From positions 310,001 to 374,000 of the forward strand of contig CAWEXD010000010.1 of NCBI GenBank assembly GCA_963812945.1: 64,000 nt of DNA, in the 5' to 3' direction. The position numbers were made by a program, and so were the translations under genes. Numbering within the stretch: the first letter of the stretch is position 1; each line of letters begins with the position of its first letter. The stretch is from DASRDR01 sp963812945 [NCBI: uncultured Candidatus Rokubacteria bacterium] (GTDB lineage Bacteria > Methylomirabilota > Methylomirabilia > Rokubacteriales). This document shows positions 1 to 64,000 of this stretch, piece after piece. The notes beneath the pieces were generated by a model. It was given only the letters and a program-made list of their open reading frames with translations, was not told the DNA's origin and did no database searches.

Positions 1-150
1 CGCGGGATCGCCCTGCTGGACGATCATCTCCCCGGGGGCGAACTCCACCACCTCCGCCGTGTAGGCAATCAGCTTCAGTCGGGCCGTTGGGAGCCCACCG
101 AAGAGCGGGATCTTCCGAAGGGTCTCGACGTCGCGCTCGAACGACTGCAT
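1..150 (-). CDS. Cyclic-nucleotide-binding domain protein, N-terminal part
   Basis: Only the first 50 residues are in the window; the gene runs off the left edge. It begins MQSFERDVETLRKIPLFGGL and continues with an LKLIA helix and FAPGEMIVQQGDPA. This is the opening beta-roll pattern of Crp-type cNMP-binding domains (PLF..L, then F.pGE.I..QGDPA). The ATG at 150-148 lies one base after the stop codon of the ABC exporter upstream, so the two are almost certainly co-transcribed and may act together. Whether the protein is a free regulatory domain, a transcription factor or part of a larger enzyme cannot be told from this fragment. Confidence 0.75.
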   Translation of the reverse strand, partial: MQSFERDVETLRKIPLFGGLPTARLKLIAYTAEVVEFAPGEMIVQQGDPA

Positions 151-151
151 G

Positions 152-2746
152 TTAGTCCTCCCCCGTCACCGGCACGCCGGCCTGGGTCGCGATCCGGCGC
201 AATACGCCACGAGGCTGGCCAATCAGCTCCTTGTACGTGCCCGTCTCCACGACCGTCCCCGCGTCCAGAACGACCACGCGGTCATAGAGACGGGCGAGAT
301 CCGGGCGCTCGACCACGGCGATCACCGTCCGGTCCTTCATCGCGGCGAGCACCCGCTGGTGGACTTCCAGGCGCTCTCCGGGCTCGAGGACCCCCAGGGC
401 GGTGTCCAAGATGAGGATCTCCGGCCGCTTGAGCAGGACGCGCGCGAGGGCGATCCGCTGCCGCTGGGGCGGGGAGAGCCGGCCGCCGAAGAGGCCCACG
501 TGATAGTCGAGGCCGACCTCCAGCACGAGGTTCCGGAGGTCCCCCGCCTCGAGGAGCTCCTCCACGATGGCGTTGACCTTCTTCACGGCCAGGCTGCTGG
601 TCGCCACGACCTTGCCGAAGAGGAGGTTGTCGAGCAGCGTCCCGTCCGCGAAGTAGCGCTCGCGGTCGTACGGCGCGAACGTCGCCGCCAGCTCCGGGGG
701 CAGCGTCTCCGCGAACCGGCGGCGCGCGGCCACCACCTTCGTCACGAAGGGCTCGTCGATCTGGCCGAGGCGGTGGCGGGCGGGAATCAGACGCAGCGCG
801 AGGCGGATGAACCGGTCCCGGTCGGCCGGCGCCAGCTGGGTGAGGGGCCCCTGGCCCACCCGCCCGAGCACCTGCTCGTATTCGGGCAGCTCGCTGGCCG
901 TCACCAGGCTGAAGCGCGCGAAGAGCTCGTTGTCGGCCGCGATGTCCTTGAAGATCTCGACCATGTCCCGGGCCAGGGCGACCCCGAGCTCGACCAGCGG
1001 CCCTTCCAGCTCGACCTGGGCGATCACCTCCCGGAAGTGCGGATGCAGGACGAGCTGCTCGAGCGCCAGCCCCGGATGGGGGCTGTGGCCGAAGAGGATG
1101 TTCTCGCCAATCGAGGCGTAGGCCGAGAAACGGCCCGGATCGAAGAACTCGACGGCCGTCTCCTGCCCCTCGCCAGCGAAGCGATCCGACACGATGCGTC
1201 GCGTGGCGAGGATCCGTTCGGCGGTTTCGGGATGCCGGGTCGTATCGACGCGGGACCGGAGACCGAAGGCGAAGAGGTCGCCCTCCAGGCTCACGAGCCG
1301 GACGGCTTCCAGGGCGGCTCCCACGAGCCCCTGGCGGTCCCTCACGTCGAGCGGCGACAGGTCGAGCCACTCCTCCCCGGCCACGCCGAGGCCGGCGTCC
1401 TTCGTGTCCTCCTCGCCGCCCCGGCGGTGGCGGAACCCGTAGAGCAGGTTGTCCAGCACGGAGCCGGTGAAGAGCCGCGCGTCACTCGGGATGAAGCCGA
1501 TCGCGCGCCCGGCCACGCCGGTCGGCACCTGGGCCAGATCGACCCCGTCCAGGAGGACCGTCCCCGTGTAGCTGCTCAGCTTGGCCAGGACGAGGGCCAG
1601 CGTGCTCTTGCCGCTACCGGCGGTGCCGACCAGCGCGACGTGCTCGCGGGGAGCCAGGGTCAGCTGGACGTGGTCGAGAGCCTGGGTCGTCCCGTCCAGC
1701 AGGACACTCGTCTGGCGGAGGTCGTAGGCGCCGGCCAGCGGGGGCAGCGGTCCGCCCAGGGCATCGTCCCGGGGGAACTCCGCCCGGAGCCCCGACGGAT
1801 CGAAGTTCACGATGACGTGCTCGTACTTGATCCGGGCGTTCTCCTTCAGCTGGAAGAAGTTGATGAGCTCGCGCCAGGGCTCGTTGAGCTGCCCGTACGC
1901 CTGCAGGAACGCGACCAGCGCTCCGAGGTTGAACTCCTCGGGGCGGCTGATGATGAGCCACCCGCCCACGAGCAGCAGGACGAACTGGCCGAACTTTTCG
2001 AGGAAGTTGTTGATCCACTTGATCAGGTACTTGAGATTGTAGATGTTCAGCCGGACGCGGAAGATCCGCTGGAGCAGGTGGCGGTACCGGCCGGATTCGT
2101 AGGCCAGCGTGTCGTTCGCGTAGATCTCCTGCAGCCCACCCACGGATTCCTGGATCCGGTCGGACAGGCCGCGCACCATGCGCACCCGCTCCCGGGACAG
2201 GGCGCTCACCCGGCGCTGAAGGCGGCGGATGAAGATCATCTGGACCGGGAACATCACCATGCTCACCAGCGCCATCCACGGGTTCGCCCAGACCATGAAG
2301 CCGAGCGTGCCGAGCAGCATGGCCCCGTGGAACGCCGGCGTGGAGAGCGCCAGCCCGAAGTACCCGCCCAGATCCTCCACCTCGCCCAGGATCATGGCGA
2401 CCAGCTGCCCGGTCGAGGTGCTCTTCAGGTGCGGCAGCGGGAACCGCAGGATCCGATTGTAGAGCTCGCTCCGCAGATCCCGGAGCATCGTCTCGGAGAT
2501 GTACCCTTCCAGGTTCTGCTTCACGTACTTGAACGCGCCGTTCGCGATGACCGCCCCCAGGAAGCCGAAGCACAGCCAGAGGAGCGCGTCGAAGTTGCGC
2601 TGCCCGATCGCCTCGTTGATGATCCGCTTCTGGAGGTTGAGCATGATCGGGTTCAACGCGAGGCCGAGGACGAAGGCGATCGCGATCAGCGCCAGCTGGG
2701 GCCGGAGGCTCCGGCGGATGATGTAGCGGTGAAGGTTCCGTTCCAC
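152..2746 (-). CDS. ABC exporter (TMD-NBD fusion) with enlarged, degenerate ATPase domain
   Basis: 864 residues from a GTG start. Residues 1-305 form an ABC type-1 exporter membrane domain with hydrophobic stretches near 16-36, 55-70, 140-172 and 253-267. A good Walker A (GTAGSGKST, 374-382) follows. About 370 residues then separate it from the region aligning with the signature (FGGRLSPPQRQRIALAR, about 753-769); a normal domain has about 100. This insert carries three copies of an xxxxxNxLxG-like motif (428-437 GSVLDNLLYG, 544-553 ASIGENILFG, 702-711 GTLLDNLLFG). After Walker B (ILILD) the catalytic Glu is Thr782, the LSGGQ core is altered, and the H-loop His is Glu813. It is likely a transporter with weak or regulatory ATP use; the substrate is unknown. 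The cNMP-domain gene follows one base downstream. Confidence 0.85.
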   Translation of the reverse strand: MERNLHRYIIRRSLRPQLALIAIAFVLGLALNPIMLNLQKRIINEAIGQRNFDALLWLCFGFLGAVIANGAFKYVKQNLEGYISETMLRDLRSELYNRILRFPLPHLKSTSTGQLVAMILGEVEDLGGYFGLALSTPAFHGAMLLGTLGFMVWANPWMALVSMVMFPVQMIFIRRLQRRVSALSRERVRMVRGLSDRIQESVGGLQEIYANDTLAYESGRYRHLLQRIFRVRLNIYNLKYLIKWINNFLEKFGQFVLLLVGGWLIISRPEEFNLGALVAFLQAYGQLNEPWRELINFFQLKENARIKYEHVIVNFDPSGLRAEFPRDDALGGPLPPLAGAYDLRQTSVLLDGTTQALDHVQLTLAPREHVALVGTAGSGKSTLALVLAKLSSYTGTVLLDGVDLAQVPTGVAGRAIGFIPSDARLFTGSVLDNLLYGFRHRRGGEEDTKDAGLGVAGEEWLDLSPLDVRDRQGLVGAALEAVRLVSLEGDLFAFGLRSRVDTTRHPETAERILATRRIVSDRFAGEGQETAVEFFDPGRFSAYASIGENILFGHSPHPGLALEQLVLHPHFREVIAQVELEGPLVELGVALARDMVEIFKDIAADNELFARFSLVTASELPEYEQVLGRVGQGPLTQLAPADRDRFIRLALRLIPARHRLGQIDEPFVTKVVAARRRFAETLPPELAATFAPYDRERYFADGTLLDNLLFGKVVATSSLAVKKVNAIVEELLEAGDLRNLVLEVGLDYHVGLFGGRLSPPQRQRIALARVLLKRPEILILDTALGVLEPGERLEVHQRVLAAMKDRTVIAVVERPDLARLYDRVVVLDAGTVVETGTYKELIGQPRGVLRRIATQAGVPVTGED

Positions 2747-2758
2747 GAGGGGCTCGCG

Positions 2759-3901
2759 CTAGGAGTACGGGTCCGCGGCGTCCCGGAGCCCGTCACCCAG
2801 GAAGTTGAAGGTCAGGACGGTGAGCACGACCATGACCACCGGTGTCAGCAGCCAGGGGTAGAGCGCCACGGCGTTCATGTTCTGCGCCTCGGACAGGAGC
2901 ACCCCCCAGCTCGTGATGGGGGGCCGCAGCCCGAGCCCCAGGAAGGACAGGGCCGTCTCCCCGAGGATCATGTTCGGGATGGACAAGGTGGCCGAGACGA
3001 TCAGGTGGCTGGTGAACGCCGGCAGGAGATGCCGGCGGATGACGTACGGCGGGGAGCCGCCCATCAGCACCGCGGCGGTGGCAAAGTCCTCCTCGCGCAC
3101 CGAGAGGAGCTTGCCGCGCACGCTGCGCGCCAGCCCGGTCCACTCGAGGACCCCGAGGATCACCGTGATCCCGACGTAGACGAGGATCGGATCCCAGCGC
3201 GGCGGCAAAGCGGCCGACAGCGCCATCCAGAGCGGCAGCTCGGGGAACGCGCGGATCACCTCGATGAACCGCTGGATCAGGATGTCGATGGTCCCCCCGT
3301 AGTAGCCCGACAGCCCTCCGAAGATCAGCGCCAGCACGAAGCTGACCGCGATACCGATCAGGCCCACCGTCAGGGAGATGCGCGCCCCGTGAATGATCCG
3401 CGAGAGCATGTCCCGGCCCAGGCGATCCGTCCCGAGCAGGAACATGGTGCCGCCCTCCTCGACGCCGATGAGGTGCCGATCACCCCGCCAGAGCCCCCAG
3501 AACAGGTAGGGCTCGCCGGGCGCGAAGAGGCGGAGGCGGTACAGCCGCGTTCGATCCTCCCGGTACTCGCGGCGGAGGTTCTCCATGTTGACGGTCAAGA
3601 ACTGCCCGTAGACGAACGGACCGACGAACCGACCCTCGTGAAACAGCCGCACCCGCTGCGGCGGGCTGTAGACGTAGTCGGCATGGCGACTGCGCAGCTC
3701 GTACGGCGCCAGGAACTCCACGAACGGGATCGTCGCGTAGAGGGCCACCAGGAACCAGAACGAGATCATCGCGAAGCGGTGCCGCCTGAGGCGCCACCAA
3801 ATGAGCTGCCACTGGGACGCGAAGTAGTACCGCTCCTGCTCGGACGCCCGGGCGCGGTCGACCGTGACGGGGAGCGTCGCCGGGGCGGGGACGACGCTCA
3901 C
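2759..3901 (-). CDS. dppC: Dipeptide/oligopeptide ABC transporter permease (DppC type)
   Basis: 380 residues from a GTG start. It is an inner-membrane permease of the DppC/OppC family. A first membrane segment near 44-62 is followed by a long non-membrane insert of about 85 residues. Then come LLGTDRLGRDMLSRI (about 155-169), typical of the family, and five further hydrophobic segments. The EAA-type coupling loop reads AAVLMGGSPPYVIRRHLLP. At 380 residues it is longer than the usual 290-310 because of the insert, which resembles that of a YejE-like subgroup. It lies 90 bases after dppB and 12 bases before the ABC exporter gene. Substrate is inferred only from family. Confidence 0.9.
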   Translation of the reverse strand: MSVVPAPATLPVTVDRARASEQERYYFASQWQLIWWRLRRHRFAMISFWFLVALYATIPFVEFLAPYELRSRHADYVYSPPQRVRLFHEGRFVGPFVYGQFLTVNMENLRREYREDRTRLYRLRLFAPGEPYLFWGLWRGDRHLIGVEEGGTMFLLGTDRLGRDMLSRIIHGARISLTVGLIGIAVSFVLALIFGGLSGYYGGTIDILIQRFIEVIRAFPELPLWMALSAALPPRWDPILVYVGITVILGVLEWTGLARSVRGKLLSVREEDFATAAVLMGGSPPYVIRRHLLPAFTSHLIVSATLSIPNMILGETALSFLGLGLRPPITSWGVLLSEAQNMNAVALYPWLLTPVVMVVLTVLTFNFLGDGLRDAADPYS

Positions 3902-3991
3902 TACGGCACTCTCGATCTGCGGGAGTTGATCGGACGGCCTCGACCGGACGGCCTTCGGCCTGTGGCGGCCTGTGGGCTCACTCCGGCACCC

Positions 3992-4990
3992 TCACCGGGT
4001 CTGCCCGCCACCCTGGCGGATCCGGGGGTCCAGGGCCGCGAGGGCGATGTCGGAGAGGAAGACGCCGATGACCGTGAGGGCCGCCAGCAGCATCAGGAAC
4101 GAGCCGGCCAGGTACATGTCCTGCGCCCGGAGCGCCCGGAGCAGGATGGGCCCCGTGGTCGGGAGCGACAGCACGATCGACACGATGATAGCGCCCGAGA
4201 TCACCTGGGGCAGCAGATTGCCGATGTCGCCGATGAAAGGGTTGAGCGCGAGCCGGAGCGGGTACTTGAGCAGGATGCGCCGCGGCGCCAGGCCCTTCGC
4301 GCGGGCCGTCACCACGTAGGGCCGGCGGAGCTCGTCGAGCAGGTTCGCCCGCAGCCGCCGGATCATGCCGGCCGTCCCCGACGTGCCGATGACGATCACC
4401 GGGATCCAGAGGTGCTGGATGAGGTCCCACACCCGGGCCAGGCTCCACGGGGCGTTCTGCATGTCCGGCGAGAACAGTCCCCCCACGCTCGTCCCGAAGT
4501 AGGTGAAGGAGATGAACATCAGGATCAGCGCCAGCAGGAAGTTCGGCGTCGCCAGGCCGAGGAAGCCGAGGAGCGTGAGCCCGTGGTCGCCCCAGCTGTA
4601 CTGGTGGGTCGCCGAGTACACGCCGATCGGAAACGCGACGAGCCACGTGAACAGGATCGAGGCGAACGACACGACGAAGGTCAGGAGCAGCCGCTCTCCG
4701 ATGATGTCGGCGACCGGCCGATCGTACTCGAACGAGTAGCCCATGTCCCCCTGGAAGAGCCCCCAGAGCCACAGGCCGTACTGCTTCCAGAGCGGCTGGT
4801 CGAGCCCGAACTCCTTGCGCAGGAACTCGACCTTCGCCAGGTCCGCCCGTTCCCCCGACGACTCCAGGTCGCTGATCAGCGTCTCCAGGTAGTCGCCCGG
4901 CGGTAGCTGGATGATGACGAACGTCACCAGCGAGATCAGGAGCAGGGTCGGCAGCATGAGGAGCAGGCGCTGAACGAGATACCGACCCAC
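3992..4990 (-). CDS. dppB: Dipeptide/oligopeptide ABC transporter permease (DppB type)
   Basis: 332 residues from a GTG start (MGRYLVQRLLLMLPTLLLIS). The N-terminal membrane segment and FVIIQLPPGDYLETLI match the DppB/OppB start, and the family core GDMGYSF..DRPVADII follows. The coupling loop includes YVVTARAKGLAPRRILLKYPLR, close to the EAA consensus, near residue 225-246. Six membrane segments are evident. It is second-last of the importer genes in the order D-F-B-C. No binding protein is encoded in this operon within the window. Confidence 0.92.
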   Translation of the reverse strand: MGRYLVQRLLLMLPTLLLISLVTFVIIQLPPGDYLETLISDLESSGERADLAKVEFLRKEFGLDQPLWKQYGLWLWGLFQGDMGYSFEYDRPVADIIGERLLLTFVVSFASILFTWLVAFPIGVYSATHQYSWGDHGLTLLGFLGLATPNFLLALILMFISFTYFGTSVGGLFSPDMQNAPWSLARVWDLIQHLWIPVIVIGTSGTAGMIRRLRANLLDELRRPYVVTARAKGLAPRRILLKYPLRLALNPFIGDIGNLLPQVISGAIIVSIVLSLPTTGPILLRALRAQDMYLAGSFLMLLAALTVIGVFLSDIALAALDPRIRQGGGQTR

Positions 4991-5057
4991 GGTCAGCGGC
5001 CCTCGGTCACCGGGCGGGGCCGTGGCCCGCGGCGGACGATAGGCGTGGCGGTCGGCC

Positions 5058-6128
5058 TCATGCGGACCGCACGGCCGGGCGGCGCGGCAGCGGCGTCAGC
5101 TGCAGCTCCCCGATACGGTGGCACCGCGCCACATGGTTGGGCCCGACCGCGCGCAGCTCCGGCGTCTCGGCCCGGCAGCGGTCGACGACGTAGGGGCAGC
5201 GGGTCGCGTAGGCGCACCCCGGTCCTCCCCCGGCCGGTGGGCCGCTCCCGTCGCGCACCCCCCCGAACGCGGCCCCGCGCAGGCGGGGGTCGGGCCGGAG
5301 CACCGCCGCCAGGAGCGTCTCGGTGTAGGGGTGGCTGGGCCGCTCGAACAGCTGTCGCTTCGCCGCGAGCTCGACGATCCGGCCCGCGTACATCACGGCG
5401 ATCCGGTCGGCGACGTAGTCGATCACGGCGAGGTTGTGGGAGATGAACAGGTAGGTCAGCCCCAGCTCGCTCTGGAGGTCCTTCAGCAGGTTGAGCACCT
5501 GGGCCTGGACCGAGACGTCCAGCGCCGACACCGGCTCGTCGCAGACGACGAGCTCGGGGTTGAGCGCGAGCGCGCGCGCGATCCCGATGCGCTGCCGCTG
5601 ACCGCCGGAGAAGGAGTGCGGGTAGCGCCGGAGGTACTGGACGTTGAGGCCCACCATTCCCATGAGCGCCTTCACGCGCTCCTGGATCTCGTCGCGCGAG
5701 CCCCGCCGGTGGATCCTGAGCGGCTCCCCGATGATCTCGCCGACCGGCATGCGCGGGTTCAGCGACGAGAACGGATCCTGGAAGATCATCTGGATGTGCG
5801 GGCGGAGGGCGCGCAGCGCCCGTCCCTCCAGCCGATCCACCCGCACCGCCCGGTCGCCGACCCGGAAGAGGATCTCGCCCCGGGTGGGCTTGAGCGCCCG
5901 CAGGACCAGGCGCGCCGTGGTCGTCTTCCCGCACCCGCTCTCCCCGACCAGGCCCAGGGTCTCCCCCTTCGCCACGTCGAAGCTCACCCCCTCCACGGCC
6001 ACGACGGTCCCCACCTGCCGCCGCGCGAGGCCGGCCAGCCAGGGCTGGTACAGGGGGAAGTGCTTGGTAAGGTCGCGGACGTCGAGCATCGGAGGCATTG
6101 GCTGCATCGGCAGCGCCGGTTCCGCCAC
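5058..6128 (-). CDS. dppF: Dipeptide/oligopeptide ABC transporter ATP-binding protein (DppF type)
   Basis: 356 residues from a GTG start. Walker [10 protein letters not shown] near residue 53, Q-loop region [14 protein letters not shown], signature [16 protein letters not shown], Walker [13 protein letters not shown] and switch LFISHNLAV are all intact. The C-terminal oligo/dipeptide extension has the cysteine-rich [15 protein letters not shown] segment that in this family usually holds an Fe-S cluster or metal. It forms the ATPase pair with the DppD-type protein encoded three bases upstream, powering peptide import at the inner membrane. Confidence 0.93.
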
Positions 6129-6131
6129 GCG

Positions 6132-7160
6132 TCAGGCTCCCACGGGGGCCGCCGGGATCTCGGGCATGGATCCCCGCTTGTAGCAGGCGACATGGCGGTG
6201 GGCCGAGAGCGTGTACGGGGCGGGCATGGCGTCCCCGCACAGCGCCGGCTCACCCTCCGGGCACCGCGACAGGAACGGACAGCCCGGAATCGGCGCCAGC
6301 GGGTCCGGCACGGCGCCCGCGATCGTCTGGAGCCTTTCGCCTTCGGCCACGCCGAACTGGGGGGTGCTGCGGAGGAGCGCCTGGAGGTAGGGATGCTCGG
6401 GGTGCGCGAAGAGCTCGCCGACGGGGCCGGTCTCCATGACGTGGCCGCAGTACATCACGGTGACGAAGTCGGCCACGTGGGCGACGACTCCAGGATCGTG
6501 CGTGATGATGATCAGCCCCATCCCGTGCTCGCGCTGGAGGCGTACCAGGAGGTCGAGAATCTGCGCCTGGACGGTCACGTCGAGCGCCGAGGTCGGCTCG
6601 TCCGCGATGACCAGGGCCGGCCGGGACACGAGCGCCATCGCGATCATCGCGCGCTGGCGGAGCCCGCCCGAGAGCTCGAACGGGTAGGCGTCCACCTTCC
6701 GCGGCGGGTCGGGGAACCCGACCTCGGTCAGGGCCTCGATGGTCGCGGCCCGGGCGCGCGCCCGGCTCATGCCGCGGTGCAGACGCCCCACCTCGCCGAT
6801 CTGGTCGCCGATCGTGTGCACCGGCGAGAACGCCGTCATCGGCTCCTGGAAGATCATGGCGATCGCCCCCCCGCGGATGGCCCGCATCTGCCGGCCGTCG
6901 GGGGCCAGGGCGGCCAGGTCGACCGGCGCGCCCCCATCCGGGGAGAAGAGGACTCGGCCCGCCTCGATGCGGCCGCGGCTCGGGAGAATCCGCATGATGG
7001 ACTGGGCCAGCACGCTCTTTCCGGAGCCGGACTCCCCGACGACGGCCATCGCCTGGCCCCGGTCGACCGAAAGGGAAACGCCGTTTACCGCCCGAACGAC
7101 CCCCTCGTCGAGGTAGATGGACGTCCGTAGGCCCTGGACCTCCAGCAGGGGAGCGCCCAT
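6132..7160 (-). CDS. dppD: Dipeptide/oligopeptide ABC transporter ATP-binding protein (DppD type)
   Basis: 342 residues from ATG 7160. Walker A GESGSGKS (about 42-49), [16 protein letters not shown], signature [16 protein letters not shown], Walker [13 protein letters not shown] and switch IITHDPGVV are complete. The C-terminal [16 protein letters not shown] cysteines match the OppD/DppD extension. It is the first gene of the minus-strand importer operon. The 251-bp region in front of it is shared with the divergent glycan locus and has an AT-rich patch around 7281-7305. Confidence 0.93.
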
Positions 7161-7411
7161 CGCAGGGTATCACTACCATTCGGGGCTGTTCGGAGGCAAG
7201 GGCCCGGCCTCGGTCCAGGCCCCCCGGGAGCCGCAGGGAGCCCGGGAGGGGCCGGCCACCGGGGGTCCGGGCAGGCTTCCCTTTTCCATGGGTTTTTGAT
7301 AAACGTGACCTGCTCGGGCCCCTGGGGCTGCCGTGCGGGCGGGCGTCTCCCGGAAGGCCACAGAGACACCCCCCCGGTCGGCGCCGCTCGGGGACCCTGC
7401 GGGAGGAAGAT

Positions 7412-8734
7412 GTGGGAGCCGTCCGATCCGGCGCGGGGCCTTTGGGCAACGGGCATGGGCCCCGCGGGCCAGAGGCCGACGACCAGGCCCAGTATCGGGT
7501 CCTGATCTACAGCCACGATTCGTTTGGCCTGGGGCATCTCCGCCGCTGCCGGACGATCGCGCACTCCCTCGTCGCCCATCACAAGAAGCTCAACGTCCTG
7601 ATCCTGAGCGGCTCCCCGATCCTGGGGCGCTTCAGCTTCCGCTCCCGCGTCGATTTCGTTCGCGTGCCCGGGATCATCAAGCGGCGAAACGGCGAGTACA
7701 CGAGCTTGAACCTCGACTTCCACGTCGAGCAGACCCTCGCGCTCCGGGCCTCGATCATCGAGCACACGGCTCGCGTCTTCCGGCCCGATCTCTTCCTGGT
7801 CGACAAGGAGCCCCTCGGGCTCCTCGGCGAGGTGCGCAGCACCCTCGCGCACCTGCGCCGCCAGGGCGGCACGCGGCTCGTCCTCGGCCTTCGCGACATC
7901 ATGGACGATCCGACGTCGCTCGCCGAGGAGTGGCGGCGCAAGCGCGCGATTCCCGCACTCAAGCGCTTCTACGACCACATCTGGGTATACGGGGTGTCAC
8001 AGGTCTACGATCCGATCGAGGCGTACGGCTTCCCGCCCGACGTCGCCGCCAAGACGACCTTCACGGGCTATCTCCCGCGCGAGACGAACCCCGAGGTCAC
8101 CCTGCCCGCGGACGTCCAGGCGACCGTCCAGCAGGGCCCCTTTCTCCTGGTGACGCCCGGAGGCGGCGGTGACGGGGCGCGGCTCGTCGATGCGACCCTC
8201 ACCGCGTACGAGCGCTTCAACGGCCGGCTGCCGTGGCCGGCGCTCGTGGTCTACGGGCCCTTCCTGCCGGCCGGGGACCGCGCGGCGTTCGAGCGCCGGG
8301 CGGCCCGGCTCGCGCGCGTCACCACCCTCGAGTTCCACGAGCACCTCGAGAACCTCATCGAGAAGGCGGCCGCCGTCGTGTGCCTCGGGGGGTACAACAC
8401 CTTCTGCGAGGTCCTGTCCCTCAAGAAGCGGAGCCTGATGGTGCCGCGCGTGAAGCCCCGCGCCGAGCAGCTCCTCCGGGCCCAGGCCGCCACGGGGCTC
8501 GGGCTGGCCCAGACGCTCGACCCCAGCCGGCTCACACCGGAAACGCTCGCGGAGGCGCTGATCCACTTGCCCGAGCAGCCGCCGCCGGCCATCCACCGGG
8601 TCCCGGGCCTGCTCGACGGCCTCCGCTTCATCAACCAGGCCGTCGCGAAGTGGCGGGTCGAAGGACCGCCCGGTCCCGGGCGCCGCGCCCTGGAGCGCAC
8701 CGGCCGGCGCGCCCACAGCCGGCGAGCCGTCTGA
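7412..8734 (+). CDS. MurG-like glycosyltransferase (GT28-type C-terminal domain)
   Basis: 440 residues. The GTG start is fixed by a GGGAGG ribosome site six bases upstream. The N-terminal nucleotide-binding half begins YRVLIYSHDSFGLGHLRRC, the G-H-x-x-R pattern of MurG-like and COG4671 transferases. The C-terminal half holds TPGGGGDGARLVDATL and VVCLGGYNTFCEVLSLKK, the sugar-nucleotide-binding GGYNT segment. It probably transfers a sugar from a nucleotide donor to a lipid or glycan. The acceptor is unknown. It is the first gene of a plus-strand run with three more glycosyltransferases. The last 30 residues are basic and low-complexity. Confidence 0.82.
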   Translation: MGAVRSGAGPLGNGHGPRGPEADDQAQYRVLIYSHDSFGLGHLRRCRTIAHSLVAHHKKLNVLILSGSPILGRFSFRSRVDFVRVPGIIKRRNGEYTSLNLDFHVEQTLALRASIIEHTARVFRPDLFLVDKEPLGLLGEVRSTLAHLRRQGGTRLVLGLRDIMDDPTSLAEEWRRKRAIPALKRFYDHIWVYGVSQVYDPIEAYGFPPDVAAKTTFTGYLPRETNPEVTLPADVQATVQQGPFLLVTPGGGGDGARLVDATLTAYERFNGRLPWPALVVYGPFLPAGDRAAFERRAARLARVTTLEFHEHLENLIEKAAAVVCLGGYNTFCEVLSLKKRSLMVPRVKPRAEQLLRAQAATGLGLAQTLDPSRLTPETLAEALIHLPEQPPPAIHRVPGLLDGLRFINQAVAKWRVEGPPGPGRRALERTGRRAHSRRAV

Positions 8735-8757
8735 TCCCTCCGCCCGCGGCCGCGCGG

Positions 8758-10050
8758 ATGCGGCCTGCGATCGCCCCGCCCCGTATCGTGGTCGTCCTCA
8801 AGGGTTACCCGCGCGTCTCGGAGACCTTCATCGCGCACGAGCTGGCCGCGCTCGAGCGTCGCGGGCTCTCGCTTTACATCGTGTCCTTGCGCCGGCCCTA
8901 CGATGCCCTCACCCACCCGGTCCACGCGACGATCCGCGCGGAGGTGACGTACCTGCCGGAGTACCTCCACGAGGCGCCCGGGCGCGTTCTGAGGGGACAC
9001 GTCCAGGCCTTCGCGCGCGCGCCGCGCCGCTACCTCCGGGCACTCGGGCGCTGGCTCGCCGACCTCCTCCGCGACCCGACACCCAACCGGGGCCGGCGCT
9101 TCGGCCAGGCCGGCGTGCTGGCGGCGGAGCTTCCCCCGGCGGCCGCGCACATCCACGCCCACTTCCTCCACACCCCGGCCTCCGTCGCCCGCTACGCGGC
9201 GATCATGACCGGGCTCGGCGTGAGCTTCTCGGGGCACGCGAAGGACGTGTGGACCACCCCGGACTGGGAGCTCCGGGCCAAGCTCGGCGATGCGCGCTTC
9301 ACCGTGACCTGCACGGAGGCCGGACGGGCCCGCCTCGACGCGCTCCTGCCAGGGCGAGTGGAACTCGTCTATCACGGCCTCGACCGTCGGCTCTTCACGG
9401 CCCCGCCGAGCGTCGGCTCGCCACGCGACGGCAGCGATGCGGCCAACCCGGTGCGGCTCCTGGCGGTGGGCCGCTTCCAGCCGAAGAAGGGATACGCGAC
9501 CCTGCTGGAGGCCGTGGCCCGCGTCCGGCGCGCGGTCCGGCTCACCGTCGTCGGATACGGGCCGCTCGATGCGGCGCTCCGCGCCCGCGCCCAGACCCTC
9601 GGCCTCGCGGATCGGGTACTCTGGGCCGGCGCGCTCGACCAGCCCGCGGTCCGGGCGCAGTACCGGGCCAGTGATCTCCTCGTGCTCGCCTCCGAGGTCG
9701 CCCCGGATGGCGACCGGGACGGGCTGCCGAACGTCGTGGTCGAGGCGCTCTCCCAGGGACTGCCCGTGGTCGCCACGCGGGCGGCGGCGATCCCCGAGCT
9801 CGTCGTCGACGGGGTCCACGGCCGGCTTGTTCCGCCCGGGGACGGGGACGCGCTCGCGGCGGCGATCGAGGCGCTGGCCGGTGACCCGGGCCTCCGGCAT
9901 CGGATGGGCGTCGCCGGCATCGCGCACATCGCCGTGGGCTGGGATCTCGACGCCGGGGCGGACCGGATCGGCGCGCTCCTCCGCGCGACGCTGGACGCCG
10001 CCGCCCCCGCCCGGGCCCGCGCCGAGGTCGTGCCGAGCGTGCCGTCATGA
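8758..10050 (+). CDS. GT4 family glycosyltransferase (WcaL-like)
   Basis: 430 residues from ATG 8758, 23 bases after the first transferase. The N-terminal Rossmann half includes VVLKGYPRVSETFIAHELAA, typical of colanic-acid-type GT4 enzymes. The C-terminal half has LLAVGRFQPKKGYATLLEAV, the donor-binding stretch, and GLPNVVVEALSQGLPVVATR, where the E-x7-E motif lies. The fold is GT-B, with retaining chemistry expected for the family. It is predicted cytosolic or peripheral at the membrane, adding one sugar in the glycan made by this locus. The next gene overlaps it by four bases (ATGA). Confidence 0.85.
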   Translation: MRPAIAPPRIVVVLKGYPRVSETFIAHELAALERRGLSLYIVSLRRPYDALTHPVHATIRAEVTYLPEYLHEAPGRVLRGHVQAFARAPRRYLRALGRWLADLLRDPTPNRGRRFGQAGVLAAELPPAAAHIHAHFLHTPASVARYAAIMTGLGVSFSGHAKDVWTTPDWELRAKLGDARFTVTCTEAGRARLDALLPGRVELVYHGLDRRLFTAPPSVGSPRDGSDAANPVRLLAVGRFQPKKGYATLLEAVARVRRAVRLTVVGYGPLDAALRARAQTLGLADRVLWAGALDQPAVRAQYRASDLLVLASEVAPDGDRDGLPNVVVEALSQGLPVVATRAAAIPELVVDGVHGRLVPPGDGDALAAAIEALAGDPGLRHRMGVAGIAHIAVGWDLDAGADRIGALLRATLDAAAPARARAEVVPSVPS

Positions 10051-11219
10051 CCCCCGTGGCCTTCTACACGCCCGTCAAGCATCCGTATCAGACGGAGCCC
10101 TCCGGCGATCGCGAGCTGGGTCGCGTGCTGATGGCCGCGCTCCGGGGACTCGGGTGCCCGCCGCACCTGGCGAGCCGACTCCTCACCTATCGGCGCGCCT
10201 TCGACCCCACCGACGCCGCGCGGGTCGAGCGCGTCGCGGCGCTCACGTCGGCACGGCTGATCGCGCGCTACCGTCGCGCCCCGCTCGGGAAGCGGCCACG
10301 GGCCTGGATCACGTACCAGAGCTATTACCGGGCGCCCGATCTCATCGGGCCGAGCGTCGCCACCGCGCTGGAGATTCCCTACGTCCTCGTCGACACCTAC
10401 CTGTCGGGGAAGAGCCGCCGCACGCCGTTCCGCCCGTGGGTCAGCGCCGCCCGGCTCGCGGTCCGGCGCGCCGACCTCATCTTCCTCATGAGCCCGCGGG
10501 ACCGGCCCCGGGTCGCCGATTGCCGGGGACGGCGCTTCGACGCCGAGCGGATTCTCGACCTCCCGCCCGCCGTCGACCTGGCGCGTTTCGAGGCGAGCGC
10601 GGAGCGCCGGACGGCCTGTCGCGCCGCCCTGGACGAGCGCTTCGCCGAGGCCGAGGGCCCCCTGATCCTCGCCGTCGCCGCCATGCGCGAGGTGAAGAAG
10701 CTCGAGCCGTACCGGATGCTCGCCGACGCCCTCTGTCGTCTCCATACCCGGGCACCGACCCGATCCTGGCGCCTCGCCGTGGTCGGGGACGGGCCGGCCC
10801 GCTCCGAGGTCACGGGGGCGTTCTCGGTCCTGCCCCCCGGCCGCATCACGTTCCTCGGGTCGCTGGAGCCCGAAATCCTGCCCACCGTCTATTGGGGGGC
10901 TGATCTCTTCGCCTTCCCCGGGCGCTTCCATGTCGTCTATCTCCAGGCCGCCGCCGCGGGCCTCCCGGTCGTCGCGTGCGCGGGGCCGGGCCCGGATCCC
11001 ATGGTCGCCCCCGGCGGCGCGCTCTTGACCGAGCCCACGCCCAACGCCTTCGCCGACGGCATCGCCCGGCTGCTCGACGAGCCGGCCCTTCGGATGACGA
11101 TGGGCGCCACCGCCCGGCGTTTCATCGCCGCCGAGCGGACCGTCGAGGCGCTCCAGCACCGCCTGGCCGCGGGGCTCGCCATCCTGGATCTCCCGTGCGC
11201 TCGATCTACGTCGCGCTGA
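10047..11219 (+). CDS. Glycosyltransferase, GT4/GT1 type
   Basis: 390 residues, starting in an ATGA overlap with the upstream transferase, so the two are translationally coupled. The N-terminal domain is divergent (VAFYTPVKHPYQTEPSGDRE). The C-terminal half has LILAVAAMREVKKLEPYRML, VVGDGPARSEV and a GADLFAFPGRFHVVYLQAAAAGLPVV segment typical of GT-B enzymes. The catalytic-type second Glu is replaced in the stretch VYLQAAAAGLP, where GT4 enzymes usually have EAxAxGxP. So donor handling may differ, or the enzyme may be weak. Context makes it a glycan-assembly enzyme. Confidence 0.75.
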   Translation: MTPVAFYTPVKHPYQTEPSGDRELGRVLMAALRGLGCPPHLASRLLTYRRAFDPTDAARVERVAALTSARLIARYRRAPLGKRPRAWITYQSYYRAPDLIGPSVATALEIPYVLVDTYLSGKSRRTPFRPWVSAARLAVRRADLIFLMSPRDRPRVADCRGRRFDAERILDLPPAVDLARFEASAERRTACRAALDERFAEAEGPLILAVAAMREVKKLEPYRMLADALCRLHTRAPTRSWRLAVVGDGPARSEVTGAFSVLPPGRITFLGSLEPEILPTVYWGADLFAFPGRFHVVYLQAAAAGLPVVACAGPGPDPMVAPGGALLTEPTPNAFADGIARLLDEPALRMTMGATARRFIAAERTVEALQHRLAAGLAILDLPCARSTSR

Positions 11220-11791
11220 TCCGTCACGCGCCGACGGCGTGGAACGCCGAGGGGCGCGTGCTCGGCCAGGCCGACCCGCCGCTCTCGCCCGAGGGCGCCG
11301 CGCGCGCCGCGGCCTGGCGGTTGCCCGCGGACCTTCAGGCGCTGGCGTCCAGCGGACGGCTCGGCTGGGCGGCGAGCCCGCTCCGACGGACCGTCGAGAC
11401 GGCCCGGGCCCTCGGCGCGACGGCCCCCGTGACCGACCCGCGCCTCGTCGAGCAGGATTGGGGCGAGTGGACCGGGCGACCGCGGGCCGCCGTGACCAGC
11501 TCGACGCACGAGGCCGGCTGGGACGCGACACCGCCCGGGGGGGAATCCCCGGCGCGCGTCCTCGCCCGCGTGCGCACGTGGCTCGACGAGCTCGCCCCCG
11601 CCGATGGCCCCGACACCTGGGCGCTCGTGACCCACATGGGCGTGATCCGGGCCGTGGTGGCGGCCGCGATGCGCTGGGACCTCCACGAGCCCGCCCCGGT
11701 GCAGCTCCTGCCCGAGCGGCTCCACCGCGTGCGCCGCCGGGGCGATGGGCTGCTCCAGCTCGTCGGCCTCAACGAGCCGCTCCTGCCGTGA
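11195..11791 (+). CDS. Histidine phosphatase family protein
   Basis: 198 residues from GTG 11195, overlapping the preceding transferase by 25 bases. Phosphoglycerate-mutase-like fold: LIRHAPTAWNAEGR carries the RH motif with the nucleophilic His, ASPLRRTVETA the second Arg, EQDWGEWTGR the acidic helix, and LVTHMGVIRAVV the second catalytic His, so the active site looks complete. Relatives dephosphorylate sugar phosphates or cobalamin intermediates. Within a glycosyltransferase run a sugar- or lipid-phosphate substrate is the natural inference, but is not shown. Its stop overlaps the next start (GTGA). Confidence 0.85.
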   Translation: MRSIYVALIRHAPTAWNAEGRVLGQADPPLSPEGAARAAAWRLPADLQALASSGRLGWAASPLRRTVETARALGATAPVTDPRLVEQDWGEWTGRPRAAVTSSTHEAGWDATPPGGESPARVLARVRTWLDELAPADGPDTWALVTHMGVIRAVVAAAMRWDLHEPAPVQLLPERLHRVRRRGDGLLQLVGLNEPLLP

Positions 11792-13017
11792 ATCTCAATC
11801 GCGGCCCGATCCTCTTCTACTGCCAGCATCTCCTCGGCCTCGGCCATCTCGAGCGGGCGGCCCGGCTCGCCCGCGCCTTGCGCCGAGCGGGCGAGCCCGT
11901 CGTCTTCGTGCAAGGCGGGCGCGCCGTGCCGGGGCTCGACCTGGGAGGCGCCGAGGTGGTGCCGCTGCCGCCCCTGGTGGCGGCGAACGAGGCGGCCAGC
12001 GCGCTCGCCACGGCCGACGGCCGCCGGCCGACGCCGGCCGAGCTCGCGGATCGCCGGGACCGGCTCCTGACGTGCCTCCGCCAGCACGACCCGAGCGTCG
12101 TGCTCCTCGAGCTCTTCCCGTTCGGCCGGCACGGCCTCACGTTCGAGCTCGGCCCGCTGCTCCTGGCGGTGGCCGACGACCGCGGGCGGCGCGGCGCCGC
12201 CGCGCCGCGCGTGGCCGTGAGTCTCCGCGACGTGCTCGTGAGCAAGCCGAACCAGGCCTGGGCCGAGCTCGCGTCGGTCGCGGTCGCCCGCCAGTGGACC
12301 GACCGCGTCCTCGTCCACGGGAGTCCTGATGTGATCCCCCTCGACCGGACGCTCTCCCTGGCCGACCAGCTCGGGGACCGACTCGTCTACACGGGCTATC
12401 TCGGGCCCGACGCGCCGGCGCCGGCCGGGCCGCCGCACGGCGAGGTCGTCGTCTCGGCGGGCGGCGGGCAGGTCGGCGGCCCGCTCTTCCGCGTGGCGCT
12501 CGCCGCGTGGCCCCTGACGACGACGGCCAGAGAGCGGCCGTGGCGGCTCGTGACGGGGCCCTATCTCCCCGAGGCCATCCGCGCGGAGCTTGCGCAGGCC
12601 GCCCGCGGGCTGACGACCCGCGACGGCCGACCGGCTGTCCTGGTCGAGGGAAATCGCCCCGACCTCGGCACGCATCTCGGGGGCGCCGCGCTCTCCGTCA
12701 GCCAGGCGGGCTACAACACCGTACTCGAGCTCGTCGCCCACCGGGTCCGGGCCGTGGTCGTTCCGTACGAGGGGAGCGGCGACGAGCAGCCGCTCCGCGC
12801 GGCGCTCCTCGCGGAGCGGGGTCTCTTCGAGGTCGTCCCCGAGGCGGAGCTCACGCCGGCCCGCCTCGCGGCGGCGATGGACGCGGCGCTCGCTCGACCG
12901 GGGTTCCCGGCCCCGGTCCGCCTCGATCTGGGCGGGGCGGCTCGGTCCGTCGAGATCCTGGCCGAGCTGGCGCGCGGCGTGCGCGCCGCGCGGGCTCAGG
13001 ACCCGCGATGCTCGTAG
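11788..13017 (+). CDS. Second MurG-like glycosyltransferase (COG4671-type)
   Basis: 409 residues. Start GTG 11788 overlaps the phosphatase stop. The N-terminal FYCQHLLGLGHLERAARLA repeats the G-H-x-x-R theme of the first gene in the run. The C-terminal half has VVSAGGGQVGGPLF and ALSVSQAGYNTVLELVAHRV with the donor-binding AGYNT segment, then VVVPYEGSGDEQ. It is a distant paralogue of the enzyme at 7412-8734. Having two MurG-like and two GT4 enzymes suggests a tetra- or longer saccharide. Its 3' end overlaps the convergent methyltransferase gene by 22 bases. Confidence 0.82.
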   Translation: MNLNRGPILFYCQHLLGLGHLERAARLARALRRAGEPVVFVQGGRAVPGLDLGGAEVVPLPPLVAANEAASALATADGRRPTPAELADRRDRLLTCLRQHDPSVVLLELFPFGRHGLTFELGPLLLAVADDRGRRGAAAPRVAVSLRDVLVSKPNQAWAELASVAVARQWTDRVLVHGSPDVIPLDRTLSLADQLGDRLVYTGYLGPDAPAPAGPPHGEVVVSAGGGQVGGPLFRVALAAWPLTTTARERPWRLVTGPYLPEAIRAELAQAARGLTTRDGRPAVLVEGNRPDLGTHLGGAALSVSQAGYNTVLELVAHRVRAVVVPYEGSGDEQPLRAALLAERGLFEVVPEAELTPARLAAAMDAALARPGFPAPVRLDLGGAARSVEILAELARGVRAARAQDPRCS

Positions 13018-13505
13018 CGGAAGAAGCGGTGGGCGTGGCCGACCCCGTCGGCGGCGGAGACCGGGACCAGGCCCCACGCGGGGTCGAGCGGCACCGCGCG
13101 ATCGCTCAGGACCCAGGCCCCCGGGAGGAGCCAGCCGCGCGTCCGGTCCACGACCAGGTGATGGAGCGGTGCCTCCGGCCCGTCGCCCCAGGCGAGGTCG
13201 AGATGAGCCAGGATCACGCGGCCCTGGAAGCGCGCCTGGACGGCCGGATCCGCCAGCACCGTCGTGAGGTCGCCGACGAGGACGCGCTCCGGCGGCGGGC
13301 CCCCGGGCGAGTAGGTCGCGAGCTCGCGGTCGAAGCAGTAGATCTCGCGGCCGGGGAAGCGCGCCGCCAGGTGCGAGTACGATCGGCCGCGGCCGAGGCC
13401 GAACTCGACGATCCAGCCCGCACGCCCGGCCAGGTGTCGGGCCGCGAGGTCGATGCTGTCGCGCTGGGCGATCTTCTGCTCGATGTGAAAGTCGAGCCGG
13501 CTCAT
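12996..13505 (-). CDS. Class I SAM-dependent methyltransferase, small
   Basis: 169 residues. ATG 13505 has a GGAGG site seven bases upstream, which favours it over ATG 13523. Motif I reads IVEFGLGRGRSYSHLA with acidic motif II FDRE; AHLDLAWGDG probably forms motif IV. The protein is shorter than most class I enzymes, lacking a C-terminal extension. It is the only minus-strand gene within the glycan locus and its end overlaps the transferase gene. A sugar or small-molecule O-methyltransferase role is plausible. The substrate cannot be named. Confidence 0.7.
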   Translation of the reverse strand: MSRLDFHIEQKIAQRDSIDLAARHLAGRAGWIVEFGLGRGRSYSHLAARFPGREIYCFDRELATYSPGGPPPERVLVGDLTTVLADPAVQARFQGRVILAHLDLAWGDGPEAPLHHLVVDRTRGWLLPGAWVLSDRAVPLDPAWGLVPVSAADGVGHAHRFFRYEHRGS

Positions 13506-13570
13506 GACGGGTCCTCCGAGCATACCCGCCACGTGGTCCGGACGCCACGCGGCGCCGATCCGGGCCCCCC

Positions 13571-14371
13571 GTGACGGGCGCGTGGGACGCCGCCGCCTGG
13601 CAACGCCTCTCGACGGAGCTCGAGCGCTGGCCCCGCAGCACCGCGACGTGCTGGTGGCGGGACGACGACGCGGGCGCCGCCAGCGCCGCCTTCGACCGCC
13701 TTCTCGCCCTGGCGGCGGCGCACTCGACGCCGCTCGCCCTCGCCGTGGTCCCGGCATGGCTCGACGAGACCGTGGCCGCCCAGATCCGCGTGGCGCCGGC
13801 GGGCGTCCACGTGCTCCAGCACGGATACGCGCACCGGAACCACGAGCCCCCGGCCGCCGCCGGCACGCGTGGGCGTCCGGCCGAGTTTGGCGCAGCGCGC
13901 CCCGTCGATGCGGCCCTCGCCGATCTCGCCACCGGCCGGGCTCGGCTGGCCGCCCTGGTCTCGACGCGACTGCGCGCGGCCCTCGTGCCCCCGTGGAATC
14001 GGATCGCTCCCGCGATCCAGGCGGCGCTGCCCGGCACCGGCTACCGGGTCCTGTCGACCTTCGGGCCCCGGTCGTCAGCGCGGGCGGGCGCCGGCCTCCG
14101 GGCGCTCAACTGCCACGTCGACCCGATCCAGTGGCGCGCGGGCCGGCAATTCGGCGGGGCGGCGTCGACGCTGGATCAGCTCACCGCGCACCTCGCCGCC
14201 CGGCGGGCGAAGTCGGTCGACCCCGCCGAGCCCACGGGGCTGCTCACGCATCACCGCGACCTGTCCCCACCGGCGTGGGCGTGCGTCGACGAGCTCCTCG
14301 GCCGCATCCGCGCCCACCCGGCGGTGGCCTTCCCGGCGCTCGGGCCGCTCCTGGACGGCGGCGACCATTAG
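13571..14371 (+). CDS. Polysaccharide deacetylase family protein
   Basis: 266 residues from GTG 13571. It opens with the CWWRDDDAG motif, supplying the catalytic Asp and the metal Asp of a NodB-like subgroup. HVLQHGYAHRNHEPP follows near residue 80-94 with the metal-binding H-x(3-5)-H. Later come ALVPPWNRI and GLLTHHRDLS, both typical of this subgroup. It probably removes N-acetyl groups from the glycan made by the neighbouring transferases. The last 52 bp before its divergent tail are repeated (46 of 52 identical) at 16828-16879, beyond the integron island. Confidence 0.83.
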   Translation: MTGAWDAAAWQRLSTELERWPRSTATCWWRDDDAGAASAAFDRLLALAAAHSTPLALAVVPAWLDETVAAQIRVAPAGVHVLQHGYAHRNHEPPAAAGTRGRPAEFGAARPVDAALADLATGRARLAALVSTRLRAALVPPWNRIAPAIQAALPGTGYRVLSTFGPRSSARAGAGLRALNCHVDPIQWRAGRQFGGAASTLDQLTAHLAARRAKSVDPAEPTGLLTHHRDLSPPAWACVDELLGRIRAHPAVAFPALGPLLDGGDH

Positions 14372-14414
14372 CCAACCTTGACGCCCCGTCGAGAACGTGC
14401 TTTGTTCAGCCTGA

Positions 14415-14505
14415 AACCACCACGCAGGAGCTTGCTGGGACACCGGGACATGGCCACCGGGCCACCGTCCAGGATATGGGTGTAGTTCATCGTTGTGCTC
14501 AGGCG
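14415..14505 (-). pseudogene. Tyrosine-recombinase (integron-integrase-like) C-terminal remnant, scrambled
   Basis: On the minus strand about 14500-14455 reads STTMNYTHILDGGP. This matches the end of XerC/IntI-type recombinases, where the Tyr of xYTH is the nucleophile. On the plus strand the adjoining 14424-14457 reads QEL (one extra base) LGHRDMAT, the block that normally comes just before it. So the two halves lie in opposite orientation around a GGCCACC direct repeat, as after a micro-inversion, with a frameshift as well. Nothing else of the gene is recognisable. With the attC sites downstream it is best read as a dead integron integrase. Confidence 0.55.
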
Positions 14506-14753
14506 GAGTCCGGCGGACCCAATATGCTCCTCACGTACCTCGCCCGCCGCTTCCGCAGTAATGTGCGCCAAGATACGCAGCGGGCCCGCTCCGCGTCTCT
14601 TGGCTCGGCAACGTTCCGTCAATCCGGTGCAACGTCGCGGAGTGAAAGCACCGGAGGTCAGTATGGGGAACTGGCGGAACGTCGAGAGAGGCCGCGTGGA
14701 CTCGCAGCGTTTGCTGTCATACGCGGACCTGCGTATCCTGGGGCCGAATTCGA

Positions 14754-14760
14754 GTTGGGC
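14754..14760 (+). other. Candidate cassette boundary (attI or attC core, GTTGGGC)
   Basis: The seven bases GTTGGGC fit the integron core GTTRRRY and equal the R' core of attC1 at 15831-15837. They sit nine bases before a GGAGG-type site for the binding-protein gene, where a cassette insertion point would be expected. No complete attC hairpin precedes them, so this could be an attI-type point or chance. Confidence 0.4.
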
Positions 14761-14781
14761 AGGCAGGAGGTGACAACGACG

Positions 14782-15759
14782 ATGGCGATGCGGTTCGCCG
14801 CTGCCAAGCTGGTCGCCGCCCTCATCCTTGTCATGTTCGCCGCAGCGCTCGCCGCGGAGGCGCAGCCGCCGGGGAGGGTCCCGCGGATCGATGTCCTGAC
14901 CGTACTCCCCTTGTCGTCCATCACGTTCCCGCGGCAGTTTCCCGAAGCCCTCCGCGATCTTGGCTACATCGAAAAGCAGAACATCATCCTGGACTGGCGC
15001 TCGGCCGATGGGAAGCCCGATCGCTTGGCCGACCTGGCGGCCGAACTGGTTCGCGTCAAGGTGGATGTGATAGTCGCCATCACGAATCTGGACATCCTCG
15101 CGGCGAAGCGGGCGACGACCACGATCCCCATCATCATGGGGGCAGGCGCCGACGCCGTCGCCACCGGACTTGTGGCCAGCCTGGCTCGGCCCGGGGGCAA
15201 CATCACCGGCAGAGTGTACAGCTCAGAGACAGTGGCCAAGCAGCTCGAGGTGTTCAAAGAAACCGTTCCCACGCTCACCCGCGTCGCGTACTTGCGTGGG
15301 GAGAGGTGGCAGCCAGGAAGCATGGAAGGGCTTCCGGCGGGCGCCAAGGCGCTGGGGCTCGCGCTGCACGACGTCCCGTTGCCGAGAGACGACGTGGCGC
15401 GCGCCCTGGAAAAGGTCCGCCGCTGGGGGCCCGACGGGCTCTATGTGAGTCCGACCTTCCCTGCCGGTCATTGGGACGCAATTCTGAAGTTCGCGGTGCA
15501 GCACCGGCTCCCCACGATGTCTGCGACTCGCGGTTTGGTGGAAGCCGGCGGCCTGATGGTGTACCAGCCAAGCCACGTAGAGTCCGCCCAGCGAATCGTC
15601 TACTACGTCGACCGAATCCTGAAGGGGGCCAGGCCCGCCGATCTCCCGGTCGAGCAGCCGCAGAGGTACGATCTGGTCATCAATCAGAAAACGGCCAAGC
15701 AGATCGGGCTCACGATCCCCCAGTCGATCCTGCTGCGGGCGGATGCGCTGATTGAGTAA
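14782..15759 (+). CDS. ABC transporter substrate-binding protein, ABC_sub_bind type, in integron cassette 1
   Basis: 325 residues from ATG 14782, with GGAGG 11 bases upstream (GTG 14770 and ATG 14788 are alternatives). A signal peptide ends near ALAAEAQ. The mature part has the family order: RIDVLTVLPLSS, a DLGYIEKQNI..DWRSADG segment, then ATTTIPIIMGAGADAVATG and LARPGGNITG, and near the end DLVINQKTAKQIGLTIP. These are hallmarks of the ABC_sub_bind (TrpX-like) family. No permease or ATPase is adjacent. It is followed 15 bases later by an attC site and preceded by a core-like GTTGGGC, so it appears to be the payload of a 1077-bp cassette. Ligand unknown. Confidence 0.85.
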   Translation: MAMRFAAAKLVAALILVMFAAALAAEAQPPGRVPRIDVLTVLPLSSITFPRQFPEALRDLGYIEKQNIILDWRSADGKPDRLADLAAELVRVKVDVIVAITNLDILAAKRATTTIPIIMGAGADAVATGLVASLARPGGNITGRVYSSETVAKQLEVFKETVPTLTRVAYLRGERWQPGSMEGLPAGAKALGLALHDVPLPRDDVARALEKVRRWGPDGLYVSPTFPAGHWDAILKFAVQHRLPTMSATRGLVEAGGLMVYQPSHVESAQRIVYYVDRILKGARPADLPVEQPQRYDLVINQKTAKQIGLTIPQSILLRADALIE

Positions 15760-15774
15760 GAGTCTCGAAGAGCT

Positions 15775-15837
15775 GCCCAACTCAGCGTTAAAGTCGGACG
15801 GCGCGCAAGCGCGCCGCCGCTTAACGCAGCGTTGGGC
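15775..15837 (+). repeat. Integron attC site 1
   Basis: 63 bp. The outer boxes GCCCAAC (15775-15781) and GTTGGGC (15831-15837) are perfectly complementary and fit RYYYAAC / GTTRRRY. The inner boxes GCGTTAA (15785-15791) and TTAACGC (15821-15827) are also complementary. The outer and inner boxes are separated by three bases on each side, and an extra unpaired base lies beside the left inner box. The centre is a GGCGCGC/GCGCGCC stem. It is oriented with the R' core next to the following cassette gene. Confidence 0.85.
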
Positions 15838-15846
15838 GGCAAAGTA

Positions 15847-16308
15847 ATGACCGAGAACCTCAAGATCCGCTCGGCCAATCCCACGGACGCGGATGAGCTC
15901 CTTGCGATACGACGAGACGCCATTATGGCTCTTGCCGAGGAGGACGGCCGCGTAGCGGCCGAGCGATGGGCAAGTGCAGCACATCCCGACCGTGCGGCCA
16001 AGGCGATTGCTACCAACAGTGTTTGGGTCACAGAGTGTGGTTCGAAGGTCGTTGGCTGGGTTGAGGTCAGCGGCGCGACGATCGAAAGCTTGTATGTCAG
16101 CTCCGCTGCCGCGCGCCGAGGAGTCGGCTCGTCGCTCTTGGCGCACGCCGAACGGCAGATCCGCGATGCCGGTGCTTCTGTCGCCTACCTGGACGCAAGC
16201 CCAAATGCCGAAGCATTCTATGCGCGTCGCGGTTACAGACGGGTCGGAGAGGTCAAGGCGAACAATTCAATTCCCATGAGCAAACGGCTCGATCTGAGCG
16301 CCGTCTAA
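15847..16308 (+). CDS. GNAT acetyltransferase, integron cassette 2
   Basis: 153 residues from ATG 15847, ten bases after the attC1 core. GNAT fold: IRSANPTDADELLAIRRDA at the N-terminus, then IESLYVSSAAARRGVGSSLL, the acetyl-CoA pyrophosphate-binding R-x-x-G-x-G loop. The end is VAYLDASPNAEAFYARRGYR, the usual FYxRxGF motif. The acceptor is unknown; it could be an antibiotic, amine or toxin. Base composition is visibly less G+C-rich than the flanking genes. The stop codon lies inside the first box of attC2, a layout usual for cassettes. The full cassette is 529 bp. Confidence 0.88.
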   Translation: MTENLKIRSANPTDADELLAIRRDAIMALAEEDGRVAAERWASAAHPDRAAKAIATNSVWVTECGSKVVGWVEVSGATIESLYVSSAAARRGVGSSLLAHAERQIRDAGASVAYLDASPNAEAFYARRGYRRVGEVKANNSIPMSKRLDLSAV

Positions 16309-16366
16309 CAAACCGCTGCAGCCGACGCGGCAAACGGCGCCGCGCGGCTGAGCGCCCGCGTTAGGC
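16303..16366 (+). repeat. Integron attC site 2
   Basis: 64 bp. Outer boxes GTCTAAC (16303-16309) and GTTAGGC (16360-16366) fit RYYYAAC / GTTRRRY and pair at six of seven positions. Inner arms CGCTGCAGCCG and CGGCTGAGCG pair perfectly except for one extra G in the left arm. That bulge is the extrahelical base that sets strand choice in attC folding. This is the clearest of the three sites. Confidence 0.9.
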
Positions 16367-16373
16367 ATGCCCG

Positions 16374-16805
16374 ATGAGTTTGGCTGCGCGAACTACAAGC
16401 ATTCTGGCAATTGTTACCAATGCCATCGTCCTCTTTCCAACCGCGGCCATCGCTCTCGGGTACTTTCGGCGGCAAGGTCTGGAGTGGACTCATGTTCTGG
16501 CGCTCCTACCGCCGGCTGCGGCAATCGCGGCAGTTCTGCTCGTGTCCCGAACGCATCCCCGGAGCATAGGACGAGGTGCAGCAATCGGTCTGGCATCGGC
16601 GGCTACGCTATACGTCTCTCTTTCGGCGATCTACATCTTTGGGCAGCACAGATTGATCTCCCAGGACGGAACGGCATTCTGGGCGCTGGTGATCGTACCG
16701 GCTGCTTGGGTGTGGCCTCCCGTCCTCCTCGTGGGCACCGCGCTCGGCGCCTTTGCACAGCTGCTAGCTCTGCGCGTTAGGAGACGGGGAGGCGGAGATG
16801 CCTAA
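16374..16805 (+). CDS. Small integral membrane protein of unknown function, integron cassette 3
   Basis: 143 residues from ATG 16374, eight bases after the attC2 core. Four hydrophobic segments are visible: about 9-30, 41-58, 69-92 and 103-133. The C-terminus is basic (LRVRRRGGG), suggesting a cytoplasmic end. I recognise no family. Like many cassette products it may be a niche or defence trait. Its stop codon TAA falls within GCCTAAC (16800-16806), the first box of a third attC. Base composition is lower in G+C than the chromosome around it. Confidence 0.75.
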   Translation: MSLAARTTSILAIVTNAIVLFPTAAIALGYFRRQGLEWTHVLALLPPAAAIAAVLLVSRTHPRSIGRGAAIGLASAATLYVSLSAIYIFGQHRLISQDGTAFWALVIVPAAWVWPPVLLVGTALGAFAQLLALRVRRRGGGDA

Positions 16806-16908
16806 CTATCGCATGCACCTGCCGGTCCAGCTCCTCGGCCGCCTCCGTGCCCACCCGGCGGTGCCCTTCCCACCGCTCGACGGGTGGCTCGCCGACAGGA
16901 CGGACTAG
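16798..16908 (+). pseudogene. Duplicated 3' end of the polysaccharide deacetylase gene
   Basis: The frame from 16828 reads QLLGRLRAHPAVPFPPLDGW, against ELLGRIRAHPAVAFPALGPL at the end of the deacetylase at 13571-14371. 46 of 52 bases match between 14291-14342 and 16828-16879; similarity fades afterwards. An in-frame ATG at 16798 within the cassette end would give a 36-residue peptide, probably meaningless. It is the right-hand partner of a direct repeat flanking the integron island. Confidence 0.7.
16800..16827 (+). repeat. Truncated attC site 3 (left half only)
   Basis: GCCTAAC at 16800-16806 fits the left outer box and overlaps the stop codon of the cassette-3 gene exactly as in attC2. 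The right half with GTTRRRY is missing. Instead the sequence runs from about 16828 into a copy of the deacetylase gene end. This marks the right breakpoint of the array. Confidence 0.6.
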
Positions 16909-17036
16909 GCTCACGCAGACTTGACGCCGGGCGCGAGCACGGTCACCCTCGAGGTGGACGCCGTGCAGCCCGACGATGCCGACGGCCGGGGCGCCGCGAG
17001 CCCCCGGCTGGCCAGCACGTCGTTCTCGGAGGACGC

Positions 17037-17459
17037 ATGCGTAGCCCGGAGCCCCCTCCACGCCGAGCCGGCATCTTCCTCGCGCCCGGAGAGGGACGCC
17101 CCTACGCCATGGGGCGCATCGCCGCGCTCTTCAAGGCGGATGGCGGCGAGACGCAGCGCGCGTACTCGATCTCCGAGTGGTGGCTCGAGCCTCACACCGA
17201 GGGCCCCGGCGCGCACGCGCACGCGGAAGACGATGTCTTCTACGTGATCGAGGGCACGATGAGCTTTCTCCTGGGCGATCGCTGGATCGAGGCCCCCCAG
17301 GGCTCCTTCGTCCTCGCGCCAGGCGGCCTGACGCACGACTTCCAGAACCGCAGCGCCCGCCGCGCGGGTGTCCTGAACGTCTCGATTCCCGGCGACTTCG
17401 AGGCGGGCATGCCGGCGATCGCGCGGTGGTTCGCCGAGAATCCCCCGAAGGACGCCTAG
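17037..17459 (+). CDS. Cupin domain protein
   Basis: 140 residues from ATG 17037, with GGAGGA just upstream. It is a single beta-barrel cupin. EGPGAHAHAEDDVFYVIEGT gives motif 1 with two His and a Glu for metal binding, and VLAPGGLTHDFQNRS gives motif 2 with the last His. The metal site is therefore complete. Family members range from small-molecule dioxygenases and isomerases to simple binding proteins. The sequence does not decide. Its stop lies four bases from the convergent malate synthase stop. Confidence 0.85.
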   Translation: MRSPEPPPRRAGIFLAPGEGRPYAMGRIAALFKADGGETQRAYSISEWWLEPHTEGPGAHAHAEDDVFYVIEGTMSFLLGDRWIEAPQGSFVLAPGGLTHDFQNRSARRAGVLNVSIPGDFEAGMPAIARWFAENPPKDA

Positions 17460-17463
17460 CCGG

Positions 17464-19056
17464 CTACAGATCGATCCGCTCGGACGCCGGGAGCGTGAGG
17501 AACTCGACGAATGGCTCGCCGAGGGCGACGGCCTCGAAGAGCTCCTGCGCCGCGCCGTAGTGCCCGGCGGCGTACGCGGCCTCGCCGACGGCCGCGCGGA
17601 GCTTCTCGAGCTCCTCCCCCACGATGCGCCGCACGAGCTCCCCGGTGACCCGGCCGCCCTCGACGAGGCGGACGCCGTGACGCACCCACTGCCAGACCTG
17701 GGAGCGCGAGATCTCGGCGGTCGCCGCGTCCTCCATCAGGTTGAAGATGGCGACGGCGCCGTTCCCGCCGAGCCACGCCGCCAGGTACTGGAGCGCGACG
17801 CCGACGTTGTTCCGGAGCCCGGCCTCGGTCACCGTCCCGCCGGGCACCCGGACGTCCAGGAGCGCCCGCGCGTCGGCCGGGACCTCTGGGCGCTGCCGCT
17901 CGAGCTGGTGAGCGCGCGCCCCGAGCAGCCGGGCGAACGGCTCCCGGGCGACCGCGACGAGATCCGGGTGCGCCACCCACGTGCCGTCGAACCCGTCCTC
18001 GGACTCGCGGACCTTGTCGTCCCGGACGCGCGCCAGCGCCACCTCGGTGACCTGCGGGTCGCGGCGGTTCGGGATGAAGGCCGCCATGCCCCCGAGCGCG
18101 TGGGCGCCCCGGCGGTGGCAGGTCTTGACGAGGAGCTCGGTGTAGGCCCGCATGAACGGCACGGTCATCGTGACCTGCGCCCGGTCCGGCAGGGTGAACT
18201 CGGGCTGAATGCGGAACTTCTTGATGAGGCTGAACATGTAGTCCCACCGCCCGGCGTTGAGCCCGCCCGAGTGCTCGCGCAGCTCCCACAGGATCTCGTC
18301 CATCTCGAAGACCGCCGGGATCGTCTCCACCAGGACGGTGGCGCGGATCGCGCCGCGCGGGAGCCCGAGCTGATCCTCGGCGAGCACGAACGCGTCGTTC
18401 CAGAGCCGCGCCTCGAGATGGCTCTCGAGCTTCGGCAGGTAGAAGTACGGGCCGCTCCCGCGCTCGAGCAGCGGGCGGCCGTTGTGGAAGACGTAGAGCC
18501 CGAAGTCGAACAGGCTCCCCGAGACGGGGGCCCCGTCAACCCGGAGGTGCCGCTCGAGCATGTGCCACCCGCGCGGACGGACCAGCAGGGTCGCGACGAC
18601 GTCGCTCAGGCGGTAGACCCGCCCGTCCGGGTTCGTGTGCTCGATCGTCCGCGCGACCGCGTCGACGAGGTTGACCTGACCCTGGACCATGTTGCCCCAG
18701 CTCGGCGTGTTGGCGTCCTCGAAGTCCGCCATGAAGACGTCGGCGCCGGAGTTGAGCGCGTTGATGACCATCTTCCGCTCGGCAGGGCCCGTCAGCTCGA
18801 CCCACCGGCGCTCGAGATCCTTCGGGGCGGGCGCGACCGTCCACGCCCGCTCGCGAATCCCGCGGGTTTCGGGCAGGAAGTCGAGCTGGGCGCCCGCATC
18901 GAAGGCCGCCTGGCGCTCGGCGCGGCGCCGGAGGAGCGCCGTGCGGGTCGGGCCAAGCTCGCGCTCGAGCGCGGCCACGAAACCGAGCGCCGCCGGCGTC
19001 AGGATCTCGGCGAACCGGCCCTCGCGGGGCCCGTGCAGTTCGATGCCGTCGGCCAT
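17464..19056 (-). CDS. aceB: Malate synthase A
   Basis: Condenses glyoxylate with acetyl-CoA to malate, closing the glyoxylate shunt. 530 residues, matching the roughly 530-residue A form. Seen are [90 protein letters not shown] and [13 protein letters not shown]. Together these hold the catalytic Arg and Asp and the Mg-binding Glu/Asp. The ATG 19056 is used here, but AGGAGG lies eight bases before GTG 19062, which may be the real start. Isocitrate lyase is not in the window. The gene lies after the PhnCDE-type importer, 160 bp away. Confidence 0.95.
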
Positions 19057-19216
19057 CACCACGGTCGAATCCTCCTGACAGTTGGGATTACCCGCGGGCA
19101 CCGCCGAACCTGGGCGCCCGCCACGAGAAGTAAAATTCATCCTACTACGCCCGCCCACGGATCGCGAGCGAGGCCGACCGGTCCGGCTCGCGCCGCCCGG
19201 TCGCGGCACCCGCGCG

Positions 19217-19957
19217 CTAGACGAGCCGGGCCCGGATCCGTGCGCTCGCGAAGTCGACGACCATGACCATCACGACGGTGACGAGGAGCACCGTGGAGGC
19301 CGCCGGGTAGTCGATCATCCGGAGGTAGGTCTGCAGATAGAGCCCGATGCCCCCCGCGCCGACGAACCCGAGCACCGTCGCCGCCCGGACGTTCGACTCG
19401 AAGCGGTAGAGGACGTAGGAGAGGAAGAGGGGCAGCACCTGGGGGAGCACGCCGAACCGGAGCACCTGGAACCGCGTCGCGCCGGTCGTACGGATGGCGT
19501 CGACGGGCCCCGGGTCGATCCCCTCGATGGTCTCCGAGTAGAGCTTCGCCAGGGACGTCGTCGTGTACGCGACCACGGCCAGCATGCCGGGGAAGGGCCC
19601 GAGCCCCACGGCGGCGACGAAGAGGAGCGCGTAGACCAGCGTGTCGATGCTGCGGAAGAAGTTGAGCGCGGTGCGCATCGCGTAGTACACGGCCGGTGGC
19701 GCCACGTTGCGGGCCGACAGGAAGCCGAGCGGCACCGCCAGCGCCGCCGCGAGCCCGGTCCCGAGAAGCGCGATCTCGATCGTGCCGACCGCCCCCTTGA
19801 GGGCCGCGGGGAGGACGGCCGGGTCCGGGGGGACCATGCGGCGAACGAAGTCCCACATCCACGGGATGCCCCGCACGAGCCGGGCCGGGTTGGCGTCGAT
19901 GTCCCACGCAATCACCGCGAGCAGGAGCGCGCCGCCGATCCACCCGAGGCGCCTCAC
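19217..19957 (-). CDS. phnE: PhnE-type ABC permease of a TPP-riboswitch-controlled importer
   Basis: 246 residues. GTG 19957 overlaps the stop of the ATPase gene (GTGA). It is a type-1 permease with six hydrophobic segments. The coupling loop is [20 protein letters not shown], typical of phosphonate-type permeases, and [20 protein letters not shown] is the family signature. It carries the substrate delivered by the PhnD-like protein across the inner membrane. Because the operon leader is a TPP aptamer, the substrate is more likely thiamine or a thiamine precursor than phosphonate. Confidence 0.9.
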
Positions 19958-20697
19958 GCCGCCGCCTCCCCGTAGACGGCCTGGACCACGGCGGGGGAGA
20001 CGGCCGCCGGCGGGCCGTCGAACACGATTCGCCCCGCCCGGAACCCGACGATCCGGGTGCCGTATTCCAGCGCGGCCTCGAGCTGATGCTGGCTGACGAC
20101 GAGCGTGAGGCGCCGCTCTCGGTTGATCCGCCCCAGGATGCCCATGATCGAGCCCGTGAGGGCGGGATCGAGGCTCGCCGTCGGCTCGTCCCCCAGGATC
20201 ACCCGCGGCTCCTGCGCCAGCGCTCGCGCGATGGCCACCCGTTGCTGCTCCCCGCCCGAGAGCGTGTCGGCGCGCCGGTCGGCGAACTCGAGGAGGCCGA
20301 CCTGGCCCAGGCACTCCTGCGCGAGGGCCCAGTCGCGCGGCGGGAAGCGACCGACGAGGCTCGGCCACTCGGGGACGTAGCCGAGCCGGCCGGCCAGCAC
20401 GTTCTCGAGCACGGACGCGCGGCGGACCAGGTTGAACTGCTGAAAGATCATGCCGATCTGGCGGCGGACCTGGCGGAGCGCGCTCGGATCGGCGCCGGTC
20501 ACCGGCTGGCCGGCGACCCGCACGGTCCCGGCCGTGGGCTCGACGAGACGGTTGATCGCGCGGAGAAACGTCGTCTTGCCCGCGCCGCTGCGTCCGATGA
20601 TCACGACGAACTCGCCGGGCTGGACGACGAGATCGACCCCGTAGAGCGCCACCGTGTCCGGCGGCAGCACCACCCGGAGACCCCGAACCTCGATCAT
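19954..20697 (-). CDS. phnC: PhnC-type ABC ATP-binding protein
   Basis: 247 residues from ATG 20697. Walker [10 protein letters not shown] (about 35-43), [19 protein letters not shown], signature [17 protein letters not shown], Walker [13 protein letters not shown] and switch [10 protein letters not shown] are intact. The [15 protein letters not shown] block is characteristic of PhnC. Its stop overlaps the permease start and it begins 47 bp after the binding-protein gene, so the three genes form one operon. It is the ATPase of the importer. Confidence 0.92.
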
Positions 20698-20744
20698 GGG
20701 TCCCCCGATGGGCGCCGGGGCGTCCGAGCCCCGGCCGCCCGGGG

Positions 20745-21629
20745 TCAGCGCTTCGGACGCCAGCCGAGCAGGTCCATCGCCGCGCGCACCGGATCGTACT
20801 CCCGGTCCTCGGCCGGCTCGAAGCCGTCGATGTCGTAGAGCTGCTTGAGGAGCGGCGCGTACGCCGGGCCCTTCATGGACAGGAGCGCCGTGCGCACCTT
20901 GGCGAAGAGCGCCGGATCCAGCCCGTCCCGGGCGGCGATGCCGCCTTCAGGGATCGGCGCGCTCTCGGCGACGAAGATGAGCCGCTCCCGCTGCGCCGGG
21001 TCCTTCAGGTACTGCTCGCGCGCCTGGTCGAACGAGGCGAAGGCGTCGACGTGCCCGTTCAGGAGCGCCTGGAGGCCCGCATCGTGCGAGCCGGCGAACA
21101 CGAATTCCTTGAAGAAGGTCTTCGGATCCCGGTTCCGGACGAGCCCCTTCTCGATGAGCATGACCATCGGATAGACGTAGCCCGACGTGCTGGAGGGGTC
21201 CACGAAGGCGATCGTCTTGCCCCGAAGGTCCTCGAGCGTCTTGAGGCCGGACTCCTTCCGGACGTAGATCCGCGAGGTGTAGGACGTGTTCCCGTGCCAC
21301 TGGTCCTTCGCGACGATCATGGCCTTCGCCTCGCGATTGGCCAGGACGTAGCCGGCCGGGTGGACGAAGGCCAGGTCAGCCGTCCTGTTCCGCAGCGCCT
21401 CGACGACCGCCGCGTAGTCCGAGGCGACCGTGACACGGACGGGGACGCCGACCAGCTTGCCGAGCGCGGCCCCGAAGGCCTCCCCCGCCACGAGGAGATC
21501 CGTGGGCTTCTGGGACGGGGTGAGGACCAGGTGAAGCGAGGTCTGGGCGCCCGCCGGCCACCCCCCGCCCGTGACGGCGACGAGGAGTCCGGCGGCGAGG
21601 ATTCTCAGGGCGACGGACCGATACACCAT
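20745..21629 (-). CDS. phnD: PhnD-type substrate-binding protein under TPP riboswitch control
   Basis: 294 residues from ATG 21629. The signal peptide ends near GGWPAGAQT. The mature protein has the phosphate/phosphite/phosphonate-binding layout: VLTPSQKPTDLLVAGEAFGA, ADLAFVHPAGYVLAN, LRGKTIAFVDPSSTSGYVYP and AFASFDQAREQYL. The S-S-T-S-G loop is where PhnD binds an anionic group. The untranslated leader is a TPP aptamer whose 3' strand contains the ribosome site. Control by TPP suggests the ligand is thiamine, its phosphate or a pyrimidine precursor. A phosphorylated ligand would fit the fold best. Confidence 0.9.
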   Translation of the reverse strand: MVYRSVALRILAAGLLVAVTGGGWPAGAQTSLHLVLTPSQKPTDLLVAGEAFGAALGKLVGVPVRVTVASDYAAVVEALRNRTADLAFVHPAGYVLANREAKAMIVAKDQWHGNTSYTSRIYVRKESGLKTLEDLRGKTIAFVDPSSTSGYVYPMVMLIEKGLVRNRDPKTFFKEFVFAGSHDAGLQALLNGHVDAFASFDQAREQYLKDPAQRERLIFVAESAPIPEGGIAARDGLDPALFAKVRTALLSMKGPAYAPLLKQLYDIDGFEPAEDREYDPVRAAMDLLGWRPKR

Positions 21630-21633
21630 TGGA

Positions 21634-21728
21634 CCCTCCCTGCGCTGGCATTACCCAGGTCAGGTTCAGGCGGTCGGCAGCGGGCGCGCTGCCCTCTCAG
21701 CTCGGCGCTCCGAGCTCCCGCGATTCCC
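21634..21728 (-). promoter_or_regulatory. TPP riboswitch (THI element)
   Basis: On the minus strand the order of conserved blocks is CTGAGA (21700-21695), a GC-rich hairpin, then CCTGAACCTGACCTGGGTAA (21668-21649). TGCCAGCGCAGGGA follows directly. These match the two halves of the TPP aptamer, pyrimidine- and pyrophosphate-sensing. A GCTCGG/CCGAGC stem precedes CTGAGA, as P3 should. The 3' strand GCAGGGAGGG includes the ribosome site and ends about four bases before the ATG at 21629. So ligand binding should hide the site and block translation directly, without a separate terminator. Confidence 0.93.
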
Positions 21729-21980
21729 TGGTGGTGGAGTCTAGCCGCGGCCCCGGGGACCGTCAACCGGCCCTCGGCGACTGACAATCCGCGACGGGGA
21801 CCCTGACAGTCCGGACCGGCGCTGTGTCACCCACACGGCAGCCGATCCGCCCTCGGCACTGGCCAGCCTCCATGTTTTCGATGGGTTGTGGCTCTGCGGC
21901 TCCCCGGCGCGCAGGTTGCACGGTGAAGGCGACCGGTGCTGGCATTCCCCGGCACACCATGCAGAGGAGGAGAACTGTCA

Positions 21981-22616
21981 ATGACACGATGTGTCGATCT
22001 GAGGTGGCTGTCCCGAGGGCTGATCGTCGCCGCGGGCCTGACCGTGGCGCTGACGGGGTGTGCGGCCCGCTCCACGACGGGGGCGGGAGCGGATGCGACC
22101 GGCGCCCAGGCAGCCGGCGCGGGTGCCGGCGGACACGGCCAGGCGGCGGCCGGTGCGGGCGGGGCCGCGGGCGCGGGCAGTCAGCGCGCCGGGGTCAGCG
22201 CGCCGGGGGCCACGATGTTCCCGGCCCTGCCCTCGCCCCACGAGTTCAGCGAGGCGGCCGGGCTCCGCGACGTCCACTTCGACTTCGATCGCGCGACGCT
22301 CCGGGCGGAGGACGTCCGGATCGTCGACGCCAACGCGCGCTGGCTGCTCGCGCACCCCGGGACGCTGATCCTGATCGAGGGGCACGCCGACGAACGTGGG
22401 ACGAACGAGTACAACCTGTCGCTCGGCGAGACCCGGGCGCGCGTCACGCGCGACCAGCTCGTCGCCCGCGGTGTCGTCGCCTCGCGCATCACGATCCTGA
22501 GCTACGGCGAGGAACGGCCCAAGTGCAAGCAGTCGGCCGAGACGTGCTGGGTCCACAACCGGCGCGCGCACTTCCTCGTGAAGTCGGCCGTGACCGTCAG
22601 CGACGCCCGCAAGTAG
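21981..22616 (+). CDS. pal: Peptidoglycan-associated lipoprotein (Pal/OmpA-like)
   Basis: 211 residues. ATG 21981 follows AGGAGG by ten bases. A signal peptide ends in the lipobox LTGC, so Cys is lipidated. A Gly/Ala-rich linker (about 27-78) leads to an OmpA-like C-terminal domain. This contains VHFDFDRATLR, LILIEGHADERGTNEYNLSL and RVTRDQLVARGV, the peptidoglycan-binding motif. It ends with WVHNRRAHFLVK. It is an outer-membrane anchor to the cell wall, normally partnered by TolAB, but no tol genes are nearby. The long GA-rich linker is unusual. Confidence 0.9.
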   Translation: MTRCVDLRWLSRGLIVAAGLTVALTGCAARSTTGAGADATGAQAAGAGAGGHGQAAAGAGGAAGAGSQRAGVSAPGATMFPALPSPHEFSEAAGLRDVHFDFDRATLRAEDVRIVDANARWLLAHPGTLILIEGHADERGTNEYNLSLGETRARVTRDQLVARGVVASRITILSYGEERPKCKQSAETCWVHNRRAHFLVKSAVTVSDARK

Positions 22617-22638
22617 CGACGCTCTCCGCGTCCGGCGT

Positions 22639-22668
22639 TCGCGGCGCGGCCGGTCGGGCGCGCCGCGA
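22639..22668 (+). terminator. Hairpin downstream of pal
   Basis: A perfect ten-base inverted repeat (TCGCGGCGCG / CGCGCCGCGA) with a ten-base loop starts 22 bases after the pal stop. There is no T-run after it, so it is a candidate terminator or mRNA-stability hairpin only. Confidence 0.5.
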
Positions 22669-22741
22669 GCGTCGTGTCGCCCAGCCGCTCACCGCCGATC
22701 AGAACCGTAAACCGAGGTGCGCCTCGCTACCCTCCGCCGGG

Positions 22742-22975
22742 CTAGATCCGTGACAGGATCTCGATCCGGGCCGACACGGGCAGTCGTTCGAGGGCATGAG
22801 GGTGGGGGCCACATGGCACGGTCCGGGAGGTCTGGGGTGTCCCGGGGTCGCGGTCGCCCGGGACATGCTGGGCCCTGGCCGAGGGTGCCAAGCCGAGGGA
22901 TATGACGAGTGCCGTCAGCCGGGCAGCAATTCCGGTGGCGGCCAGCCAGGGGAGCGTCAGTCGGTGATCTGTCAC
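22742..22975 (-). CDS. Small secreted hypothetical protein
   Basis: 77 residues. The GTG start at 22975 is preceded by AAGGAGG at good spacing. The N-terminus (TDHRLTLPWLAATG..) holds a hydrophobic helix, then GLAPSARAQH, a convincing signal-peptidase I site, leaving a mature part of about 40 residues rich in Pro, Arg and His. No family is recognised and the composition could be chance. It is transcribed away from the four-module regulator at 23162, sharing about 186 bp of promoter region. I rate it as more likely real than not because the start signal and signal peptide coincide. Confidence 0.5.
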   Translation of the reverse strand: MTDHRLTLPWLAATGIAARLTALVISLGLAPSARAQHVPGDRDPGTPQTSRTVPCGPHPHALERLPVSARIEILSRI

Positions 22976-23111
22976 AGCGTCTCCTCCTTCTCGGGTCTCT
23001 TGCGGTGGAGCGGACCCGCACCGTGGGAAGGAGCATCCCCTGTGCCGAATAGAAAATCCTTACATCACAGGTACTTGCACGCCATGTTGTGACCAGTGTG
23101 TGGCCACCGGT

Positions 23112-23125
23112 GGTGAAAATTCACC
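23112..23125. promoter_or_regulatory. Candidate operator, GGTGAA-N2-TTCACC
   Basis: A perfect 6-2-6 inverted repeat lies 37-50 bases before the GTG of the large regulator, in the AT-richer divergent region. It could bind a dimeric regulator controlling either gene. No -24/-12 or convincing -35/-10 was found next to it. Confidence 0.35.
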
Positions 23126-23161
23126 GCTCGGCGACAGGACCAATCCGCGATACGATGCGCC

Positions 23162-26100
23162 GTGGCCCCACTCGGCCAAGTCCTGGGGAACTGCCCCACG
23201 ATCCTGGCCCTCCGGGAGGAGGTCGACAGGCTCCTCCGCCAGGTCGGCGCGCGGCGCCCGCCCGCAGTCCTGATCCTGGGTGAGACCGGCAGCGGCAAGG
23301 GATTGCTGGCGCGCGAGCTGCACCGGGCGGGCCCCCGGCGCGACGGCCCCTTCGTCGCCCTCAACTGCGCCGCCGTCCCCGAATCTTTGCTCGAGGCGGA
23401 GCTTTTCGGCTTCGAGCGGGGCGCCTTCACCGACGCCCGACACGCCAAGCCGGGGCTGTTACAGGCCGCGCATCGCGGGACGCTGCTGCTCGACGAGATC
23501 GCGCTGCTTCCCCCTGCGGTCCAGCCGAAGCTTCTGACGGCCATCGAGGAGCGCACCGTGCGACGCCTCGGCAGCGTCACGCCCGAGTCGGTCGACGTCT
23601 GGATCATCGCCGCCACCAACGCCGACCTGGTGACGGCAACTCGTCGGGGCACCTTTCGCGAGGACCTCTATCACCGGCTCGCCGTCCTCACGCTCACCGT
23701 GCCGCCGCTCCGCGAGCGGGGCGACGACATCGTCCTTCTGGCCGAGCGCTTTCTGGCCAAGGCGTGCGCCGACTATGGGCTTCCCGCCAAGACGCTGGGG
23801 CGCGATACCCGGGCGGTCCTGCTCGCCTATCCATGGCCCGGGAACATCCGGGAGCTCGGCAACGTGATCGAGCGCGTGGCGCTCGTCGAGGAGTCGAGCC
23901 ACCTGACCGCCGAGATGCTCAGGCTGCCGGCGGGCCGGGCGCCGGATCCCGCGGGTGAGCCGGCGTCGGCCGCGCTCCCCAGCCTCAAGGACTCCGTGAG
24001 CGACCTCGAGCGTTCCCGCCTGCTCCAGGCGCTCGACGAGACCGGGTGGAACGTGTCGCGGACGGCCGAGCGACTCGGGGTCTCGCGGAACCAGGTCCGC
24101 TATCGGATCGAGAAGTACCAGTTGCGGCCAGAGACTCGTTCCAGGCGCCGGAGCCGGTCCGTCCCGGCTGCGCCGGACACGGCACCAGCCACCCCGGCCG
24201 CCGCACCGGCGACCTGGTTCCCTTGGGAGCGCCGCCACCTGGCCTTCGTCGGGGTCTCGATGATCGCGGCGGGCGGGGAGGATTCTTTCGACACCAGCGG
24301 CACCCTAGCCGACCACGTCGAGAAGCTGCAGGCGTTCGGTGGCGTGGTCGCGGAGGTCGGCCCGACGCGGGTCGTCGTCACGTTCGGCCTCGAGCCGATC
24401 GAGGACGCCCCGGTTCGAGCCGCGCTCGCCGCCCTGGCGATCCGGAAGGCGGCCGAGCACCTGGAGGTTCTCGAGCCCCGTCCCCCCGGGGTCGCCCTCG
24501 CAATCCATGTCACTCAGGTCCTCATCGGCGGACCGGGCAACGTGCCTCGAGTCGATCAGGCCAGCGGGCGCGTGGCGATCGGAGTCCTCGAGAGCCTGCT
24601 GGCCCGGCGCGAGGCGATGGCGATTCTCGTGAGCGACGCGGCGGGTCCCTTCCTCGCACGCCGGTTCGAAATGCTCCCGGTCGACCGGGTGAATGGGGCT
24701 ACCGGCTATCGTCTTGTGGGTCGCGAACGCTCCGGCTTCGGACTCGAGGGCCGGCCCCTCAGTCCGTTCGTGGGTCGGGCTCACGAAATGGATGCCGTCT
24801 CCACGCTGGCCGCCCGCGTGGCGCAGGGCCGCGGGCAGCTGCTCGGGGTCGTCGGCGAGCCCGGAGTCGGGAAGTCTCGCTTCGCCTTCGAGGTGAGCCG
24901 CCTGGAGGGCCTACAGGGCTGGCGGGTCCTGGGGTGCGCCGCGACCTCGCACGGGACTGCCACGCCCTACCTGCCGATTCGCGAGCTCCTTCGGACCTAC
25001 TTCGAGCTGGACGATTCCGAGCCGCGCCTCGCGCTTCGCGCGCGCGTCGCGGACAGGGCTCGCACTCTCGGGCCGGCGCTCGAGGCAGATCTCCCCGCGT
25101 GGCTCAGCCTCCTGGAGCTGCCGGTGGACGACGCCCGGTGGGCCGGCCTCGATCCAGCCCGCCAGCGCCAGCATTGCCTGGAGGCGATCAAGCGGCTGTG
25201 GATCCGGGAGAGCCAGCTCCAGCCCCTCCTGCTCATCCTCGAGGATCTTCACTGGAGCGATTCCGAGACGCAGGCCGTGCTCGACACCCTGGAGGAGAGC
25301 CTGCCGGCGGCCCGCATCCTGCTTCTCGTCACGTACCGGCCGGGCTTCCGGCACGGCTGGGCCGACCGGACCTACTACACGCAGCTCCGGCTCGATCCGT
25401 TGACCCCGGAGGGAACGGCGGACCTCCTCCGACATCTCCTGGGGAGTGACCGGAGCCTCGGTCCCGTGGCGGAGCTCGTGACAGCCCGCTGCGAAGGGAA
25501 CGTCTTCTTCCTCGAAGAGACGGTCCGCATGCTCGCCGAGACCGGCGTCATCGCCGGAGAGCCGGGTGCCCGCGGTCTAGCCGGGCCGGTTCACGCGATC
25601 AAGGTCCCAGAGACCGTCCAGGCCCTCCTCGCGGCCCGGATGGACCGCCTGTCACCCGAGGACAAGCGGGTGCTGCAGGCGGCGGCGGTGATCGGACGCG
25701 ACGTGCCGCTCGTGCTCCTGGAGGCCCTGGCCGGATCGAGCCACACGGAGGCTCTCCGGCGGCTCCGGGCGGCGGAGTTCCTCTATGAGGTGAGCCTGGC
25801 CGGCGAGCCCGGCTACACGTTCAAGCACGCCCTGACTCACGACGTCGCCTATGAGAGCCTGTCCGAGGGGTCGCGCCACACGCTCCACGTGCGGGTCGTC
25901 GAAGCCATCCACGCGGTCTACAGGAACCGGCTGGGCGAGCAGACGGAGCGCCTGGCTCACCATGCCTCCCGCGGTGAGCTGTGGGACCGGGCGCTCGCCT
26001 TCGCCCAGCAGGCGGGGCATCGCGCAGCCGCCCGCTGCGCATTTCCAGAAGCGGCCGCCGCGTTCGAGCAGGCCCTGGTGGCGCTGGATCACCTCCCGGG

Positions 26101-27259
26101 GAGCCCGGAGGCGGTTGCGCTGGCCATCGACCTGCGTTTCGAGCTCCGCAACGTCCTGATCGGGGCCGAGGACGTCAAACGCATCCGCCCGCACCTAGAC
26201 GTGGCCGAGCGGCTCGCCTCGACGCTCGGGGACCGCGCCCGGCTCGCTCGTGTGCTCGTCTACCGGTCGACGCTCCTCTGGCTCTCCGGTGACCACGCGA
26301 GCGCCATCCAGAGAGTGTCGACGGCCCTCGAGATCGCGGTGGCGCTCGGGGACACGGAGCTCGAAGTCATGGCGAGGGTCCACCTGGGCGCTCCCCACTA
26401 CACCCTCGGCGAGTATCGGCAGGCAGTGGCGCATCTGGAGCGGGCGATCGACCTGAGCGGCGGGGAGCGGCTCCACCAGCGCCTGGGCATGTCCGTCATC
26501 GCCTCCGTGCAATCCCGGCGATGGCTGACCTGTTGCCTGGCCGAGCTGGGCGCGTTCGACGAGGGGGCCCGCCGGGGCGAGGAAGCGGTCCGGATCGCCG
26601 ATTCGGCAGGGCACCTGGCCAGTCAGTCTTCCGCACGTCTGGCGGTGGGCTTCCTACACCTCGTTAGAGGCGATCTAACCGCCGCTATCCGCTCTCTGGA
26701 AGGGGGGGTCGACCTCGAGGGCCGCCTGCCCGTCAGCTCCTGGTTCGAGACGGCCAGATTCGCGCTCGCCTTAGCTCATGCTTCCGCTGGTCGAGTCGAC
26801 GAGGGATTCCGGATCCTACAGAGCGCCTATCACAGCTTCAGAGTCGAGCGCATTCAGCGACAGGTGTGGCTCGCCGAGGCGCATTTACTGGCGGGCCGGG
26901 TCGAGGAATCAGCGCGCCTGGCCGATGAGGCGTTGACCCTGGCTCGGGACCGTTGCGAGCGAGGTCGCGAGGCCTGGCTGCTCCGTCTTCTTGGACAGAT
27001 TGCGCTCGCGCGCAGCCCGAGCGGGATTGAGACGGCGGAGGACTCGTACCGCCAGGCCCTGGATCTGGCTGAACAGCTCGAGATGCGCCCGCTCGTGGCC
27101 CAGTGCCACCTGGGCCTCGGTCGCCTCCATCGGCTGGCTGGACGGATGGCGGCGGCACGCTCCGAGCTGGAAACCTCGCTGGCGCTGTTCCGCTCGATGG
27201 GCATGGACACGCCGGCGCGTCGGGCCGAGGCCGAGCTCGCGGGGTGTGCCGCGCCCTGA
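23162..27259 (+). CDS. Four-module regulator: sigma-54 activator AAA+ and Fis HTH, cyclase-like domain, STAND-type ATPase, TPR
   Basis: 1365 residues from a GTG without a strong ribosome site. Residues 10-250 are a sigma-54 activator ATPase: Walker A GETGSGKG (40-47), the L1 loop as GAFTDA (87-92, normally GAFTGA), Walker B GTLLLDEI and R-fingers FREDLYHRL. Residues 275-322 are a Fis-type HTH ([20 protein letters not shown]). About 355-520 resembles a class III nucleotide cyclase domain without clear metal Asp residues. It is followed by a [13 protein letters not shown] start and Walker A GEPGVGKS (565-572) of an AAA_16-type ATPase, then TPR-like helices to the end. Tandem fusion of these modules is rare. 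The input is probably a ligand sensed by the C-terminal part. Confidence 0.85.
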
Positions 27260-27387
27260 GCTGACACCCCGCCCTCGGAGATCGCTGCGGGCTCGCGGTG
27301 CTGCGGCGACGACAGCGGCGGGACCCGTCCATCGGCGGGAGCGTGAGCTTGGGGCGAGACGTGTCAGGCCGCTGGGATGGGCTGCCG

Positions 27388-30300
27388 TCAGTGGAAGTCG
27401 TGAGAGGGGACGGCGGCCCGCGCCGCGAGCGGCCGGATCGCCGTCGCCTGCACCGCCGTCACGCCGTCCTGGTGCTGGAGGATGCCGTCGACCAGGAGGA
27501 ACGGCTCGTGGACGAGCGTGGCGCGCGCCCGCTCGAAGAGCGCGGGCCGGACGATGGCGTTGGCGATCCCCGTCTCGTCCTCGAGCGAGAGGAAGACGAA
27601 CCCCTTCGCCGTGCCCGGCCGCTGGCGCACGACCACGGCGCCGGCGACCCGGACGCGCCGGCCGCCCGCGAGCGCGGCCAGGCCCGCGGCGGGCGTCACG
27701 CCCATCCGCGCCCAGTCGGCGCGGCGAAGCGCCATGGGATGGGGCCCGACCGTGACGCCGGTCCCGCGGTAGTCGGCGACGAGGCGCTCGGCCACCGACA
27801 TCTCGCGGAGCGGTGACGGCTCGGGCGCCGGCGCGTGGCCGGCGAAGAGCGGGCCCGGCGGCCGGGCCGCCCGCTCGGCCTGCCACAGCGCGTCCCGGCG
27901 CCGGAGCCCGAGGCTCCCGAGCGCGCCCGCCTCCGCGAGCGCCGTCACCTCAAGGCGCGCGAGTCCGGCCCGCGCGCAGAGGTCGTCCACGGAGGCGAAG
28001 GCGCACGCCTGTCGCGCGGCGACCAGCCGGTGCGCGGCGGCCTCGCGGAGCCCCTTCACCTGCCCGAGCCCGAGCCGCACGGCGCCGGCCTCGACCGTCG
28101 CGCGCCACAGGGAGACGCCCACGTCCACCGGGCGCACGGCCTGGCCGCGCCGGAGCGCGTCCCGGACGACCGTCGCCGGATGGTAGAAGCCCATCGGCTG
28201 GTTGTTGAGGAGCGCCGCGTAGAACTCGGCCGGGTGGTGGACCTTCAGGTACGCGCTCGCGTAGGCGAGGAGCGCGAAGCTCGCGCTATGCGATTCCGGA
28301 AAGCCGTATTCCGCGAACGCCGTGATCGCGCGCACGATCTCCTCCGCCGCTCTGCCGGTGATCCCGTTCCGGGCGATTCCGGCGCGGAGCTTCGTCTCGA
28401 TCGCCTGCATCCGCGCCCGCGAGCGCCGGAAGCCGAAGGCTCGGCGGAGCTCCTCGGCCTCCCCGCCCGTGAGCCCGGCGGCGACCATCCCCATCCGGAG
28501 GAGCTGCTCCTGGAAGAGCGGGACCCCGAGCGTCCGCTGGAGGATCGGCTCGAGTGAGGGGTGGGGGTAGGTGACCGGCTGGCGCCCGGCCCGCCGCGCG
28601 AGGTAGGGGTGCACCATCTGGCCGATGATCGGCCCCGGCCGGATGATCGCGATCTGGACGACCAGGTCGTAGAAGCGCCGGGGCCGGAGGCGCGGGAGCG
28701 TCGCCATCTGGGCGCGGCTCTCCACCTGGAAGAGCCCGACGGTGTCGGCCTCCTGGAGGAGCCGGTACACCGCCGGGTCGTCGGGCGGGAGATGCGCGAG
28801 GTCCACCTCGTGGCCGGCCGCCCGACAAAGCGCGATCGCCTCTTCGAGGGCGGCCATCATCCCGAGGCCGAGGAGGTCGACCTTGATGATCCCGAGGTCC
28901 GCGCAGTCGTCCTTGTCCCACTGGACGACGACCCGGCCCGGCATCGTCGCCGGCTCGAGCGGCACCACCTCGTCGAGCCGGCCCGCCGCGAGCACCATGC
29001 CGCCCGAGTGCTGGCCGAGGTGGCGCGGGAGCCCGACCACGGCCTGCCAGAGCCGGGCGAAGCGCCGGATCCGCGGATCCTCGAGATCGGCGCCGGCGCG
29101 CCGGAGGTGGCCAGCGGGCGACTCCTCCACCGGATCGTGGTAGCCCCAGCCGGGGACGCTTTTGGCGAGGCGGTCGAGGAAGTCCGGCGGGAGCCCCAGT
29201 GCCTTGCCGACCTCGCGGACCGCGCGGCGCGGCTGGTAGGTGATGACGTTCGCGGTCATCGCGGCGCCCGTCCCGCCGTAGCGCCCGTAGACGTACTGGA
29301 TGATCGCCTCGCGCCGGTCGCCCGACGGCAGGTCGAGGTCGATGTCGGGCCACTCGCCCCGCTCCTCCGACAGGAAGCGCTCGAAGAGGAGATCCATTCC
29401 GATCGGATCCACCGCCGTGATCCCGAGGCTGTAGCAGACCGCGCTGTTCGCCGCCGAGCCGCGGCCCTGGACGAGGATCTCCCGCGCGCGCGCCTCGCGG
29501 ACGATGTCCCAGACGATCAGGAAGTAGCCGGCGAGGTCGAGCTTCTCGATGAGCCGGAGCTCGCGGGCGAGCTGCTCCTGCACGCGCGCCGTCACGGGAC
29601 GATAGCGCCCGCGCGCGCCGGCCTCGACCAGCTCGCGGAGATAGGCGATCTGCGGCCGGCCGTCGGGGACCGGGTAGGCGGGGAAGCGGTAGCCGAGATC
29701 CTGGAGCGTGAAGCCGCAGCGCGCGGCGATCTCGCCGGTGGCGAGGAGCGCCTGCGGGAGGTCGGCGAACCGCCGGGCCATCTCGGCGGGAGCCCGGAGG
29801 TGGCGCTCGGCGTTCGGCGAGAGCCGCCGGCCCAGCGCGTCCAGCGGGGCCCGGAGGCGGACGGCCGTCAGGACGTCGAAGAGCGGGCGCTCGCCGGGCG
29901 TCGCGTGGCGGACGCCGCCGGTGGCGACGACGGGGAGCCGGGCCTCCCGCGCGAGCGCCACGGCGCGGCGGGTCCCGAGCTCGCTCTCGCGCGTGCCGTG
30001 CCGCTGGAGCTCCACGTAGACCCGGTCCCGGCCGAAGCACTGGACGAGCCGCTCGAGCGTGGCCCGCGCCCTGTCCCGGCGCCCGGCGAGGCAGTCGAGG
30101 GCGAGCGGCCCGTCCCCGCCCCCGGTGAGGCATACGAGGCCCTCGCCCGCGCCGTCGAAGTCATCCAGCGTCGCCCGCGCCTGGCCTTTCGGCGCCCGGG
30201 CCTTCACGCGGGTGATGAGGCGCCCGAGCGCCCGGTACCCGGCGCGGGACTCGACGAGGAGCGGCAGACGCGTGCCGTCGGCGAGCGTGAGGGCGGCGCC

Positions 30301-30501
30301 GACGAGGGGGCGCACGCCCGCCGCCTGCGCCGCCTTGTGGAAGCGCGGGGCGCCGTAGACGCCGTCCACGTCGACGAGGGCGAGCGCGGGCAGCTCGAGC
30401 CGCGCCGCCTCGTCGACCAGGGCCTCGGGCGCCGACGCGGCCTCGAGGAAGCTGAAGGCGCTCCGCGCGGACAGCTCGACGTAGGGCATCATTCGCGTCA
30501 C
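27388..30501 (-). CDS. dnaE2: Error-prone DNA polymerase III alpha subunit DnaE2 (ImuC)
   Basis: 1037 residues from GTG 30501 (ATG 30492 or 30489 are possible). An N-terminal PHP domain (YVELSARSAFSFLEAASAPE) leads into the C-family polymerase. EWPDIDLDLPSGDR (383-396) supplies two catalytic Asp, IIKVDLLGLGMM the third; GQHSGGMVLA and FPESHSASFALLAYASAYLK are typical. The C-terminal OB domain (RVRVAGAVVVRQRPGTAKGF) matches DnaE2 rather than DnaE1. It performs translesion synthesis with ImuA and ImuB, encoded about 2 kb upstream on the same strand. An inserted SGNH gene and an ORF6N gene lie between. Confidence 0.95.
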   Translation of the reverse strand: MTRMMPYVELSARSAFSFLEAASAPEALVDEAARLELPALALVDVDGVYGAPRFHKAAQAAGVRPLVGAALTLADGTRLPLLVESRAGYRALGRLITRVKARAPKGQARATLDDFDGAGEGLVCLTGGGDGPLALDCLAGRRDRARATLERLVQCFGRDRVYVELQRHGTRESELGTRRAVALAREARLPVVATGGVRHATPGERPLFDVLTAVRLRAPLDALGRRLSPNAERHLRAPAEMARRFADLPQALLATGEIAARCGFTLQDLGYRFPAYPVPDGRPQIAYLRELVEAGARGRYRPVTARVQEQLARELRLIEKLDLAGYFLIVWDIVREARAREILVQGRGSAANSAVCYSLGITAVDPIGMDLLFERFLSEERGEWPDIDLDLPSGDRREAIIQYVYGRYGGTGAAMTANVITYQPRRAVREVGKALGLPPDFLDRLAKSVPGWGYHDPVEESPAGHLRRAGADLEDPRIRRFARLWQAVVGLPRHLGQHSGGMVLAAGRLDEVVPLEPATMPGRVVVQWDKDDCADLGIIKVDLLGLGMMAALEEAIALCRAAGHEVDLAHLPPDDPAVYRLLQEADTVGLFQVESRAQMATLPRLRPRRFYDLVVQIAIIRPGPIIGQMVHPYLARRAGRQPVTYPHPSLEPILQRTLGVPLFQEQLLRMGMVAAGLTGGEAEELRRAFGFRRSRARMQAIETKLRAGIARNGITGRAAEEIVRAITAFAEYGFPESHSASFALLAYASAYLKVHHPAEFYAALLNNQPMGFYHPATVVRDALRRGQAVRPVDVGVSLWRATVEAGAVRLGLGQVKGLREAAAHRLVAARQACAFASVDDLCARAGLARLEVTALAEAGALGSLGLRRRDALWQAERAARPPGPLFAGHAPAPEPSPLREMSVAERLVADYRGTGVTVGPHPMALRRADWARMGVTPAAGLAALAGGRRVRVAGAVVVRQRPGTAKGFVFLSLEDETGIANAIVRPALFERARATLVHEPFLLVDGILQHQDGVTAVQATAIRPLAARAAVPSHDFH

Positions 30502-30585
30502 GCGCCTCGGAGGGCGGGCGACGGGCGGCCGGCGACCCGCGGTATTCTGACTCCGCGCGACGGCGAGCCGGCGCGCGCCTGAACG

Positions 30586-31845
30586 ATGCGCGTTCCGACA
30601 CGCGGCGCCCTCGGCGCTCTCCTCCTCGGGATCGTGGCGGCTCTCGTGGCCGGCGAGGGGTTGGTCCGCCTGGCCGCGCGCTGGAGCCCGGCGGTCCGGG
30701 ACCTCGCGGTCCCCCGAGACCGCCGCGGGCCGCGTACCTTCGCCTCCCTGGCGGCATACCTCGCGTCACAGCCCACGCAGGTCGTCCCCCACCGCAACTG
30801 GTTCAACTACTGGAACAACGCCCTCGGCCTGAACGATGAAGAGTTCGAAGTCCCAAAGCCCGTCGGGCGGTTCCGCATCCTGGCGCTCGGGGACTCGTTC
30901 ACGTTCGGACTCGTTCCCTATCCGCACACCGCCATGACTCTCTTGGAGACGCGCCTGCGCGCGGCCTGTCCGGGCCGGGAGCTAGAGGTCCTCAACTTCG
31001 GCGTCGGCGGGTCCGGGACCGGCGACTACCGGGCCATCGTGACGCTCGGGCTCGCGACCTACGATCCCGATCTCGTCCTGGTCAACTTCTACGCCGGCAA
31101 TGACGGGCCGGATCTCTATCGACAGGTCCACGAGCGATCGCGAGGGCCGACGATCCTCGGCGCCTCGCGCCTCTGGACGTTCGGGCGGAACGCGCTTCGT
31201 GTCTGGCGCGGGGTCCACGATCTCGACGCCGTCCAGGCGCCGCCGGTGGGGTCCACCCCCCCCGGGCGAACGCCCCGCGGTGGCACCCTCGTCGACCCGA
31301 GCCGTCACGTGAGCGAGCGGGATCCTGCCCTCACGGGCCCGGTCTTCACGGAAACCGTGTTCGCCTCGATCCAGGCGCAGGAGCTGCGGCGGCTCTACCG
31401 CCCCGAGGATCCCCTGATCGTGGAGCGCACCTGGCAGCCCGTGCTCGCCGACCTGGAGGCGATCCGCGCGGAGGTCCTCCGGCAGGGCCGCGGGCTCGCA
31501 CTGGCCGTCTACCCCTCGGCGCTCCAGGTCTACCCGGCTCAGCGGGCCGCTCTGGTCGAGACCTTGCGGCGCCGCCCGCGGTACGTCGCGCTCTCGGGCG
31601 ACGCGCTCGACCCGGCGCTCCCCAATCGGCAGCTCGCCGCCTACTGTCAGCGCGCGGCCCTCCGGTGCGTCGACCTCACGCCGGCCTTCGTCGAGGCGAG
31701 CCACGCCTCGGAGGAGCCCCTCTACAAGCATCGGGACGCGCACTGGACGATCCGGGGCAACCAGGTCGCGGCGGACGCGGAAGCCCGGTTCCTGGCGGGC
31801 CTGGTGTGCCCCGCCGCGCCGGCGCCCCGTCCCGCGCTCCGCTGA
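30586..31845 (+). CDS. SGNH/GDSL hydrolase, AlgX/AlgJ-like
   Basis: 419 residues from ATG 30586. An N-terminal membrane anchor or signal segment (GALLLGIVAALVAGEGLVRL) is followed by ILALGDSFTFGLVP with the GDS nucleophile near residue 106. Then come NFGVGGSGTGDYRA (oxyanion Gly) and LVNFYAGND (Asn block). The C-terminal HRDAHWTIRGNQVAAD has the D-x-x-H pair. So the active site is complete. Relatives acylate or deacylate exopolysaccharide at the cell surface. It is divergent from dnaE2 with 84 bp between and interrupts the mutasome cluster on the opposite strand. Confidence 0.85.
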   Translation: MRVPTRGALGALLLGIVAALVAGEGLVRLAARWSPAVRDLAVPRDRRGPRTFASLAAYLASQPTQVVPHRNWFNYWNNALGLNDEEFEVPKPVGRFRILALGDSFTFGLVPYPHTAMTLLETRLRAACPGRELEVLNFGVGGSGTGDYRAIVTLGLATYDPDLVLVNFYAGNDGPDLYRQVHERSRGPTILGASRLWTFGRNALRVWRGVHDLDAVQAPPVGSTPPGRTPRGGTLVDPSRHVSERDPALTGPVFTETVFASIQAQELRRLYRPEDPLIVERTWQPVLADLEAIRAEVLRQGRGLALAVYPSALQVYPAQRAALVETLRRRPRYVALSGDALDPALPNRQLAAYCQRAALRCVDLTPAFVEASHASEEPLYKHRDAHWTIRGNQVAADAEARFLAGLVCPAAPAPRPALR

Positions 31846-31926
31846 CGGCTTCACCGGCAGATGCTCAAGCTCGGAACGGCCATGCCCGGACACGTGATGA
31901 GCGGCGACGGACAGGCGGTGCGCTGG

Positions 31927-32544
31927 CTACCGGGCGCGCAGGGTCGACGGGCGGCGGGGCTCACCGGGCGGCTTCGCGGCCAGCTGAGCGCCCGTTGCCG
32001 GCCGGAAGCCGAACCGACGCTTCTCCCCCGCCGCCGGCGGCGCCATGAGGTCCCGGATCGCGTCGAAGACCTCCTTGAACTGCGCGTCGTACTTTTGCTC
32101 GAGCCCATCAACCTGGCGTCGCAGCTCGGCCACGGACCACGCCATGGTCCGGAGCCGCACGAACGCCCGCATGATCTCGACGTTGACGAGGATCGCGCGA
32201 CGGCTCCGGAGGACGCTGGAGAGCATGGCCACGCCCTGCTCGGTGAACGCGTACGGCCGGTACTTGATGTTCCGACCCGGCGTCAAGGTCACAGATCGTG
32301 ACCTTGGGAGAGCTCCGTCGTCCCTCACGGGCGCGAACCGAGGCCTCACGGCGAGGGCTTCCTCCCAGGTGAGCTGGAACATGAAGTCTTCCGGAAATCG
32401 CGCCCGGTTCCGCTTCACGGCTTGGTTGAGGGCCTTCGTCGGGACTCCGTAGAGCGCCGCCAAATCGGCATCCAGCATGACTTTCTGCGCGCGCAGGGCC
32501 AGAATCCGCGGCTCGATGCGTTCAGCCGGCACCAGTGTCGCCAT
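31927..32544 (-). CDS. ORF6N domain protein (phage-antirepressor-like)
   Basis: 205 residues. ATG 32544 has AAGGAGG five bases upstream. The N-terminal ORF6N domain is clear: QKVMLDADLAALYGVPTKAL, then NQAVKRNRARFPEDFMFQLT and KYRPYAFTEQGVAMLSSVLR. A predicted coiled coil around 140-180 (LRTMAWSVAELRRQVDGLEQ) precedes a basic Pro-rich end. Members come from phages and mobile elements and bind DNA or antagonise repressors, though many are chromosomal orphans. It lies 38 bp downstream of imuB on the same strand, so it may be read with the mutasome operon. This is an odd passenger. Confidence 0.9.
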   Translation of the reverse strand: MATLVPAERIEPRILALRAQKVMLDADLAALYGVPTKALNQAVKRNRARFPEDFMFQLTWEEALAVRPRFAPVRDDGALPRSRSVTLTPGRNIKYRPYAFTEQGVAMLSSVLRSRRAILVNVEIMRAFVRLRTMAWSVAELRRQVDGLEQKYDAQFKEVFDAIRDLMAPPAAGEKRRFGFRPATGAQLAAKPPGEPRRPSTLRAR

Positions 32545-32582
32545 CGCGCCCTCCTTCTCGAGACGTCGCCACTCAGTCCCAC

Positions 32583-34076
32583 TCAGTCGTAGACGGCGTC
32601 GACGGTCCAGGCGCCGGTCGCGCGGTCCTGCACGAGCCGGCAGGCCGTGCCGTCCGGGAGGGCGACGTCCCACTCCTCGCGGTTCCAGGCGGTCTCCGCC
32701 CACCACTCGCCCCCGGTCTGCCAGGGGCCCGCCCGGGCGACGATCGCGCCGCGGAGCCCCTCGGCTTCCACGCGGACGGGTCGGCCCGCGCCGCACTCCA
32801 CCTGCGCCGGGCGCGGAGGCACGAGCCGGCGGCGGACGAGGGCCGCGCCGGTGAGCCAGGGTCCCGGCGGGCCGGGCTCCCCGGGGAACGGGCCCACGGC
32901 GACCGCGCCGGGCCGATCCGTGTCGGGCACGACCGGCGCGCCGACCTGGTCCGCCCCGACGAGAGCGGACAGCCGGCCCAGGATCTCGCCGAGCTCCCGC
33001 GGGCTCGGCCGTGGCGGCGCGAAGAGATCCGCCTGGAGCGCGGCGAGCGGGACCGGCTCGGCCTCGACGGCGACGGCGACGACCGGCGCCGGCAGCCGGA
33101 GCGTCTCCAGCGCCGTCCGGAGCAGGTGGCCGAGCGTCCGCGCGTCACGGAGCGGCGCAGCGATGCCGAGGTGGTGCGCATGGACGCCGCCGTCCGCGAG
33201 ACGGAGCGTCAGGCGAAGGGCGGCCGCGCCGGCCTCGCGGAGCGCGAGGCGCGCCGCGAGCCGCGCGAGGAGGCGCTCGAGGACGAAAGCGAGCGCCGGG
33301 AGCGCGGGCACTTCCCAGTCGAGCGTGATCGCCTCCTGGCAAGGCTCGGGCGGCGGGCGGGGAACGAACGGCCCGGCATCCGCGCCCCGCGCCAGCGCCT
33401 GGAGCCGCACCGCGGCCGGGCCGAGCCGCGCGAGCAGCGCCGCCGTCGGAAGCGCCGCGAGCGCGCCGAGCGTGTCCACCCCCCAGCGCTCCAGCGCGAG
33501 CGCCATGTCGGGCGGGGGCTCGAGGAAGGCGAGCGCGCGCGGCGCCAGGAACGCGCGCTCCGTGTCCGGCGGCACCACGAGGACGCCCGCCCCGGCGCGG
33601 GCGGCGAGCCGCGCGACGGTTCGCGTCGCGCCAATGCCGACCCGGACCGGCAACGTGACCGCCTCGCCCGCCGCCCGAAGCCGCTCGCCGATCCGCCGCT
33701 CGTCCCCGAAGAGCGCGGCGAGCCCGACGAGGTCCAAGGCGAGGCAGCCAGGCTCGAGGATCTCCACCCGCGGTGAAATCGCCCACGCCGCATCGAGGAG
33801 CGCGCCCGCGGCGGCGCGCTCGGCCTCGGCGTCCTCGAGACGGCCGACGAGGTCGGGCACGCGGGTCGCGGCCTCGGTCGCGCTCATCCCCGGGCGCGCC
33901 CCGCCCGCCGCGGCCTCCGGCGTGACCGCGACGACGGTCCGGAGCGCCGTGTCCCGGAGCGCCGCGACGGGGCGCCCGCACAGGGCGGGGTCCTGACGGA
34001 CCAGCGCCGCGGCGGCGAACCCCGGCACCCACGCGCACGCGTAGCGCGAAGACGCGGCGGCCGCGCTGCCGTCCAT
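32583..34076 (-). CDS. imuB: ImuB, catalytically dead Y-family polymerase of the mutasome
   Basis: 497 residues from ATG 34076, which overlaps the imuA stop by one base. It aligns with Y-family polymerases (RVEILEPGCLALDLVGLAAL, VRVGIGATRTVARLAA). The palm carboxylates are missing: CAWVPGFAAAAL stands where D-x-D-x-F-F-A would be. That is the known ImuB state. Residues 348-352, QADLF, fit the beta-clamp-binding QxxLF motif. ImuB is the clamp and protein hub that recruits DnaE2 to damaged templates. Confidence 0.92.
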   Translation of the reverse strand: MDGSAAAASSRYACAWVPGFAAAALVRQDPALCGRPVAALRDTALRTVVAVTPEAAAGGARPGMSATEAATRVPDLVGRLEDAEAERAAAGALLDAAWAISPRVEILEPGCLALDLVGLAALFGDERRIGERLRAAGEAVTLPVRVGIGATRTVARLAARAGAGVLVVPPDTERAFLAPRALAFLEPPPDMALALERWGVDTLGALAALPTAALLARLGPAAVRLQALARGADAGPFVPRPPPEPCQEAITLDWEVPALPALAFVLERLLARLAARLALREAGAAALRLTLRLADGGVHAHHLGIAAPLRDARTLGHLLRTALETLRLPAPVVAVAVEAEPVPLAALQADLFAPPRPSPRELGEILGRLSALVGADQVGAPVVPDTDRPGAVAVGPFPGEPGPPGPWLTGAALVRRRLVPPRPAQVECGAGRPVRVEAEGLRGAIVARAGPWQTGGEWWAETAWNREEWDVALPDGTACRLVQDRATGAWTVDAVYD

Positions 34077-34882
34077 CAGCGCGCGCCCTCCGCGCGTCCG
34101 CGCGGAGGCGCGTCGCCCGGCGCGCACGGCTGGTCGGTCTCGAGGACGGTCCACGTGAGCCGCACGCCGGCGCCCGGGGCACGGGTCCGGGACCGGACCA
34201 GCCGGGCCTCGGTCTCGAGTCCCGCGAGGAGTCCGGGCCCGCCGGGCACCCACCGGATCTGCCGCGGGACGAGCGCCACCGTGACCGCGGCGAGGCTCCC
34301 GGCCACGCGCCGGGGCCCTGCGACGAGGAGCCCGGTCGCCCTCCGCTCGACCGCCCGCTGGAGGCGCACGAAGACGGCGGGGGGCGTGCGCCCGAGCGCC
34401 CACGGCGGCAGATCCCCGAGATCGACCACGACCAGCTCGAACCCACCGCTCTGGACGAGGACGTCCGCGGCGCGCCACGCGGCGGCGACCCGGCCGCCGC
34501 AGCGGATCCAGAGGAGGCGACCGAGTGGGACGCCGAGCGCCGCGGCCGCGGCCGGATCGAGACCGTCCGTCCCGTCGACGAGCGCCGCCCAGGCGCCTCG
34601 CCCGGTGACGCTGGCGAGCGTCCCGAGGAGCACTCGGGTGCGGCCGGAGGTGCGCGGGCCGACCAGCTCCGCGACCTGACCCCGGGGGAAGCCCCCGTCG
34701 AGGAGCGCGTCGAGCGAGACGAGCCCCGTGGAGATCCGCGGCCCGATCGGGGAGCGGGTGGCGGGCGAGACCCGGAACGCCGCCAGAAGAGGGGCGTCCA
34801 CCGCCGGCGCCCCCGGCGGCGAGGAGCGGGACGCCGGGGGGGTCCAGCGCGAAGCGGCCAGGGGCAGAGACGCGGGCTCCAT
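34076..34882 (-). CDS. imuA: ImuA, RecA-like mutasome protein
   Basis: 268 residues from ATG 34882. The RecA/SulA-like core reads STGLVSLDALLDGGFPRGQV then AELVGPRTSGRTRVLLGTLA. The Walker A is altered (GPRTSGRT, no GKT), as is common in ImuA. ELVVVDLGDLPPW takes the Walker B place. It is the first gene of the mutasome operon, translationally coupled to imuB. The promoter candidate at 34913-34943 contains a palindrome that may bind LexA. Confidence 0.85.
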   Translation of the reverse strand: MEPASLPLAASRWTPPASRSSPPGAPAVDAPLLAAFRVSPATRSPIGPRISTGLVSLDALLDGGFPRGQVAELVGPRTSGRTRVLLGTLASVTGRGAWAALVDGTDGLDPAAAAALGVPLGRLLWIRCGGRVAAAWRAADVLVQSGGFELVVVDLGDLPPWALGRTPPAVFVRLQRAVERRATGLLVAGPRRVAGSLAAVTVALVPRQIRWVPGGPGLLAGLETEARLVRSRTRAPGAGVRLTWTVLETDQPCAPGDAPPRGRAEGAR

Positions 34883-34912
34883 GGGACAGGCGACGGTGCA
34901 GCGTCGCGAGGA

Positions 34913-34943
34913 ATACTAAACACGAGTTGTGTATCATGGACAA
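34913..34943 (-). promoter_or_regulatory. Candidate imuA promoter with palindromic operator
   Basis: On the minus strand TTGTCC (34943-34938) and TAGTAT (34918-34913) are separated by 19 bases; TTTAGT would give 17. Between them lies ACAC-N5-GTGT (34920-34932), extended by matching A/T bases. This is the most AT-rich patch for several kb. Overlap of a palindrome with the core promoter of an SOS mutasome suggests a LexA-type site, though it matches none of the LexA boxes I know well. Confidence 0.4.
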
Positions 34944-34968
34944 CCACTACATCTGGCGAGGTTGTCGG

Positions 34969-34997
34969 GCGGGACCCCCCAGTGATCGGGGGCCCGC
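34969..34997 (-). terminator. Hairpin downstream of the MOSC gene
   Basis: GCGGGCCCCC and GGGGGGTCCCGC face each other around a seven-base loop, 17 bases beyond the MOSC stop codon on the minus strand. The stem is strong but imperfect, and no T-run follows. It likely separates this operon from imuA. Confidence 0.45.
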
Positions 34998-35013
34998 CGA
35001 CCGGGAGCCCCTC

Positions 35014-35649
35014 TTACAGCAAGACGACCGGGTCGCCCACGCGAACGGGGCCCCCCACCTCGACCGCGCAGTCGAGCGCCATCGAGCCGCCGAACTCCCG
35101 GACGATCCGGCGGAGCACGCCCGGATCCTGGACCAGCGTGTCCGGGTCGTAGGTGGTCATCACGCAGCGGTCCCGGAGCTGCGCGACGGAGACGATCGTC
35201 TCGCCGATCCGGAGCCGCCGGCCGGGCCACTCCCGCTCCGCCAGCCCGGGGACCCCGCCCACCACGACGTTCGGCCTGAGCCGCCGCCCGTCGACCGCGA
35301 GAGCCGCGATCGCCCCGTCCGTGGCGACCAGGAGCGGGAGGACGTCGAACCGCTCCTCCCCCGTGAAGCGGTCGAGCCGCGCGTCCGGCCCCGCCGCGCC
35401 CGTGACGAGGGCCGCCGCCTCGGGCGACGCCCACGGCCAGCCGTCGATGCGCGGCTCGCCATCGGGTCCGAGCGTGCCCCGGTGCCCGAGCAGGCCCGGG
35501 CGGGTCCGCGCGGTCACCACCCGCCCGCGCCCGGTGTAGACCTGGACCAGCCGGTCGCCGACGAGCCCATCCGACCGGATCTCCACGGCCTCGAGCCGCT
35601 CCCCGGCGAGCGACTTCACCGGATACCGCCAGAGCTCGGCGACGTGCAT
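35014..35649 (-). CDS. MOSC domain protein
   Basis: 211 residues from ATG 35649 (TGATG overlap with the anti-sigma gene). The N-terminal MOSC beta-barrel is LWRYPVKSLAGERLEAVEI. The MOSC core contains DGLVGDRLVQVYTG, LRPNVVVGG and DRCVMTTYDPDTL, where the Cys of molybdenum-cofactor sulfurase-like proteins is found. Members handle sulfur or molybdenum cofactor, for example in mARC-type reductases. No ferredoxin or reductase domain is fused. Last gene of the DUF1059-sigma-anti-sigma operon, so probably under that sigma factor's control. Confidence 0.88.
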   Translation of the reverse strand: MHVAELWRYPVKSLAGERLEAVEIRSDGLVGDRLVQVYTGRGRVVTARTRPGLLGHRGTLGPDGEPRIDGWPWASPEAAALVTGAAGPDARLDRFTGEERFDVLPLLVATDGAIAALAVDGRRLRPNVVVGGVPGLAEREWPGRRLRIGETIVSVAQLRDRCVMTTYDPDTLVQDPGVLRRIVREFGGSMALDCAVEVGGPVRVGDPVVLL

Positions 35650-35888
35650 CACGCGGACCGGGCCGCCAGGAACCGACGGAGCGCGGTCGCGCCTTCGGCC
35701 GGCAGAACCGCGGCGGTGGCGGTTCGCCAGATCACGGGCGTCCGCACGTAGCTCTCGAGGAACGCCACACACCGCAGACACCCCGCCACGTGCGCGTCGA
35801 TGGCCGCGCGCTCCGGCCCCCCCAGCACGCCTTCGAGGTAGTCCATCAGCTTGTCGACCCCGTCGCGGCAGGTGAAACCTGGCGTCAC
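35649..35888 (-). CDS. Zinc-finger anti-sigma factor (zf-HC2)
   Basis: 79 residues from GTG 35888, overlapping the sigma gene stop (GTGA). The motif DAHVAGCLRCVAFLE gives the H-x3-C-x2-C zinc site of ZAS anti-sigma factors. CRDGVDKLMDYLEGVLGG before it is the usual leading helix. There is no membrane segment, so it is a soluble anti-sigma, probably redox- or metal-sensitive. It should hold the ECF factor encoded directly upstream. Confidence 0.85.
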   Translation of the reverse strand: MTPGFTCRDGVDKLMDYLEGVLGGPERAAIDAHVAGCLRCVAFLESYVRTPVIWRTATAAVLPAEGATALRRFLAARSA

Positions 35889-36490
35889 GTCTTTGCCTCC
35901 ACGACATGAGACAGATATCCGCGCAGCATCAGCCGCGCGCGGTGCACCCGCTGCCGCACCGTGGCGGCGTCGACCCGGAGGAGGTCGGCCACCTCGCTCG
36001 TGTCCAGCTCCTCGAGGTCGCGGAGCACGAAGGCCTCCCGATAGAGGTCCGGCAACCGCTCGAGCGCCGCCCGAGTCTTCTCCGCCAGGAGCTTCCCGTC
36101 CAGCAGCTCGTCGGCCCGGCTCGCCACCCCGAGATCGGCAGGCTCCGGGCCATGCTGCCCGTCCGCGTCGAAGCTCGGCAGGAACTCCTCCAGCGACTCC
36201 ACCGGACGCCGCTGGCGGGCGCGCCGGTGCAGCAGCGCGGCATTCGTGGTGATGCGATAGAGCCAGGTGGAGAAGCGCGCCGTCCCCCGGAACGAGGCGA
36301 GGCCCCGGTAGGCCGCCAGGAAGGCGTCCTGGAGCACGTCCTGGGCGTCCGCGTCGCTCCCCGTGAGTCGGTAGGCGAGCCGATAGACTCGCCCTTCGTG
36401 ACGACTCACGAGGGTCTCGAAGGCGTCCGCGTCCCCCGCCGCGGCTCGGGTCGCGAGGTCCGCGTCCGTGATCTCCGCGGCGGGGGGCAC
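35885..36490 (-). CDS. ECF-type RNA polymerase sigma factor
   Basis: 201 residues from GTG 36490. Region 2 includes ETLVSRHEGRVYRLAYRLTG, DAQDVLQDAFLAAYRGLASF and ARFSTWLYRITTNAAL, which bind core enzyme and the -10 element. Region 4 includes RLPDLYREAFVLRDLEELDT then EVADLLRVDAATVRQRVHRA, the -35-binding helix-turn-helix. No region 1 or 3, so group 4. The cognate anti-sigma overlaps its 3' end. The DUF1059 gene is 16 bp upstream on the same strand and is likely co-transcribed. The inducing stress is unknown. Confidence 0.92.
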   Translation of the reverse strand: MPPAAEITDADLATRAAAGDADAFETLVSRHEGRVYRLAYRLTGSDADAQDVLQDAFLAAYRGLASFRGTARFSTWLYRITTNAALLHRRARQRRPVESLEEFLPSFDADGQHGPEPADLGVASRADELLDGKLLAEKTRAALERLPDLYREAFVLRDLEELDTSEVADLLRVDAATVRQRVHRARLMLRGYLSHVVEAKT

Positions 36491-36506
36491 GGAGGCGCCG
36501 GTCCGC

Positions 36507-36683
36507 CTAGCGCGTCCGGATCGCCGCCTTCACCTTGGCCGCCAGCTCCGGCGTGACGTCCTTCACGCCGTGCTCCTTGGCCGCATGGGCCTTCACCGCG
36601 TTTAGCAGCTCCTCTTCCGTCGCCGCCTGCGCGGTGAACTGGCAACCCGGAACCACGTCGCCGCATCCGATGTGCTTCCCCAT
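36507..36683 (-). CDS. DUF1059 small protein
   Basis: 58 residues from ATG 36683, with GGGAGG upstream. The sequence starts MGKHIGCGDVVPGCQFTAQA and continues ATEEELLNAVKAHAAKEHGV. The spaced Cys residues and the helix with AHAAKEHG are the DUF1059 pattern. Function is unknown. Two Cys and two His suggest metal binding. It leads the operon with the ECF sigma factor and may be its sensor or target. Confidence 0.85.
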   Translation of the reverse strand: MGKHIGCGDVVPGCQFTAQAATEEELLNAVKAHAAKEHGVKDVTPELAAKVKAAIRTR

Positions 36684-36781
36684 CGCGATCCTCCCTGGGG
36701 CTCTCGGCCGGCCCCATCGTGTTGGATGCCCGGAGCGCGCCGAGTGTGACACGTCCGCGCGTCCCGTCGCCGCGCGCGGGG

Positions 36782-37012
36782 TCACGGCGGCGGATCGATC
36801 CCCCCACGAGCGAACCGGTGGCAGCGACACACTCGCCAGACGGCGAGCGCGCTCCCGCGGACGACCCCGTGGCGGGTGAGCGCGAGCCGGGCGTACTCGG
36901 AGCACGTCGGCCAGAAGCGGCACGCGCCGGGAAGCAGCGGCGAGAGCCACCGCTGGTAGCCCGTCACGAGCCCGAGAGCCGCCCGAGTCGGCCAGCCTGG
37001 CCGCGCGTCCAT
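36782..37012 (-). CDS. yidD: YidD, membrane protein insertion efficiency factor
   Basis: 76 residues from ATG 37012. Family block: LVTGYQRWLSPLLPGACRFW, PTCSEYARLALTRHGVVRGS and VWRVCRCHRFARGGIDPPP. All conserved Cys, the YQ..LSP start and the G.DPP end are present. YidD helps Sec/YidC-dependent insertion at the membrane. It normally lies between rnpA and yidC; here it is isolated, next to a TRAP transporter. Confidence 0.92.
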   Translation of the reverse strand: MDARPGWPTRAALGLVTGYQRWLSPLLPGACRFWPTCSEYARLALTRHGVVRGSALAVWRVCRCHRFARGGIDPPP

Positions 37013-37086
37013 CGTCGCCCGATCCCGAGCCTCAGTCTCCGGGCCGGTCCTCGAGCGTGGCCCCCCGCGTCCCAGCCCCGTCGGCC

Positions 37087-38367
37087 TCAGGGCCCCAGCA
37101 CGAGGCGGGGCAGGAAGAGCACGAGCTCGGGGAACACGGTGATGAGGAGGAGGACCGCCACGAGGGGCACGAGAAAGGGGGCAGTCGCCCGGGTCACCTG
37201 CTCGAACGGGAGCTGCGCGACCCGCGCGACGACGAAGAGCACGATGCCGATCGGGGGCGTGAGGGTGCCGATCATGAGGTTCAGCACCATCACGACCCCG
37301 AAGTGGACCGGGTCGATCCCGAGCGACTTGATCACCGGCAGGAAGACCGGCACCAGGATCACCAGCGCGGCCAGCGCCTCCATGAAGCAGCCGACGACGA
37401 GCAGGAACACGTTGATCACCAGGAGGACGACGAGCGGATCCGTCGACAGGCCGAGGAACCACGCGCCGAGCGCCTGGGGAACCTGGGCGCGCGCGAGGAC
37501 CCAGCCGAAGAGCGACGACGTCATCACGAGCATCAGCACCACGGCGTTCGTCTCCACGGTCTCGAGGAAGAGCCCGGGGAGGTCCCGCCACTTGAGCTCC
37601 CGGTGGACCGCGAGCCCGAGGAGCAGCGCGTAGGCGGCGGCCACGAACGCCGCCTCCGTCGGCGTGAACACGCCGCTCAGCATCCCGCCGAAGAGGATCA
37701 CCGGCGTCAGGAGCGAGAGCGCCGCCCGCCGCGTCCGCCGGGCCGCGACGCGGACCCCGGGGAACGGGTGCGACGGGTAGCCCCGGCGGTGGCTCATCCA
37801 GGCGACCATGACCATCAGCGCCCCGGCCATGAGGAGCCCCGGGATCACGCCGCCCAGGAAGAGGCGGCCGATCGACGCATCCGCCACGACGCCGTAGAAG
37901 AGGAGGGGCACGCTCGGGGGGATGATCGGCCCGATGGTCGCCGAGGCGGCCGTCACCGCCGCCGCGAAGTCCCGCGGGTACCCCTCGTCGGCCATGGCCT
38001 TGATCTCGATCGTCCCCAGCCCCGCGGCGTCCGCCACCGCCGAGCCCGACATCCCCGCGAAGATCACGCTGCCGACGACGTTCACGTGGGCGAGGCCCCC
38101 GCGGAGCCAGCCGGCCAGGCACTCGGCGAAATCGTAGATGCGGTGGGTCACCCCCGCGGTGTTCATCGCCAGGCCAGACAGCATGAAGAACGGAGCCGCC
38201 AGGAGGGTGAACGAGTTGGCGGACGCGGTGAGCCGCTGCGGCACGGCCAGGAGCACGTCGCCGTTGGCCCACATGTAGACGAGGCAGGAGACGCCGAGGG
38301 TGAGGAAGATCGGCATGCCGAGGACCATCAGCCCGAGCCACGTGGCGGCCAGGACGCTCGGGGTCAC
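37087..38367 (-). CDS. dctM: TRAP transporter large permease (DctM)
   Basis: 426 residues from GTG 38367, overlapping the dctQ stop (GTGA). About twelve hydrophobic segments. Family motifs: GVSCLVYMWANGD, APFFMLSGLAMNTAGVT, VIFAGMSGSAVADAAGLGTI, SATIGPIIPPSVPLLFYGVV and FLLVVGCFMEALAALVI, then IGTLTPPIGIVLFVVA. It uses the Na+ gradient to take up a carboxylate delivered by DctP. The enolase-superfamily gene in the operon suggests a sugar acid. Confidence 0.94.
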   Translation of the reverse strand: MTPSVLAATWLGLMVLGMPIFLTLGVSCLVYMWANGDVLLAVPQRLTASANSFTLLAAPFFMLSGLAMNTAGVTHRIYDFAECLAGWLRGGLAHVNVVGSVIFAGMSGSAVADAAGLGTIEIKAMADEGYPRDFAAAVTAASATIGPIIPPSVPLLFYGVVADASIGRLFLGGVIPGLLMAGALMVMVAWMSHRRGYPSHPFPGVRVAARRTRRAALSLLTPVILFGGMLSGVFTPTEAAFVAAAYALLLGLAVHRELKWRDLPGLFLETVETNAVVLMLVMTSSLFGWVLARAQVPQALGAWFLGLSTDPLVVLLVINVFLLVVGCFMEALAALVILVPVFLPVIKSLGIDPVHFGVVMVLNLMIGTLTPPIGIVLFVVARVAQLPFEQVTRATAPFLVPLVAVLLLITVFPELVLFLPRLVLGP

Positions 38368-38846
38368 GGCTGGGCACCTCGCAGCGCGCGGAGCGTCCGG
38401 CCCATGATCTCGAGCGTCTGGAAGAACATGATCGTCCCGGCGACGGGGGCGGCTGCGTAGATCGCGGACCAGGGAATCGGCAGCGTGATGGCCTCGATCG
38501 TGTGCGTCCGCGCCATGAGCTGGATGCCCAGCACGGTCAGCGCGCCGAAGAAGAGGAGGCCGAGCCCCTCCGTGCCGAGGGCGACGGCGCCCCCGACCCG
38601 GGGGGGCAGCCGCTCCAGCACGAGCGCGATCACGATGTGGTTTCCGCGGCGGAGCGCCACCGCCGCCCCGAGGTAGCACGCCCAGATGTAGAGGTACCGC
38701 GCCAGCTCCTCCGTCCAGACGAGCGGCGCGTTCAGGACGTACCGGAAGGCGATCTGGAGGATCAGGATCACGAAGATCGCCGCGAGGAAGCCGATCGCGA
38801 CCACGCAGGTCGCCCGGTGGAGGGTGGCGTTGAGCCGTGTCAGCAC
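38364..38846 (-). CDS. dctQ: TRAP transporter small permease (DctQ)
   Basis: 160 residues from GTG 38846, with GGGGAGG upstream. Four hydrophobic segments. IAFRYVLNAPLVWTEELARY and LYIWACYLGAAVALRRGNHI form the classic DctQ core (F-R-Y-V...W-x-E-E-x-A-R). It pairs with DctM. Between it and dctP lie the inserted SnoaL-like gene and a duplicated dctP tail. Confidence 0.93.
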   Translation of the reverse strand: MLTRLNATLHRATCVVAIGFLAAIFVILILQIAFRYVLNAPLVWTEELARYLYIWACYLGAAVALRRGNHIVIALVLERLPPRVGGAVALGTEGLGLLFFGALTVLGIQLMARTHTIEAITLPIPWSAIYAAAPVAGTIMFFQTLEIMGRTLRALRGAQP

Positions 38847-38879
38847 GGGCTAGGCCTCCCCGCGGCGTTCCTCAGGCGG

Positions 38880-38923
38880 CTCACTTCGTATCGACGATCC
38901 GCTGGTAGAGCCCAGCCCCCCAC
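38880..38923 (-). repeat. 44-bp direct repeat, copy A (dctP 3' end)
   Basis: Identical at 43 of 44 positions to 39357-39400. On the minus strand it encodes the last residues of DctP, WGAGLYQRIVDTK and stop. The one difference is synonymous (GAT for GAC). This copy lies next to dctQ, where the original operon junction would be, and is not joined to a dctP gene. Confidence 0.9.
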
Positions 38924-38933
38924 GATCGTGGTG

Positions 38934-39347
38934 TCAGGCGACGCGCAGCACCGTGTCGGGGGAATGGCTCGCCAGAACGGCGATCTTCCAGCCCGCACTG
39001 GTCTTCTGAACCAGGTACGTCCAGCCGACTCGCTCCAGCTCATCCCCGCCGGCCCCGTAGCGCACGACGACGATGCCGGCCACGACCAGCGTGGCGCTGA
39101 GCTGCTTGAAATGAGCCTCGGCCCAGTCACTCCGCGCCACGCCCATGGTTCGGAGGCGCTCGAAGAATTGCCTCAGCACGGGGAGGACGTCCTCGTGGGT
39201 CGCCCGTGCGGCGACCGCTTCCGCCGTGATGAACATGACGGGCTCCGAGTAGTACGCGACCATCGCTGGCCCATCGTGCTTGTTCGAGGCGGCGTAGTAC
39301 TGGCGCAGGGTCTCGGTCACCGCGGCCTTGTCATCGGGCGCCGGCAT
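38934..39347 (-). CDS. SnoaL-like / NTF2-fold protein inserted in the TRAP operon
   Basis: 137 residues from ATG 39347, with GAGGAGG directly after the dctP stop. NTF2-like fold: DKAAVTETLRQYYAASNKHD, GPAMVAYYSEPVMFITAEAV and YLVQKTSAGWKIAVLASHSP, as in SgcJ/EcaC and DUF4440 proteins. Members are small enzymes, polyketide cyclases or ligand binders. The role is unknown and unrelated to TRAP transport. The gene is bracketed by a 44-bp direct repeat of the dctP end, so it arrived by an insertion. Confidence 0.8.
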   Translation of the reverse strand: MPAPDDKAAVTETLRQYYAASNKHDGPAMVAYYSEPVMFITAEAVAARATHEDVLPVLRQFFERLRTMGVARSDWAEAHFKQLSATLVVAGIVVVRYGAGGDELERVGWTYLVQKTSAGWKIAVLASHSPDTVLRVA

Positions 39348-39356
39348 CGCGACCTC

Positions 39357-39400
39357 CTCACTTCGTGTCGACGATCCGCTGGTAGAGCCCAGCCCCCCAC
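39357..39400 (-). repeat. 44-bp direct repeat, copy B (3' end of intact dctP)
   Basis: Forms the true end of the dctP gene. Copy A at 38880-38923 lies on the far side of the SnoaL-like gene. Spacing between copies is 433 bp, just enough for that one gene. Confidence 0.9.
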
Positions 39401-40335
39401 TTGGCCTCGAAGAGCTTCGGCACCGTGTCGAGCACCGGCTTCCGGAACGACTCGTAATCCGGCTGGATGATCTCCATCCCCGCCTGCTTGAACTTGTCGA
39501 GGAGCGTCTTCTCGCGCGCCTGGATCTCCTGGTTCTGCCAGGCGATCCCCTCGGAGACCGCGTCGGCGAGCGCCTTCTGGTCGGCGGCGCCGAGCCCCTG
39601 CCACGTCTTCTCGTTGATCAGGACCAGACGGGGCGTGAGGATGTGGCCGGTCAGGACGAGGTACTTCTGCACCTCGAAGAACTTGCCGGAGTCGATCGTC
39701 GGGAGCGGATTCTCCTGGCCGTCGACGACGTTCTGCCGGAGCGCCAGGTAGAGCTCGCCGAACGCCATCGGGGTCGGCTTCGCGCCCCAGGCCCGCGCCA
39801 TGGCGAGGAACACGTCGTTCTCGGGCACCCGGAGCTTGAACTCCTGCATGTCGGCGACGGTACGGACGGGCTTCTTCGTCGTGGTGACGTGGCGCACGCC
39901 GTAGTAGGTCGTTCCGAGGACGCGCATCCCCCGCTTCTCGACGAGCTGTCGGGAGAGATCCTGGCCGATCGGGCCGTTCATCACCTTGAGCAGGTGGGCC
40001 GCGTCGCGCCAGACGTACGGCGCCTCGACGACGCCGAGCGCCGGCACGAACTGGCTGATGGCCGCCGCGCCCTCGGTGGTCATCTGCTGGGTGCCGAGGG
40101 CGACGTTCTCGATCTGGTCCTTGGTGCTCCCGAGCTGGCTCGCCGGGAAGGCCTGGATCGTCACGCGGCCCTGGCTCGACTCCGCCACGCGCTTCCCGAT
40201 GCGGTCGATCATCTGGACCGACGGGTGGTCCGCCGCCAGGACCTCGCCCCAGCGCAAGACGGTGGCGGCGTCCGCCGAGGCGCCCGGCAAGACCAGAAGC
40301 AGCGCGAGGCTCACGAGCATCCGACGCATCGACAT
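39358..40335 (-). CDS. dctP: TRAP transporter substrate-binding protein (DctP)
   Basis: 325 residues. ATG 40335 has AAGGAGG six bases before it. Signal peptide MRRMLVSLALLLVLPGASAD. The mature protein has VLRWGEVLAADHPSVQMIDR, FPASQLGSTKDQIENVALGT and LRVPENDVFLAMARAWGAKP. Next is MAFGELYLALRQNVVDGQEN, where the carboxylate-binding Arg region and the GQEN block lie. It captures a carboxylic acid in the periplasm for DctQM. The mandelate-racemase-like gene 47 bp upstream suggests a sugar acid such as an aldonate. Confidence 0.93.
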   Translation of the reverse strand: MSMRRMLVSLALLLVLPGASADAATVLRWGEVLAADHPSVQMIDRIGKRVAESSQGRVTIQAFPASQLGSTKDQIENVALGTQQMTTEGAAAISQFVPALGVVEAPYVWRDAAHLLKVMNGPIGQDLSRQLVEKRGMRVLGTTYYGVRHVTTTKKPVRTVADMQEFKLRVPENDVFLAMARAWGAKPTPMAFGELYLALRQNVVDGQENPLPTIDSGKFFEVQKYLVLTGHILTPRLVLINEKTWQGLGAADQKALADAVSEGIAWQNQEIQAREKTLLDKFKQAGMEIIQPDYESFRKPVLDTVPKLFEAKWGAGLYQRIVDTK

Positions 40336-40382
40336 GGAGGACCTCCTTCGGTCAGCGCCCGGCCCGCTCGTGCGGGCGGGGG

Positions 40383-41498
40383 CTACACGGTCGTGAACAG
40401 GGGCACGGGAGCGCCGTCGAGCGGATGACGCCGGAGCGCCTCGCCGTTCGGACGCGCCCCGAGACCGGGGGCCGAGGAGGGCGCGAGCCAGCCTTCGACG
40501 GGCCGGATCGGCGTCTCCAGCAGTGGCGTCACGAGCTCGCCCATGGGCCACTCGACCCAGGGCACGCCGGGCGTCGAGGCGGCCAGGTGGAGCGCGGCCG
40601 CCAGGCCCGGACCGAAGTAGAACGAGTGGGGCACGAGGGGCACCGCGTGGGCCGCGGCGAGCGCCGCGATCTCTTTCATTTCGCCGAGGCCCCCGACCTT
40701 CGTCGGGCTCGGCTGGAGAATATCGGCCGCGCGGAGCGCGAGCATCGCCCGGAACCCCACCGCCGTCGCCTCGTTCTCGCCGGCGGCGACGGGCGTCGAG
40801 AGCGCCGCGGCCACCCGGGCGAGGCCCGGATAGTCCTCGGGGGGCCACACGGGCTCCTCGAGCCAGGCGAGGTCGAACGGGCGGAGCGCCTCGCCCATCC
40901 GGATGGCCTCGTCCGGCGTCCACGGGCAGTTGACGTCGAGCATCAGCGCCACGCCGGGCCCCAGCGCCTCCCGGGCCGCCGCCACCGACGCGACGTCGGT
41001 CTGATGGAGCTTGACCCCCCGGAACCCCTGGGCGGCCGCGGCCGCCGCCGCCCGGGCCACGTCCGCCGGCCGATCGAAGCGCGCGAGGCTCGCGTAGGCG
41101 GGAATCCGGGGCTGGAGAAGACCGCCCAGGAGCTCGTAGACCGGGACGCCCCGCGCCTGGCCCGCGAGGTCCCAGAGCGCCAGCTCGACGCCGCTGATCG
41201 CGAACATGGCGAGGCCGCGGCGCCCGAAGATGAGCGTGGCCCGCTGGATCCGGTCCGTCAGCCGCTCGATCTCGGTGGGCGGCTCGCCGAGTAGGAGGGG
41301 GCGCAGCACCTCGTGGACCACGGTGCACACCGCCGCGGGCGCACCCAGCGCAAAGGCCTCGCCCCAGCCCACCAGACCCGCGTCGGTCTCGACGCGCACC
41401 AGGATCTGCCGGCCGAGCCGCGCCGTCCAGGCGGACGGCGGATCGGTCGGCTGCCAGGGAATGCTGAGCGCGATCGCGTCGACGTCGGTGATCTTCAC
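40383..41498 (-). CDS. Enolase-superfamily enzyme (mandelate racemase / muconate lactonizing type)
   Basis: 371 residues from GTG 41498. The N-terminal capping domain is DAIALSIPWQ..; the barrel has GFRGVKLHQTDV with a K-x-H in place of the common K-x-K. Metal ligands lie in LMLDVNCPW (Asp), AWLEEPVWPP (Glu) and VAAGENEATA (Glu). The C-terminal base region is ILQPSPTKVGGLGE with VPHSFYFGPG (His). Probably an acid-sugar dehydratase acting on the substrate of the TRAP transporter downstream. The K-x-H pair makes exact function uncertain. Confidence 0.88.
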   Translation of the reverse strand: MKITDVDAIALSIPWQPTDPPSAWTARLGRQILVRVETDAGLVGWGEAFALGAPAAVCTVVHEVLRPLLLGEPPTEIERLTDRIQRATLIFGRRGLAMFAISGVELALWDLAGQARGVPVYELLGGLLQPRIPAYASLARFDRPADVARAAAAAAAQGFRGVKLHQTDVASVAAAREALGPGVALMLDVNCPWTPDEAIRMGEALRPFDLAWLEEPVWPPEDYPGLARVAAALSTPVAAGENEATAVGFRAMLALRAADILQPSPTKVGGLGEMKEIAALAAAHAVPLVPHSFYFGPGLAAALHLAASTPGVPWVEWPMGELVTPLLETPIRPVEGWLAPSSAPGLGARPNGEALRRHPLDGAPVPLFTTV

Positions 41499-41567
41499 CA
41501 GATCAGCAAGCGCGTAGGGCGCGCGCGGCGTCGCCCGCCCCGCCCAGAGGGATCGCGCACGCGCGCC

Positions 41568-41969
41568 CTAGCGGCCCGCGCGGAGGAGGTCCCGGATCTC
41601 GCCGAGCAGCCGCTCCGTGGCCGACGGGGCGGGGGCCGCCGGGGGCGGCTCCTCACGCTTCATCCGGTTGACCGCCTTGACGACCATGAAGATGGCGAAC
41701 GCGATGATGAGGAAGTCGACGATCGCCTGGATGAACTTGCCGATGCCGAGCACGATCGCGGGCTTGTCCCCGGCGGCCGGCTTGAGGACCCAGCCGAGCT
41801 GGGAAAAATCCACGCCCCCGAGCAAGAGGCCGATCGGCGGCATGAGCACGTCGCCGACGAAGGACGTGACGATCTTCCCGAACGCCGCCCCGATGACGAC
41901 CCCGACCGCCAGGTCGACAACGTTCCCCCGCGTCACGAAGGCCTTGAACTCCTGGGCCATCCCCGCCAT
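41568..41969 (-). CDS. mscL: Large-conductance mechanosensitive channel
   Basis: 133 residues from ATG 41969, with GGAGG five bases upstream. [40 protein letters not shown] and [20 protein letters not shown] give the N-terminal helix and TM1. [20 protein letters not shown] is TM2, and [13 protein letters not shown] the C-terminal bundle. It forms a pentameric emergency valve in the inner membrane. Standard length. A monocistronic gene between the TRAP and Liv operons. Confidence 0.96.
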
Positions 41970-42237
41970 TGACGCCTCCGCCCGCTCGTCCGAGCGTCCC
42001 GACTGGCTCGCGTCCGCTGCGGCCGCCCGCCGGCCGCCATTCCTTCGGGGATGATGCACGTTGCCGGATGCCGGGGCAAGGGCGGGGCGAGGCGGCGGCG
42101 GGGCGCTACGCGGTCACCGCGCGGGGGGAGCTGGTCGATCACTTCGCGTGGCGCCGGTCCCCGTGACGGGACCCTGATCCGAGCCGCCGCGCCGCGCTCG
42201 AAGGATCGAGGTCCGGAAACCGCTGCTGGGGAGAGGT

Positions 42238-42264
42238 CGCCGGGGGGCGGGGCGCCCCCCGGCG
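42238..42264 (-). terminator. Perfect hairpin downstream of livK
   Basis: CGCCGGGGGG (42238-42247) and CCCCCCGGCG (42255-42264) pair perfectly over ten bases around a seven-base loop. It starts 17 bases after the livK stop on the minus strand. There is no T-run, but the stem is very stable. Likely end of the liv operon transcript. The rest of 42060-42280 holds nothing I can identify. Confidence 0.6.
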
Positions 42265-42280
42265 GATTCCGACCGGCCGG

Positions 42281-43498
42281 CTACTGCTTGCGGAAGGCGT
42301 CGAAGAGGTCGCCGAAGAGCACCCAGCGCTCCCCGTCGAACTTCGCCAGCTGCTCTTGCTCGATGGGCGCGAAGTCCGTCGGGCTCGTGTTGATCCGGAT
42401 GCCAGGCAGGAGGAGCGGGAGCTCCAGGTCCTTGATGTTTGCCGCCTGCTTCATGATGTTCTCGCGGGAGAAGTCGTTGCCGCACTGCTTAAGCACGTGG
42501 GTCATCAGGATGGCGACGTTGTACCCGTAGGCGTTGAACTGGTCGTCGAGCGCGCCCTCCGGGTAGTACTTCTTCATCCAGGCCACCCAGTCCAGATAGC
42601 CCTTGTCGTTCCGCCACTGGGGATCGGTGACCTCTTTCATGTAGAGCGCCGTGATCAGGCCGCGGGAGGCCTCGAGGCCGGCGGGCTTCAGCACGGTCCC
42701 GAGCGAGCTCGACACGTTGTTGAGGTAGTGCGTGGGCTTCCACCCGATGTCGTTGGCCTTCTTGATGGCCTGCACCGCAAACTTCGGGATCGTGATGTTG
42801 AAGAACACGTTGGCGCCGGAGCTCTTCAGGTTCACGATCTGGGAGTCGATCGTCGGGTCGGTCACCTCGTAGCTTTGCTTGAGGACGATCATCTTCTTGG
42901 CCGCCTCGCCGAGACCGTCCTCGAACCCCTTGAGGTAGTCCTTCCCGTAGTCGTCGTTCTGGTAGAGGATGCCCACCTTGGCGTCGGGGTGGTTCTTGAG
43001 GACGTGGCCCGCGTAGACCCGGCCCTCGGTCTGGTAGTTGGGCTGGAAGCCCATGGTCCACGGGAAGTTCTTCGGATCGTTCCACTTGGTGGCGCCGGTC
43101 GCCACGAAGAGGTGCGGGACCTTCTGCTGGTTCATGTACCGGTGGATCGCGCTGTTGGTGGGCGTGCCGAGCGTCTGGAAGAGGAGCGCCACCTCGTCCT
43201 GCTCGACCAGCCGGCGCACCATCTCGACGGCCTTGGGCGGCGCGTAGCCGTCGTCGTAGCTGATGTAGTTGATCTTCCGCCCGTTGACCCCGCCCTCGTC
43301 GTTCACCTTCTTGAAGTAGGCGCCGATGGCCTTGCCAATCGTGCCGTAGGCGGAGGCCGGCCCGCTGTACGGGTTGGTGTTGCCGATCTTGATCTCGGTC
43401 GCCGTGACGCCAGGGGTCTGGGCCGACGCCATCGGGGCGAGGCCCAGAGCCGCTAGCGCGACGGCAGCCAGGACCGCGGTACGCGTTCGTCCGGTCAT
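42281..43498 (-). CDS. livK: Branched-chain amino acid-type ABC substrate-binding protein
   Basis: 405 residues. ATG 43498 follows AGGAGG and overlaps the livM stop (ATGA). Signal peptide ending in LGLAPMASAQ. Type I periplasmic fold: VTATEIKIGNTNPYSGPASA, GGVNGRKINYISYDDGYAPP, FVATGATKWNDPKNFPWTMG and VGILYQNDDYGKDYLKGF. It is a long family member, and the ligand could be an amino acid, amide or aromatic acid. Last gene of the livG-F-H-M-K operon. Confidence 0.93.
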   Translation of the reverse strand: MTGRTRTAVLAAVALAALGLAPMASAQTPGVTATEIKIGNTNPYSGPASAYGTIGKAIGAYFKKVNDEGGVNGRKINYISYDDGYAPPKAVEMVRRLVEQDEVALLFQTLGTPTNSAIHRYMNQQKVPHLFVATGATKWNDPKNFPWTMGFQPNYQTEGRVYAGHVLKNHPDAKVGILYQNDDYGKDYLKGFEDGLGEAAKKMIVLKQSYEVTDPTIDSQIVNLKSSGANVFFNITIPKFAVQAIKKANDIGWKPTHYLNNVSSSLGTVLKPAGLEASRGLITALYMKEVTDPQWRNDKGYLDWVAWMKKYYPEGALDDQFNAYGYNVAILMTHVLKQCGNDFSRENIMKQAANIKDLELPLLLPGIRINTSPTDFAPIEQEQLAKFDGERWVLFGDLFDAFRKQ

Positions 43499-44520
43499 GT
43501 CGTCCTCCTGTGGCTTTCGGGGGTTGAGGGACGCACCTCGGAAGAGACCGCGTCGTCTCCTAATCTCTCGGAAACGCGCCTTGAGCGCAAGCGGCTCGAG
43601 AGCCGCCGGACCACTCCGGCGACGCCGTCGGGCATGACGTACATGAACCCGATCAGGAAGATGCCGAAGATCGCCCAGGGGGCGGCCTTGGAGATGTCCT
43701 GGGCCCAGTTGGGCACGAACTGGATGAAAATGGCCCCGAAGACGTTGCCCCAGATGGACGCCAGGCCGCCGATCACGATGCCGATGAGGAAGGTGATGGA
43801 GAGGAACACGTTGAACGAGTCGGGCGCCACGTAGGCGATCGCCACCGCCGAGAGAGCGCCGGCCACCCCAGTGTAGGCGGCGCTCACGCCGAACGTGAGG
43901 GACTTCACGAGGGCCAGGTCGACACCCATGACCTCGGCCGCGACCGGGTTGTCGCGGATCGCCACCATCGCCCGGCCGACCCGCCCCCGGACCAGGTTGA
44001 CGGCGAGGACGAACATGACCGTCGTCACCGCCAGGGTGACCAGGTAGAGCCACTGGTCCTCGGTCAGCCGGAGCCCCCAGGGCGCGCGGGGCTTCGACAG
44101 GACGATGCCCTGGGAGCCGCCCGTCCAGTGCTCGAAGTACTTGAGGATCTGCGGGACGGCCAGCGCCAGCGCGAAGGTCGCCAGCGCGAGGTAGAGCCCT
44201 TCCAGCCGGAGCGCGGGGCGTCCGAAGAGGAAGCCCGCCACGAAGCACACGAGCGCCGCGGCCGGGAGCGTCCACCCGTAGCCGATGCCCCAGCGGTCCA
44301 TCATGATCGCCGAGGTGTACGCGCCCACCGCGTAGAAGGCGCCGTGGCCGAGCGAGATCTGGCCGTTGTAGCCGGTGAGGAGGTTCAGGCCCATGAGGGC
44401 GATGGCGTAGATGCAGACCTGCGTGAACTGGAAGAGCCGGAACCCGCTGAGGAAGGCCGGCAAGAGGCCCGCCCCGCCCACGATGGCCACGAAGAGCGCG
44501 ACCCGCGTGGCTCGGCTCAC
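43495..44520 (-). CDS. livM: Branched-chain amino acid-type ABC permease (LivM)
   Basis: 341 residues from GTG 44520, overlapping the livH stop. About nine hydrophobic segments. Family blocks LNLLTGYNGQISLGHGAFYA, RLEGLYLALATFALALAVPQ, GRAMVAIRDNPVAAEVMGVD (the coupling loop) and IGGLASIWGNVFGAIFIQFV. The C-terminal 30 residues are charged and cytoplasmic. It pairs with LivH in the inner membrane. Confidence 0.94.
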   Translation of the reverse strand: MSRATRVALFVAIVGGAGLLPAFLSGFRLFQFTQVCIYAIALMGLNLLTGYNGQISLGHGAFYAVGAYTSAIMMDRWGIGYGWTLPAAALVCFVAGFLFGRPALRLEGLYLALATFALALAVPQILKYFEHWTGGSQGIVLSKPRAPWGLRLTEDQWLYLVTLAVTTVMFVLAVNLVRGRVGRAMVAIRDNPVAAEVMGVDLALVKSLTFGVSAAYTGVAGALSAVAIAYVAPDSFNVFLSITFLIGIVIGGLASIWGNVFGAIFIQFVPNWAQDISKAAPWAIFGIFLIGFMYVMPDGVAGVVRRLSSRLRSRRVSERLGDDAVSSEVRPSTPESHRRTT

Positions 44521-45398
44521 ACGCGCCTCACGTGGGTCCGGCCGAAGAGCCCGCTCGGCCGGACCAAGAGGACCACGATGATCATGGCGAGGGCGACCGT
44601 GAGCTTGAGCTCGGTGCCGATGAAGCTCACGTACGTGCCGACGAGGTTCTCGATGATCCCGACCAGGAAGCCGCCCACCACGGCTCCCAGGGGGCTCGTG
44701 AAGCCGCCGAGTGTGGCCGCCGCGAACGCGTAGATCTGGATGCCACCCATCATGTTGGGCTCGAGCGTGAGGATGGGCGCCACCATCATTCCGGCCACCG
44801 CCCCGAACGTCGCCGCCAGGCCCCAGCCGAGGGCGAGCATGCGGCTCACCCGGATACCGGCGAGCCGGCTCGACACGGGGTTCTGCGCGGCCGCCCGCAT
44901 GGCCAGGCCGAGCGGGGTGTACCGGAAGAAGAGGAAGAGGAGGAGGAGCGAGAGCAGCGTCACGCCGATCTCCCCCAGGTCGTGGGCGCCGAACACGATG
45001 CTGCCGAGCCGGAGAGGCTTCGCGGAAAACGGGCTCGGGAACGGCTTCTGCACGTAGGACCAGATCCAGCCCGCCACGCTGTTGCAGATGACGAGGAGCC
45101 CGAGGGTGACGATCACGATGGTCAGGATCGGGGCGTTCTCGACGGGCCGGATGACGATCCGCTGGATGAGAATGCCCCCCACGAAGGCGACGATCACCGT
45201 CGCGAGGAAGGCCCACCAGTAGGGGACCCCGGCGTTCAGCATCGACCAGGTCAGGTACGTCGCGAACATCGCCATCTCGCCCTGGGCGAAGTTCACGACG
45301 TCGGTGGCCTGGTAGATCATCACCAGGGCCAGGGCGAGGCTCGCGTAGATGCCCCCCGTCGCGAGCCCGGAGACCACCTGCTGGAGGAAGGTCTCCAC
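44517..45398 (-). CDS. livH: Branched-chain amino acid-type ABC permease (LivH)
   Basis: 293 residues from GTG 45398, three bases after the livF stop. Family start FLQQVVSGLATGGIYASLAL then ALVMIYQATDVVNFAQGEMA. The coupling loop is LGLAMRAAAQNPVSSRLAGI. The C-terminal half has AAATLGGFTSPLGAVVGGFL. About eight hydrophobic segments. Forms the membrane channel with LivM. Confidence 0.94.
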   Translation of the reverse strand: METFLQQVVSGLATGGIYASLALALVMIYQATDVVNFAQGEMAMFATYLTWSMLNAGVPYWWAFLATVIVAFVGGILIQRIVIRPVENAPILTIVIVTLGLLVICNSVAGWIWSYVQKPFPSPFSAKPLRLGSIVFGAHDLGEIGVTLLSLLLLFLFFRYTPLGLAMRAAAQNPVSSRLAGIRVSRMLALGWGLAATFGAVAGMMVAPILTLEPNMMGGIQIYAFAAATLGGFTSPLGAVVGGFLVGIIENLVGTYVSFIGTELKLTVALAMIIVVLLVRPSGLFGRTHVRRV

Positions 45399-45401
45399 CG
45401 G

Positions 45402-46112
45402 CTAGTACCCGAGATACGAGCGCCGGATGGCTTCGTCGCGCTTGAGGACCTCCGAGGGACCCGACACGACGACGCGCCCGGTTTCGAGGAGGAAGACGTG
45501 ATCGGCGAGATCGAGGGCCAGGGCCGCGTTCTGCTCGACCAGGAGGAGCGTCACGCCCGCCTCGCGGTTGATGGCGCGGAGGATGCGGAAGATCTCCCGC
45601 ACCACCAGGGGCGCCAGACCCAGCGAGGGCTCGTCCAGCAGCAGGAGCCGGGGCCGCAGCATGAGCGCGCGCGAGATCGCCAGCATCTGCTGCTCGCCGC
45701 CGGAAAGGGTGCCCGCGACCTGGCGCCGCCGCTCGCGCAGGATGGGGAAGTAGCCGAGCACGCGGTCCAGGTCCCGCACCGCCTCCCCGCGGTCGCGCCG
45801 CGCGTACATGCCCACCCGGAGGTTCTCCTCCACGGTGAGGTCCACGAACGTGCCCCGCCCCTCCGGGACGTGGGCGATACGGAGCCCCACGATGTCCTCG
45901 GTGGCGCGGCCGTCGATCCGCTGGCCGGCGAACCGGATGACCCCGGCGGTCCTCACCATGGCCGAGATGGCCCGGAGCGTGGTGGTCTTGCCGGCGCCGT
46001 TGGCGCCGAGGACGGTGGTGATGCCGCCCTCCTCCAGGGCGAAGCTCACCCCGTGCAGGATCCGGGTCCGTCCGTAGAACGCTTCCAGACCCTCCACCTC
46101 GAGGAGCGCCAC
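45402..46112 (-). CDS. livF: Branched-chain amino acid-type ABC ATP-binding protein (LivF)
   Basis: 236 residues from GTG 46112, one base after the livG stop. Walker A GANGAGKTT (about 35-43), IAHVPEGRGTFVDLTVEENL (the LivF-specific PEGR block), signature LSGGEQQMLAISRAL, Walker B LLLLDEPSLGLAP and switch LLVEQNAALAL are intact. One of the two ATPases of the importer. Confidence 0.95.
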   Translation of the reverse strand: MALLEVEGLEAFYGRTRILHGVSFALEEGGITTVLGANGAGKTTTLRAISAMVRTAGVIRFAGQRIDGRATEDIVGLRIAHVPEGRGTFVDLTVEENLRVGMYARRDRGEAVRDLDRVLGYFPILRERRRQVAGTLSGGEQQMLAISRALMLRPRLLLLDEPSLGLAPLVVREIFRILRAINREAGVTLLLVEQNAALALDLADHVFLLETGRVVVSGPSEVLKRDEAIRRSYLGY

Positions 46113-46113
46113 G

Positions 46114-46872
46114 CTACTCTCCCAGGTAGGCGCGGATGACGGCGGGGTTCCGCTGGACCTCCGTCGGCGCGCCCTCGGCGATACGCCGGCCGAAGTCCAG
46201 GACCACCACCTTGTCCGAGACCTGCATCACGAGGCTCATGTGGTGCTCGACCAGGAGGACGGTCACGCCGAGCCGGTCCCGGATCGTCCGGATGAGCGCG
46301 CCCAGCGCCTCCACGTCCTCGTGGTTGAGTCCGCTGGCCGGCTCGTCGAGCAGGAGGAGCTGCGGCTGCGCGGCGAGAGCCCGCGCCGTTTCCACTCGCT
46401 TCTGGGTGGCGAAGGGCAGCCCGGCGATCGGCCGGTGCTGGATGGCCTCGAGGCCCATGAAGCGGAGAACCTCGGCCGCGGTCGTCTGGAGGGCGCGCTC
46501 TTCCCGCCCCACCGCCGGCAGCCGGACCGCGTTGGACAGAAAGCCGCTCCGGGTCCGGCTGTGCGCGCCGACCAGCACGGTGTCCAGGACCGTCATGCTC
46601 CGGAACAGCGCGAGGTTCTGGAAGGTCCGCCCGATCCCGAGCCCGGCGATGCGATGCGCCTCGACGCCCAGAAGGTCCCGGCCCTCGAAGAGGATGCGCC
46701 CGCTGGTGGGCTGGTAGAGGCGGGACAGGCAGTTGAAGAGGGTGGTCTTGCCCGCTCCGTTGGGTCCGATCAGCCCCACGATCTGGCGAGGCTCGATGTC
46801 GAAGGAGACGTCGTCGAGCGCGACGATCCCGCCGAAGCGGACGCCGATGCCCTGGACGCTCAGGAGCGGCAT
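46114..46872 (-). CDS. livG: Branched-chain amino acid-type ABC ATP-binding protein (LivG)
   Basis: 252 residues from ATG 46872. Walker A GPNGAGKTT (about 36-44), then LFNCLSRLYQPTSGRILFEG, GIGRTFQNLALFRSMTVLDT, Walker B LLLLDEPASGLNH and switch LLVEHHMSLVM. The signature region reads PFATQKRVETARALA: the usual L-S-G/Y-G-x-Q is P-F-A-T-Q-K, a form common in LivG. First gene of the operon. A truncated second copy of its 5' end lies upstream at 46860-47276. Confidence 0.94.
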   Translation of the reverse strand: MPLLSVQGIGVRFGGIVALDDVSFDIEPRQIVGLIGPNGAGKTTLFNCLSRLYQPTSGRILFEGRDLLGVEAHRIAGLGIGRTFQNLALFRSMTVLDTVLVGAHSRTRSGFLSNAVRLPAVGREERALQTTAAEVLRFMGLEAIQHRPIAGLPFATQKRVETARALAAQPQLLLLDEPASGLNHEDVEALGALIRTIRDRLGVTVLLVEHHMSLVMQVSDKVVVLDFGRRIAEGAPTEVQRNPAVIRAYLGE

Positions 46873-47276
46873 GCCAGCATGGTCGCGGTGGCCTGGTACA
46901 GGGTTGCCCGAGTATGTGCGAAAGGGGCGCCGGTCGGGAACACGCTTTTGACAGGATGGCTTCTACGTTCCGTTCTCCGAGAAACGTGCCTAGCGCTTCC
47001 TACGTTCGCGTGCTGCGGCACGTAGAGCCACGACAGGCAGTTGAAGAGCGTCGTCTTGCCCGCGCCGTTGGGCCCGATCAGGCCCACGATCTGGCCGGAC
47101 TCCACCTCGAAGGAGACGCCGTCGAGCGCCACGATTCCGCCGAACCGGACCGTGAGGTCGCGCACCGACAAGACCAGCGGCCCGGCCGGGGCGGACCCTG
47201 CCCGGCCCGGCGTTCCGCCGGTCACCGGGTCGACCACGCCATGGCACACGCTGTCCGGGTCAGGGAGCTCTCGCAT
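46860..47276 (-). pseudogene. Truncated second livG (N-terminal fragment)
   Basis: 138 residues from ATG 47276. After about 35 unrelated residues it reads LSVRDLTVRFGGIVALDGVS, FEVESGQIVGLIGPNGAGKT then TLFNCLSWLYVPQ. That is LivG through Walker A and the next helix, after which homology stops. The tail (RTERRSHPVKSVFP...) is unlike any ABC ATPase and overlaps the real livG start by 13 bases. It lacks Q-loop, signature and Walker B, so it cannot be an ATPase. The non-homologous 46873-47020 is probably a scar of a lost element. It lies just downstream of the second dppBC pair. Confidence 0.75.
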
Positions 47277-47383
47277 TCGCCGCGGCGGCTGGATGGGGTA
47301 GCGTCGAGACCGTAGCATCCGGACGCTGGGCGCGTCAATTCCGGCGCGAGAGCCCGGCCCGCATCGCGCGCCGCACACCATGC

Positions 47384-48298
47384 CTAGTAGTCCCGGGGGT
47401 CGAGGACGTCGCGGATCCCGTCGCCGGCCAGGTTGAACGAGAGCGCGAGCACGAAGATCGCGAGCCCCGGCCACCAGGCCATCCACGGCGCGGTCTCGAG
47501 GAACGCCTGGGCGGCGTTGAGCATGGTGCCCCAACTGGGAATGGGCGGCTGGACGCCGAGCCCCAGGAACGAGAGGACGGCCTCCGCGATGATGGCCGCC
47601 GGGATCGAGACCGTCGCCTGCACCAGGATCGAGCTCACGATGTTGGGGAACACATGGCGGCCCATGACCCGGAGGTCCCCGGCCCCTATGGCGCGGGCGC
47701 CCTGGACGTACTCCTCCTCGCGCGTCGCCAGCACGAGCCCCCGGCTGAGCCGGATGTACGTCGGCGTCGCACCGAGCCCGATGGCCAGGGTCGCGTTGGT
47801 GAGCGATGGCCCCAGGATCGTCACGAGCCCGATGGCCAGGATGAGGAAGGGGAACGACAGCCACGCGTCCGTGAGCCGCATGAGCGCCTGATCGATGAAC
47901 CCCCGGTAGTAGCCCGCGATCAGGCCCGTCGGCACGCCCACGACGATGGCGAAGAGGATCGACAGGACCCCGGCTTGCATCGACACCCGCGCGCCCCAGA
48001 TCACGCGCGACAGCATGTCCCGGCCCAGATCGTCGGTCCCGAACGGATGCGCCCAGGTGGGCGCTTTGCGGATCTGGCTCCAGCTGGTCTGGAGCGGGTC
48101 GCTGGGCGCGAGCCACGGCGCGCCGACGGCCAGGACCACGAACGCCAGGACCACGACCGTGCCGGCCAGGGCGGGCGGGCGTCGGGCGAGGCGCCGCCAG
48201 GCCACGCGGAGGCGGCCCGGGGCCGCGGCCCCGGCGACGGGCCCGAGGGCCGGCAGCGCCGCCGCCGCGCCCCCTCGCGGCGTCCCGTCAGGGCTCAT
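47384..48298 (-). CDS. dppC: Dipeptide-type ABC permease (DppC), second system
   Basis: 304 residues from ATG 48298, overlapping dppB by 11 bases. PWLAPSDPLQ, HPFGTDDLGRDMLSRVIWGA, AGYYRGFIDQALMRLTDAWL and QGARAIGAGDLRVMGRHVFP (coupling loop) are family hallmarks. LSFLGLGVQPPIPSWGTML follows, and the end is GDGIRDVLDPRDY. Standard length with six hydrophobic segments. No dppD/dppF ATPase genes accompany this system in the window. A livG fragment sits where they might have been. Confidence 0.93.
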   Translation of the reverse strand: MSPDGTPRGGAAAALPALGPVAGAAAPGRLRVAWRRLARRPPALAGTVVVLAFVVLAVGAPWLAPSDPLQTSWSQIRKAPTWAHPFGTDDLGRDMLSRVIWGARVSMQAGVLSILFAIVVGVPTGLIAGYYRGFIDQALMRLTDAWLSFPFLILAIGLVTILGPSLTNATLAIGLGATPTYIRLSRGLVLATREEEYVQGARAIGAGDLRVMGRHVFPNIVSSILVQATVSIPAAIIAEAVLSFLGLGVQPPIPSWGTMLNAAQAFLETAPWMAWWPGLAIFVLALSFNLAGDGIRDVLDPRDY

Positions 48299-49250
48299 CG
48301 CGCCCGCCCCCGATGCGGATCCTCGGGTTGAGGAGTGAGTAGGACAGGTCGACCAGGAGGTTGATCAGGACGTACGAGCTCGCCGTGATGAGCACGACGC
48401 CCTGCACCACGGGGTAGTCGCGGGTGAAGACGGCCTCCAGGATCAGCCGGCCGAAGCCCGGAACCACGAAGATCTGCTCGGTGACGACCGCGCCGCCGAT
48501 GAGGGCGCCGAGCTGCAGCCCGAAGATGGTGATGACCGGGACCAGGCCGTTCCGGATGGCGTGGCGGAACACGACGATCCTCGTCCGGAGTCCTTTAGCG
48601 TAGGCCGTACGGATGTAGTCGGCGCTCAGCACCTCGATCATGCTGTTCCGGGTCTGGCGCATCAGGACCGCGGCCAGGGCGGCCCCCAGCACGACGGCGG
48701 GCATCAGCAGGCGCTGCGTGTTCCCCCACGGGTCCTGGACGAACGGGACGAAGCCGGAGGCGGGCAGCCATCGCAGCCGCACCGAGACCAGCAGGATCAG
48801 CATGATCCCCAGCCAGAAGTTCGGGATCGACACCCCGCAGAGGGACACGCTGCTCGCGACGTAGTCCCACGCGGTGTTCCGGCGCACGGCCGCGAGCACG
48901 CCCACGGGGATGGCGATCAGGAGCGCGACCAGCAGGGCGTAGGCCGCGAGCTGGAGGGTGATCGGCAGCTTCTGCCCCACGAGGCGCAGCACGGAGTCGC
49001 GGGTCCGGATCGACTCGCCGAGGTCGCCCCGGAGCGCGAGCCCCAGCCACCGCACGTACTGCACGGGAATCGGATCCCGAAGGCCGTACTTCCGGCGGAT
49101 CTCCTCCAGGCCCGACTCGTCTGCCTCGGTGCCGGCCATGACCCGGGCGGGATCCCCGGGGATCATGCGCACGCCGGTGAACACGATGACAGTGATGAGG
49201 AAGAGGGTGATCAGCGAGATGGCACCCCGCTGGATCAGGAACTCGGCCAC
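48288..49250 (-). CDS. dppB: Dipeptide-type ABC permease (DppB), second system
   Basis: 320 residues from GTG 49250. FLIQRGAISLITLFLITVIV and FTGVRMIPGDPARVMAG match the DppB N-terminus. The middle has LALRGDLGESIRTRDSVLRL. The coupling loop YIRTAYAKGLRTRIVVFRHA and the GALIGGAVVTEQIFVVPGFG block are typical. Six hydrophobic segments. It lies 57 bp downstream of the first of two tandem binding-protein genes. Confidence 0.94.
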   Translation of the reverse strand: MAEFLIQRGAISLITLFLITVIVFTGVRMIPGDPARVMAGTEADESGLEEIRRKYGLRDPIPVQYVRWLGLALRGDLGESIRTRDSVLRLVGQKLPITLQLAAYALLVALLIAIPVGVLAAVRRNTAWDYVASSVSLCGVSIPNFWLGIMLILLVSVRLRWLPASGFVPFVQDPWGNTQRLLMPAVVLGAALAAVLMRQTRNSMIEVLSADYIRTAYAKGLRTRIVVFRHAIRNGLVPVITIFGLQLGALIGGAVVTEQIFVVPGFGRLILEAVFTRDYPVVQGVVLITASSYVLINLLVDLSYSLLNPRIRIGGGRDEP

Positions 49251-49307
49251 GATGCTCCGACCGCGCCGGTCCGGAGGCCCCCGGCGGGGCCCCGGGACCT
49301 GGTCAGG

Positions 49308-50858
49308 TCAATTCCAGCTTGCGCCCTTGATGCGAATCAGCCCGTCGGGCACGGCCTTGTAGCCCTTGAGGTTCTTCGGGAAGGCCGTGATGTAGTTCGC
49401 GTGGTAGAGGTAGAGGATGTTCCGGCGCGCGCCGAACTTGTCGACCGCCTCGCGGTAGAGCTGGGTGCGCTGCTGGAGGTCGCTGACCTCGCGCGCCCGC
49501 GTCAACAGCGAATCGATCGTCTCGTCGCACGCCTGCGTCGTGTTCAGGCTGCCCTGGCACGTGTGGAACTGGTGGATGTTGGCGTCGGGATCCACGCGGC
49601 CGCTCCAGCCCACCTGGAAGGCCTGGAGCTTCCCGGCGTCGTCGTCGTTCAGGGACGCCGCGAATTCCGACGGCCGGATGGAGATGTTGAACCCGGCTTC
49701 CTTCGCCATTTCCTGGATGACTTCGCCCATGCGTCGTTCCGGCGGCTGGTTGGCAACCGTGAGCTCGAAGCCGTAGCCCTGCGCCAGGCCCGCGTCGGCC
49801 AGGAGCTTCTTGGCGCGTGCCACGTCCCGGCCCGGACACTTGCGGCTCTTGTCGTGGAACGGGCTCACCGGCGAGATAGGCGTGCAGCCGACCGTGAACT
49901 GGCCTTCCCAGACCACCTGGTTCAGCGCTTCGCGGTCGATCGAGAGCTCCAGCGCCTCGCGGACGCGGGGATCGTTGGCGAGCGGAGTCCCGAGGTCTCC
50001 CGCTGCCGCGGGGGGCTTGCCGTTCTTGTTGCGGAGGTTGATGGTGATCCCCGTGTAGGCGATGCCCGTCACGCTGGCGACGTCGAACTTGGTCTCCTTC
50101 TTGAGGCTGGTCGCGTGGGTCGGGTTCACCTGGTGCATGAAGTCGATGTCGCCCGAGCGCAGATTGGCGAGCCGGACGTTGTCGTCCGTGATGATCCGGA
50201 AGACGAGCCGGTCGAACTTGGCCTGGCCCGGGTCGAAGTAGTGCGTGGACTTCTCGAGCACGATGCGGTCCTGGGCGACCCGCTCCGTGAAGGCCCACGG
50301 CCCGACGCACACGGGCGCGGTTCCGAACTTGTCGTCGAGCTTCTTGGCCTGGGTGGGCGAGACGGGCATGCCGGCCCGGTCGGCCAGAATGGCCGTGATG
50401 GGTGCGAAGGGGGCCTTCAGCCGGAGCCGCACGGTGAGGGGGTCCACTACCTCGACCGCGTTGACGTGGTCGAGCTCGCTGCGCCGGCTGGAGCCCTTCA
50501 TCTCCCGGTGGCGATCGAGGGAGAACTTCATCGCCTCCGCGTTCAGGGGGGTGCCGTCGTTGAACTTCACACCGGAGCGGAGCTTGATCGTGACGGTCTT
50601 CCCCCCGTCGGCAAACGCTGGGAGATCCGCGGCGAGCTGGGGCGAGATCTTGAGGTTCTCGTCGAGCTCGTAGAGCTTCTCGCACATGTGGGCGTAGATG
50701 ATGCGCCCCACATACGTGCGGGAGAGCGTCGGATCCAGGATGTCCGGGTCCTGGTTCAGCCCGATCACGAGCGTCTTCTTCTGCGCCTCGGCGGTGGCCA
50801 CCGCCATGAGGACGCTCAACAGCATCGCCAGCGTGCACCCCAGTCGGATCCTCATCAT
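49308..50858 (-). CDS. dppA: Dipeptide-type ABC substrate-binding protein (DppA family), copy 1
   Basis: 516 residues from ATG 50858, with GGAGGG upstream. Signal peptide ends near VATAEAQKK. SBP family 5 blocks: VIGLNQDPDILDPTLSRTYV, TVTIKLRSGVKFNDGTPLNA, GPWAFTERVAQDRIVLEKST and LSIDREALNQVVWEGQFTVG. Highly similar in order and sequence to the next gene, so a tandem duplication. The conserved YFDPGQAKFDRLVFR segment is shared. Probably binds peptides or another organic nutrient in the periplasm for DppBC. Confidence 0.93.
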   Translation of the reverse strand: MMRIRLGCTLAMLLSVLMAVATAEAQKKTLVIGLNQDPDILDPTLSRTYVGRIIYAHMCEKLYELDENLKISPQLAADLPAFADGGKTVTIKLRSGVKFNDGTPLNAEAMKFSLDRHREMKGSSRRSELDHVNAVEVVDPLTVRLRLKAPFAPITAILADRAGMPVSPTQAKKLDDKFGTAPVCVGPWAFTERVAQDRIVLEKSTHYFDPGQAKFDRLVFRIITDDNVRLANLRSGDIDFMHQVNPTHATSLKKETKFDVASVTGIAYTGITINLRNKNGKPPAAAGDLGTPLANDPRVREALELSIDREALNQVVWEGQFTVGCTPISPVSPFHDKSRKCPGRDVARAKKLLADAGLAQGYGFELTVANQPPERRMGEVIQEMAKEAGFNISIRPSEFAASLNDDDAGKLQAFQVGWSGRVDPDANIHQFHTCQGSLNTTQACDETIDSLLTRAREVSDLQQRTQLYREAVDKFGARRNILYLYHANYITAFPKNLKGYKAVPDGLIRIKGASWN

Positions 50859-50907
50859 CCCTGCCCTCCGCACTCCGCGAGTCGGTTGATCCCCTCGACC
50901 CCTCCGG

Positions 50908-52452
50908 CTAGTTCCAGCTAACGCCCTTGACGCGGATCAGGCCGTCCGGGACAGCTCGGTAACCCGTGAGGTTCTTCGGAAACGCGACGATGTAGCCCCG
51001 GTGGTAGAGATAGATGAGGTTCCGGCGGGCACCGACCTTGTCCATCGCCTGGCGGTACAGCTCGACGCGCTCCTTCTGGTCGCTCACCTCGCGCGCCTTG
51101 TTGAGGATGGTGTCGAGGCCCTCGTCGCAGACGTTGGACTGGTTCAGGCTGGCGCCGCAGGCGTGGAAGTTGTGGAACTCGGTGTCCGGATCGACGCGCC
51201 CGCTCCAGCCGATCAGAAAGGCCTGGTCCTTGCCGGCGTCGCTGTCCTGGAGCGCCGAGGCGAACTCCTTCGGGACGAGCGTGATGTTGAAGCCCGCCTC
51301 CTTCGCCATCCCCTGGATGATCTCGCCCATCCGCCGCTCCTGCGGGTTGTTGACGATCACCATCTCGAACGCGTACCCGCCGGCGAGGCCGGCGTCGGCG
51401 AGGAGCTTCTTGGCCCGCGCCACGTCGCGGGTGGAGCACTGGCGGCTCTTGTCGAAGTAGGGGCTGTTCGGCGGCAGCGGCCCGCAGCCCGAGGTGTACT
51501 GGCCTTCCCAGGCCACCTGGTTCAGGGCGACTCGGTCGATCGAGAGCTCGAGGGCTTCCCGCACCCTGGGGTCGTTGGCCAAGGGCGTGCCGAGGTCGCC
51601 CCGGGGCGCGTGCTTCCCGGTCTTGTTGTGGATGTTGACCGTGATGCCGTCGTAGCCGATGCCCGTCACGCCGGACACCGAGAACTTCGCCTCCTTCCGG
51701 AGGCTCGTGGCATCGGTCGGGCTGATGCGCTGCGCGATGTCGACGTCGCCAGAGCGCAGGTTCGCGACGCGGACGTTGTCGTCGGGGATGATGCGGAAGA
51801 TCAGCCGGTCGAACTTGGCCTGGCCCGGGTCGAAGTAGTGCGGGGACCTGTCGACGACGATGCGGTCCTGAGCGACCCGCTCCGTGAAGGCCCAGGGGCC
51901 GACGCAGACGGGCGCGGTCCCGAACTTGTCGTCGAGCTTCTTCGCCTGCGTCGGCGACACCGGCATGCCCGCGCGGTCGGCGAGGACGGCCACGATGGGC
52001 GAGAACGGCTTGGACAGCCGGATGCGGACGGTCGCGGGATCGGGTGCCTCCACCTCCGTGACCAGTGATAGCTCGCTCTTGCGCGTGCTCCCCTTCATGT
52101 CGCGGTGCCGCTCGAGCGAGAACTTCACGGCGGCGGCGTCCATGGGCGTCCCGTCGTTGAACTTGACCCCCGAGCGAAGCTTGATGGTCACCGTCTTCCC
52201 GCCGTCGGTGAAGCGGGGCATCTCGGCGGCGAGCTGCGGGTGAATGTTCAGGTTCTCGTCGATCTCGTAGAGCTTCTCGCACATGGCCGCGAACACGATC
52301 CGCCCGACGTACGTTCGCGCGATCGTCGGGTCCAGGATGTCCGGATCCTGGTTCAGCGCGATCACCAGGGTCTTCTTCTGCGCCTCCGCCGTGGCGGTCG
52401 CCACGAGGACAGAGAGCAGGATCGCCAGCACGAGCGGCAGCTTGATCCTCAT
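50908..52452 (-). CDS. dppA: Dipeptide-type ABC substrate-binding protein (DppA family), copy 2
   Basis: 514 residues from ATG 52452. It is a paralogue of the gene 49 bp downstream: signal peptide ending VATATAEAQKK, then VIALNQDPDILDPTIARTYV, TVTIKLRSGVKFNDGTPMDA and GPWAFTERVAQDRIVVDRSP. The untranslated leaders also share CCCTCCGCACTCCGCGAG (plus strand), so the duplication took in the leader. Ligand-facing stretches differ (for example KEFASALQDSDAGK against SEFAASLNDDDAGK). The two may thus have different ligand ranges. Confidence 0.93.
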   Translation of the reverse strand: MRIKLPLVLAILLSVLVATATAEAQKKTLVIALNQDPDILDPTIARTYVGRIVFAAMCEKLYEIDENLNIHPQLAAEMPRFTDGGKTVTIKLRSGVKFNDGTPMDAAAVKFSLERHRDMKGSTRKSELSLVTEVEAPDPATVRIRLSKPFSPIVAVLADRAGMPVSPTQAKKLDDKFGTAPVCVGPWAFTERVAQDRIVVDRSPHYFDPGQAKFDRLIFRIIPDDNVRVANLRSGDVDIAQRISPTDATSLRKEAKFSVSGVTGIGYDGITVNIHNKTGKHAPRGDLGTPLANDPRVREALELSIDRVALNQVAWEGQYTSGCGPLPPNSPYFDKSRQCSTRDVARAKKLLADAGLAGGYAFEMVIVNNPQERRMGEIIQGMAKEAGFNITLVPKEFASALQDSDAGKDQAFLIGWSGRVDPDTEFHNFHACGASLNQSNVCDEGLDTILNKAREVSDQKERVELYRQAMDKVGARRNLIYLYHRGYIVAFPKNLTGYRAVPDGLIRVKGVSWN

Positions 52453-52701
52453 CGCCGGTGCCCTCCGCACTCCGCGAGCTGGTTAGTCAAGGCGCGGACC
52501 CCTGCTTCGGGACGGTGGCCCGATGGTCAGGCCACGCGACCGATGATAGGCCGGCGGCTCACGAGCCGGCAAGAGCCGATCCCGGCCCCGTCGGCCCGGC
52601 CACCGGAACCACCACCCGGACTCGTCCGGAAAACCCGCGCCCGGGAGGGCATGTTCCCCTCATGGCCCCGGCGCGAGGGACGCCAGGCGGACAGTCGCCG
52701 C

Positions 52702-53733
52702 CTAGCCCACTCCGAGCTCGGCGGCGATCTCCTCGATCTGCCGCCACGTCTCGGCCTCCACCGGGATGCCATGGGCCCGCCGCTGGGCCTCCGAGCGCGC
52801 CTCGGGCTCGCCCGGCACCAGCACCTCGGCCACCCCCGCGGCGGGCGTCGAGGACTTCACGAACCGGACCAGGTCGGTCACCTGCCCCGTGAAGTCGACG
52901 AGCGGGAGGAACCGCGCCACCTCGATGAGCACGAGGAACGTCCCGTTGTGCACGGGCCCGGTCCGATCCCCGATCGCCCCCTCGCCGGACAGGATCCCGC
53001 CGAGCACCTCCACGATCAGCCCGAGCGCGGTGCCCTTGTGCGCGCCGGCCGGCAGGAGCCCGGCGCGCGGCGGACCGTAGAAGCCCTCCGAGTCGGTCAC
53101 GGGCCGGCCGGCGGGATCGATCGCCCAGCCGTCCGGCAAGGGCTCCTTGCGGTTCCGCTTCACGCGGACTTTTCCCTCGGCGACGATGCTCGTTGCCATG
53201 TCCACGGAGATCGCGACACCGCCGCCCGGGCCCGGCACCGCCACCGCGAGGGGATTCGTGGACAGGCGCCGGCTCGTGCCCCCGTAGGGAACGACCGACG
53301 GGGCCGTCGGCGCGTTGGTCCAGACGAGCCCGACGAACCCCTGCTCGGCGGCGAGCTCCACGTAGTCCGCCAGGCGGCCGATGTGGTTCGAGCGCCGCAC
53401 GCCGACGGCCGCGAGGCCCTGGCGCCGGGCCTTCTCGAGGGCCACGTCCGTCGCGCGCCGGGCGACGACTTGGCCGAGGCCGAGGTCCCCGTCGACGATC
53501 GCGGTGGTGGGGGTCTCGTGGAGCACCTGCATCGCCGGCCGGGGGTTCGTGTCCCCCTTGCGGATGGAGCCCGCGTACTGCGGCACCCGGATCACGCCGT
53601 GCGAGTCGTGGCCGCGGAGATTGGCGCGCACGAGGAGCCGGGCGACCCAGGCGGCGTCGCCGTCGGGCACCCCGAGAGCGGCGAAGATGCGGGTCGCGAG
53701 CGCTTCCAGCTGGTCCGGGGGGTGCGTCTCCAC
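52702..53733 (-). CDS. Malate/L-lactate dehydrogenase family (Ldh2) oxidoreductase
   Basis: 343 residues. GTG 53733 follows AGGAGG by seven bases. The family's LRGHDSHGVIRVPQYAGSIR, GVRRSNHIGRLADYVELAAE, FVGLVWTNAPTAPSVVPYGG and LSTNPLAVAVPGPG are present, then KGTALGLIVEVLGGILSG. The conserved His of DSHG and SNHIG are in place. It is an NAD(P)-dependent dehydrogenase of 2-hydroxyacids, such as malate, lactate, ureidoglycolate or sulfolactate. It lies 249 bp upstream of the tandem dppA genes on the same strand and may act on what they import. That gap holds nothing I can identify. Confidence 0.9.
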   Translation of the reverse strand: METHPPDQLEALATRIFAALGVPDGDAAWVARLLVRANLRGHDSHGVIRVPQYAGSIRKGDTNPRPAMQVLHETPTTAIVDGDLGLGQVVARRATDVALEKARRQGLAAVGVRRSNHIGRLADYVELAAEQGFVGLVWTNAPTAPSVVPYGGTSRRLSTNPLAVAVPGPGGGVAISVDMATSIVAEGKVRVKRNRKEPLPDGWAIDPAGRPVTDSEGFYGPPRAGLLPAGAHKGTALGLIVEVLGGILSGEGAIGDRTGPVHNGTFLVLIEVARFLPLVDFTGQVTDLVRFVKSSTPAAGVAEVLVPGEPEARSEAQRRAHGIPVEAETWRQIEEIAAELGVG

Positions 53734-53999
53734 GTCGGGGCCTCCTGGTCGATGGACGATCGGGATGTCGAGATGCCCGCCTGCTCCGAAACGGCGCTCA
53801 GGATACCACGGGCCTGGTGGGAGCCTGGTGGGGGCCTCTGGTGCAGGCTCGGCGCGGGCCGGTAGGGCATCGGGATGCGCCACGACCGGCGATTCTTGAC
53901 CGCCTACCGCGACGCCGAGCGGGGAGGCCCGGTGGTGCGGTGTCCGAACTAGTCGGGGGGAGACGTATGATCCTCGACCGAGGGAAAGGAGGCCCGCCA

Positions 54000-54212
54000 A
54001 TGGTGGAGTTCTGGGCTCTCGCGGAGCTGGTGAACCTCCTGGTGGTGGTCCCGGCCATCGGGCTCTCGGAGCGCCCGGAGCTCGAGAAGCCTCGGGCCTC
54101 AGTCCAGCGTGCGACCCCGCCCGCGCCGACCCTGCCGGGGGCCGCCGGCGAACGCGAGGAGCGGCGCGGGTTCGAGGCCGCCAGGACGAGGGGGAAGAAC
54201 ACGCGCTGGTGA
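54000..54212 (+). CDS. Small hypothetical protein with one hydrophobic segment
   Basis: 70 residues. ATG 54000 follows AAAGGAGG by seven bases; ATG 53967 in frame is an alternative. The sequence begins MVEFWALAELVNLLVVVPAI, a single hydrophobic helix, then a Pro/Arg/Glu-rich tail. No family recognised. The strong ribosome site supports it as a real gene, and a small membrane-associated protein is likely. The 266 bp before it, back to the dehydrogenase start, hold no other feature I can support. Confidence 0.5.
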   Translation: MVEFWALAELVNLLVVVPAIGLSERPELEKPRASVQRATPPAPTLPGAAGEREERRGFEAARTRGKNTRW

Positions 54213-54264
54213 GGGGATGCGCCGCGCCTTGACCGTGGCCGCGCGCCGCCCTATCGTGCGGGCC

Positions 54265-54588
54265 ATGGCCCTCCAGGATTTCCTGCGGCTGTTCTGGTTC
54301 CGGCCGCCCGAGCGGACCCCCGCGGGGCCCGTTCCCCGCTGGCGCGCCCCGAGCCGCGTCCACGTCGGGATGCGCGTCCGGCTCCGCATCCCCATCGCCA
54401 GTCCCCACACCACCTTCATCCCCGCCGGGGCCGCGGGGGTGGTGGTCGGCGGGACCCCGAAGGGCCGCCAGGTCTCGATCGAGCTCGACGCGCCGCGCAC
54501 GATGGTGACCGTGCCCTGGAGCTGGGTCGAGGAAGAGCCGGAGCCAGCCCCGGCCGCGGCGCCGCCGGATGCTCCGAGCGCCCCGTAG
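54265..54588 (+). CDS. Hypothetical protein with SH3-like barrel character
   Basis: 107 residues from ATG 54265; ATG 54217 is an alternative and would add 16 residues. The centre (VGMRVRLRIPIASPHTTFIP, AGAAGVVVGGTPKGRQVSIE, VTVPWSWVEEEPEPAP) looks like a small beta-barrel with a Pro/Ala-rich end. No family recognised and no membrane segment. It follows the 70-residue ORF closely and probably shares its transcript. Confidence 0.5.
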   Translation: MALQDFLRLFWFRPPERTPAGPVPRWRAPSRVHVGMRVRLRIPIASPHTTFIPAGAAGVVVGGTPKGRQVSIELDAPRTMVTVPWSWVEEEPEPAPAAAPPDAPSAP

Positions 54589-54621
54589 CGCCCTCCTGCC
54601 GCCCGCGCGGCGTGATGTAGC

Positions 54622-54996
54622 ATGAGGGCGATGCGCCGCCTCGCCGTCATCGCCGCCGGCGTCGCCCTCGGCCTGGCCGCCTGCTCACGCGGGGGCCTGC
54701 CCGCCGAGCAGGTTCAGGCCTGGGTAGGCCGGCCTGCGACCGACCTCGTCCGCGCCTGGGGCGCGCCGACCCGCGAGGTCGACGACGCCGGTCAGCGCGT
54801 CATGATCTACGAGGAGGTAGAGCGGAACGAGTCTCTGAAGTTCGAGAACACGGTCACCGCTCGCCAGGCGGGGAGCGCGGCGGCGGCGGAACAAGCGAAC
54901 CAGGCCGCACGGGGGGGCACGGTGTACGCCCGCTCGTACCTCTTCTGGGTGGACGCCGCCGGCGCCATCGTCCGCGCCCAGATCCGACAGCCCTGA
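54622..54996 (+). CDS. Small lipoprotein, SmpA/BamE-like
   Basis: 124 residues from ATG 54622 (ATG 54631 possible). The signal peptide AVIAAGVALGLAAC ends in a lipobox LAAC. The mature part has AWVGRPATDLVRAWGAPTRE then a Tyr-rich YARSYLFWVDAAGAIVRAQI. The G-x-x-x-x-D-L-x-x-x-W-G-x-P pattern resembles SmpA/OmlA-type small lipoproteins. It is likely in the outer membrane. The exact role is unknown. Confidence 0.75.
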   Translation: MRAMRRLAVIAAGVALGLAACSRGGLPAEQVQAWVGRPATDLVRAWGAPTREVDDAGQRVMIYEEVERNESLKFENTVTARQAGSAAAAEQANQAARGGTVYARSYLFWVDAAGAIVRAQIRQP

Positions 54997-55054
54997 TCGC
55001 CCCGGCGCGCCGCGCTCTTGGCGGTGCCGGGACCGCGCGCTAAGGTAACGGCGC

Positions 55055-56875
55055 ATGCCCCTCTGGCCCCGGCCCGGTGACGAAACGCCGCCGCCCGACC
55101 TCGACGAGATCACCCGCGAGGTGCACGCCTTCGGGGGCGGCCGCCTCCCCGACTGGGAAGTCGGCTACCTCGAGTACCACCGCCGGCGCTACCAGGACAC
55201 GCTCCGGCTGCTCCCGCCCGGGGAGGGACGGCGCCTCCTCGACGTCGGCTCCTTTCCCGGGCATCTCTCCGCGCTCGCCCAGGCTCGCGGCTGGGAGGTC
55301 GTCGGGCTCAACAACGCGATCGAGGGGTCCGGCGTGATGACCGACTTCCTCCAGCGCTGCGGCGAGCGCAAGATCGCCATCAAGAGCTGCGAGGTCGAGC
55401 GCGAGCCGTTCCCCGTCCTGACGGGCTCGATGGATGCCGTGCTGTTCTGCGAGCTCTTCGAGCACCTGCACGTGAACCCCTTCCACACCCTCAAGGAGAT
55501 CTTCCGGGTGCTCAAGCCCGGCGGCCTCCTGCTCCTGACGACCCCGAACCTCCGCCGCGTCGAGACGCTCTCCCGCCTCTGGCACGGCTGGGGCAGCCAA
55601 CCGCCGGTGAGCCGTACGTTTCACGAGCTTCTCCCGTCGCTCCTCTACCACCGCCACAACCGCGAGTACACCGCGAGCGAGCTCGCCTACTACCTCGCGC
55701 TCCAGGGGAAGGACCTCTACGACTTCCGCCTCGACCGCGTCTACTACTCGGACGCGCTGGACGGGGCCCACGAGGTCCCGGGCGTCCTGGGCCAGCGGGC
55801 GGGCCCGTCGGAGCAGTGGCTGGCCCGGGGCCTCCGCCGCGTCATGCCGAGCCTCCGCGGCCAGCTGATCGTGCGCGCGTGGCGGTCGCCGATGACGCTC
55901 ATCCCCTGGGACTCGCTCGCGGACGTCGCGGGCTTCGGGCCCCTCGAGGAGGACGAGCGGCCGACGCAGGGGTTCACGCGGCGGCTGACCTTCCCGATTC
56001 GCCTGACGGGCCCCCGGGCGCGCTTCGAGGCCCCGCTCCCGGCCGGCGACGGGCCCGTCCTCCTCTCGCTCGTCGTGGCCCACCCCGATCCCGAGGCCCC
56101 GCCCCTTCGCACCACGTGGAGCCTCGACGGGACGCCGGCGATGACCCTCGACCTCGAGGTGAGCCCCCGCCCGCTCCGCGTCCACCTCCTCGTGCCCGAG
56201 TCCGTCGCGCGGCGGGGCGCCGTGGGAGTCGATCTCGAGACGACGACGTGGCACGACTCGTTCCGCGGCCGGGACGTGGGCCTCCACGTCGGGGCCCAGT
56301 GGGTCCTGGCCGAGCGGCTGGCGACCCCCGCCGCGATCGAGGGGGCTATCGCGCGCGTCCGCGCGGAACGGCAGGCCGAGGACCTCCTCGACCACTGGTG
56401 GTACGCCGCCCAGACGCTCTACCTGCCGCACCTCAAGCTGCCGGCGGCGCTGGAGGTCGGGGCCGGGGACGAGGGGCAGATCGGCCCCGGTTGGTACTGG
56501 CGCGAGGATTGGGGGAAGCTCGGCGCGATGCGGTGGACCGGCGGGCGCGCCGAGGCGTACCTCGCCCACGATGGGCGCGCCCCGGCGGTGCGCGTCCGGA
56601 TCTACTCCGGCGAGCCCAAGCTTGGTCCCGTGGCCGGGCGGCTCGTCATCGAGCGGCTCGCCACGGATGCCGCGCCGCACCCGGTCGGCGAGCTAGCGTT
56701 CGACCTCGCGCCCGATGTCTGGACGGACTTGGTCGCGCCGCTGGCGGCGCCCGCCGGGCCGCTGCGGGTGACGATCGAGGTCCCGGCCGTCCGCATCCCC
56801 CGGGAGCGCATCCCGGGCTCTCAGGACGGACGCGGGCTCGGGGTGGCCGTGAAGCGGATGTCGCTCGGCTCCTGA
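55055..56875 (+). CDS. Large SAM-dependent methyltransferase with C-terminal beta domains
   Basis: 606 residues from ATG 55055. Residues about 35-190 are a class I methyltransferase: RRLLDVGSFPGHLSALAQAR (motif I), then MDAVLFCELFEHLHVNPFHT (motif IV) and VLKPGGLLLLTTPNLRRVET (post-I). HNREYTASELAYYLALQGKD follows. From about 290 the sequence turns beta-rich and Pro/Gly-rich, with repeated R-L/V-x-x-E patterns, like carbohydrate-binding sandwiches. A glycan or polysaccharide methyltransferase is plausible. Its 3' end lies 11 bp from the convergent pseudoprotease. Confidence 0.82.
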   Translation: MPLWPRPGDETPPPDLDEITREVHAFGGGRLPDWEVGYLEYHRRRYQDTLRLLPPGEGRRLLDVGSFPGHLSALAQARGWEVVGLNNAIEGSGVMTDFLQRCGERKIAIKSCEVEREPFPVLTGSMDAVLFCELFEHLHVNPFHTLKEIFRVLKPGGLLLLTTPNLRRVETLSRLWHGWGSQPPVSRTFHELLPSLLYHRHNREYTASELAYYLALQGKDLYDFRLDRVYYSDALDGAHEVPGVLGQRAGPSEQWLARGLRRVMPSLRGQLIVRAWRSPMTLIPWDSLADVAGFGPLEEDERPTQGFTRRLTFPIRLTGPRARFEAPLPAGDGPVLLSLVVAHPDPEAPPLRTTWSLDGTPAMTLDLEVSPRPLRVHLLVPESVARRGAVGVDLETTTWHDSFRGRDVGLHVGAQWVLAERLATPAAIEGAIARVRAERQAEDLLDHWWYAAQTLYLPHLKLPAALEVGAGDEGQIGPGWYWREDWGKLGAMRWTGGRAEAYLAHDGRAPAVRVRIYSGEPKLGPVAGRLVIERLATDAAPHPVGELAFDLAPDVWTDLVAPLAAPAGPLRVTIEVPAVRIPRERIPGSQDGRGLGVAVKRMSLGS

Positions 56876-56886
56876 CCGCGCCGCGG

Positions 56887-57912
56887 TCAGGGGGTCCGGG
56901 GTCCAAAGGTCGCGTAGCGGTCGCGCGGGCGGACCGTGACCATCTGGAGCGCGCCCTCCCGCCACACGGACAGCTCGAGCGGTTCGCCCACCGGCTGCGC
57001 CCAGAGCCGCCGGTAGAACGCCTCGACGTCCGCGACCCGCTCCCCGTTCAGACGCAGGATCACGTCGCCCACCCGAAGCCCGGCCGCGTGGGCCGGTCCA
57101 GTGGGCGAGACACCCGCGATCCCAACGCCACCATCGAGGGCGACCGCGCGGACACCGAGCCACGGCCGCGAGGGCCGCGCCGGCCGGCCGGTCCGGACCA
57201 GCGCGTCGCGGACGGGCCCGAGCAGATCGATCGGGATGGCCAGATGGCCCGCCGCCAGCCGGAGCGAGACCACGCCGACCAGAGCGCCATCGGGATCGAC
57301 CAGCGCCGCGCCGCCGAAGGCCGGATGGTGCGGGGCCACGAAGACGGCGCGATCGAGCAGATACTCCCAGTAGGCGACGAACGGCCCGATGGAGGTGACG
57401 CGCGCCATGACCCCGACGCTCGGCGCGGGCGTCCCGACGCCGACGATCGCCACCGGCTGTCCGGGGGCGAGGCCGGCCGACTGTCCGACCCGCGCCGCCA
57501 CGTAGGGCCCGGCGCCCGGGTCGAGCCGGATCAGAGCGAGGCCGCTCTCGAAGTCGTGCCCGACGACGCTCGCCGTCGTGAGCCGCCCGTCCTCCAGGCC
57601 CACGTCGATCCGGGCCGCTTCGAGGACGAGATACCCCACCGTCACGGCGAGCCCATCGGGCTCGATCACCGTGGCCGAGCCGGCCCGCTCCTCGCCGAGG
57701 GTGGCCACGGAGGGCCGGTCGGGCGGGACGTGCGTGTGGATGGCCACGACGGCCGCGCGGACCCGGGTCACGGCTGACGGCGTCGCCGCCGTGGCGCCGG
57801 GCTCCGGCCGTGGCGCCCCCGGCGTCGGGGCCGCGCGGGCGCCACCCACCAGCAGGAGCCCCGCGAGGGCCGCGAGGGGAACGGCGCCCGTCCACACCCC
57901 GCGCGCGGTCAT
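56887..57912 (-). CDS. HtrA/DegP-like pseudoprotease with PDZ domain
   Basis: 341 residues from ATG 57912. A signal or anchor segment (AVPLAALAGLLLVGGARAAP) precedes a trypsin-like domain and a C-terminal PDZ (WLGVRAVALDGGVGIAGVSP, GLRVGDVILRLNGERVADVE). Each catalytic position is changed. LAVTVGYLVLEA stands where T-N-x-H-V-V carries the His. VVGHDFESGLALIRL has Gly where S-D-L-A-V has the Asp. HPAFGGAALVD replaces G-N-S-G-G-P. So the fold is kept but the protein should be inactive and act as a chaperone, sensor or scaffold. Its ATG overlaps the stop of the transporter gene before it. Confidence 0.85.
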   Translation of the reverse strand: MTARGVWTGAVPLAALAGLLLVGGARAAPTPGAPRPEPGATAATPSAVTRVRAAVVAIHTHVPPDRPSVATLGEERAGSATVIEPDGLAVTVGYLVLEAARIDVGLEDGRLTTASVVGHDFESGLALIRLDPGAGPYVAARVGQSAGLAPGQPVAIVGVGTPAPSVGVMARVTSIGPFVAYWEYLLDRAVFVAPHHPAFGGAALVDPDGALVGVVSLRLAAGHLAIPIDLLGPVRDALVRTGRPARPSRPWLGVRAVALDGGVGIAGVSPTGPAHAAGLRVGDVILRLNGERVADVEAFYRRLWAQPVGEPLELSVWREGALQMVTVRPRDRYATFGPRTP

Positions 57913-58535
57913 CACGGCGCCAGCGGGCGAGGCCCGGGCGTCCCGATCGGGATGGGGGCTCCCGCGCGGATCGCGTAGATCAACGGCAAGCTCAGCACGG
58001 TGACCGCCATCTTCACCACGTACTGGCCGACGGCGAGCGGGAGGATCGGGAGGACGCCCGCGAAGGCCAGCGTCACGAACACGATCGAGTCTACCGCGGT
58101 CGATGCCGCATTGGACACCAGAACCCGGGCCCAGCGGTAGCCCCCGATCCGCGCCCGCCACCAGGCGAAGAGCTCCGCGTCCACCAGCGACGCGACGAGG
58201 TAGGCGACGAGGCTCGCCCCCACGATGCGCGGGGTCGCCCCGAGCACCCGCGCCACCGCCGGCTGCCCGTCGAAGAACGCGGGCGCCGGCCACCACACCG
58301 TCAGCCACGCGTACGCCGCGAGGAGGAGATTCGCGCAGAACGCCGTCCCGATGATCTGCCGCGCGCCGCGCTTGCCGAGCCGTTCATTGATCAGATCGAG
58401 CAGCGTGAAGGTGATGGCATAGATGAACACCCCGGCCGGGACGACGATGCCGAGGCTGCCGATGAGGATGGGCTTGACCGCCGTGACGTTGGCGATCAGC
58501 TCGCACGCGATGTAGAGGCCGATCGCGAGCGTCAC
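57912..58535 (-). CDS. yhhQ: Queuosine precursor transporter (YhhQ / VUT family)
   Basis: 207 residues from GTG 58535. Six hydrophobic segments. VTAVKPILIGSLGIVVPAGV, FIYAITFTLLDLINERLGKR and ASLVAYLVASLVDAELFAWW are family blocks (the conserved D-x-x-x-E-x-x-G-K/R and S-x-x-D-x-x-L-F). It imports queuine-type bases in related bacteria. No preQ1 riboswitch was found in front of it. It lies seven bases downstream of the NYN gene and is coupled to the pseudoprotease gene by a TGATG overlap. Confidence 0.88.
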   Translation of the reverse strand: MTLAIGLYIACELIANVTAVKPILIGSLGIVVPAGVFIYAITFTLLDLINERLGKRGARQIIGTAFCANLLLAAYAWLTVWWPAPAFFDGQPAVARVLGATPRIVGASLVAYLVASLVDAELFAWWRARIGGYRWARVLVSNAASTAVDSIVFVTLAFAGVLPILPLAVGQYVVKMAVTVLSLPLIYAIRAGAPIPIGTPGPRPLAP

Positions 58536-58542
58536 CGCGGGC

Positions 58543-59016
58543 TCAGAGCCCCCGGAGCCAGGCCGCCTGCGGTCCTCGGCTGCGCGGACCGGGCCGCCGC
58601 GAGGCGGGTGCCGACGAGTCGTCCTCTCCATCCTCTCCGTCCTCTCCGTCCCCTCCGAGCCGAGCGGCGAAGCTCTCCGCGTCCAGTACCGCGGCGCCAC
58701 GGCGCGCCGCGCCTCGCTGCACTTCGCGGTCCGAGCTGACCACGACGGCCTCGGGATGCGCGGCGACCCAACGGAGGATGAACGCGTCGGCCAGCTCGCC
58801 GGCGCGGGTGAAGTGGACGGTGACCGGGCCATGGGCGACCTCGCGCGCCTCCCGGGTGCCCCCCTTCTGGGCGTCGAAGACCAGCACGGCCCTTCGGCCC
58901 CGGGCGCGCGCCCACCGGACGAGGTCCGTCACGAGCCGGGCCCGGCTCGCCGGCGCGGGCGCCTCGCCGCGCGCGTAGAGAAGATTGTAGCCGTCGACGA
59001 TCACCGGGACCGGCAC
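58543..59016 (-). CDS. NYN domain (YacP-like) putative ribonuclease
   Basis: 157 residues from GTG 59016. The NYN/PIN-like core is VIVDGYNLLYARGEAP with the first Asp, RRAVLVFDAQKGGTREAREV with the second, and VVVSSDREVQRGAARRGAAV with the third acidic patch. YacP/Rae1 relatives cut mRNA. After the core comes a low-complexity GDGEDGEDGEDD run encoded by a CTC/CGT-rich microsatellite (about 58619-58660), and a basic tail. Lies 12 bp after the transglycosylase stop. Confidence 0.88.
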   Translation of the reverse strand: MPVPVIVDGYNLLYARGEAPAPASRARLVTDLVRWARARGRRAVLVFDAQKGGTREAREVAHGPVTVHFTRAGELADAFILRWVAAHPEAVVVSSDREVQRGAARRGAAVLDAESFAARLGGDGEDGEDGEDDSSAPASRRPGPRSRGPQAAWLRGL

Positions 59017-59028
59017 GGGACCGCGCCG

Positions 59029-61137
59029 TCAGGGGCGGGGAGCGGCCACCGCCTCCCCGCGCCCGCCGAGGCTGGGCCCGCCGCCGCTTCCGTAGAGCCG
59101 CCGGTAGTGGTGCCAGCTCGTGTACACGCGCTTCGCGAAGGCCCGCGTCTCGTCGAAGGGGATCTGGTCGACGAACTCTTCCATGTCGGCGCGCGGGCGG
59201 TCGGCCACCCACCGCTGGACGCGATGCGGGCCGGCATTGTAGGCCGCGACGGCCAAGAGCGGCTCCTGGAACCGCGCCTGGAGCTGCGCCAGGTAGCGGG
59301 AGCCGAGCGTGATGTTCACCGGCGGCTCCCACACGGTGGAGATCTCCGTCAGGGGTCGCCCGAGGTCCTGCGCGACGTGGCGCGCGGTGTCGGGCATGAG
59401 CTGCATGAGGCCGATCGCCCCGACCCCCGAGCGGGCGCGGGGGTCGTAGGAGGACTCCTCGCGGATGACCGCCGCGACGTAGTACGGGTCGAGCCCCGCC
59501 GTGCGCGCCGCGCTCCGAATGCTCTCGGCATACCCGAGAGGGTAGTAGAGCTGCCAGAGTCGCGCCGGCAATCCCGGCGCCCCGGCCTCGACGGCAGCCC
59601 CGAGCGCCCGACGCAGGTAGCGAAGGCTCCGGCCGGCTTCGCCGAGATCGGCGAAGGCCCACCCGAGCGCCCACGCCCGATCGCTGTCGCCGGCGGCGTC
59701 TCGACCGAGGGTCTCCAGCTCCAGGATCGCGAACCCGTCGAAGCCGATCGAGCCCAGCGCCAGCGCCCGCTGGTAGCGTGGCTCCGAACGCAGGAGCTTC
59801 AGCGGGTCCGCGGTGAGCTTGAGGGCCGCCGCGGTCGGCGCCGGCGGCTTCTCCCGCACGCGGCGGGCGGCGAGGATGCCGTAGTATCCGTGGGGACCGC
59901 GGCTCAGGACTTCCCGGTAGAGGGCCAGCGCGGCCGGCTTCTCCCCGAGCTGGTCGAGCGTGCGCCCCGCCCAGTAGAGTCCCGCCAGCCGGGCGCTCGG
60001 GACGGTCGTCGACAGCTGGCGGAAGGCGAGCGCCGCGTCGCGCAGCCGGCCCGCCCGGTACTCGAGCCACGCGACCTCCCAGCGCGCGGACGCGGCCGCC
60101 TGGCCCTCGGGATGCCGCGTCAGGACCACCTGGAACGCGTCCCGGGCGGCGTCGAACTGGCCGAGGTCGGCCCGCGAGCGGGCGAGGTTCAGCGCGGCTT
60201 CGGACACGTTGCTCGCATCGGGATGCTCGGCGAGCAGCCGCTCGTACACCGTCGCGCCGCGGCTCGTCTGGCCGGAGCGCTGGAGGAGGCGCGCGAGCTC
60301 GTAGAGGAGCGCGGCGCGCGACGGCGTCACGGGCTCGGTCAGGGCCGCGTCCAGCCGCGCGATGGCCTCGTCGCTCCGCGCCAGGCGCCCGAGCATCGGC
60401 GCCAGGCGGGCCAGCGCGCGGTGTCGCACGGCGAGCTCCGGGCCCTGGGACAGAAGCCCCTCGAGCACGCGGGACGCCGCCGTCTGCTCGCCGGCGTCCG
60501 CGAGACGCTGGGCCAGCAGCAGCTGCTCCTCGGTCGTTGGCGGAGGGACGGTCAGGCCGGCGCCCGCCGCCAGCTCCTCGTACACCTCCCGCGCCGCCTC
60601 GCCCCAGGGCGAGGCCGGGGCCTCGAGCCACCGACGCCGGAGGTCGGCAACCGCCTCCGCCACCTGCCCCTGGGCCGCCCGCGCCTCGCCCAGCCGGACG
60701 AGAATCCGTCCCGCCTCCGGATGGGCCGGCCAGCGGGCCAGGAAGCGCCGCGCCTCCCGCTCGGCTTCGGCCCACGAGCCCAGCCGAAAGACCGTGTCCG
60801 CGGTGGCGAGCACGGCCTGGGGGGCGAGCACGGAGTCCGGGAAGCGCTCGGAGAACCCGCGGAAGCGGGCGATCGCGATCGCCTCGTCGCCGCCCCGGAG
60901 CGTGGCCTCGGCGGCGTAGAAGGCCGCGTAGTCGGCGAGCAGGAAGTCGGCGGGCAGCCCGTCGAGCAGCGCGCGCGCCCGGGCGTACTCCCCGCCCGCC
61001 ATCGCGACATGCGCCTCGCGATAGCGCTGGAGCGGGCTGGGTGACACCACGACCGCCGGCCCGGCCGGGGGGGCCGCGACGGCGACGAGGGCCCCAGCCA
61101 AGACGACCGCGGCGAGTGCGGATCGTCCACCCGACAT
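59029..61137 (-). CDS. slt: Soluble-type lytic murein transglycosylase (Slt)
   Basis: 702 residues from ATG 61137. The signal peptide is ALAAVVLAGALVAVAAPPAG. Residues about 30-500 are TPR-like helices forming the U-domain. The SLT domain starts near 545: YVAAVIREESSYDPRARSGV with catalytic Glu about 561, then GAIGLMQLMPDTARHVAQDL and LLAVAAYNAGPHRVQRWVAD. It cleaves peptidoglycan strands to anhydromuropeptides in the periplasm. 12 bp before the NYN gene. Confidence 0.93.
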   Translation of the reverse strand: MSGGRSALAAVVLAGALVAVAAPPAGPAVVVSPSPLQRYREAHVAMAGGEYARARALLDGLPADFLLADYAAFYAAEATLRGGDEAIAIARFRGFSERFPDSVLAPQAVLATADTVFRLGSWAEAEREARRFLARWPAHPEAGRILVRLGEARAAQGQVAEAVADLRRRWLEAPASPWGEAAREVYEELAAGAGLTVPPPTTEEQLLLAQRLADAGEQTAASRVLEGLLSQGPELAVRHRALARLAPMLGRLARSDEAIARLDAALTEPVTPSRAALLYELARLLQRSGQTSRGATVYERLLAEHPDASNVSEAALNLARSRADLGQFDAARDAFQVVLTRHPEGQAAASARWEVAWLEYRAGRLRDAALAFRQLSTTVPSARLAGLYWAGRTLDQLGEKPAALALYREVLSRGPHGYYGILAARRVREKPPAPTAAALKLTADPLKLLRSEPRYQRALALGSIGFDGFAILELETLGRDAAGDSDRAWALGWAFADLGEAGRSLRYLRRALGAAVEAGAPGLPARLWQLYYPLGYAESIRSAARTAGLDPYYVAAVIREESSYDPRARSGVGAIGLMQLMPDTARHVAQDLGRPLTEISTVWEPPVNITLGSRYLAQLQARFQEPLLAVAAYNAGPHRVQRWVADRPRADMEEFVDQIPFDETRAFAKRVYTSWHHYRRLYGSGGGPSLGGRGEAVAAPRP

Positions 61138-61178
61138 CGCTCGCCAGTGTACCAGGAGGGGGCGGCGAGCCGTGCGGA

Positions 61179-61763
61179 TCAGCGGAGGACGCCGCGGGTG
61201 GCCCGCCAGGTATGCGCGATGCGATGGACCGCGGTGAGGTTGGCCCCGATGGCCACGACCCAGATCGCCGGCACCAGGAGGTCCACGAGCGCCCCGGCGA
61301 TGAGCACGAGCATCCGCTCGCCCCGCTCCATGAGCCCCACCCGGCACTCGACGCCCACGGACTCGGCCCGAGCCCGGGTATAGCTGACCATCACGGTCCC
61401 GATCACGGCCAGGAGCACGCCGACCAGGGCCTCGGACCGGCCGAGGCGCGCGAAGAGGAGGGCGAGCCCGGCCAGGACGAGCAGGTCCGAGTACCGGTCG
61501 AGGACCGAGTCGAGGAACGCGCCGAACGGCGAGGCCCGGCCCGACACGCGCGCCAGCGCCCCGTCGAGGATGTCGAGCGCCCCCGCGAGGGCCAGGCACA
61601 GGGCGCCGACTCTCCGCTGATCCGCGGCGAACGCGCCGGCGGCGACGATCGAGCAGACGAGCCCCAGGCAGGACAGCTGGTTCGGCTGGAGCCGGAGCCC
61701 GCCCATGGCCCGGGCCACGGGCTCGGCGATCCGCGCGACCTCGGCCTTATACCGCCCGAGCAC
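61179..61763 (-). CDS. CDP-alcohol phosphatidyltransferase family protein
   Basis: 194 residues. GTG 61763 has GGGGAGG upstream and overlaps glnD by 17 bases. The family motif D-x2-D-G-x2-A-R-x8-G-x3-D-x3-D is seen as DILDGALARVSGRASPFGAF followed by LDSVLDRYSD. Six hydrophobic segments. It transfers a phosphatidyl group from CDP-diacylglycerol to an alcohol such as glycerol phosphate or inositol phosphate. The acceptor is not clear. LRLQPNQLSCLGL at the front is typical. Confidence 0.88.
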   Translation of the reverse strand: MLGRYKAEVARIAEPVARAMGGLRLQPNQLSCLGLVCSIVAAGAFAADQRRVGALCLALAGALDILDGALARVSGRASPFGAFLDSVLDRYSDLLVLAGLALLFARLGRSEALVGVLLAVIGTVMVSYTRARAESVGVECRVGLMERGERMLVLIAGALVDLLVPAIWVVAIGANLTAVHRIAHTWRATRGVLR

Positions 61764-64000
61764 TGGGTACAGCCTCCCCCGCGAGCGCGGCCGAGATGGC
61801 CTCGCGCAGGCGCGCGAGGGCGTCCGGCGCCACGACCTTGCCCCCGGCACGCCCTGTCACGTAGAACGCGTCGAGCGCGTGGTCGCGGTCGGTGGCGATC
61901 TTCGCGGTGGCGATGTCGAGCCCCTCCGCGGCCAGGGCCCGGGTCACGAGGTAGAGGAGCCCGAGCCGGTCCGGCGCCCGCACCTCGACGACGGTATGGG
62001 TGTCGGACAGGGAATTGTCGACGGTCACGCGGGCCGGGCCGGGCGTCGAGGGGCGGACCAGCCCCGCCCGGCCCGGCCGCCGCTCGGCCAGGAGCGCCTC
62101 CACGGTGCACTCGCCCGCGAGGGCCCGGCGGAGGTCTCGCGTGACCGCCTCCCAGCGGCTCTCGTCGAGGATCGCGTCGCCCCCGGGGTCGTTGACATGG
62201 AGCGTGTCCACGGCCACGCCGTCGGCCCGCGTCTCGATCTGGGCGGACAGGATGTTGACCCCGTGGGCCGCGAGCGTGCCCGCGATGAGCGCGAACAGCC
62301 CCGACGTGTCCCGGGTCACCACCACGAAGTCCGAGGCCCCGAGATCCGGGAAGTGGAACACCTCGGTCGCGACCGCCTCCTCCCGGAGCCGCTCGATCAG
62401 CCGGAGATGGGCCGCCATGCGCTGGGGCGACGTCGTGCGGACGTACCGGTCCGACATCGCCTGGAGGTGCCGCGCCGCCGCCTCCGCGTAGGCCGGGTCC
62501 GCGAGGGCCTGCACGATCCGCTGCGCCACCACCGCCCGGCGGGGGGCCTTCGGGGAGCGCCCGGCCAGCCGTGTCCGCGTCCGGAGGTAGAGCTCGCGGA
62601 GCAGCGCCCCCCGCCACGCGTTCCAGACGCCGGTGCCGACGGCCCGGATGTCCACGCACGTGAGGAGGTAGAGCATCGTGAGCCACGCGGGAAAGCGCAC
62701 CGTCGCCGCCAGGCGCTCCACCGTCTTCGGGTCGTCGAGGTCCCGGCGCTCGGCGATGTGCGAGAGAAGGAGGTGGTGCTCGACCAGGAACTCGACCGCC
62801 GCCGCGTCGTCGGCGTCCAGGTTCAGCCGGCGCGTCACGGCCTTGATGAGCGGCACGCCCTTCGCCGCGTGGCCGTGGCCCAGCGCCTTGCCGATGTCGT
62901 GGAGCAGGATGCCGAGGGTGAGGAGCTCCGGGCGCTCGACCTCAGCGAAGATCTGCGCCAGCTCGTCGATCTCCGGGCCCTGCCCCGGCCCGAGCCCCTC
63001 CAGCACCTCCACGGCGAGGAGGGAGTGCTGGTCCACGGAGAAGCGGTGGTAGTGGTCGTACTGGACCAGGCAATCGAGGGCCCCGAACTCCGGGAGGTAG
63101 GCGCCGAGGACGCCGGTGTCGTGCATCCGCCGGAGGGTCGTCGCCACGCGCCCCGACGAGCGCAGGATCGACAGGAACACGCCCTTGAGCTCGGGGGACG
63201 CGCGCCAGGCCTGCTTGGCGAGAGTCGGGGCGGCCTCCTCCAGCGCCCGCTCGAGCTCCACCCCGAGCTCCGAGCCCAGCTGCTGCGCGTGCCAGAAGAC
63301 GCGCAGGATGCGGGCGGGATCCGACTGGAGCGCGCCGGGCTCCGCGAGGTGCAGCCGGCCGTCGTAGACGACCAGGCCCTCGGCGAGGGCGGCCCGCCGC
63401 CCCCGGCGCCCGACCGTGCCGTGGCGCGCCAGGCCTTCCTGGCACCGGGCGATCAGCCGGGCGGAGATGCGGTGGATCGTGCGGGCATGGCGGTAGTAGT
63501 CCCGCATGAAGCTCTCGACCCCGAGCCGGACCTCGTCGTCCTCGTAACCGAGACTCTTGGCCACCGGGGCCTGGAGCCCCCGCTCGAGCACGTCCTGCTT
63601 CGTCCCGGCCAGGAAGTGCAGCTCGTTCCGCACGCGCCAGAGGAAGGTCAGGGCGGCGTCCGTGGCCGTCCGCTCCTTGGCGGTCAGGAGGCTCTTGTCC
63701 TCGAGCTCCCGGAGCGTGCGCGTCCCGAACCGGGCCGAGGCGAGCCAGAGCGCGGTGTGGACGTCGCGCAGCGCCCCGGCCGACTCCTTGACGTTGGGCT
63801 CCTGGAGATACACGGAGCCGCCGTGGCGCCGGTACCGCTCGTCCCGCTCCGTCAGCATCTGGGCGAGGAACTCCGGGTAGTCCCGGCGGTACACCTCGCG
63901 CCGAAGGGTCTGCTGGAGCTGGCGGAACAGCCGGGAGTCCCCGGCGAGCACGCGGGCGGCCTGCATCGAGGTGCGGCTCGGGAGGTCCGTCCGCGCAATG
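61747..64000 (-). CDS. glnD: Bifunctional uridylyltransferase/uridylyl-removing enzyme GlnD, C-terminal part
   Basis: The gene enters from the right edge; 750 codons are visible. Present are EPNVKESAGALRDVHTALWL, after which the nucleotidyltransferase helical part lies. VQYDHYHRFSVDQHSLLAVE follows, then the HD domain with LGILLHDIGKALGHGHAAKG. Two C-terminal ACT domains (VVVTRDTSGLFALIAGTLAA and VEVRAPDRLGLLYLVTRALA) sense glutamine. GlnD uridylylates or deuridylylates PII proteins in nitrogen control. The GSxxRxE catalytic site is outside the window. Confidence 0.95.
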   Translation of the reverse strand, partial: IARTDLPSRTSMQAARVLAGDSRLFRQLQQTLRREVYRRDYPEFLAQMLTERDERYRRHGGSVYLQEPNVKESAGALRDVHTALWLASARFGTRTLRELEDKSLLTAKERTATDAALTFLWRVRNELHFLAGTKQDVLERGLQAPVAKSLGYEDDEVRLGVESFMRDYYRHARTIHRISARLIARCQEGLARHGTVGRRGRRAALAEGLVVYDGRLHLAEPGALQSDPARILRVFWHAQQLGSELGVELERALEEAAPTLAKQAWRASPELKGVFLSILRSSGRVATTLRRMHDTGVLGAYLPEFGALDCLVQYDHYHRFSVDQHSLLAVEVLEGLGPGQGPEIDELAQIFAEVERPELLTLGILLHDIGKALGHGHAAKGVPLIKAVTRRLNLDADDAAAVEFLVEHHLLLSHIAERRDLDDPKTVERLAATVRFPAWLTMLYLLTCVDIRAVGTGVWNAWRGALLRELYLRTRTRLAGRSPKAPRRAVVAQRIVQALADPAYAEAAARHLQAMSDRYVRTTSPQRMAAHLRLIERLREEAVATEVFHFPDLGASDFVVVTRDTSGLFALIAGTLAAHGVNILSAQIETRADGVAVDTLHVNDPGGDAILDESRWEAVTRDLRRALAGECTVEALLAERRPGRAGLVRPSTPGPARVTVDNSLSDTHTVVEVRAPDRLGLLYLVTRALAAEGLDIATAKIATDRDHALDAFYVTGRAGGKVVAPDALARLREAISAALAGEAVPSARAV

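Follow-up and report, generated by a model that had tools for sequence, protein, structure and literature searches.

Probable residue of a small chromosomal integron with two attC sites in a 72% G+C stretch of bacterial DNA

An integron cassette consists of one gene followed by an attC site, and forms the unit between two GTTRRRY cores (PMC3053210, which also gives the core definitions). Clusters of attC sites without an integrase are widespread in bacteria (PMC9024848, PMC9668308). A CALIN requires at least two attC sites (PMC9024848), and a study of archaeal integrons places these less than 4 kb apart (PMC9668308). According to the latter, CALINs in Bacteria outnumber integrons with intI and are also more widespread.

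The locus described here lies in a 64-kb stretch of DNA, which we call the window. It is a CALIN by definition, as judged with our own attC model (R1) and our own IntI profile over the 64 kb. It has two attC sites 465 nt apart and a single cassette direction, and the 30-row IntI profile found no intact intI in the six frames of the window. Unlike a plain CALIN, the locus keeps a left core and what is probably a stub of the integrase, and its right edge is cut inside an attC. The core and the probable stub can still be made out and so allow a guess at how the element decayed. Very likely, in our view, a small chromosomal integron once stood here and lost its integrase, and the segment between about 14398 and 16828 is what is left of it. 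An earlier note on this DNA, made from its letters, had read the locus as a decayed integron with cassettes. This is still the best reading, now with an independent attC model, the cassette anatomy and a placed IntI-like scrap behind it.

Chromosomal integrons with short attC sites, found at two of our intI loci (L037 and L038), resemble the locus in several respects. Their sites are about 60 nt long with seven-base cores, two extrahelical bases are located in the left arm, and the integrase is placed divergently. In contrast to them, the locus lacks a working integrase, and just two of its cassettes are complete. Class 1-type cassettes offer another comparison. Site 2 shares its plan with the 60-nt attC of locus L046, which we take to be aadA-like and of class 1 type. 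However, the locus has no intact intI1 in the window and no resistance gene above the curated cut-off. The lengths of the two sites (63-64 nt) are similar to those of several sites in Pseudomonadota integrons.

Both sites are genuine attC sites. Core pairs of the form RYYYAAC...GTTRRRY were searched on both strands of the 64 kb, allowing lengths of 45-150 nt and requiring a stable fold and complementarity at five or more of the seven bases. Only these two sites were found (Table 1), each of them on both strands because they are near-palindromic. The coordinates in the earlier note were right, and so was its claim of complementary ends. The cores of site 1, GCCCAAC/GTTGGGC, are complementary at all seven bases, and those of site 2, GTCTAAC/GTTAGGC, at six of seven. 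Under a stricter test of pattern plus fold, the + strand of the window had two matches and 200 first-order resamplings had none. Folding of the bottom strands, a check proposed with the earlier note, also favours the sites. When they were cut exactly, none of 200 shuffles equalled either fold. With a few flanking bases added, the z-score is -2.34 for site 2 (6 of 200 shuffles as good) and -5.70 for site 1 (0 of 200). Read by eye, the bottom-strand fold of site 2 has an extrahelical T and C on one side, six nucleotides apart. PMC3053210 gives this spacing as the best for excision by at least two integrases. In site 1, also read by eye, a further unpaired base is located between the two usual extrahelical bases.

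The attC model was built from integrons outside the window. Of 299 Pseudomonadota genomes, 60 had matches to the integron integrase family TIGR02249 (E <= 1e-40), and attC candidates were drawn from up to 20 kb around 40 of these matches. Part of the candidate listing came from a scan of the + strand only. Twelve short sites (58-68 nt) of the 50 candidates listed were used for training, with no sequence from the window among them. The longer sites, including all 18 of L049, and a doubtful 47-nt site of L047 were excluded. R1 is a calibrated covariance model with an outer core stem, inner-arm stems and two extrahelical bases. Its E-values are rough, having come from a short calibration, yet the margin is large. 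When the whole window was searched without filters, the next-best place scored 15.8 bits. The earlier note had named low attC covariance scores as an outcome that would refute it, and by our own model both sites stand far above that place. On their opposite strands they scored 28.0 bits (site 1) and 20.5 bits (site 2). A joint search of the 40 integrase regions and the window gave 122 lines, among them the 12 training sites and matches on the wrong strand. Site 2 ranked 8th in this list and site 1 18th.

Table 1. Features of the locus, from left to right (positions in the window).
Feature	Position	Strand	Evidence
Left direct-repeat copy: 3' end of DUF2334-like gene 13571-14371 and about 25 nt past its stop	14292-14397	+	51-bp similarity
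Putative C-terminal IntI scrap LSTTMNYTHILDGGPVA	about 14452-14502	-	top IntI-profile match, E 2.4 (not significant)
Core GTTGGGC, left edge of cassette 1	14754-14760	+	same sequence as core at 15831; 21 nt before ATG
Cassette 1 gene, 325-aa ABC_sub_bind (PF04392) substrate-binding protein	14782-15759	+	Pfam E 1.2e-38
attC of cassette 1 (site 1)	15775-15837 (63 nt)	+	covariance model 51.9 bits, E 4.4e-11; bottom-strand fold z -5.96 (exact cut)
Cassette 2 gene, 153-aa GNAT acetyltransferase	15847-16308	+	PF13673 E 1.3e-14
attC of cassette 2 (site 2)	16303-16366 (64 nt)	+	covariance model 63.1 bits, E 5.9e-14; bottom-strand fold z -3.36 (exact cut)
Cassette 3 gene, 143-aa hydrophobic protein (by eye)	16374-16805	+	family match: none
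Inverse core GCCTAAC of third, truncated attC	16800-16806	+	sequence; overlaps stop TAA of cassette 3 gene
Right direct-repeat copy: C-terminal codons and stop of second DUF2334-like gene end, then further DNA	16829-16941	+	51-bp similarity

Cassette 1 (14755-15831) and cassette 2 (15832-16360) each consist of one gene and an attC between two GTTRRRY cores. Cassette 3 has no right core. The earlier note counted three cassettes; two of them are complete, whereas the third gene has only an inverse core and its attC is otherwise undetected. The half site proposed there is present as sequence and does overlap the stop codon. However, the fold around it is no better than chance, and the covariance model has no match there. 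The stop codon of the cassette 2 gene sits within the inverse core of its own attC. Genes 2 and 3 were said to start 8-10 bases after a core. This holds for gene 2 (9 nt) but not for gene 3 (7 nt). All three genes run in the attC direction, as was also claimed, and the orientation assigned by the model agrees. The left core of cassette 1, absent from the earlier note, was added by the present analysis. It is one of 8 GTTGGGC among 32 GTTRRRY on the + strand of the 64 kb, and neither the core pattern nor the covariance model found an attC upstream of it. This core is a candidate for an attI-type core or for the last bit of a lost attC. The sequences of attI sites are highly variable.

The captured genes, which encode a binding protein, an acetyltransferase and a small membrane protein, look like ordinary accessory functions. 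The binding protein has solved relatives (3lkv, 3lft and 6hni), and by eye its N-terminus resembles a signal peptide. No permease or ATPase gene is found within the insert. If expressed, it would depend on an ABC transporter of the host. The NCBIfam matches of the acetyltransferase are all under the family cut-offs, and the cassette 3 protein has no match in Pfam, NCBIfam or PADLOC. Five terms for these kinds of cassette gene do not occur in PMC11089894. No other segment of this length in the window is as poor in G+C as the insert (63.6% compared to 72.0% overall). GC3 is 0.83, 0.66 and 0.61 in cassette genes 1, 2 and 3, compared to 0.93 and 0.89 in the two flanking genes. The observation that the cassette genes are visibly less G+C-rich is thus borne out.

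The integrase is represented by a scrap at most. The IntI profile has 30 rows, two of which (L013 and L031) look wrong in frame or strand and were kept. Among 1138 six-frame fragments of the window, its top match is the scrap listed in Table 1, and the next are chance matches at E 9 and 9.9. The IntI sequences in the profile carry a C-terminal motif, TTMIYTHVLN-GG, to which the scrap is similar. About 17 residues at most are recognisable as IntI-like, and the functional intI of a complete integron was not found in the window. The open reading frame that holds the scrap has no Pfam or NCBIfam match. The scrap is located at the left end of the locus, divergent from the cassettes, as in intact integrons, and about 250 nt separate it from the first core. 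An integrase remnant reading away from the cassettes had been placed here before. Its place and direction stand, but its sequence match is not significant. We regard the scrap as a probable integrase stub, weak as sequence and stronger by position. The former attI region may have been located in the 250 nt that lead from the scrap to the first core. The same interval contains a hairpin-rich segment, 14607-14683, with a z-score of about -4 on both strands, which is not attC-like. This hairpin was considered as a further attC and rejected, as it has no core pair and no model match.

Our analysis also revealed a duplication around the insert, which goes beyond the earlier note. The segments 14292-14342 and 16829-16879 are 90% similar over 51 bp, and none of 2000 shuffles was as good. 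Both copies translate as C-termini of the same kind of protein, through to the stop codon. Past the stop codons the similarity is suggestive only (31 of 2000 shuffles as good), and the repeat perhaps reaches up to about 106 bp. The insert, about 14398-16828, is therefore flanked on each side by the end of a DUF2334-like gene, and these two ends have diverged from each other. This arrangement suggests that the insert entered by recombination between diverged DUF2334-like copies, or that it replaced most of a tandem paralogue.

Several other origins of the locus can be weighed against the decay of a small chromosomal integron. Hairpins are common at high G+C, and the two sites might be palindromic spacers or terminators in an ordinary operon, with no integron involved. 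We consider this extremely improbable. The model E-values of both sites come with strand specificity, none of 200 resamplings yields such a site, and cores, extrahelical bases and stop overlap occur together. The cassettes could also have entered singly at a secondary, non-integron site, with an integrase acting in trans. No integron would then ever have been located here, and the IntI-like scrap would be a chance match. The E-value of 2.4 over the window is consistent with such a history, as is a left core of which GTTGGGC alone is present, with no attC arm that can be recognised. However, the scrap is the best IntI match of the window, and both its divergent direction and its distance of about 250 nt from the first core are as expected. 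An array explains more readily than repeated off-site insertions why two complete cassettes and a third all point the same way. Separate entry at a secondary site is, in our view, quite unlikely.

The direct repeats that flank the insert (90% over 51 bp, perhaps longer) would also fit a mobile integron from a plasmid or transposon. It would have integrated by DUF2334-like homology, and the repeats would reflect a Campbell-type insertion. Short attC sites, of a length seen for several sites in Pseudomonadota integrons, are consistent with this origin as well. In contrast, inverted repeats at the two ends of the insert are not significant (130 of 1000 shuffles were equally good), and a Pfam scan of the cassette proteins gave no transposase, replication or transfer family. 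The repeat copies have diverged, so the integration event would be old. Arrival from a plasmid or transposon thus appears unlikely, and we retain the chromosomal integron that lost its integrase as the preferred origin.

Relatives of the cassette genes are few and distant. Among 398 sampled Pseudomonadota genomes, the binding protein has relatives in 5 (E <= 1e-50, best 44%) and the acetyltransferase in 3 (E <= 1e-12, at most 39%). The membrane protein has a weak 55-residue match in 1 of the 398. The earlier note would have been refuted by the same three genes in relatives without attC sites, and the Pseudomonadota samples gave only distant single-gene relatives. In 15 loci with about 1.5 kb on each side (L076-L090), no cassette-gene relative is located near an attC match at E <= 1. 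The attC model has no match at this threshold in 20 loci, which comprise these 15 and L001-L005. Among plasmids, the acetyltransferase matches 2 records at 26% and the binding protein 76 records, all below 60%; no relative of the membrane protein is found there. The binding protein has no relative among viral contigs.

The flanking genes are similarly isolated. Relatives of the DUF2334-like gene were found at five loci, two on MAG contigs (46-49%) and three in genomes (37-38%). We take all five to be alphaproteobacterial. Two glycosyltransferases on the left side of the insert have relatives in these loci. The cupin, malate synthase and permease beside the insert are in none of the five, which says little given MAG contigs of just 4 and 6 kb. 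No empty site is found among the five loci, these two short contigs included. The malate synthase (17464-19059, - strand) matched 37 of 299 Pseudomonadota genomes (E <= 1e-100). It is 59% identical to the best of them and 62% to an actinobacterial record, so no close relative of the host is present among those compared. A literature search found no paper on integrons and attC sites in Rokubacteria or Methylomirabilota. The host may belong to a high-G+C phylum without described integrons. A Pseudomonadota-type cassette set would then have crossed phyla and been fixed by homologous recombination between diverged DUF2334-like copies, with an orphan periplasmic binding protein as cargo. We regard this scenario as doubtful.

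The history of the locus may be pictured as follows. IntI would once have captured circular cassettes, the folded bottom strand of attC recombining with attI. The block would have arrived by one of the two DUF2334-like routes given above. Deletions at both edges may have followed, erasing intI almost completely on the left and removing the final attC on the right. The cassettes would now be fixed in place, and excision at attC 2 at least, by an integrase supplied in trans, is perhaps still possible. This suggests an order of decay for such elements, in which the integrase is lost first, an edge attC next, and the cassettes are kept. The element is genuine, but it is an unremarkable representative of a frequent type. 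As attC clusters without an integrase occur widely among bacteria, the finding carries modest weight. It contributes a further well-documented case of a decayed integron, here from DNA of 72% G+C with a malate synthase that has no close counterpart among the sampled Pseudomonadota.

Several features elsewhere in the window were also observed. A scan against Rfam at gathering scores gave one match in the window, a TPP riboswitch, and nothing at the integron locus. The riboswitch (68.8 bits) heads a phosphonate-type ABC set at 19217-21731 on the - strand, which consists of a binding protein (PF12974), an ATPase and a permease. Its position suggests thiamine or one of its precursors as the substrate of this PhnDCE-like transporter. 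ARAGORN reported a 95-nt tRNA-Thr at 24340-24434 (+ strand), inside the long open frame 23162-27259 and possibly spurious. At 49308-52470 on the - strand, two adjacent genes of 521 and 520 aa have very similar N-termini and probably represent a tandem duplication. Judged by eye, two genes beside this pair look like transporter permease genes.
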